A stretch of DNA of 23,689 bases from a virus. The notes below the pieces were generated by a model. That model did no database searches and had not been told where the DNA came from. It saw only the letters and a list, made by a program, of their open reading frames with translations. Below, one piece after another: positions 1-23,689 of the stretch. Position 1 is the stretch's first letter, and every line of letters begins with the position of its first letter. A program made the translations under genes and the position numbers. The DNA lies in IMG/VR virus record IMGVR_UViG_3300036760_000871, positions 1 through 23,689 of that record; one strand, 5' to 3'.

Positions 1-575
1 GCGTCCAGCGCGGCCGCGCCGCCCTCGAACATCGGCAATAGGCCCGTGCCCGATTTACCGAAGACCTCCATCGCGGCGGCTGCCTTGAGGGTCGGGTCTT
101 CGATCTGGTCGATGCGGTCGGCGATCGGCTTGAACTGCTGCTCGGGCGAGAGGCCCACCAGGTCTTGGACCGTCAGCCCCAGTAGCGCCAGTGCCTCCTG
201 GGCGGACGCCGAACCCGACGCGGCGTCCACGATGGCCTTCTGCATCTTCCGCAGACCGACCTCGAGCGACTCGATCTCCGCCCCGGACTGCTCGGCCGCG
301 TAGCCCAGGACCGATAGCGCCTCGACGGAGACGCCCGTCCGCTTGGACATGTCCCAGAGCTTGCTGCCCATGTCGGCGAAGCTCTTAGCCGCGCCGGCCA
401 GCGGCGCGACCACCGCAGCGCCCAACCCGGCCATCTTGAGGCCGATGTTGCGGACGCCTTCGCCGAAGGCCTTCAGCCGGGCCGAGGCGCGGCGAAGCCC
501 GCGCACGAGCTTGCTGTCGTCAGCGAAAAGCTCGACGAAGGCCCGGCCGGCCCGAATTGCTCCCGCCTGAGCCAC
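1..575 (-). CDS. Tail tape measure protein, N-terminal part (runs off window)
   Basis: The reading frame opens at a GTG (573-575) and continues past the left edge, so only about 191 residues are visible. GGAG lies 8 nt before the GTG, and the start follows the stop of the next upstream gene by 3 nt. The visible part has an N-terminal segment with VELFADDSKLVRGL, then a Gly/Ala-rich hydrophobic stretch (about residues 43-60: KMAGLGAAVVAPLAGAA), then DMSKRTGVSVEALSVLGYAA and helical sequence ending in VFGKSGTGLLPMF. This layout is typical of siphophage tape measure proteins, which set tail length and later form a channel for DNA. Its place at the end of the tail genes, after the tail chaperone, fits. 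A membrane-inserting segment near the N-terminus is usual for the family. The total length cannot be judged from this window. Confidence 0.85.
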   Translation of the reverse strand, partial: MAQAGAIRAGRAFVELFADDSKLVRGLRRASARLKAFGEGVRNIGLKMAGLGAAVVAPLAGAAKSFADMGSKLWDMSKRTGVSVEALSVLGYAAEQSGAEIESLEVGLRKMQKAIVDAASGSASAQEALALLGLTVQDLVGLSPEQQFKPIADRIDQIEDPTLKAAAAMEVFGKSGTGLLPMFEGGAAALD

Positions 576-578
576 GAA

Positions 579-773
579 CTACTCCTGGGACTTGGCAACC
601 TCATTGGCGATCCCGGCCCGGATGAAGCAGGCCTGGGCCGCCGCCCACACCGCCGCCAGCAGGGCCACGCCGTCGATCTGGCCGTCGGCCCAGGCGACCA
701 CAGCGCCCAATAGGCCGATGGCGGCGGTGATGTACGCCTTTTTGCCCTTGAGGAACTCGCGCACCTTATTCAT
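579..773 (-). CDS. Small membrane protein, holin-like
   Basis: This is a 64-residue protein starting at the ATG at 771-773; GAGG stands about 10 nt upstream, so I prefer it over longer in-frame starts that would overlap the previous gene. After a basic start (MNKVREFLKGKKAY) comes one hydrophobic stretch (ITAAIGLLGAVVAW), a short polar hinge and a second apolar stretch (GVALLAAVWAAAQACFIRAGI). Two short membrane segments with a charged tail is the size and shape of many phage holins and of small phage membrane proteins found beside tape measure genes. It sits between another small membrane protein and the tape measure gene. The holin role is an inference from shape; a structural or lysis-unrelated role is equally possible. 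Confidence 0.55.
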   Translation of the reverse strand: MNKVREFLKGKKAYITAAIGLLGAVVAWADGQIDGVALLAAVWAAAQACFIRAGIANEVAKSQE

Positions 774-795
774 GGAAGGTTTTCCTCTCTCGTCC

Positions 796-1149
796 CTAAA
801 GCCCCACCAGGCCAGCGAGCAGCCCCAGGACGATGGGCGCAAGCCGCAACAGCATCTCGTTTCGCAGGTCGTGGCGGACCTTGTTGTATTGGGCGACGGC
901 CTCCCAGCGAGCCGTGTTGGCCTTCACCTTGGCGACGAACTCGTCGTTCGACAGCTTGCCGTCCAGTTCAGCCACCACGTCCAGGTCGCCCGCCATCAGA
1001 CGCCGCAGGTACTGCCAGGCGTCCTGCTGCGCAAGCTCGAAGAACCGGGGGCCGTACTGCGCCAGCAGCGCCGCCGCAGCTTGGCGCTGCGGCTCGGGCA
1101 CTCTGGCCAGGAGATCGCTGATCCGCGTGTTCAGGTCCGCCATGGTCAT
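796..1149 (-). CDS. Hypothetical protein with C-terminal membrane segment
   Basis: This 117-residue protein has a mostly helical soluble part and a hydrophobic C-terminus (about residues 100-117: LRLAPIVLGLLAGLVGL) that could be a tail anchor. The start at 1147-1149 overlaps the stop of the lipoprotein gene as ATGA, suggesting coupled translation; a second ATG two codons later is possible. I do not recognise the family. Its position among a lipoprotein and two other small membrane proteins suggests a lysis or envelope-related function, but nothing in the sequence shows it directly. Confidence 0.6.
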   Translation of the reverse strand: MTMADLNTRISDLLARVPEPQRQAAAALLAQYGPRFFELAQQDAWQYLRRLMAGDLDVVAELDGKLSNDEFVAKVKANTARWEAVAQYNKVRHDLRNEMLLRLAPIVLGLLAGLVGL

Positions 1150-1445
1150 TCACCCTCCAACTTGGGGCCCCAGGCGAGGTCCTTCCGCGCCGAGCGGACG
1201 AAGAACCGCCATTGACAGAAGTTCTCCTTGAGGTAGGCCTTCACCCAGGGCTCGACGGCCGGTTGGGTCGTCGAGGCCGCAGGATCGACACAGCTCTTGC
1301 AGGGATCGGCCCGCTGCAGCGCGCCGTAGGCGTCCAGCGTGGAGGTCTCGGCGGCCGTCAGCGCCTCGCCCCGCAGGTACACGTTCCCGCAGCCGGTCAA
1401 GCCCAGCACGACCAGCAGCACGATGCACAACGCCAGCTTCTTCAT
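1146..1445 (-). CDS. Small lipoprotein
   Basis: This 99-residue protein has a clear lipoprotein signal peptide: basic MKK, hydrophobic core (LALCIVLLVVLG) and lipobox L-T-G-C with the lipidated Cys at residue 19. The mature part holds a CKSC pair near residue 50. AAGGAAAGG precedes the ATG, and the ATG overlaps the stop of the frameshifted tail chaperone as ATGA. A lipoprotein between tail genes and small membrane proteins could be an outer-membrane spanin subunit (Rz1-like) or a superinfection-exclusion lipoprotein. No inner-membrane spanin partner is recognisable next to it, so I leave the role open. Confidence 0.7.
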   Translation of the reverse strand: MKKLALCIVLLVVLGLTGCGNVYLRGEALTAAETSTLDAYGALQRADPCKSCVDPAASTTQPAVEPWVKAYLKENFCQWRFFVRSARKDLAWGPKLEGE

Positions 1446-1744
1446 GTCGGATTCCTTTCCTTCAAGAAGGCGTCCTTCAGGACCGCCATGTCCGTCACTT
1501 CAATTGCCTCTTCGCGCCTATCCTTGCCCGCATACGGGTCGAAGTCGGCCGGCTTGAACGGGCGGGTCTTCTTGGGGTCGCGGTTCACGTTGGCAATCAG
1601 CGCCAGCACCGCCGATGTGTGCGCCCAGTTGTCCCGGGCCCGCGCCTCGGCCATCCACAGCAGTTCCCGCAGCGTCAGCGGGCCGGGGTCGATGCCGACG
1701 ATGGCGGCAAGCTCGTGGACAACGCGCCAGGGGTCGATTCGGCG
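1442..1744 (-). CDS. Tail assembly chaperone, -1 frame extension (GT-like product)
   Basis: In the -1 frame relative to the chaperone gene, an open frame continues to the stop at 1442-1444. From about 1744 it reads like real protein: IDPWRVVHELAAIVGIDPGP, then LTLRELLWMAEARA and a charged Lys/Pro-rich tail. It has no start codon upstream of the end of the first frame; the first in-frame ATG is well inside (at WMAEARA). This is the arrangement of lambda G/GT and many siphophages, where a small fraction of ribosomes shift to make a longer chaperone that guides tail tube subunits onto the tape measure. It lies between tail tube and tape measure genes, as usual. The exact slip site is uncertain; see findings. 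Confidence 0.7.
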   Translation of the reverse strand, partial: RRIDPWRVVHELAAIVGIDPGPLTLRELLWMAEARARDNWAHTSAVLALIANVNRDPKKTRPFKPADFDPYAGKDRREEAIEVTDMAVLKDAFLKERNPT

Positions 1745-2175
1745 TCTCTCAGCGTGTTGTCGACCATCATCTCCAGGTCCAGCCGCTCGATCCGCGTCTC
1801 GATCCTGGCCACTGCCAGGTCCATCACCCGCCGCTGGGCGTCCACGGCCTTGGCCAGGTCGGTCCGCCCCAGCTTGCGGAAAAAATCGACGAGTTCCTCG
1901 TAGAAGGCCCTCTGCGCCGCCAGGATGGCGTCGCCGCCCAGGGCCGCCCCGAACTGCTCGTCGCTCACGCCGGCGGCGTCGGCCTGCGGCTTGACGATGG
2001 CGAAGATCACGTCGCACAAGAGGATCACGCCCGTGCCCAGGCGCGTCAGCAGCGGCGGGTCGCCCGCCTCCGGCTCCAACAGGTTGACGTCCAGGAGCGA
2101 CTTGACCCGCTTGGCCGCGTCGATGGTCAGCGCGATCGTCCAGGTCCGCCCGGCGCTATCCGTAAAGGTCTTCAT
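1675..2175 (-). CDS. Tail assembly chaperone (G-like, unshifted product)
   Basis: This 166-residue protein begins MKTFTDSAGRTWTIALTID and continues through helical sequence (VNLLEPEAGDPPLLTRLGTG, then VSDEQFGAALGGDAI) to a low-complexity Ser/Thr/Pro end. The start and middle resemble small tail chaperones I associate with planctomycete prophages, which lie between the tail tube and tape measure genes, exactly as here. The last 20 or so residues are in a zone where the -1 frame also codes, so the weak C-terminus is expected of a frameshift gene. It probably coats the tape measure during tail assembly and is absent from the finished virion. Confidence 0.7.
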   Translation of the reverse strand: MKTFTDSAGRTWTIALTIDAAKRVKSLLDVNLLEPEAGDPPLLTRLGTGVILLCDVIFAIVKPQADAAGVSDEQFGAALGGDAILAAQRAFYEELVDFFRKLGRTDLAKAVDAQRRVMDLAVARIETRIERLDLEMMVDNTLRDAESTPGALSTSLPPSSASTPAR

Positions 2176-2180
2176 GTGGT

Positions 2181-2474
2181 TCAGCTCCCTTCAGTCCAGC
2201 TGCGGAACACGGCCAGCTTCGCCGTCACCGAGACGGTGATCGCCTCCTCCAGCGCCTCGTTGCGGGAGAACGACGTGATGGCGAAGTCGCCGTCGGGCCC
2301 CTGGCCGCCGGCCTTGTCCAGAATCTTCAAGGCGATCAGGCCCGAGGCCAGGAAGGCGTTCTTGATGGCCGTGAATCCGGCGTCGGCCGGGTCCCACACC
2401 ATCTCGAACTCGCAGGTGCATTCGCGGAGCGTCGGGGCGGTGGCCCGCCAGCCGCTGTTGGCGCGGGTCGTCAC
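2181..2474 (-). CDS. Major tail tube protein, apparently missing its N-terminus
   Basis: The frame encodes TTRANSGWRATAPTLRECTC, then EFEMVWDPADAGFTAIKNAF and a Gly-rich loop, ending in the ITVSVTAKLAVF strand. This is the pattern of siphophage tail tube proteins, which polymerise into the tail channel. Only 97 residues remain from the GTG at 2472-2474, against about 130-150 in the family. The same frame is open upstream and reads ADAADVTTRANSGW, which resembles the family's internal sequence, so the true coding region seems to have begun further upstream and lost its first 30-40 residues. The GTG overlaps the stop of the gp10-like gene (GTGA) and may be an accidental start. Function of this shortened form is doubtful. 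Confidence 0.65.
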   Translation of the reverse strand: MTTRANSGWRATAPTLRECTCEFEMVWDPADAGFTAIKNAFLASGLIALKILDKAGGQGPDGDFAITSFSRNEALEEAITVSVTAKLAVFRSWTEGS

Positions 2475-2785
2475 GTCCGCCGCGTCCGCCCGCCGTATTC
2501 CAGCAAGGGCGGCGCTTCGGCCGTGCCCCGCAGCGGCGTGGGGCCGATGACCACGCTCTTGCGTGTCGGGTCGTAGCCGAAGTAGATCAGCTTCCGCAGC
2601 AGCCCGACGTGGCTGGACGGCGGGTCGCCGGGCTGCGATACGGCCTTCCGCTTGCGGATGCTGTGCCGCGCGCCGGTGCGGACGAACGCGCCGAACTTCG
2701 ACAGCACCCGGCGCGTCGCCGAGTCCACGCGGCTGGTGACCGCGCGGGTGTCGAAGAACATCGACTTCGTGACTATCCCGATCAT
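2471..2785 (-). CDS. HK97 gp10-like head-tail/minor tail protein, probably C-terminally truncated
   Basis: This 104-residue protein starts MIGIVTKSMFFDTRAVTSRV and carries FGAFVRTGARHSIRKRK, PGDPPSSHVGLLRK and APPLLEYGG. The last motif is usually followed in this family by more sequence with a conserved RPFM-type segment before the stop. Here the frame ends after LEYGGRTRRT. Proteins of this kind act in the neck, joining head and tail. Because the following tail tube gene lacks its own beginning, I infer that one deletion removed the end of this gene and the start of the next. It follows the coiled-coil gene by 5 nt. Confidence 0.6.
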   Translation of the reverse strand: MIGIVTKSMFFDTRAVTSRVDSATRRVLSKFGAFVRTGARHSIRKRKAVSQPGDPPSSHVGLLRKLIYFGYDPTRKSVVIGPTPLRGTAEAPPLLEYGGRTRRT

Positions 2786-2790
2786 GCGCT

Positions 2791-3222
2791 TCAGTTCTTC
2801 CCGGCCGGGGCGTCCAGTTCCGCCAGCAGCGCCGTCGAGCGGTCGCGGGCCTGCGTGGCCAGTTCCGCCCGCCGTGCCAGCCGCTGGACCATCTGACCGA
2901 CCATCGTCTTGACGGTGGCCGCGTCGTTCGCCTCCAGCTTCGCCAGCGTCGCCTGGAGCTCGACCTTCTGCCGCTCCATCATGGCCAGCTGAAGGTTGAT
3001 GCGGTCCCTGATCTGCCCGACGACGTCGGCGATGGCCGCCGGCTCGCCAGCCGTCAGCTTGCCGTGAAGCTCGGTGGCCTGGTCCAGGTCCGCCTGCTGG
3101 CGGTCACGGACCATCGCCACCTGCTCCTTGGTCAACAGCCGCCCGCCGGTGTCCCTGACGAACTTGACCGGCCCGCTGCCCTCGTCCACCGTCACGACTT
3201 TCGCTTCCTGCTCTTCTCTCAC
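2791..3222 (-). CDS. Hypothetical helical protein in the head-tail region
   Basis: This 143-residue protein starts at a GTG (3220-3222) with AAGGAG 7 nt upstream, a good ribosome binding site. After a short mixed start (FVRDTGGRLLTKEQVAMVRD) almost all the rest is charged and helical, with heptad-like Leu/Val/Met spacing between about residues 45 and 140, suggesting a coiled coil. No catalytic or metal motif is visible. It lies between the tail-terminator-like gene and the gp10-like gene, so a structural or assembly role is likely. I do not recognise the family. Confidence 0.6.
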   Translation of the reverse strand: MREEQEAKVVTVDEGSGPVKFVRDTGGRLLTKEQVAMVRDRQQADLDQATELHGKLTAGEPAAIADVVGQIRDRINLQLAMMERQKVELQATLAKLEANDAATVKTMVGQMVQRLARRAELATQARDRSTALLAELDAPAGKN

Positions 3223-3242
3223 GTTCGTGCTCCTTCCCGCGC

Positions 3243-3974
3243 TCAGTATGTGACCACGCGCAGATTGCCGTTGCCGTCAAAGGTCAACTGATTGAGAACG
3301 TTGCGAATATCACCCAGGATGTCGGCGGCCGACTGGCCCGCCCACCCGTTCCACAGATACTGCTCGATGGCAGAGAGCCGGTCTCGCATGTCCGAGAGCG
3401 GCCCATAGCTGTAACCGTTGATCTGGTCGCGGATTTCGTAGTTGGACCACGCGATGTCAGTGAGCGGGCCGTTCCAGCCGCCGCCCAGGTACATCAGGGC
3501 GTCCGAACCCCGGTAGGCGGCTTCCTTCATCCACCAGGCGGCGTTGTACCCGTCGGCCCAAAGGCAGTCGCGGATGTCCGTCAGCGGGCCGTAGCTGTAG
3601 CCCGAGAGATAGTCCCGAACCTGCCAGAGCCCGTCCTGCATGTCGCAGGTGTTGCTGGCGATGGTGGTGAGCGGGCCGCCCCAGTTTCCCGACACGTATT
3701 CGCGGATGTCCGTCAGGGCATCCAGTTCCGGGTTGTCGCCATTGGCGACCTTCTTCTGCACGCCGATGTCGATCTGGTAGTCGCACTGCGTCGCCGCCCG
3801 CGTGGCCGTCTGGCTGTCCCAGCCGCGCGGCACGACCGTCACGCGCAATTCCTTCATGTCCGCCAGCTCGAACTCCGGCGGCTTGGTGCTGCGGACGGCC
3901 GTCAGCGGCGTGCCGAAGTCGTTGCCGTTCAGCTCTGCCGCCACCGCATCGGCGATGTCCGTGATTACAGGCAT
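3243..3974 (-). CDS. Tail-terminator-like protein with added tandem-repeat domain
   Basis: The first 85 or so residues (MPVITDIADAVAAELNGNDF, then VTVVPRG and IDIGVQKKVANG) resemble small tail terminator/completion proteins next to phage neck genes. Those normally end near 130-150 residues. Here, after NPELDALTDIREY, the protein becomes a Trp/Tyr/Gly-rich repeat region to residue 243: GGPLTTIAS, YGPLTDIRD, NGPLTDIAW, YGPLSDMRD and a last degenerate unit before DGNGNLRVVTY. The repeat motif is roughly (W/Y)xGPLTDIR with a following helix. Such a domain could decorate the tail or bind a surface ligand. The GC content and frame are continuous, so this is one gene. The terminator call rests only on the first third. 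Confidence 0.6.
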   Translation of the reverse strand: MPVITDIADAVAAELNGNDFGTPLTAVRSTKPPEFELADMKELRVTVVPRGWDSQTATRAATQCDYQIDIGVQKKVANGDNPELDALTDIREYVSGNWGGPLTTIASNTCDMQDGLWQVRDYLSGYSYGPLTDIRDCLWADGYNAAWWMKEAAYRGSDALMYLGGGWNGPLTDIAWSNYEIRDQINGYSYGPLSDMRDRLSAIEQYLWNGWAGQSAADILGDIRNVLNQLTFDGNGNLRVVTY

Positions 3975-3977
3975 GCG

Positions 3978-4214
3978 TCAGGCTCCAAAGATCAGCTTCC
4001 ACACCGCGCCCAGCGCCAGCGTCACCGTCGAGCCGGCGATGATCCACATCAGCCGCGACCGCATGGCCTCGGCGGCCTCCAGACGGTCCAGCCGAAGCTG
4101 GATCCCCGGCTTGCCATTGCCGCGAATCGCCTCGTCAAGCTTGTCGAGCTTCACATGGACCGCTGCGAACTCGCCCTTGCACACGCGGTCGTACTGGTCG
4201 CTTCCCGCACACAT
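3978..4214 (-). CDS. XhlA-like small membrane protein
   Basis: This 78-residue protein has an amphipathic coiled-coil segment (VHVKLDKLDEAIRGNG, then IQLRLDRLEAAEAMRSR) followed by a single membrane segment (LMWIIAGSTVTLALGAVWKL). A coiled coil followed by one C-terminal membrane helix is the layout of XhlA-type haemolysin-associated proteins, which in some phages work with a holin. Its ATG overlaps the stop of the head completion gene (TGATG). The location inside the head-tail block is unusual for a lysis gene, so a structural or membrane-anchoring role remains possible. Confidence 0.5.
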   Translation of the reverse strand: MCAGSDQYDRVCKGEFAAVHVKLDKLDEAIRGNGKPGIQLRLDRLEAAEAMRSRLMWIIAGSTVTLALGAVWKLIFGA

Positions 4215-4597
4215 CAGGTCTGTTCCTCGTCGATCTGCTTGGCGTGAATCCTTAGCGTCGTGCCCATCGGATCGGCCGGGCGAAAGTGTTCACCGCCCGG
4301 CAGGGCCAACACCTCGAAGACCAGCGTCTTGCCGCCGGAGGGCACCAGGATGCGGTCGCCCACCTGGGGTGTGATCGCCACGCCGCCCAGCACCAGTTCG
4401 CCCGCCGAGACGATGAAGTCCGTCTGCCGCGTCCGCACCATCGCGCCGGCCTCGTCGGAGACCTCCAGCGACGTGGCCCCCAGCGTGGCGGCGATCTCGA
4501 CGGATTCGCCGCCACGCTGGTAGGTCACAGGCCGCGACAGGTGCGCCACGCGCTGCCCGCCCAGCCAGTCCACGGCTTGCTGGAGAAGGTCGGCCAC
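4214..4597 (-). CDS. Head completion / head-tail joining protein (gpFII-like)
   Basis: This 127-residue protein starts at a GTG (4595-4597) preceded by GAGG. It begins ADLLQQAVDWLGGQRVAHLS and contains VTYQRGGESVEI, DFIVSAGELVLGG, PQVGDRILV and a basic C-terminus (TLRIHAKQI). The all-beta pattern with the PxxGDRI turn matches short phage head-tail joining proteins that close the portal after packaging. It follows the decoration protein directly, as such genes usually do. The assignment to the lambda FII type is by pattern and position; it is not certain. Confidence 0.55.
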   Translation of the reverse strand: MADLLQQAVDWLGGQRVAHLSRPVTYQRGGESVEIAATLGATSLEVSDEAGAMVRTRQTDFIVSAGELVLGGVAITPQVGDRILVPSGGKTLVFEVLALPGGEHFRPADPMGTTLRIHAKQIDEEQT

Positions 4598-4605
4598 GAG
4601 TTACC

Positions 4606-4935
4606 TCACTGGCTCAGGCGGATGCGGACCGTCGCGTCGGCGTCAGCCGCCGCGCGGACGCACTTGCCGATGAGCTTGTTGCCGGTGGCCGTGGTGGTCG
4701 CCCGCTGGTTGGCCGCGTCCCAGTAGCAGTTGGCCCCGGCCGTGATGGCCGTGCCGCCGCCAGTGGCCTTGGGGAAGTCGAACACCCCGACCACCGCCAG
4801 CGCGCCCAGCGCGTTGGCGGCGATGTCCACCTTGGCCACGCCGACCAGTTCGCCCTGGACCACCACCGCGCCGGCCGTCACGGCCGAGCCGGGGATGTAG
4901 TCGATGCTGTTGCCGTCATGAATGAACGTTGCCAT
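4606..4935 (-). CDS. DUF2190 family capsid decoration protein
   Basis: This 109-residue protein begins MATFIHDGNSIDYIPGSAV and has the short beta-rich, Gly/Ala/Val-rich composition of DUF2190 proteins (VVVQGELVGVAK, VGVFDFPKATGGGTAITAG, CYWDAANQRATT). This family is found directly after the major capsid gene in many siphophages and prophages, where it is thought to be a capsid cement or decoration protein. AGGAG lies 9 nt before the ATG. The gene is full length for the family and shows no damage, in contrast to the capsid gene just upstream. Confidence 0.75.
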   Translation of the reverse strand: MATFIHDGNSIDYIPGSAVTAGAVVVQGELVGVAKVDIAANALGALAVVGVFDFPKATGGGTAITAGANCYWDAANQRATTTATGNKLIGKCVRAAADADATVRIRLSQ

Positions 4936-4962
4936 GTTCGTTTTCTCCTGTCAGGGGAAGGC

Positions 4963-5793
4963 TTACGCCTCGCCCTTCATCTTCACGCCGCCCCGGTAAT
5001 CCTGCAGGGCCACGCCGAAGTCGAAATACCCGCGGAATTGGATGCCCAACGTTGCGAACTCCGCGTCCGCCCGCTCGACCGTCGGGGTCTGCTGGCCGTT
5101 GAGAAACGCCACCTCGATCACCGGCAGGTCCTCCGGGTCGGCCAACACGTACCAGGCCTTCGCCGAGTAGCCGCCCAATGTCGCGTTGCTCAGGTAGGCC
5201 GAGTTGACCACCGAGAACTTTCCGGCGTGCGGGTTGCTGACCAGGTACTTGCTGCTGGCCGTGTTGTCGCGCAGCTCGGTCGAATTCATCAATTGCGAGC
5301 CCCGGACCAGCAGCGCCGGGGGCACCAGCAGGACCGCCGGGACGATGCCCAGGGGGCTGCCCTCTGCGTCCTTTTGCTCCAGGAAGAGCAGCTCGGCGGC
5401 GGTCAGCCCGTCCACCGACAGCGCCGTGTCGGCCCCGGCCTGATAGTTGCCGTGTCCGGTGGTGAAGAACGAGCCGTTGTTGAGGAACGCGGTCCAGAAG
5501 ACCTTGTTCAGCTTGAGCGCCCCGCCCCGGCCGATCTTGCGCGGCACGACTGTCAGCGCGCCCAGGTCGTCGTTGATCAGGTCCGTGCGGGTGATGGAGA
5601 ACATCCGCCCGTAGGTCTTGGCCTGATTGGTGAACGTCTCCTCGTCCACCGCGCCGTGCTTCAGCTCGCCGGTCGGGCCCACTTCCTCGTACTCGAAGGC
5701 CCCGGTCAGCCGGTAGCTGGTGACGGCCTTGAAGTCGCGGACGCTGCGGGTGGCCGCGATTCGCCGCCAGGCATCCTCCACGCTGTCGAAGCC
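4963..5793 (-). pseudogene. Major capsid protein, C-terminal part (out of frame with its own 5' part)
   Basis: This frame reads GFDSVEDAWRRIAATRSVRD, then RLTGAFEYEEVGPTGELKHG, FTNQAKTYGRMFSITRTDLI, NDDLGALTVVPRKIGRG, KYLVSNPHAGKFSVV, LPVIEVAFLNGQQTPT and DFGVALQDYRGGVKMKG. This is the C-terminal two thirds of a Mu gpT/HK97-fold type major capsid protein as seen fused behind a protease in planctomycete-type prophages. The frame does not join the upstream protease-scaffold frame: at about 5791-5797 the two meet one register apart, with a block of capsid sequence missing between VCITGG and GFDSV. A GTG at 5779-5781 could start a fragment, but it has no clear ribosome binding site. As it stands no complete capsid protein can be made. 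Confidence 0.75.
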
Positions 5794-6850
5794 CGCCGGT
5801 GATGCACACCGCCGCGGCTAGCACGTCGGCGTCGACGCCCGTCTCGCGGATGTGCGCCGCCGGGGCCTTGGGCCGCTCGGCGCGGAGCACCTCCAGCTCG
5901 GTCTTGGCCTCGTCCCATTCCTCGGCGATGGCCTTGGCCTCGATGTCCGGGTGACGGCCGGCGCAGACCTTGCGAATCGCCTCGATCCGCTTGGTCTCCG
6001 CGACCGCCTTGGCCCGGATGTCGCCGGCGGTGTCGACGACGGGCGGGGCGGCCTCCGTGCCGGCCCCGTCCGCCTTCGCCTCGACCTTCGCCTGGTTCTG
6101 CTTGACTTCCGTGTCGCTCATGTTGGTTCTCCCGTTGGCCGTTGCGGCCACTCTGGCCGACGTGTTGCCGTCGGCCGCCAGATCGACGAATGAAATCTCC
6201 CGCAACGTAGCCTTGCGGACGACGTTGGCGGGCCCTTTGAACTCCCGGCCGTTCACCAGAACGGCCTGGTCCTCGCGCACGAACTCGAACTGCTCGACCG
6301 ACGCGCCGATGGACGCCTTCCAGGGGAAGCCGTTCTTGGCGTCGGCAACGACCTCGCGGGCGGCCTGCCCCGTGCAGGAGATCAGGCCGTTGGCCAGGAG
6401 CTTGCCGTCCTGGATGCGGACCGACTGCGTGTGCCCCACGCGGCGGCTGGTCTCGTGACCTTCCCGGATGGGCTGGTCCTGCGAGGGGATGGCCAGCCCT
6501 GCCAGGTCCACGATGACGGGATACCGCCACCCGCCCAGCCGCATGGCCCCGCCGGTGTAGGCGATCATCGAGAATCTCGGCAGCGCCGCCGCGCCGTCGC
6601 CCGGGGCGGCGGCCTCGATCTGCATGGAGGCCGTCATCTCGACGGTTTCCGGGGCGTCCGTCTCGCCGTCCCACCGGGCCTGCGCCAGCGGCTTGCGGGG
6701 CGCAAGCGCGGCGGCCTGCTTTTCGCACACCGCCCGGCGCTGCGCGGCGTCGGGGAACTCACGGACCATCGTTTCATCCGCCATGCAGCGGTCGATGAAC
6801 TGCTCTCGCGTCTCGTCGGATTGTCTTTCAGGCAGCGGCACGGTCGTCAT
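5792..6850 (-). pseudogene. Prohead protease-scaffold part of capsid polyprotein (frame lost downstream)
   Basis: The N-terminus has FIDRCMADETMVREFPDAAQ, a segment common ahead of phage prohead proteases. The protease domain follows (about residues 80-230), with GHETSRRVGHTQ and WKASIGASV supplying candidate catalytic His and Ser. Residues 244-340 are charged and helical, as in a scaffold (MSDTEVKQNQAKVEAKADG, IEAIRKVCAGRHPDIEAK). Capsid sequence should follow, but after AAAVCITGG the frame reads Arg/Gly-rich nonsense to a stop at 4916. The ATG at 6850 has GAGGAGG directly against it, so the GTG at 6839-6841, 9 nt from that motif, may be the real start. The gene overlaps the portal gene by 23 nt. 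An internal ATG at 6119-6121 has its own GGAG 8 nt upstream. Confidence 0.75.
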
Positions 6851-8276
6851 CCTCCTCGTCCTGGCGGTCGGACTTCTGGTCGGCGTCGGAGGCCGACTGC
6901 GGCGCGGCCTGGGCGACGGTCAGCCCCAGTTCCTTCATCAAGGCGATTTCCTTGGCGCGCTGGCGCAGCTCGGTCTCCCAATCCTTGCCCTGCCGGGCGT
7001 ACTCGGTGGCCAGCGTGGTGGTGTTGCTCGCCAGGCGCTGGGCCTGGGCGGATGCTTCCTTCTGCGGATCGACGTGCTCGTGGCCGTCCCAGAACCACTG
7101 GTGCGGAACATCATCAAGGCCAGTGAGGCCGAACACCTTCACGGCCTCGGCCAACCACGCCTCCAGGATGCGGTCCAGGACGACCGCCTCCAGGTGGGCC
7201 TGTTCCACGCGAATGGACTTGTAGTAGGTCTGGTGGTCCAGCCGCCCCGAGGCGTAGTTGTAGCCGCTGGAATCGCACAGGGCGACGTTCCTGGGAATGC
7301 TCAGGCATCGCGCCACCTCATTGAGGATTTCCCGCTTGAACTCGCTATACGTGGTGGCCGGCTGTTCGGCCTTGACCTGCGACGGCTCCCAGCCCTCAGG
7401 CGTGAAGACTGCCATGTTCGGAGAGAACTCCATCTCCGTCATGGGCTCGACCTCGGCCGCTTCGCCGCCGGCCGGAGCGCTGGTCTTCATCAGTACCGCG
7501 ATGTTGGCGGCGGACTCGGCCGCCGCGATCACCGCCAGCGTGTACCGCCGGAGCTGCGCGAACAGCGGCAGCGCCGGCAGGATGTCGGGCAGGCCGCGCG
7601 ACTGGCCCGGGCGGTCGCACCGAAACCAGTGGATCATGTCCTTGGCCGGGACTTTATCGTATCCACCGACGGCGGAGGCGGCACCGTCGCCGGGGTGTTC
7701 CTTCAGGACGTGGTACTGGCTGGGGTTGCCGTACTCGTCAAAGACGATCCCGTCCACGGCGTTGGCCTTCGCCAGCGACAGGTCGGGCGTGGTCACTTGG
7801 TCGGCCTCCACTAGGCGGATGTCCAGTTTCACCGGCGAATCCAGGCCGGGATTGCTGAAGAGAAGCGCGAACGCCTCACCGTCCTGCGCCCGGGCCTCTC
7901 GCATGGTGCGGAGCTTGCCGGGCAGGTCCACCGCCTTGGCCCAGGCCATGAACTCGCGCTCGACGGTCTGATTGACCTCGGGTGCGTCGGTCAGAAGCTG
8001 AAGGCGCGGCCCCGTGCCGATGACGTCGTTGGCCAGCGTCAGCACGATGCCTCGGGCGTAGCTGTTGTTCGCAACTTCATATCGGGCGCGATTGCGGAGG
8101 GTGCGACGGACCTCGGCGCTGGCCGCCGCGTCGGCCGAGAGGTGGTCGGCGTTGGCCCAGTGCTTGCGGTTGTCGGGCGTGGTCTGCGCGGCATCAAAGC
8201 GGGCCCGCACGAGCATCACGTGCCCGGAGGCATGCGCCCTCTTCCGCCTTGTCCACGGCCACCATCCCATGCTCAC
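6828..8276 (-). CDS. Lambda-family portal protein
   Basis: This 482-residue protein has the features of lambda gpB-type portals, the dodecameric ring through which DNA enters and leaves the head: NRKHWANADHLSADAAA near the N-terminus, RYEVANNSYARGIVLTLAND, IGTGPRLQLL, AQDGEAFALLFSN, VDGIVFDEYGNPSQYHVLKE, MIHWFRCDRPGQSRGLPD, and the helical stem with VARCLSIPRNVALCDSSGYN. Length is normal for the family, about 480-550. The start is a GTG (8274-8276) overlapping the stop of the gpW-like gene (GTGA); an ATG two codons later is also possible. The acidic end (QDEEDDDRAAA) overlaps the protease start. Confidence 0.92.
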   Translation of the reverse strand: MSMGWWPWTRRKRAHASGHVMLVRARFDAAQTTPDNRKHWANADHLSADAAASAEVRRTLRNRARYEVANNSYARGIVLTLANDVIGTGPRLQLLTDAPEVNQTVEREFMAWAKAVDLPGKLRTMREARAQDGEAFALLFSNPGLDSPVKLDIRLVEADQVTTPDLSLAKANAVDGIVFDEYGNPSQYHVLKEHPGDGAASAVGGYDKVPAKDMIHWFRCDRPGQSRGLPDILPALPLFAQLRRYTLAVIAAAESAANIAVLMKTSAPAGGEAAEVEPMTEMEFSPNMAVFTPEGWEPSQVKAEQPATTYSEFKREILNEVARCLSIPRNVALCDSSGYNYASGRLDHQTYYKSIRVEQAHLEAVVLDRILEAWLAEAVKVFGLTGLDDVPHQWFWDGHEHVDPQKEASAQAQRLASNTTTLATEYARQGKDWETELRQRAKEIALMKELGLTVAQAAPQSASDADQKSDRQDEEDDDRAAA

Positions 8277-8470
8277 ACCGTCCCCGGCGGAACGATCTTC
8301 ACTCGCGTCAGCGCCTTGGCCGGGTTCCGCGCCGTAGCCTTGTTGGCCAGGTACTTGTCGGCCTCGATCTGATCGCGGAGGCTGTGCTGCTTGACCTGAA
8401 CTCCATCCGCGCCGGCCGACTCGGGGCCCTGGGCGTTCTGCCGAATCGCGTTTTCCACGTCTTCCGCCAT
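8273..8470 (-). CDS. Small gpW-like head-tail connector
   Basis: This 65-residue protein begins MAEDVENAIRQNAQGPESAG and ends in LRDQIEADKYLANKAT followed by a basic tail (KALTRVKIVPPGTV). Short proteins of this size and pattern sit just before lambda-type portals and are of the gpW type, which joins tails to filled heads. The ATG at 8468-8470 lies only 2 nt past the 3' end of a tRNA-like sequence and has no Shine-Dalgarno, so its translation must start in an unusual way or depend on the structure of the leader. Longer in-frame extensions run through the tRNA-like element and look non-coding. Confidence 0.65.
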   Translation of the reverse strand: MAEDVENAIRQNAQGPESAGADGVQVKQHSLRDQIEADKYLANKATARNPAKALTRVKIVPPGTV

Positions 8471-8472
8471 AA

Positions 8473-8544
8473 TCGCGGGAGCCGGAATCGGACCGGCCGT
8501 ACCCGGCTTATGAGGCCGGGCAGCCCGCCAGGGCTCTTCCCGCT
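8473..8544 (-). tRNA. tRNA-like element, anticodon CAT (degenerate)
   Basis: Read on the minus strand the 72 nt fold as a cloverleaf. The acceptor is AGCGGGA/TCCCGCG (6 of 7 pairs, mismatch at 1-72). The D arm is AGCC/GGCT with a short loop. The anticodon stem CCGGC/GCCGG carries loop CTCATAA, with T33, anticodon CAT and A37 in place. The variable loop is GTACG. The T stem GCCGG/CCGGC has loop TCCGATT. Departures from a normal tRNA are A at position 8, C at position 55, the short D loop and no encoded CCA. It could be a phage tRNA-Met/Ile2, a decayed one, or a tRNA mimic in the leader of the gpW-like gene. The anticodon maps to 8510-8512. Confidence 0.5.
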
Positions 8545-8572
8545 GTCTGACAACCGGCCGCGCGGGCCAAAG

Positions 8573-8610
8573 AAAAACGGCCGCGTGAGTGTGTGGCCCC
8601 ACACGGCCGT
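8573..8610 (-). terminator. Rho-independent terminator upstream of portal operon
   Basis: On the minus strand the outer arms ACGGCCG (8610-8604) and CGGCCGT (8583-8577) pair perfectly, and an inner TGTGG/CCACA hairpin lies between them. A TTTTTCTTT run follows immediately. This would end transcripts coming from the terminase genes before the tRNA-like element and the head genes, unless antitermination occurs. Confidence 0.55.
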
Positions 8611-8764
8611 CGTATCTATGGCTTCGCCCCGGGGATCAGCCGGAGCGTCGCGCGTCCTGGTTGTCTGATGATATTGTCCTACCGCAGCGGGCTTCCTCAA
8701 AGCATTACACGCACTCCAGAGGGGGCTTTTCGGGGCCGTCATCCATATATGGAAAGAATCTGCG
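8611..8764 (-). other. Non-coding spacer with weak promoter-like boxes
   Basis: No convincing protein is encoded here. On the minus strand a TTGAGG box (8695-8700) and a GACAAT box (8673-8678) are 16 nt apart, a weak sigma-70-like promoter. Upstream is the perfect 12-bp palindrome TCCATATATGGA (8742-8753), which is notably AT-rich for this region and could bind a regulator. Together with the terminator just downstream, this spacer could give an RNA of about 80-90 nt. Confidence 0.3.
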
Positions 8765-8962
8765 TCACGTCTGGCCCAGGGCGCGTTCGCACGTCGTCAT
8801 CCGCTGTCCGCAGTGCCGACAGCGGCGATAGCGGATGATCATGTGATTGATCTTTCGCGTGTGGTCGACCATAAAGTGACGGCACCCGCACTTGCGGCAT
8901 TCGAGGCCAGCGGTGGCGGTCTGGGGCGGCCATTTCCTGCGCTCCGTCGTGGCGGCCTTCAT
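8765..8962 (-). CDS. Zinc-ribbon protein
   Basis: This 65-residue protein has two Cys pairs, ECRKCGCRHF near residues 21-30 and RRCRHCGQRMTTCERA near residues 47-62, spaced as in a zinc ribbon. The pattern resembles the NrdR-type ribbon and small phage regulators such as Com or Ogr-like proteins. It begins with an ATG overlapping the terminase stop (ATGA), so it is probably translated with the terminase. Binding to DNA or RNA is likely; the target is unknown. It is the last gene before the terminator at 8573-8610. Confidence 0.65.
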   Translation of the reverse strand: MKAATTERRKWPPQTATAGLECRKCGCRHFMVDHTRKINHMIIRYRRCRHCGQRMTTCERALGQT

Positions 8963-11235
8963 GCTTCCTTCCTCCGCAGGTCTTCCTGGGTGTAGCGCTT
9001 CCGCTCCCTCACCGGCGCGGCCTCACCGGCGGGCTTGACGCCCACCATGCTGGCGGCGGCGCAGCCGACGAGACAGTCGAACCAGTGGTTGTCTGGCCGC
9101 GTCGGCCAGGGCGACCACTCGCGGACCACGCCCCCGGGGCCGATGACCTCGACCCACTTCTCGCTGCGGGCGACGTGCTCGGCGATCAACTCGTGATGGC
9201 GGCCGTCACTGCCGAACAGGCAGATCGAGCCACGGTCGCCGGCGGCGGTGGCCAGGCCTTCATGCACGAACCGCTTCCAGTAGTTCACATCCACCATGAC
9301 GTGCTGGAACTGGCCGGTCTTGCGGACGTTGGGCGTGTACCAGTAGTGGCCGATGGTCTCGCCGGGCTTGCGGGCGTACTCGGCGATGGGCTTGCGGCTG
9401 GCGCGGATGCCCACCCCCTTGGAGAGCATCATCACCGCGCCGCCGGCCTTCTGCTTCACGTCGGCGACGACGCCGGGCTTGTAGCCCATGTCCACCAGCA
9501 GCTTGTCGATCCGCATCAAGCTGCCGCCCCGGCTCCAGTCGCGGCGGAGGTACGCGGAGACGAGCTGCTCCAGCCCGGCGTGGATCGCCCCGTCGGTGCC
9601 CGCGCCGGGGAACATCTTGCCCAGCGTCCTCGTGGCGTCTGCCAGCGTAAACGCCATGCGCCGCTGGTCCGGGAACGTGCCGTAATCGACGACGTAGCCC
9701 GTGAACGTCTCCTCCCACGCGCAGACGGCGTAGAACAGCAGTTCCTTGTGAACGTCGATGAACATCGTCAACTTCGTGCAAGCCGGGGGAATCTCGCCGC
9801 GCTTGTAGCCGCTGGTTTTGGCCATCACCTGGTCGGCGGTGAGCACCTGGTCGGAGGACTGCTGGAGCGAAGGCTCGTTCTGGTACTCGGCCGCGAAGGC
9901 GTCGGGCCCGACCGTCTTCCGCAGGTTCATCGCGTGCTGGACGGCGCTGATCTCACCGCTCTTGCCGTCGTAACGCGCCAGCCACGCGACCGCGGCCCCG
10001 GCGTCCATCTCCGGCTGGCGCTGCCGGTAGAACTCCGTCGCCGCAGCCTTGCCCCCGCTACGGCGAATCTCGAAGTACTCCTCCCAGAGCTTCTCGCTGG
10101 TGGGGAACGAGTAGACCAGGCGCGTGCATTCGCTGTCCCACTCGGGGTACTGCTCGCGGTCCAGGACCGTGTCGGCCAGGTCGCCCTCGTACATCTTCGT
10201 GCAGGTCATCAGCGCCGAGATCTGCTCGCCCGGCCCCGCCATGCCCAGGACGTCGCCATTCAGGAGTTCCAGGCGTTTGTGGGTCTGGTCCACCGACCGC
10301 GCCGAGTCCCGCGTCTGCGGGTCGTCCAGCAGGACCAGCGACGGGCGGATGATCGAGCCGTCCACGCGGGTGTGCTGCTGGCCGCGCATGTTGGCGTCCA
10401 GGCTGGTGGTCGTGATGATCGCGCCGCACGAGGGGCTTGTCTCCAGCCCCGCGTCGCGCAGCGCCGCCGGCAGGTCTTCGCCCTCGATGGTCGGGAAGAC
10501 CAGCTTGTTCTGGCCCCAGTGGACGTGCGTCAGCCGCCCCCGGCAGTGCTGCTGGAGCTGGCGCTTGGAGGAGTTCTCCAGCGCCCGCAGCGGGTGGACC
10601 GCCTCCGGGAAGTCCGCCAAGAGCAGCGGGTTCTCCAGGACGTGCTTCCTGATGGGCAGCAGCAGTTCCTTGGCGCGATCGTCGGCCGCGCCGATCAGGC
10701 ACACGAACGGCCGGTAGCCGTAGAGAACGGCCCACAGGGCAGCGCAGCGGGCCAGCGTCGTCTTGCCCGAACCGCGAGGCATGGCGAAGGCGAACAGGCC
10801 GCCCTCGCGGACGGCCTTCTCGATCTTGCCGATGACGCGGAGATGGTCGTCGGACCATGCGCGATGGAACGCCACGGGGAAGTACGTCTGGCAGAACTGC
10901 CGGAACGACGCCCCACATGCCTCGCGTCGAGGATAGTCCGCGATCTCCGGGATCGGCGCGACGTCCTGGATCGATTTCGTCGCGGCGCGGTTCTTCTCGG
11001 CCTGGCGGCGGCGGGCCTCGGCGTAGTCGACCTTCGCCGGGCGGGGGCGTTCCATCTCGTCGACCAGCCATCGGACGTACCGCACCAGGTGGACGTGCGT
11101 GCCGTCGCCGATCCGCAGCGCCGCCGCGTCCATCTGCCGGCGCAGGCGCGACCGCGTCACCACCTCACCGGCCGGCGTGCTGTTGACGACCTGGAGAAGC
11201 TCGCTCTGCGTCATCCTGGTCGGGTCAATCGCCAT
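8959..11235 (-). CDS. Terminase large subunit
   Basis: This 758-residue protein is the packaging motor. The ATPase part has Walker A MPRGSGKTT (about residue 152), Walker B IIRPSLVLLDDPQ and the coupling segment ISALMTCTKM. The nuclease part has acidic residues in TMFIDVHKELLFYAV, KLLVDMGYKPGVV and RPDNHWFDCLVGCAAAS, where three Asp would hold the metals. The N-terminal 70 residues (MTQSELLQVVNSTPAGEVVT, then HLVRYVRWLVDEMERP) look like a separate DNA-binding module resembling the end of the small-subunit gene upstream. It overlaps that gene by 11 nt. The length is at the high end for GpA-like terminases because of this extra module. The gene looks intact. Confidence 0.92.
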   Translation of the reverse strand: MAIDPTRMTQSELLQVVNSTPAGEVVTRSRLRRQMDAAALRIGDGTHVHLVRYVRWLVDEMERPRPAKVDYAEARRRQAEKNRAATKSIQDVAPIPEIADYPRREACGASFRQFCQTYFPVAFHRAWSDDHLRVIGKIEKAVREGGLFAFAMPRGSGKTTLARCAALWAVLYGYRPFVCLIGAADDRAKELLLPIRKHVLENPLLLADFPEAVHPLRALENSSKRQLQQHCRGRLTHVHWGQNKLVFPTIEGEDLPAALRDAGLETSPSCGAIITTTSLDANMRGQQHTRVDGSIIRPSLVLLDDPQTRDSARSVDQTHKRLELLNGDVLGMAGPGEQISALMTCTKMYEGDLADTVLDREQYPEWDSECTRLVYSFPTSEKLWEEYFEIRRSGGKAAATEFYRQRQPEMDAGAAVAWLARYDGKSGEISAVQHAMNLRKTVGPDAFAAEYQNEPSLQQSSDQVLTADQVMAKTSGYKRGEIPPACTKLTMFIDVHKELLFYAVCAWEETFTGYVVDYGTFPDQRRMAFTLADATRTLGKMFPGAGTDGAIHAGLEQLVSAYLRRDWSRGGSLMRIDKLLVDMGYKPGVVADVKQKAGGAVMMLSKGVGIRASRKPIAEYARKPGETIGHYWYTPNVRKTGQFQHVMVDVNYWKRFVHEGLATAAGDRGSICLFGSDGRHHELIAEHVARSEKWVEVIGPGGVVREWSPWPTRPDNHWFDCLVGCAAASMVGVKPAGEAAPVRERKRYTQEDLRRKEA

Positions 11236-11476
11236 CGGTCTTCGCCAGCTCCCTGTTCAGCCACGCGGCGTAGCGCACCAGGTTCATGCGGCCGTCCGTG
11301 GCCGCCGGCGCGCCCGCCGCCACGTGCCGGCGGATCGTCTCCTCGGGCACGCCCAGCATCCGCGCCAGCTGTGCCGCCGTCAGCGCCGCCGGGTCGACCG
11401 CCCGGGGTTCGCCGGGGGGCGACGGGGCGTCCACCGGGGGTGGCGGAATCACCGAAGAATCTTCGCTAGTCGTCAT
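11225..11476 (-). CDS. Terminase small subunit-like HTH protein
   Basis: This 83-residue protein has a Pro/Ser-rich start (MTTSEDSSVIPPPP) and a C-terminal helix-turn-helix: LTAAQLARMLGVPEETIRRH followed by GRMNLVRYAAWLNREL. The fold resembles the Nu1-type winged HTH that recognises packaging sites, and the gene directly precedes and overlaps the large terminase gene. The start at 11474-11476 has a weak AGGGG upstream; an upstream in-frame ATG at 11545 would add 23 residues of poor coding quality. A MerR/excisionase-like regulator is the alternative reading. Confidence 0.6.
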   Translation of the reverse strand: MTTSEDSSVIPPPPVDAPSPPGEPRAVDPAALTAAQLARMLGVPEETIRRHVAAGAPAATDGRMNLVRYAAWLNRELAKTDGD

Positions 11477-11597
11477 AAGTGTTTGCCCCTGCGAAGCATG
11501 TGGCGGCAGTAAATCTGCGGGGTTTCCGGGAATCAGGCTTAGCACCGGCGCGACCCCATGGCCTCATGTGCTCGTGAACATACGGAAAGGAACAACG
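11477..11597. promoter_or_regulatory. Divergent intergenic region
   Basis: This 121-nt gap separates the leftward packaging operon from the rightward HARE-HTH gene group, so it should carry promoters in both directions. I see no good match to sigma-70 boxes on either strand. The only clear signal is GGAAAGGAAC, the ribosome binding site for the plus-strand gene at 11598. Confidence 0.35.
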
Positions 11598-11798
11598 ATG
11601 AAACGCCAACGCGAAGACCACCGGGAAGCATCGATCATCTACCGGGCGACCGTGACGGACACCATCAACCACCAGCAGATCGGCCGGTTCACGTTCAGCG
11701 CCGAGAGCATCGAGGACGCCCGCGTGCGGGGCTGGCGCATCGCCGGGCAGCGGTTCGGCAACGATATCCATGTCCGCGTCGAGCGGATTTCCAAGTAA
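11598..11798 (+). CDS. Small hypothetical protein
   Basis: This 66-residue protein starts MKRQREDHREASIIYRATVT after a good ribosome binding site (GGAAAGGAAC). It continues as a basic alpha/beta domain (RFTFSAESIEDARVRGWRIA) ending in HVRVERISK. The alternation of strands and one helix suggests a small double-stranded beta/alpha domain, but I do not recognise it. It is the first of three plus-strand genes in an otherwise minus-strand region, probably one transcript with the HARE-HTH gene. Confidence 0.65.
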   Translation: MKRQREDHREASIIYRATVTDTINHQQIGRFTFSAESIEDARVRGWRIAGQRFGNDIHVRVERISK

Positions 11799-11813
11799 CG
11801 CGAAGGAGAGGCC

Positions 11814-12101
11814 ATGCGAACGGTCAACGGAAAGAAGTACACGGACTACATCAAGCAGGACCTCGCCGTCCTGGCCGACGCCCGCCGGTGGCTCAACGCC
11901 AACGCCGGGATGCACGAGCAGAGCCAGTTCACCCCGGAGGAGTCCGCCCGCCGCGTGGCGTTCTACGCCGCGCAGGTCGAGGCGGAGGGGCAGATCTCGC
12001 GGTGGTTGCCAGCAGCGCTGCCGAAGCCGAAGACGCGCTACCGCACACGGTTCGCCTTCGGCGACGCGCTAGGGACGCACATGACGGCGTGCCGAGCCTG
12101 A
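11814..12101 (+). CDS. Hypothetical protein
   Basis: This 95-residue protein starts MRTVNGKKYTDYIKQDLAVL, with AAGGAGAGG before the ATG. Most of it is predicted helical and Ala-rich (ARRWLNANAGM, EESARRVAFYAAQVEAEGQI). No motif is visible. It follows the previous plus-strand gene by 15 nt and should be cotranscribed. Function unknown. Confidence 0.6.
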   Translation: MRTVNGKKYTDYIKQDLAVLADARRWLNANAGMHEQSQFTPEESARRVAFYAAQVEAEGQISRWLPAALPKPKTRYRTRFAFGDALGTHMTACRA

Positions 12102-12176
12102 CGACGACAAACCGCCCAGACCCCGACCGGCTCGGTCGAGCCGCCCGGTGTCGGGCCCAATAGAAAGGATGCAGCC

Positions 12177-12656
12177 ATGACGACCAAGAAGAGCAGCAAG
12201 AAGCAGACCAGCAGCACCGAGAAGCGCCCGGCCAAGCGGAAGAAGATCGTCTCGCTGGCCGAGTACGAGGCCGGCAGCAAGGGCAAGAAGAAGGCCAAGG
12301 ACGACGTGGCCGCGACGGTCGAGGCGGTCGAGAAGGGCAACCTTGCCGAGGGCATCACGGTGCCGGCCGCGAAGAAGCGCCAACCGAAGGGGCCGCGCCA
12401 CAGCCTGGCGAACGCCGCCATCCTGGTCCTGGCCGACGCCAAGGAACCGATGAACGCCAAGGCTATCGTCGAGCGGGCGACGACGGACAGTCTCTACGAA
12501 CCGGGCGATGGCAAGACGCCCGAGGCGACCCTGTACGCCGCCATGCTCAGGGACAAGAAGGCGCGGTTCCACAAGGCCGACCGCGGCGTCTGGACGCTGA
12601 CCGACGCCGGCAAGGCCGAGGTCGACGCCATCCGGCAGGCGTTCGCGAGCAAGTAG
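12177..12656 (+). CDS. HARE-HTH winged-helix DNA-binding protein
   Basis: This 159-residue protein has two parts. Residues 1-70 form a Lys-rich disordered tail (MTTKKSSKKQTSSTEKRP, AKRKKIVSLAEYEAG), resembling a histone-type tail. Residues 73-155 form a HARE-HTH domain: HSLANAAILVLADAKEPMNA, KAIVERATTDSLY, TPEATLYAAMLRDKKARF and GVWTLTDAGKAEV. This family of winged helices occurs in chromatin proteins, restriction systems and RNA polymerase delta, and is thought to read DNA or modified bases. AGAAAGGATGCAGCC precedes the ATG. The gene converges with the DUF1937 gene, leaving 8 nt between them. A role in controlling the phage or binding its modified DNA is an inference from the neighbouring methyltransferase. 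Confidence 0.75.
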   Translation: MTTKKSSKKQTSSTEKRPAKRKKIVSLAEYEAGSKGKKKAKDDVAATVEAVEKGNLAEGITVPAAKKRQPKGPRHSLANAAILVLADAKEPMNAKAIVERATTDSLYEPGDGKTPEATLYAAMLRDKKARFHKADRGVWTLTDAGKAEVDAIRQAFASK

Positions 12657-12664
12657 CGCAACCA

Positions 12665-13051
12665 TCATCGCGTCACCTCCAACGCCCCGGTCCAAGCGGC
12701 CGGGGCGTTCTCGGCCCGGATGCCCACCCTGGCCGGGTCGATCAGGAAGACCGGCAGGCCCAGCTCGAAGGCAATGCGGATTTCCACGCTGACGCCCTTG
12801 CTCTCCTTCCAGCCATCCAGAGCCAGGATCGCCAGCGCGTCGCACGCCTCCAGCATCGCTCGGTCGGACCGCTCCCAGAACCGCCAATCGCCGGGCAGGC
12901 CGTACCGCGTCAGCGGATGCGAGTGCGCCACCGGGCTGAAGACGACAAGCCCGGCCCGCATCAGCGCGGCCGTAGCCCGACATGCGGCCTCGAACCGCCA
13001 CTGCCGCACGGCAGGGTCCGCGTGCGAGTACGGTTGGCCCAGGTAAATCAC
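12665..13051 (-). CDS. DUF1937 family (nucleoside deoxyribosyltransferase-like) protein
   Basis: This 128-residue protein begins at the GTG at 13049-13051 (VIYLGQPYSHADPAVRQWRF) and overlaps the methyltransferase stop as GTGA. It has FEAACRATAALMRAGLVVFS, PVAHSHPL, FWERSDRAMLEACDALAILA and GWKESKGVSVEIRIAFELGL. The YLGxPYS start and the SxGVxxEI motif are typical of DUF1937 and related nucleoside 2-deoxyribosyltransferase-like folds, where the Glu would attack the sugar. It might change nucleotides or sense ADP-ribose-type ligands. Coupling to an orphan methyltransferase hints at nucleotide or base metabolism, but no substrate can be read from the sequence. Confidence 0.75.
   Translation of the reverse strand: MIYLGQPYSHADPAVRQWRFEAACRATAALMRAGLVVFSPVAHSHPLTRYGLPGDWRFWERSDRAMLEACDALAILALDGWKESKGVSVEIRIAFELGLPVFLIDPARVGIRAENAPAAWTGALEVTR
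12681..12709. terminator. Perfect 10-bp hairpin at a convergent gene junction
   Basis: AACGCCCCGG (12681-12690) and CCGGGGCGTT (12700-12709) pair perfectly around a 9-nt loop. It lies 25 nt past the plus-strand HARE-HTH stop and inside the 3' end of the convergent DUF1937 gene. Only a short T-rich end (TTCTC) follows on the plus strand, so it may act as a two-way terminator or as a transcript-stabilising hairpin. Confidence 0.5.
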
Positions 13052-14358
13052 GCCGTCGCCTCCGCGACCTGGACGGCCTCGACCCGCTCGGCCTTCTTGC
13101 CGGTGAACTTCTCCCATCGCTGCACGATGACGTCGCAGTACAGCGGGTCGATCTCCATCAGGAACGCTTTGCGGCCCGTCTGTTCGCAGCCGATCAGTGT
13201 GCTGCCCGACCCGCCGAAGAGATCGAGCACGTTCTCTCCGGCAAGACTGCTGTACTGGATGGCGCGGACGGCCAGCTCGACGGGCTTCTCTGTGAGATGC
13301 ACCATCGACTGCGGATTGACCTTCTTCACTGACCAGACGTCCGTGATGTTGGCTGGGCCGAAAAACTTGTGCGCCGCGCCCTCGCGCCACCCATAAAACG
13401 ACCATTCGTGGTTGCCCATGAAATCTTTGCGCGTGAGGACAGGGTGTTCCTTGACCCAGATGATCATCTGGCTGAAGTAGAGGCCGCATTCCTTCAGCGC
13501 GTTGGGGTAGTTCCAGATGTTGGAGTACCCGCCCCAGATGTAGAAGGAGCGTCCCGGTTCCAGGACGCGCTGAATGTTGCCGAACCAGAGCCGCAGCAGG
13601 CGGGCGAACTCCTCGTCGGAGATGAAGTCGTTGACCAGCGCCCGGTCCTTGGCCCGCAGCTTCTTGTCCACCTTGTGCTCGCCCTTGCGGATGGCGATGT
13701 CCATGCCCTGCTGGCCGATGGGCCGGTCGCCGGAGGCGGCGATGGCGTTGTTGCTGCGGCTGGCAACGCCGACATTGTAAGGAGGATCGGTGTTCACCAA
13801 CTGGACCGCCGCGCCGTCCAGGAGCCGGTCCACGTCCTCAGCCTTGCTGCTGTCGCCGCAGAGCAGGCGGTGATTGCCCAGCAGCCACAGGTCACCGACG
13901 CGTGTGACGGCCTCATCGGGCGGCGCGGGCACGTCGTCGGGGTCCGTCAGCCCGTCCTGCGCCCCGGGGTCCAGCATCTTCGCCAGGTCCTCAGCGCTGA
14001 AGCCCAGCAGGTCGAGGTTGTACTCGGCCGCCTGGAGGTCTTTCAGCTCGATGGGCAGCAGTTCGTAGTCCCAGTCGGCCAGCGTGTTCGTCTGGTTGTC
14101 GGCGATCCTGTACGCCTTGACCTTCTCCGGCGGCAGGTCCCTGGCGACGTGGACGGGCACCTTGGCCAGCCCGAGCTTCTTCGCCGCTTTCCAGCGGGTG
14201 TGCCCCACGATGATCACGCCGTCGGCGTCGATCACGATGGGCTGGCGGAAGCCGTACTCGCGCAGGCTGGCCGCCACGGCCTCGACCGCCTGGTCGTTGA
14301 CGCGGGGGTTCTTCTCGTAGGGCCGGATGTCGTCGATATTCCGAAGTTCAACTTCCAT
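13048..14358 (-). CDS. ParB-domain DNA methyltransferase (orphan, N6/N4 type)
   Basis: This 436-residue protein has two domains. Residues 1-100 are ParB-like (IDDIRPYEKNPRVNDQAVEA, FRQPIVIDADGVIIVGHTRW, NTLADWD). Residues 150-425 are a DNA methylase with the catalytic NTDPPYNVG and, further on, the SAM-binding DLFGGSGSTL, which places it in the beta order (DPPY first). HLTEKPVELAVRAI is another typical motif. Such fusions are common in phages and are usually without a partner nuclease; none is seen here. They may protect phage DNA from host restriction or mark it for regulation. GGAG stands 9 nt before the ATG. It looks complete. Confidence 0.9.
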   Translation of the reverse strand: MEVELRNIDDIRPYEKNPRVNDQAVEAVAASLREYGFRQPIVIDADGVIIVGHTRWKAAKKLGLAKVPVHVARDLPPEKVKAYRIADNQTNTLADWDYELLPIELKDLQAAEYNLDLLGFSAEDLAKMLDPGAQDGLTDPDDVPAPPDEAVTRVGDLWLLGNHRLLCGDSSKAEDVDRLLDGAAVQLVNTDPPYNVGVASRSNNAIAASGDRPIGQQGMDIAIRKGEHKVDKKLRAKDRALVNDFISDEEFARLLRLWFGNIQRVLEPGRSFYIWGGYSNIWNYPNALKECGLYFSQMIIWVKEHPVLTRKDFMGNHEWSFYGWREGAAHKFFGPANITDVWSVKKVNPQSMVHLTEKPVELAVRAIQYSSLAGENVLDLFGGSGSTLIGCEQTGRKAFLMEIDPLYCDVIVQRWEKFTGKKAERVEAVQVAEATA

Positions 14359-14405
14359 GTCCTGTTCTCCTATGGCCTTATGGCCGTGTTCACGCGGCAG
14401 ACAAA

Positions 14406-14507
14406 CTAAAAGGATGTTCCCGACCGTTCCCGACGCGGTCTTCCGCGACCGGAAGTCGGCGGAGTACCTATGGCGTTGCCCATCTTGCCCACCTTGATGC
14501 GCGTCAT
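14406..14507 (-). CDS. Possible 33-residue basic peptide
   Basis: A short frame starts with an ATG overlapping the stop of the upstream Cys-rich gene (ATGA) and encodes MTRIKVGKMGNAIGTPPTSG followed by an Arg-rich end. The tight overlap is the only argument that it is translated; such overlaps are the rule in this genome. The composition is basic and probably disordered. It may equally be an untranslated leftover between the Cys-rich gene and the methyltransferase. Confidence 0.25.
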   Translation of the reverse strand: MTRIKVGKMGNAIGTPPTSGRGRPRRERSGTSF

Positions 14508-14881
14508 ATCAGCTCCTCGTCCTCGTCCGGTTGCTCGGCCTCCGGCGCGATCGTCGAACCTGCGCCAACCTGGCGCGACCTGCGCGGCCACAACCAGACG
14601 TCCTTGCTAATCTGCGGGCCGTGGTAGCACGCGCAGTAGTGCCACGCCCCGGGCGGCGGGTCGCACTCGCGCTTGCCGGTTGCCCATGTGACCTTCGTGC
14701 CGCCGATGTACTCCGAGCAGAAGTAGTCGTCGCCGACCTTCGAGAAGTTGCGGCAGTCCATGCAGCGGCAATGCTTCAGCACGACCACGTCCGGGGGCGG
14801 GGGCATGGTCGGACGGTTCGCCGATCGCGCCGGGGGCGGGCATGACAAGGCCAGCAACTTCGTGACGCTGGTCAGTCCCAT
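14504..14881 (-). CDS. Cys-rich hypothetical protein
   Basis: This 125-residue protein (or about 100 from an internal ATG at MPPPPDVVVLKHC) has Cys residues in HCRCMDCRNF, YFCSEYIGG, GKRECDPPP and WHYCACYHG. The Cys/His spacing suggests a metal-binding or disulphide-rich domain. It ends in an acidic tail (EQPDEDEELI). The ATG at 14879-14881 overlaps the stop of the preceding gene by several bases (ATGGGACTGA), which favours the longer form. I do not recognise the family. Confidence 0.55.
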   Translation of the reverse strand: MGLTSVTKLLALSCPPPARSANRPTMPPPPDVVVLKHCRCMDCRNFSKVGDDYFCSEYIGGTKVTWATGKRECDPPPGAWHYCACYHGPQISKDVWLWPRRSRQVGAGSTIAPEAEQPDEDEELI

Positions 14882-15399
14882 ATCCGCACCCCGTAGATGA
14901 GTTTCCGCAGCAAGCTGAGCAGCTTGCGGGGCGACGCATCGAGCGCTTTCCACCGTTCCCAGTCGTCGAGCGTCAATGGCACGTCCTGGGGCACGGCCCG
15001 GATGAACGCCTCCGAGCGGGCGATGTTCAAGACGGCCAGACGCCATGCGTCTACGGGTTCCTCAGGCGGCAGGGCCAGACGGTACGCCATGGCGAAGATG
15101 TCTTCCTTGTTCAAGAAGGCGGTCCACAGCGATGCCGTCGCGCCATCGGCGGGAGGATCGGGAGAATTGGGGGGTATTTCGGCTATACGCTGCTTACCAG
15201 GCGTATGCGCAGCGCCTGCGCACGTGTGTAGCTGTGGAAAATCCTCCCGATTCTCCCTCCCTTGCTGTAAGACATTGAAATCAAAGGATGTTGCGTTCGG
15301 GAGAATCGCGTTTCCATTCTCCCGAATCCTCCCGATTCTCCCGACCGACACGCGCATAGCGGCCGGCGAAGGCATGCATGACGTGGTTGCCGTGCTCAC
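14872..15399 (-). CDS. Hypothetical protein; 5' half may be origin DNA
   Basis: The frame starts at a GTG overlapping the primase stop (GTGA). The first 85 residues look poor: low complexity, few secondary-structure signals, and repeats such as GRIGRIRENG that come from the DNA repeats below. The last 85 or so residues read as a real protein (LWTAFLNKEDIFAMAYRLAL, DAWRLAVLNIARSEAFIRAV, LTLDDWERWKALDASPRKLL, LRKLIYGVRIWD). A start at the ATG at 15088-15090 or nearby would give a protein of about 72 residues and leave 15100-15395 free as non-coding DNA. No function recognised. Confidence 0.5.
   Translation of the reverse strand: MSTATTSCMPSPAAMRVSVGRIGRIRENGNAILPNATSFDFNVLQQGRENREDFPQLHTCAGAAHTPGKQRIAEIPPNSPDPPADGATASLWTAFLNKEDIFAMAYRLALPPEEPVDAWRLAVLNIARSEAFIRAVPQDVPLTLDDWERWKALDASPRKLLSLLRKLIYGVRIWD
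15151..15342. repeat. Cluster of eight GGGAGRAT octamers (iteron-like)
   Basis: The octamer GGGAGGAT or GGGAGAAT occurs at 15151-15158, 15160-15167 and 15299-15306 (plus) and at 15241-15248, 15250-15257, 15316-15323, 15326-15333 and 15335-15342 (minus). Adjacent copies are 9-10 bp apart, about one helical turn. An 18-mer (AATCCTCCCGATTCTCCC) is repeated exactly at 15240 and 15325. The stretch 15260-15300 is richer in A+T than its surroundings. Iterons beside an AT-rich stretch next to a primase gene are the usual make-up of a phage replication origin. Confidence 0.55.
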
Positions 15400-17807
15400 T
15401 TGATCTCCTTCAGGAAGTACTTCACATGGTTGCTGGGGCCGGAACGCCGGATGTACCAGGACGCCACCGGCATGTCGGTGTGGCGGCTGAGCAAGCGGCC
15501 GAAGGCCACGCTGATCGCCGCGTCGGTCTGCTTGGCGAACACGTGCCCGAAGATGTTGCAGTTCCGGGCCAGCTCGCGCAGGTCCTTCGGTTCAACCTCC
15601 TGGCTGCCGTAGCCCTCGTGCCATGCCCGGACGAACGCCTCCATCTCCGAGCCGCCGGGGTTGGCGCGCTGTCGCCACTCGGCCTCGTTCGTGCGCCACT
15701 TCCGCAGGCCGTTTACCTGGAGGATGCCCCCGACGGTCTCCGACCAGGACTCGAAGCCGCCCAGCCGGTTGGCGTGGAGCGGCTGGTCCGCCGCCAGCCA
15801 GTTCTCCACCAGCCCCAGCAGGCATTCCAGGACGGTGCGGCGCTGCTGCCGGGCGTAGGCGCGGATGTCGGGATGCTGGAAGTCGGTCCGCGCCTCGGGA
15901 TTGGCCGACGTCGGCTCGATCATGATGGGCACGATGCGCTTGGCGATCTCGCCGGAGGTCTGGACGTTGTTGCCCGTGCCGACGATGGTGAGGTTGTTGG
16001 GCAGCGAGACGTTCCGCGAGAAGCCCAGCACCCGCCCCAGGAAGTTCTTGGTCGTCAGCAGGCTCGCCAGGGCGGGCGAGTCGATGTACGGCGGCAGGTT
16101 GTCCAGGTGCATCAGCGTCTCGCCCTGGAGCAGCATGGCCAGGATGCGCTTCTCGCGTTCCTCCTCCCGCTCGGTGATCTGCATGGAGGGCGTGTCCCGC
16201 CCGGTGATGATCAGCCCCATGACCTCGTTGACCAGCTTGCTCTTGCCCGTCCGCTCGATGGGCGCGTTCATCAGGTGCATGGGCCGGTTGCCGTCGATGG
16301 CCGGGGCGATGATGGGCGTCAGCAGCAGGCCGAAGAAGTTCTCCCGATCCGCCGGCGTCTTGAAGGGGAAGTCCACGACCAGGTCGTGCAGCACGTTGTG
16401 GATGACCTCGCAATCGGTCTCCGGCACCAGGTCGCGGAGGTCATCCGGCTCGTCGTAATAGAGACCGTCGCGCCAGCCGGGCCCGATGCGCATGAAGTCG
16501 GGGCCGTAGAACGGGTACGCCACCATCAGATGCAGATCGCGGACGTCGGGGGCGCTCTGCGCGTGGGCGACGACCAGACCGGCGTTGTCCTTGTTGCAGG
16601 CCTGGTAGAGCAGCACCTGCTCTTTGTTCTGGCGGGACGTGACCCACTTGCCGAGCTTGACCTTGCTGTCGACCAGGATGCGCATGCGGTCGGCCGAGAA
16701 CTCCGTCCACTTACGCTTGCCCGGGGGGCCGATGATCTCGCCGGGGATGAAGTCGCGCCGGTAGATGGCGTCGGCAGGCAGGGCGTCGAGCACCTCACCG
16801 GCGAAGTCGGCGTTGGAACGCTCGACGTAATTGTCCTCGTCGTCCTTGTGCGGGCCCGGCGTGAGGATGTACTCGTTGGCGAACGACTGGCACTTGGCGG
16901 CGCTGTCGGGCAAGTCGATGCGCCGGGGCTGGGCCATGCCCGCCTGCAGGCCGGAGCGGATGGTGTTGCGCGTCCTCTCCGGGCCGTCGCCGGGATCGTC
17001 CACCAGGCCGCATGCCCCAGCCGCTGCCATCAGGGCCTCCTCGACCTCGACGCGCTCCAGGTATCCGCCGCCGATCAGCGTGCCCAGACTGAAGGCGGCC
17101 TTGTTCAGCGTCTCGTTGCGGTTGCCGGTGGCGGCCGTGGAGACGGCGTGCAGCTCCATCTTCAGCGCCGTCTGGGCGTAGTGTTTGGCCTTGGCGGGAA
17201 TGTCGCCGGCCGCCTGCGCCGGGGGCGCGCCGTTGCCGTCCATCGGGACATCCTTGGCGGGCGCTGCCTTCGGCTTGCCCTTCGCCCGCAGCCGCTCGAT
17301 GATCTCGGTCGGCAGGGGCGCAACCTCGACATTCCACGGCTCGTGGCCCTCGGCCCAGGTGTAGAGCGACCCCGTGTCGGGATGCACCGAGCCGGGGAAC
17401 ACCACCTGCCCGCCGTCGCCGCGCACGTCGATGTGCGGGCCCAGACGGCCGCTGGAGTTTCCCAGGGGCTGTTCGCACAGGTAGTAAAGGTGATACGCCC
17501 CGGGCCTGCCGGTCAGCGCCGTTACCGTGCCGGGCAGGTCCAGCCCCGACACGTCCGCCCCGGGGTCGACGTCGATCACCACCACGCCGCTGACGCGGCC
17601 GGTGCGGAGACCGACATTGCCCTGGGCAGCCCAAGCCAGGGCTTCCTCCAGCGTCTCACGGGGGCGCTTCTGCCAGCCCTCCAGCGTCGGGCGCTTGCCC
17701 GCCAGGGGCGTGAAGGACCAGCCCATCCCGTGGCCGAGCCGCACGTTGGTGGCCAGGGGGCTTTCAGTACTGGATGCCGAGGGCGGCGAGCCGTTGTCGG
17801 ACGTCAT
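15396..17807 (-). CDS. Primase-polymerase with C-terminal helicase domain
   Basis: This 803-residue replication protein has an N-terminal Prim-Pol domain (about residues 25-190) with VVVIDVDPGADVSG holding the metal-binding Asp residues, HLYYLCEQPLG, and GPHIDVRGDGGQVVFPGSVH. A linker follows, then a helicase-type ATPase (about residues 440-700) with a variant P-loop NAPIERTGKSKLVNEVMG, an acidic motif TLMHLDNLPPYIDS, and LPNNLTIVGTGNNVQTSGEI as the sensor region ending in an Arg-rich finger (AKRIVPIMIEP). It would lay primers and unwind the phage origin. Length fits family members. Its ATG lies inside the end of the VRR-NUC gene (44-nt overlap). The gene looks intact. Confidence 0.88.
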   Translation of the reverse strand: MTSDNGSPPSASSTESPLATNVRLGHGMGWSFTPLAGKRPTLEGWQKRPRETLEEALAWAAQGNVGLRTGRVSGVVVIDVDPGADVSGLDLPGTVTALTGRPGAYHLYYLCEQPLGNSSGRLGPHIDVRGDGGQVVFPGSVHPDTGSLYTWAEGHEPWNVEVAPLPTEIIERLRAKGKPKAAPAKDVPMDGNGAPPAQAAGDIPAKAKHYAQTALKMELHAVSTAATGNRNETLNKAAFSLGTLIGGGYLERVEVEEALMAAAGACGLVDDPGDGPERTRNTIRSGLQAGMAQPRRIDLPDSAAKCQSFANEYILTPGPHKDDEDNYVERSNADFAGEVLDALPADAIYRRDFIPGEIIGPPGKRKWTEFSADRMRILVDSKVKLGKWVTSRQNKEQVLLYQACNKDNAGLVVAHAQSAPDVRDLHLMVAYPFYGPDFMRIGPGWRDGLYYDEPDDLRDLVPETDCEVIHNVLHDLVVDFPFKTPADRENFFGLLLTPIIAPAIDGNRPMHLMNAPIERTGKSKLVNEVMGLIITGRDTPSMQITEREEEREKRILAMLLQGETLMHLDNLPPYIDSPALASLLTTKNFLGRVLGFSRNVSLPNNLTIVGTGNNVQTSGEIAKRIVPIMIEPTSANPEARTDFQHPDIRAYARQQRRTVLECLLGLVENWLAADQPLHANRLGGFESWSETVGGILQVNGLRKWRTNEAEWRQRANPGGSEMEAFVRAWHEGYGSQEVEPKDLRELARNCNIFGHVFAKQTDAAISVAFGRLLSRHTDMPVASWYIRRSGPSNHVKYFLKEIK

Positions 17808-18087
17808 CAGTGGACCTCGCGAGGATGTAGATGCCGTGGAACTTCTCGATCATGTTCTGGAAGGCGACCTGCTCGGGCGTCTGGCGGCCGGTCGCCGACT
17901 TGACCTCGATCTCCAGCCGCCGGCCGTCGGGCAGGATGCCCGTCAGGTCGGCCTGCCCCGGCACGCCGAACCGTATGACACGCGTGCCAATGCGTGCCAC
18001 GCCGACGTTCGCCCGCCATAGACGAAGGCGAGGCAGCGTGCCGAAGGCGCGGAGGAAGTCGTTCTGGAGGGCCTTCTCCGACGCCAT
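17764..18087 (-). CDS. VRR-NUC domain endonuclease
   Basis: This 107-residue protein begins MASEKALQNDFLRAFGTLPR and has the PD-(D/E)xK core: RANVGVARIG, GVPGQADLTGILPDG with the metal-binding Asp, and LEIEVKSATGRQTPEQ with the ExK pair, followed by the helix QVAFQNMIEKFHG. Stand-alone VRR-NUC proteins are common in phages and cut branched or junction DNA during replication or recombination. Its ATG overlaps the stop of the zinc-ribbon gene (TGATG), and its end overlaps the primase start. Size is normal for the stand-alone type. Confidence 0.87.
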   Translation of the reverse strand: MASEKALQNDFLRAFGTLPRLRLWRANVGVARIGTRVIRFGVPGQADLTGILPDGRRLEIEVKSATGRQTPEQVAFQNMIEKFHGIYILARSTDDVRQRLAALGIQY

Positions 18088-18365
18088 CAATCGCCCTCCA
18101 TTGCCCGGATGGCGTTGGCCTGGTAGCCGGAGACGTCGTCCGTCCGTGCCGACGAGGGGACGGCGACCTGGGCGTGCCGACCGGCGCACTGCTCGCAGTC
18201 CTGAATCGGTGGCGGCCAGGGCTTGGCGCTGACCCGCATAGGCTCGCCGCACATCACGCAGTACCACCGGACGTACTTCGATCCGGCGATCGCGCTTCGG
18301 GCCAGCCCGTACCTGGGCGTCAGCAGCCTGATCCGCTGGGCGACATGTGGTTTGACCTTGGTCAT
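18087..18365 (-). CDS. Small zinc-ribbon protein
   Basis: This 92-residue protein begins MTKVKPHVAQRIRLLTPRYG, basic and helical, and has two Cys pairs, WYCVMCGEPM and DCEQCAGRH, forming a likely zinc ribbon. It sits between the helicase and nuclease genes, 18 nt after the helicase stop, so it may act as a small DNA-binding partner in replication. The family is not one I recognise. Confidence 0.6.
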   Translation of the reverse strand: MTKVKPHVAQRIRLLTPRYGLARSAIAGSKYVRWYCVMCGEPMRVSAKPWPPPIQDCEQCAGRHAQVAVPSSARTDDVSGYQANAIRAMEGD

Positions 18366-18383
18366 CGCGAGCGCCTTCCCCAG

Positions 18384-18419
18384 TTACCTACCGGCGGGCA
18401 CCGAAAACTGTCGGGTTGG
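18384..18419 (-). repeat. 36-nt repeat, copy A (end of helicase gene)
   Basis: This matches 22164-22199 in 31 of 36 positions with no gaps. On the minus strand it runs from CCAACCCGACAG to GCCGGTAGGTAA. Here it encodes the helicase C-terminus (PTRQFSVPAGR and stop TAA). The frame differs from the second copy, so the likeness is at the DNA or RNA level. Confidence 0.7.
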
Positions 18420-19988
18420 GGCCTCCGAACCGGCGTCGCCGGCGGTTTCCTGGGCAACCTCATCCCGCACCGCCTGGACGAACCCCATCGGCCACTGGCC
18501 GAAGGCATCGCGGAAGCGGTAGGACGCCCAGCCGGGCTTGAAGCCCTTGGCGACGGCGACGCAGGTCAGGTGCTTGAAGTAGGCCCGCTTTTCCACGTAG
18601 CTGGCGGCGGCCGGGTGGATCAACTCGCCGTCGGCGACCACCGGCTCGACCCCAAAGCGGTCCTTGAAGCGGTAGAAGCTCCAGCCCGGCCTGTACCCGC
18701 CGGCCATCCGCTGGGCCTCTATCTGGACCCACATCTGGCGGCGGTACTCGAAGGACGTGTCGTCAAACTCCGACAGCTCGCCCGGGCCGTGGATGGCAGG
18801 ACGACGGCGCTCAGCACCGCCGTCTGCAACCGGCACCCATCCGCATTCGGGGCAGCATGGTTCGTCCATCCCGAATAGCAGGCCGCAGTTGCCGCATCGC
18901 CGCAGCCCCAGCGGTTCGTCGGAGCCAACTTTCTCGTCCGACAACGTGTAGTTCAGCCGCCGAGTGACCAGGCCGTGGACGTGGTGGTTGCCCGCGTGGT
19001 CCAGGACGATAGCGCCGTCCTTGCCATCGCAGGCCCGCATGACCCGGCCGATCATCTGGAGATGCAGGTTTAGGCTGGCTGTCGGTCGGGCGATGACGGC
19101 GCACTCCAGCGCCGGCAGGTCCCAGCCCTCAGTCAGCACCATGCAGTTGGAGACCACCAGGGTCTCGCTGGCACGGAGACGGTCCAGAATGTCATCCCGC
19201 TCGGAGCGCGGCGTGCCGCCGTCCAGATGCTCGGCCGGGACTCCGGCGTCCTTGAACGCCTTGGCGATCGCCATCGAGTGCTCGATGTCCACCGCGAAGG
19301 CGACCGTCCTGCTGCCGGCGGCGCGCTTCTTCCACGTCTCGACGATGTCGGCGTTCAGTTCGGCCGTGTTCGACCGCTCGGCCAGCGCCCCCAGGCTGTA
19401 GTCGCCCGCCACGACGCGGACGCCGCGCAGGTCCGGGGCCTTAGAGGCCCAGACACGGGGCTTGTGCAGCACGCCGTCGGCGCACAGTTCATCCGGCCAG
19501 GCGGCCACCACCAGCTCGCCGAACAGGTCACCCAGCCCGCGCCCGTCCAAGCGGAACGGCGTGGCCGTCAGGCCCACGATGTGCGCGTCGGGATACGCGG
19601 CCAAGACGTTCTGATAGCTGTCGGCGGCGGCGTGGTGACATTCATCGACCACGATCAGCCCGGCCGGTGGCTTTTCCCGCCGCACGAGCGTCTGGATGGA
19701 CGCGACCTGGACCTGGGCGTCGGGGTTGCCGTCGTAACCCGACATGACGATGCCGGTCTTGAGCCCGTGGGCCTCCAGCCGCTCGGCCGCCTGGTCGATC
19801 AGCTCTTTGCGATGGGCCATCCAAAGCGTGGGCATGCCCAGCCGCTCGACGATCTCGGTGGCCATGGTCGTCTTGCCGCTGCCCGTGGGGCTGACCAGGA
19901 TCGGCCGGCGGTCCAGCCTGGCCAGCACGTCGTCGACGGCACGCCGCTGATAGGCGCGGAGTTCGAGGCGCGAGACGGCGGTGGTCAT
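18384..19988 (-). CDS. SF2 (DEAD/DEAH-type) helicase with zinc ribbon and repeat tail
   Basis: This 534-residue protein has the SF2 motifs in order: LRAYQRRAVDDVLA (Q region), SPTGSGKTTMATEI (I), MAHRKELIDQAAERL (Ia), VVDECHHAA (II), LTATPFRLDG (III), then VVSNCMVLTEGWDLP (V) and HLQMIGRVMRA (VI). The core ends near residue 370. A zinc ribbon follows (RRCGNCGLLFGMDEPCCPEC), then two similar units at about 445-465 and 498-518 (YRPGWSFYRFKDRFG and FKPGWASYRFRDAFG). The fold is of the UvrB/Hef-like phage helicase type. It would remodel forks or recombination intermediates. Its 3' end lies in a 36-nt repeat shared with the sigma gene. Confidence 0.9.
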   Translation of the reverse strand: MTTAVSRLELRAYQRRAVDDVLARLDRRPILVSPTGSGKTTMATEIVERLGMPTLWMAHRKELIDQAAERLEAHGLKTGIVMSGYDGNPDAQVQVASIQTLVRREKPPAGLIVVDECHHAAADSYQNVLAAYPDAHIVGLTATPFRLDGRGLGDLFGELVVAAWPDELCADGVLHKPRVWASKAPDLRGVRVVAGDYSLGALAERSNTAELNADIVETWKKRAAGSRTVAFAVDIEHSMAIAKAFKDAGVPAEHLDGGTPRSERDDILDRLRASETLVVSNCMVLTEGWDLPALECAVIARPTASLNLHLQMIGRVMRACDGKDGAIVLDHAGNHHVHGLVTRRLNYTLSDEKVGSDEPLGLRRCGNCGLLFGMDEPCCPECGWVPVADGGAERRRPAIHGPGELSEFDDTSFEYRRQMWVQIEAQRMAGGYRPGWSFYRFKDRFGVEPVVADGELIHPAAASYVEKRAYFKHLTCVAVAKGFKPGWASYRFRDAFGQWPMGFVQAVRDEVAQETAGDAGSEAPTRQFSVPAGR

Positions 19989-20176
19989 CGCTTCCTCCGG
20001 TAGATGCAGTCCCTACATCGCCTGCCGTCTGTCCGCTCGCAGGCGTGGTTCCAGACGCGGTGGATGTGGTCCGCCATGCGGTTCTCGTGGCCGGGGAAGT
20101 TGCTGCTGTCGGTCGTCGCCTTGCCCGGCGACTGGTCCTGCTGGCTGCGCAGAATGTCCTTGTCCGATGGATGCAT
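19985..20176 (-). CDS. Small hypothetical protein with CxxC end
   Basis: This 63-residue protein starts at MHPSDKDILRSQQDQSPGKA (ATG at 20174-20176) and ends RVWNHACERTDGRRCRDCIY with a basic tail. Its stop overlaps the helicase start (ATGA). The C-terminal Cys cluster (C-x9-C-x2-C with His) may bind zinc. No good ribosome binding site is visible, and the frame is open upstream through a tRNA-like sequence, so the start is unsure. Function unknown. Confidence 0.45.
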   Translation of the reverse strand: MHPSDKDILRSQQDQSPGKATTDSSNFPGHENRMADHIHRVWNHACERTDGRRCRDCIYRRKR

Positions 20177-20214
20177 GAAGTTCTCCGCGCCCGCCGCGTT
20201 GGCGGGGCTGCTAA

Positions 20215-20277
20215 AGGCAGGTGCCGGAGTCGAACCGGCAGCCGGGGGAATGAGCCCCAGCCACACCCGTCCCTGCC
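20215..20277 (-). tRNA. Degenerate tRNA-like element, CAT loop
   Basis: On the minus strand GGCAGGG pairs with ACCTGCC at six of seven positions. The T arm GCCGG-TTCGACT-CCGGC fits the tRNA consensus exactly. A stem TGGGG/CCCCG carries loop CTCATTC with T33 and CAT at the anticodon position. The D arm is reduced to about 9 nt that cannot form a normal stem, and the variable loop is only 3 nt, giving 63 nt in all. It is probably a decayed tRNA or a tRNA mimic and unlikely to charge normally. Confidence 0.35.
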
Positions 20278-20375
20278 CGCGCCGCGGCGCTCGCGCCTGC
20301 TCGGCCGATCCCGGTACTTCGCGTGAAGGAGTGGCACGCCCGGCACGCCGCGACAGCCGCCCGTCCCGCGATGCC

Positions 20376-21161
20376 TCAGAACGGGATGATCTTTGCGGGG
20401 CCCTCGTCGCGCATGACGGCCCACTCGGCGGGGCTCAGTTGGTCGGGCTGCTTGCCGGGGAACAACTCCGCGAGGATGCCGAACCATTCCCGCTCGACCG
20501 CCTCCTGGGTCCACTTCTCGCCGCTGCAGTGCTTGATGAACTCCTCCCAGGCCCCGGCCATCGTGCATTCGGGGGCCGGCGCGGCGGCTGGTTCCGGCGC
20601 TGGGGCTTCAGCCGCAGGCGGCGGCGAAGGGGGAGCCTTGGGTTTGGCCGGCGGGAGGTTCGGCGGTGCCGCGGGCTCCGCCGTCTTCTGCGCCGGCCCG
20701 GCCAGCGCCCGGAGCTTGGAGCCCAGGCGGTTGCGGATGGCGGTCTTGGCCGCGCCCTCGGCCTTGGTGACGCCGCCGGTGCCGGTGGAGCCGAAAGGGT
20801 TCAGGTACTGGACCTTCATGCGGCGTTTGCCGTTGTACTCCTCCATCGCCAACTTCAGCTGCACGGCGTGGCCGGAGAGGTCCGTCTCCTGGAGCCAGAA
20901 CGGCTCGCGCCCGTCCCAGCCCAGCGCCGCCTTGAGGGCGTCGATGGTGATGGAATTCAGCGAGCCGTCCTTCTTCTCGAGGTAGAAGTACCCCGTGATC
21001 TCGAAGTTGTCGGCGGCGCAGTCGGCCCACTCACCCGACGGCTGGAGTTCCTCGTACAGCTTGAACTTGATGATGCACGTCGCCAGCTTGTTTGGGCCGG
21101 TCTCGTCCACGCCGACCTCGGCGGGGTATGCGTTGAAGAGTCCTTCTCGGTTGGGAATCAC
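20376..21161 (-). CDS. Probable ssDNA-binding/recombination accessory protein
   Basis: This 261-residue protein starts at a GTG (21159-21161) with AAAGGAG 7 nt upstream. The N-terminal 150 residues are beta-rich (IPNREGLFNAYPAEVGVDET, ATCIIKFKLYEEL, FEITGYFYLEKKDGSLN, KALGWDGREPFWL-like segment at about 80-90, LKLAMEEYNGKRRMKVQYLN, PFGSTGTGG). A Pro/Ala linker follows (about 165-205), then a small helical C-terminal domain (EEFIKHCSGEKW, EWFGILAELFPGKQPDQLSP). The layout, OB-like domain plus linker, and its place right after a RecA/Sak4-like ATPase suggest a ssDNA-binding partner, as in DUF669-type phage pairs. This is inference; I see no sequence signature that proves it. Confidence 0.5.
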   Translation of the reverse strand: MIPNREGLFNAYPAEVGVDETGPNKLATCIIKFKLYEELQPSGEWADCAADNFEITGYFYLEKKDGSLNSITIDALKAALGWDGREPFWLQETDLSGHAVQLKLAMEEYNGKRRMKVQYLNPFGSTGTGGVTKAEGAAKTAIRNRLGSKLRALAGPAQKTAEPAAPPNLPPAKPKAPPSPPPAAEAPAPEPAAAPAPECTMAGAWEEFIKHCSGEKWTQEAVEREWFGILAELFPGKQPDQLSPAEWAVMRDEGPAKIIPF

Positions 21162-21174
21162 GGTGTCACTCCTT

Positions 21175-21837
21175 TCAGGCCCGGGGGCCGAAGAGCTTGG
21201 TCCAGAGGGTGGTGTCGAACTGCACCAGTTCGATCTGCTCGCTGAGGCTGCGGGACTTGGCCATGCAGAACGGCAGCTCCTGAGGGAAGATGGTCCGCGT
21301 GCCGCTGCCCCTGGCCTTGCCGTCCTTGGCGTCCACGTCGTAGCCGATGAACAGAAGGTGGTCGAGCCACTCGCGGAGACGCAGGCGGATGGAGGCCTTG
21401 CCGCTGGAGGGGTTCTGGAGGCGAGGCTCCCACCGCAGCCAGTCGTCACCGCGGGGGTTGGGCACCGACGCGGTGCAGTCGTGCATGATCAGCACGACGT
21501 TCCGCCCGGCGCGGACATGGGCGTCCAGGTCGCCCAGCAACGTCAGGAACGTCTCATAGACGTGCTGGTAGCCCTTGCCGAACCCGTAGTCCTCGATCCG
21601 GCGGATGATGACGCCGTCCTTTTCATGCTTCACGTTCGCCAGTGTCCAGGCCAGGGCCAATTCTTCGGCCTTGGTGGCGCTGTCGATCACCAGCGTCTTG
21701 ATGTCGTCCCACCCGCCTGAATGCAGGGCGTCGCGCATGTCCTGCCAGGAGGCGATGCCGCCGACCCGACGGACGTCCAGCTTGCCCAGCGACGGCAGCA
21801 GGATGGGCAGGCTGAAGGCGGTTTTGGCGGTGGTCAT
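21175..21837 (-). CDS. RecA/Sak4-like (AAA_24-type) ATPase lacking its P-loop
   Basis: This 220-residue protein has the later parts of an AAA_24/Sak4-like recombinase: IASWQDMRDALHSGGWDDIK, Walker B TLVIDSATKAEEL, EDYGFGKGYQHVYETFLTLL, AGRNVVLIMHD and a beta-rich end (LREWLDHLLFIGYDVDAKDG). The family's Walker A (GxxGxGKT) normally lies about 60-70 residues before Walker B. Here only MTTAKTAFSLPILLPSLG then KLDVRRVGG lie before it, and no P-loop exists. ATP binding should therefore be lost. An in-frame internal deletion near residue 18 would explain this. The start overlaps the preceding stop (ATGA), so a longer N-terminus is not possible in this frame without overlapping the other gene. Confidence 0.65.
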   Translation of the reverse strand: MTTAKTAFSLPILLPSLGKLDVRRVGGIASWQDMRDALHSGGWDDIKTLVIDSATKAEELALAWTLANVKHEKDGVIIRRIEDYGFGKGYQHVYETFLTLLGDLDAHVRAGRNVVLIMHDCTASVPNPRGDDWLRWEPRLQNPSSGKASIRLRLREWLDHLLFIGYDVDAKDGKARGSGTRTIFPQELPFCMAKSRSLSEQIELVQFDTTLWTKLFGPRA

Positions 21838-22118
21838 GACTGCACCACCTTGTCCAGCCGGTGGACCAGGAACTTATTCTGCCCCAGTTCCTTGGTCACG
21901 AAGGCCGTGAAGATGCTGGCGATGTCCTCGCCGACGGCGGTGGACGTGTCCACCGCGATGGTGAAGAGCGCCTGGTCCACGGCGTAGTCCGCGTCCATCC
22001 GAACGCGGCCTTCGCCGTGCAGCCCCTCGGCCGCCAGCGTCGCCAGTAGGAGGGTCTTTTCCGCCTCCTCCAGTGCCGCTCTGCTCAGAAACCTGTACCT
22101 GTAGCCTTGCACGATCAT
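21834..22118 (-). CDS. Conserved-looking small hypothetical protein
   Basis: This 94-residue protein begins MIVQGYRYRFLSRAALEEAE and continues LLLATLAAEGLHGEGRVRMD, VDQALFTIAVDTSTAVGEDI and IFTAFVTKELGQNKFLVHRL. It has a good ribosome binding site (AAGGAAAAG) and ends overlapping the ATPase gene. I recall proteins of this sort beside Sak4-like ATPases in planctomycete prophages, but know no function. The mix of one helical hairpin and strands suggests a compact accessory protein of the recombination pair. Confidence 0.6.
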   Translation of the reverse strand: MIVQGYRYRFLSRAALEEAEKTLLLATLAAEGLHGEGRVRMDADYAVDQALFTIAVDTSTAVGEDIASIFTAFVTKELGQNKFLVHRLDKVVQS

Positions 22119-22163
22119 GGTCTCTTTTCCTTTCAGAGCCGGTTCGCATGGGCGGCTCCCGGA

Positions 22164-22199
22164 TTACCTACCGGCGAGTGCCCGAAACTGTCGGGTTGG
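22164..22199 (-). repeat. 36-nt repeat, copy B (end of sigma gene)
   Basis: This is the second copy of the element at 18384-18419. On the minus strand it contains CCCGA-CAGTT-TCGGG, a 5-bp hairpin with a 5-nt loop, and ends GCCGGTAGGTAA. Here it codes for the sigma-factor C-terminus (NPTVSGTRR, stop TAG inside the repeat), in a different frame from copy A. Confidence 0.7.
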
Positions 22200-22800
22200 C
22201 GCGGGGCTTGGAGAGGTAGATGGTCAGCCCGGCCTGCTCGAAGTGGTCTTTGATCTGCTTCAGGGCCTCGTACACCGTCGAGTGGTGGACACCGATGGCC
22301 TTGGCGACCTCGCGGGGCGAGCCGAGGACGGCGTACTGCTCGAAGACCTCACGGAGCCGGGGCGAGAGCCGATTGGCAGCGTCCGCCAGGTCGATGGCCA
22401 GGTCGTGCCCATCGCCACGCGACGCGCCTGGCCGGCCGACGTGCCGGGCGGCGTCGTCCTCCGTGATCATCTCGCCGCGAAGTTCCCAGCCGCCGGCGGC
22501 GTCCTGGACCCACTGGTCCAAAGAGGCGTCCTCACGTCGGTAGTCACGGTTGCTGGCCTTGCGGGCGGCGACGATGTCGGCCACGGCGTGCTGGACCAGT
22601 GTGATCAGGAAGCCCATCTGCTGTGCCCGAGGCTCGGGCACGGTGGCCCGCTTGCGCACGACCTGCAGCGCAATCTGCTGCTCGATCTCCTCCCGGTCGG
22701 ACTCAGTGAACCGATAATGGCCCACGAGCCGCTGCGCCTTGCTGGTGATGAGGTCGGTGATCTCCTGGGGAAGCGGGGTGCTGCTGCTGATAGGACTCAC
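22168..22800 (-). CDS. Sigma-70-like (ECF-type) RNA polymerase sigma factor
   Basis: This 210-residue protein starts at a GTG (22798-22800) with AAGGAG 7 nt upstream. Region 2-like sequence lies near residues 20-85 (LITSKAQRLVGHYRFTESDR, EEIEQQIALQVVRKRA, LVQHAVADIVAARKASNRDY). A linker follows, then a clear region 4 helix-turn-helix at 145-195 (LSPRLREVFEQYAVLGSPRE, VAKAIGVHHSTVYEALKQIK). Phage-borne factors of this kind usually switch host polymerase to late or early phage promoters. A sigma-like DNA-binding protein without polymerase contact is the alternative, since region 2 is weak. It opens the replication operon, and its ribosome binding site lies inside a hairpin. Confidence 0.7.
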   Translation of the reverse strand: MSPISSSTPLPQEITDLITSKAQRLVGHYRFTESDREEIEQQIALQVVRKRATVPEPRAQQMGFLITLVQHAVADIVAARKASNRDYRREDASLDQWVQDAAGGWELRGEMITEDDAARHVGRPGASRGDGHDLAIDLADAANRLSPRLREVFEQYAVLGSPREVAKAIGVHHSTVYEALKQIKDHFEQAGLTIYLSKPRANPTVSGTRR

Positions 22801-22805
22801 GAGAA

Positions 22806-22819
22806 CGCTCCTTGGAGCG
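22806..22819 (-). promoter_or_regulatory. Hairpin covering the sigma-gene ribosome binding site
   Basis: On the minus strand CGCTCCAAGGAGCG folds on itself (CGCTC/GAGCG around CAAG) and includes the AAGGAG that precedes the GTG start at 22800. In the folded state the ribosome site would be hidden, so translation of the sigma factor could depend on RNA melting or on a coupled upstream reading frame. Confidence 0.35.
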
Positions 22820-23154
22820 AAGGAGGCTCGTGGGTGCCGACTCAGCCGAAGCCGACTGCTTCACCACGTTGGGAAGCCGCTTGGGGTCGCCCCGACTGAG
22901 CGACACCACAGCGGTCTCCGGCGCGGAACCGATGTTCGGCGTCACTCCGAAGAGCGTTTGGGCGAGGCGTGAGATGGCCGCGAGGCGCGGCGAATTGAGA
23001 CGAAGGGCGCATGAAAAAAGCCCGACACGCCGATGTGTGCTGAGCCTTAACTACTTGATGGGGCGTCGCTTACTGTTGGCGGAGAAAATTCATCGCGTTC
23101 TCAGAAATCCGGCGTGACGCCGTCACGGGGGCGTGATTGCGCCCGTGACGCAGG
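22820..23154. other. Leader and intergenic region upstream of the sigma gene
   Basis: No secure gene lies here. A short minus-strand frame from a GTG at 22945 (MTPNIGSAPETAVVSLSRGD) runs into the sigma gene in another frame; it has no clear ribosome site and is doubtful, but could couple translation. The rest holds the terminator at 23014-23041 and the palindromes starting at 23113. The promoter of the leftward replication operon should be between 23010 and 22800, but I see no clear sigma-70 boxes. Confidence 0.35.
23014..23041 (-). terminator. Terminator-like hairpin with T6 tract
   Basis: On the minus strand AGC-ACAC...GTGT-CGG-GCT forms an imperfect hairpin followed by TTTTTT (23019-23014). 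It would end leftward transcripts from the gene at 23155 before the sigma gene, separating the two transcription units. Confidence 0.45.
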
Positions 23155-23159
23155 TCACG
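23113..23159. promoter_or_regulatory. Pair of CGTGAC/GTCACG palindromes
   Basis: CGTGAC-GCC-GTCACG lies at 23113-23127 and CGTGAC-GCAG-GTCACG at 23144-23159; the centres are about 31.5 bp apart, three helical turns. Between them GGGCG/CGCCC forms another inverted repeat (23129-23144). The second palindrome overlaps the stop of the gene at 23155. They could be operator sites for a dimeric repressor or form a long mRNA-end hairpin. Confidence 0.4.
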
Positions 23160-23689
23160 CGTCATCCGTCATGCGGAGCCGAAACGGGACCGTGGACGTC
23201 CACATCTTGGTGTTCGTGTCCTGGTCCGTGACCAGCCCGACGTCGTCCTGGAACCTCACCAAGCGACGAACATATCGCATGGCCCCGCGCTTGGCCGCCG
23301 ATGTGTTCTTGACGCAGCCCTTGAGCGAATCCGGTGACCACTGAAGGAGCATCTTCTGCTCTTCAGGCAGTCTGCCGGAAGGCGAATCATCGTCCGCTTC
23401 CCGGCGTCGCCTGTTCGCCGCCTCGATGCCGGCCAGCAGGATCGTCAACTGCTGTTTCTCGACGACTCGTGTTCCCGCCTCGGTCGGGCGGCCCGCGCTC
23501 GGCTTGGTGAACAATATCTTCAGCGTGCCCTTTTCCCGTGTCGGAGCATCCAGTTCCGCGTAGCATGCCGTGGACGGCGCTGGCACTTCCAGCACATCCG
23601 TCTGCTGGGTGTCAACACCAGTGCCGTCGTCGGTGTCTTCATCGGTCCCCCGCAGAACGCCGGATTCGCAGGTTTCCACGCGGAGCTTG
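23155..23689 (-). CDS. Unrecognised protein, probably partial at the right edge
   Basis: The frame is open from the window edge; a GTG at 23677-23679 would give 174 residues, but the codons upstream (KLR) are also open, so the real start may be outside. The N-terminal part is acidic and disordered (GTDEDTDDGTGVDTQQTDVL). The middle has KGTLKILFTKPSAGRPTEAG and helical QQLTILLAGIEAANRRRREA. The end is basic (NTSAAKRGAMRYVRRLVRFQ) and then TKMWTSTVPFRLRMTDDA. No family is recognised. It lies beyond a terminator and may be outside the main phage operon, either an early phage gene or a host gene. Confidence 0.5.
   Translation of the reverse strand, partial: KLRVETCESGVLRGTDEDTDDGTGVDTQQTDVLEVPAPSTACYAELDAPTREKGTLKILFTKPSAGRPTEAGTRVVEKQQLTILLAGIEAANRRRREADDDSPSGRLPEEQKMLLQWSPDSLKGCVKNTSAAKRGAMRYVRRLVRFQDDVGLVTDQDTNTKMWTSTVPFRLRMTDDA

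Follow-up and report, generated by a model that had tools for sequence, protein, structure and literature searches.

We found that an array of short repeats directly downstream of a Prim-Pol/helicase gene, in an IMG/VR viral contig of 23,689 bp analysed over its whole length (the window), is very probably (close to nine chances in ten) a phage replication origin, with iterons that would be bound by the predicted winged-helix C terminus of the initiator encoded upstream. A candidate origin had been proposed here from this one sequence, and comparison strengthened the proposal: the array recurs behind homologous primase genes, where its layout is fixed and its words are changed and track the primase C-terminal domain. 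Computation provided the repeats, their layout and its conservation, the co-variation of word and winged helix, and the low duplex stability.

An octamer array behind a Prim-Pol/helicase gene

The recognisable genes near the array all lie on the minus strand (Table 1). The terminase, the lambda-type portal and other genes identify a tailed phage, and primase relatives at 67–70% identity are found on contigs of Planctomycetota MAGs, so the host is probably a planctomycete.

The proposed initiator has a Prim-Pol domain at residues 28–167 (Pfam PF09250, E = 2.5e-26) for which the best fold match was the pRN1 ORF904 primase (9aam, Z 16.0; 1rni, Z 15.8). PHROG primase/polymerase and unnamed profiles span the motor region (residues 447–776), and a Walker-B-like LMHLDN at residues 565–570 suggests an AAA+-like motor; Pfam D5_N was below threshold on this protein, and the helicase core was poorly modelled, with pLDDT under 50 across much of 506–644. 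The model of the C terminus contains three helices and a two-stranded wing at 717–801 (pLDDT mostly 77–90) and aligned mainly with winged-helix domains (Z 6–8 in structure alignment). These fold assignments rest on second-look structure alignments rather than on Foldseek, which returned no match at E <= 0.001 for the whole model.

The octamer GGGAGRAT occurs eight times in the window, three times on the plus strand and five times on the minus strand. All copies fall within the 192 bp from 15151 to 15342, compared with a mean of 1.42 and a maximum of 5 per window in 100 dinucleotide shuffles, and a blind scan for repeated octamers in 340-bp windows returned the array as the sole place. Inside the clusters, the spacing between neighbours is 9 or 10 bp; two identical copies of the 18-mer AATCCTCCCGATTCTCCC are present (at 15240 and 15325), and the array begins 53 bp past the stop of the Prim-Pol gene. 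With an A+T content of 0.45, 15151–15350 ranks fourth among 2349 200-bp windows, and duplex stability over the whole window is lowest in the 30-mer 15261–15290, which falls inside the array between the clusters. The original prediction had listed the octamer count on both strands, the spacing, the duplicated 18-mer, the A+T-rich stretch between octamers and the position directly after the primase gene, and our recount reproduced each of these; the octamer has no copy elsewhere in the contig. The GC-skew plot that it had proposed was less informative. The minimum, at 15,828, lies near the array but is small and weak, and third-codon skew has no switch there, so we did not take skew as proof of an origin. 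We also discarded a DnaA box: the window's TTTTCCACA fits the DnaA box consensus TTWTNCACA, but is not conserved among relatives.

Table 1 Features of the array and its surroundings in the window
Feature	Coordinates	Strand	Details	Basis
Lambda-type portal gene	6828–8276			Pfam/PHROG
Terminase gene	8959–11235			Pfam/PHROG
ParB_N and DNA-methylase gene	13048–14358			Pfam
Next gene after the array	14504–14881	-	CRCxDCR cysteine-rich domain	Frame list, comparison with relatives
Open frame reading through array	14872–15399	-	Starts at GTGA overlap with primase stop	
Block B' iteron	15151–15158	+	GGGAGGAT, pitch 9	Octamer count, layout comparison
Block B' iteron	15160–15167	+	GGGAGAAT, inverted relative to block B	Octamer count, layout comparison
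Conserved non-iteron element	15212–15240	-	TTTCCACAGCTACACACGTGCGCAGGCGC	Layout comparison
Alternating purine-pyrimidine tract	15217–15230		Within TTTCCACAGCTACACACGTGCGCAGGCGC element; longer in most relatives	
Block B iteron 2	15241–15248	-	GGGAGGAT, pitch 9	Octamer count, layout comparison
Block B iteron 1	15250–15257	-	GGGAGAAT	Octamer count, layout comparison
A/B spacer	15258–15298	.	41 bp, candidate unwinding element	Holds least stable 30-mer
Block A inverted iteron	15299–15306	+	GGGAGAAT	Octamer count, layout comparison
Block A iteron 3	15316–15323	-	GGGAGAAT, pitch 10	Octamer count, layout comparison
Block A iteron 2	15326–15333	-	GGGAGGAT, pitch 9	Octamer count, layout comparison
Block A iteron 1	15335–15342	-	GGGAGAAT	Octamer count
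Prim-Pol/helicase gene	15396–17807	-	Proposed initiator	PF09250, PHROG, structure model
Coding region of residues 716–803	15399–15662	-	Predicted winged helix co-varying with iteron word	
Helicase gene	18384–19988			Pfam/PHROG

The least stable 30-mer lies between blocks A and B, and the alternating G+C tract between B and B'. In the window this tract is 14 nt long and only weakly above chance (8 of 300 shuffles were equally long). The left half of the array is complete; the right half has two sites only and is without a block A'. Iteron 3 and the inverted iteron of block A together make an 8-bp inverted repeat with a 9-nt loop, and most relatives keep both the 17-bp offset between the two and the resulting hairpin. 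The loop of this hairpin (15307–15315 within 15299–15323) has a consensus near CAAAACGCG and, by analogy with the ssi hairpins of RSF1010, could be a primase start site. The 41-bp spacer and its counterparts contain a recurring inverted pair, GYAAS...STTRC, which is a near-perfect 7–9-bp inverted repeat in L002, L006 and L141 and is offset by one base between groups.

As a single strand, 202 nt at the array fold much more strongly than shuffles (z = -5.1), as might be expected of a structured RNA, such as a regulatory element or terminator, between two genes. Inverted iterons give such pairing anyway. An Rfam search of the array found no family above threshold (one sub-threshold chance hit), and the co-variation with a DNA-binding domain described below also argues against an RNA, to which we assign almost no probability.

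Layout and iteron words among relatives

We gathered the primase family from viral contigs and genomes and found the same plan past the primase stop in 17 loci, although the word differs. Exact iteron matches number 5–12 per locus in ~480 bp, where shuffles average no more than 0.1, and the offsets are fixed at 9-10-17-48/49-9-~80-9. Read in the direction of transcription, block A has three direct iterons (pitch 9–11 bp) and an inverted one 17 bp after the third; block B follows 48 or 49 bp after A, with two direct iterons at a pitch of 9 bp. Next comes a conserved stretch, ttCacagCcTTACrCGTGCGCrGGCGC; its alternating purine-pyrimidine tract measures 12–29 nt and is clearly longer than in shuffles in about half of the loci. 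Block B', with one to three inverted iterons, lies ~40 bp past this stretch.

About ten iteron words are found among relatives of the primase gene. GGGAGRAT is shared by the window, L002, L128, L003, L088 and L132, and GCAGAGGT by L131, L140, L142, L143 and L006; GGAGTCT occurs in L133 and L007, and GCCGAGGT, GGGAGACT, CGGATATT and CGTATAGG in L144, L136, L005 and L141, respectively. Further members have CGCAACCT (L156 and L187), CGCAATCT (L185) and GACGAGGT (L004). Of the distant members, L156 and L187 show a full mirror, 3>1<2> - tract - 2<1>3<, with 12 sites in two halves of six, and L004 apparently follows the same mirror plan with some copies degenerate. L004 proved not to be an exception, as an inserted stretch separates the gene from its array, which lies about 700 bp downstream. 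No array was found after the primase genes of L137 and L145, and further viral scans for the primase family returned no new relatives.

The candidate origin is, from its sequence, located inside a translatable frame. The frame that starts at an NTGA overlap is open through the array in 11 of 11 such loci (in L128 it ends at 111 codons, past the array), and four TTGA loci have another forward frame open across it; overall, an open frame crosses the array in all 15 loci examined, whereas shuffles are open in 0–8%. In the window, this frame matched no Pfam or PHROG family. Such openness would suit repeats that arise only because they encode a repetitive linker peptide, but inverted copies and pitches of 10 and 11 bp are out of frame, so that one peptide repeat is insufficient, and the peptide over the iterons varies with the iteron, reading GRIGRIREN, AEVAEV or VESVES in different relatives, while the DNA spacing is kept. 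We therefore regard a peptide origin of the repeats as scarcely credible. Because the iteron peptide differs between relatives, the DNA is what is conserved, with stop codons avoided meanwhile. This agrees with the earlier suggestion that the DNA may be selected for itself, and protein-level conservation of residues 1–85 is indeed absent. The accompanying claim that the frame looks weak over those residues holds for the peptide, which is not conserved among relatives, but leaves out that a frame stays open across the array in every locus examined.

The gene beyond the array also varies. In L006, L007, L144, L088 and L133, a single gene reads through the origin and ends in a CRCxDC cysteine-rich domain; in its window counterpart (14504–15399), an extra stretch (MAYRLALPPEEP...) leaves two frames that overlap.

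Similar arrays were found more widely. An exact-pattern scan of viral contigs identified more than twenty further loci with 5–11 copies of GGGAGGAT in about 300–400 bp, adjoining D5_N-type helicase genes where tested and many with an alternating tract; their common word is a selection effect, as the set was found through the octamer. Cultured phages with a related D5-type primase/helicase have arrays of other words directly after the gene: GGGACGCA in RcapNL (L193, after 3363), GGGAGGCA in AmM-1 (L197, after 3201), GGGARGAT in Pan4 (L195, after 3321) and AAGTAACA in phi105 (L199, after 2943), the last around an A+T tract instead of a G+C one. The records of these four phages have no origin annotation in the array stretches. 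The alternating tract is common to distantly related D5-helicase phages, including RcapNL and AmM-1. We found no array within 440 bp after the gene in RR1-A and SirPhilip, and no repeated octamer after the replication gene of BIP-1. Downstream of other planctomycete primase/helicase genes (L168, L170 and L181), 10–14 copies of GCGGGTAT or CGGGACCT lie within 480 bp.

Co-variation of iteron word and primase tail

Across all pairs of loci, the excess identity of those sharing a word peaks at residues 764–803 (0.214, compared with 0.002 in the median window), and the word tracks residues 724–803 once whole-protein identity is allowed for. Among 1000 label permutations, not one reached the observed value for the last 70 residues, with relatedness controlled only via overall identity. 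The most class-specific part of the tail is the wing (residues 789–796), where the wing hairpin reads SGPSNHVK in the window, RK-xRQA in GCAGAGGT loci and SCGNASK in GGAGTCT loci.

Two loci separate the tail from the rest of the protein. In a maximum-likelihood protein tree, L132, with iteron GGGAGAAT, groups with the GCAGAGGT clade with strong support, and L006, with iteron GCAGAGGT, joins the GGAGTCT loci L133 and L007. The L132 protein is nearer its GCAGAGGT sisters up to about residue 743, is equally close to both groups over 714–773, and is nearer the GGGAGAAT group over residues 744–803 (0.55 versus 0.41 identity). L006 is nearer its iteron-mates in both 714–773 and 744–803 (0.68 versus 0.48 in the latter). 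Past the origin, the next gene of L132 matches the body clade again (0.73 with L131, 0.41 with the window), the pattern that a joint exchange of tail and origin would leave. On these comparisons, L132 and L006 are mosaics in which tail and iterons match a clade other than that of their body; with only two clear discordant mosaics, linked exchange of tail and iterons rests on few independent events. L130, which was outside the permutation test, conforms to the predicted relation of tail to word: its tail reads IRQRK, and GCAGAGGT follows the gene. Inspection of the D5-helicase group added no information on this relation. Judged by sequence, then, the iteron word follows the last ~60–80 residues of the primase, a predicted winged helix, and not the remaining protein.

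This tracking ties the array to the primase, which bears on whether it could instead act as an operator or in partition, with a repressor, a ParB-like protein or some other phage factor bound to it. Plasmid iteron arrays also serve copy control and partition, and the ParB_N and DNA-methylase gene lies nearby. A site of that kind is nonetheless very unlikely, given that the word follows the primase tail and that several distinct phage groups, with different genes coming next, have arrays behind their primase/helicase genes.

Known replicons and a model for initiation

The alpha protein of bacteriophage P4 is a primase-helicase-DNA-binding protein that recognises short iterons at ori and crr. 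It resembles the proposed initiator in joining a primase-helicase to a DNA-binding part and in its short iterons, but differs in having another primase domain and two separated sites. Work on Streptococcus thermophilus phages has reportedly placed origins behind P4-like primases. We rejected a plasmid iteron replicon of the Rep_3/RepA/pi type, which needs a primase- and helicase-free initiator, whereas the initiator proposed here is a Prim-Pol/helicase.

The principle is already known from SaPI, PICI and SCC islands, PLE satellites and pRN1. In SaPI Rep and SCC Cch2, the C-terminal domain reads iterons directly downstream of its own gene, and two hexamers have been proposed for SaPI Rep (PMC7581432). 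The window and its relatives likewise have the array directly 3' of the gene for a putative helicase initiator, for which reading by the C-terminal domain is predicted from co-variation. Those systems have short words and belong to staphylococcal islands; the present one belongs to a tailed phage, and its Prim-Pol fusion goes with a plan that has an alternating G+C tract and as many as 12 sites. Gram-negative PICIs have a pri-rep-ori module in which, as here, the gene for a primase-initiator precedes an origin containing two sets of iterons, and that of EcCICFT073 drives plasmid replication (PMC6092414). In PICIs, an A+T-rich region separates the iteron sets; here, it is an alternating G+C tract that B and B' enclose, and the weak DNA is located between blocks A and B. 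In PLE satellites of Vibrio cholerae, too, the DNA-binding domain of the initiator, RepA, co-varies with the origin; it has been swapped several times, and cognate pairing was proved by replication of chimaeras, with two origin types compared (PMC8263062). Unlike the initiator of the window family, PLE RepA has an N-terminal RepA_N domain, ~30-bp iterons and no primase-helicase fusion.

pRN1 offers a different way to read the array. ORF904 depends on a stem-loop of 100 nt immediately 3' of its gene, a scheme that has been extended to phage BIP-1 (PMC4234260). It shares with the window protein the fold of the Prim-Pol domain, a C-terminal winged helix and an element 3' of the gene. A large single-stranded stem-loop in which the repeats matter by mutual pairing would accord with this best fold match, with the strong fold of the 202-nt strand and with the block A hairpin kept in most relatives. 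The pRN1 element is without described iterons, and BIP-1 likewise had none in our search. Direct repeats at a 9–10-bp pitch and the match of word to winged helix point instead to duplex sites, the orientation rule 3>1<2>|2<1>3< is unlike one stem, and the fold strength comes from the inverted iterons in any case. We consider a pRN1-type origin unlikely, although the least so of the alternatives. Three things are new relative to all of these systems: the family itself, a symmetric plan that is conserved together with its tract, and recognition domains that are exchanged along with their iterons.

In the origin that we favour, the winged helix of the Prim-Pol/AAA+ (SF3-like) helicase protein would bind the 8–9-bp iterons. 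Block A (three direct and one inverted) and block B (two direct) would provide six binding sites on one side, and B', plus A' in complete relatives, would provide sites of opposite orientation across the alternating purine-pyrimidine tract. Initiator subunits would gather on the half-sites, the adjacent weak DNA (15261–15290, the tract region or both) would melt, and the initiator would load as two opposed helicase rings, with the Prim-Pol domain priming the exposed strands. The steps of this model, from binding and six sites per ring through melting and priming to replication in both directions, are inferred. A bolder extension, which we hold only tentatively and think somewhat more apt to fail than to hold, is that the tail and adjacent origin may form one contiguous ~0.5-kb specificity cassette exchanged as a unit, that the wing and recognition helix may obey a readable word code, and that the tract may be a melting or Z-forming element defining a broad, unannotated class of phage origins.

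Phage origins are for the most part unmapped. Here, comparison by itself pointed to a probable origin and to the protein domain that probably reads it, and it supplied natural joint swaps, so that a recognition code for winged-helix initiators becomes testable, and the cultured phages RcapNL, AmM-1 and Pan4, with the same plan, provide laboratory systems. It is likewise a testable idea that origins lie right behind initiator genes since both halves of the specificity then travel together. Tail and repeats changed together while the site layout stayed fixed, showing how phages rewire replication specificity.
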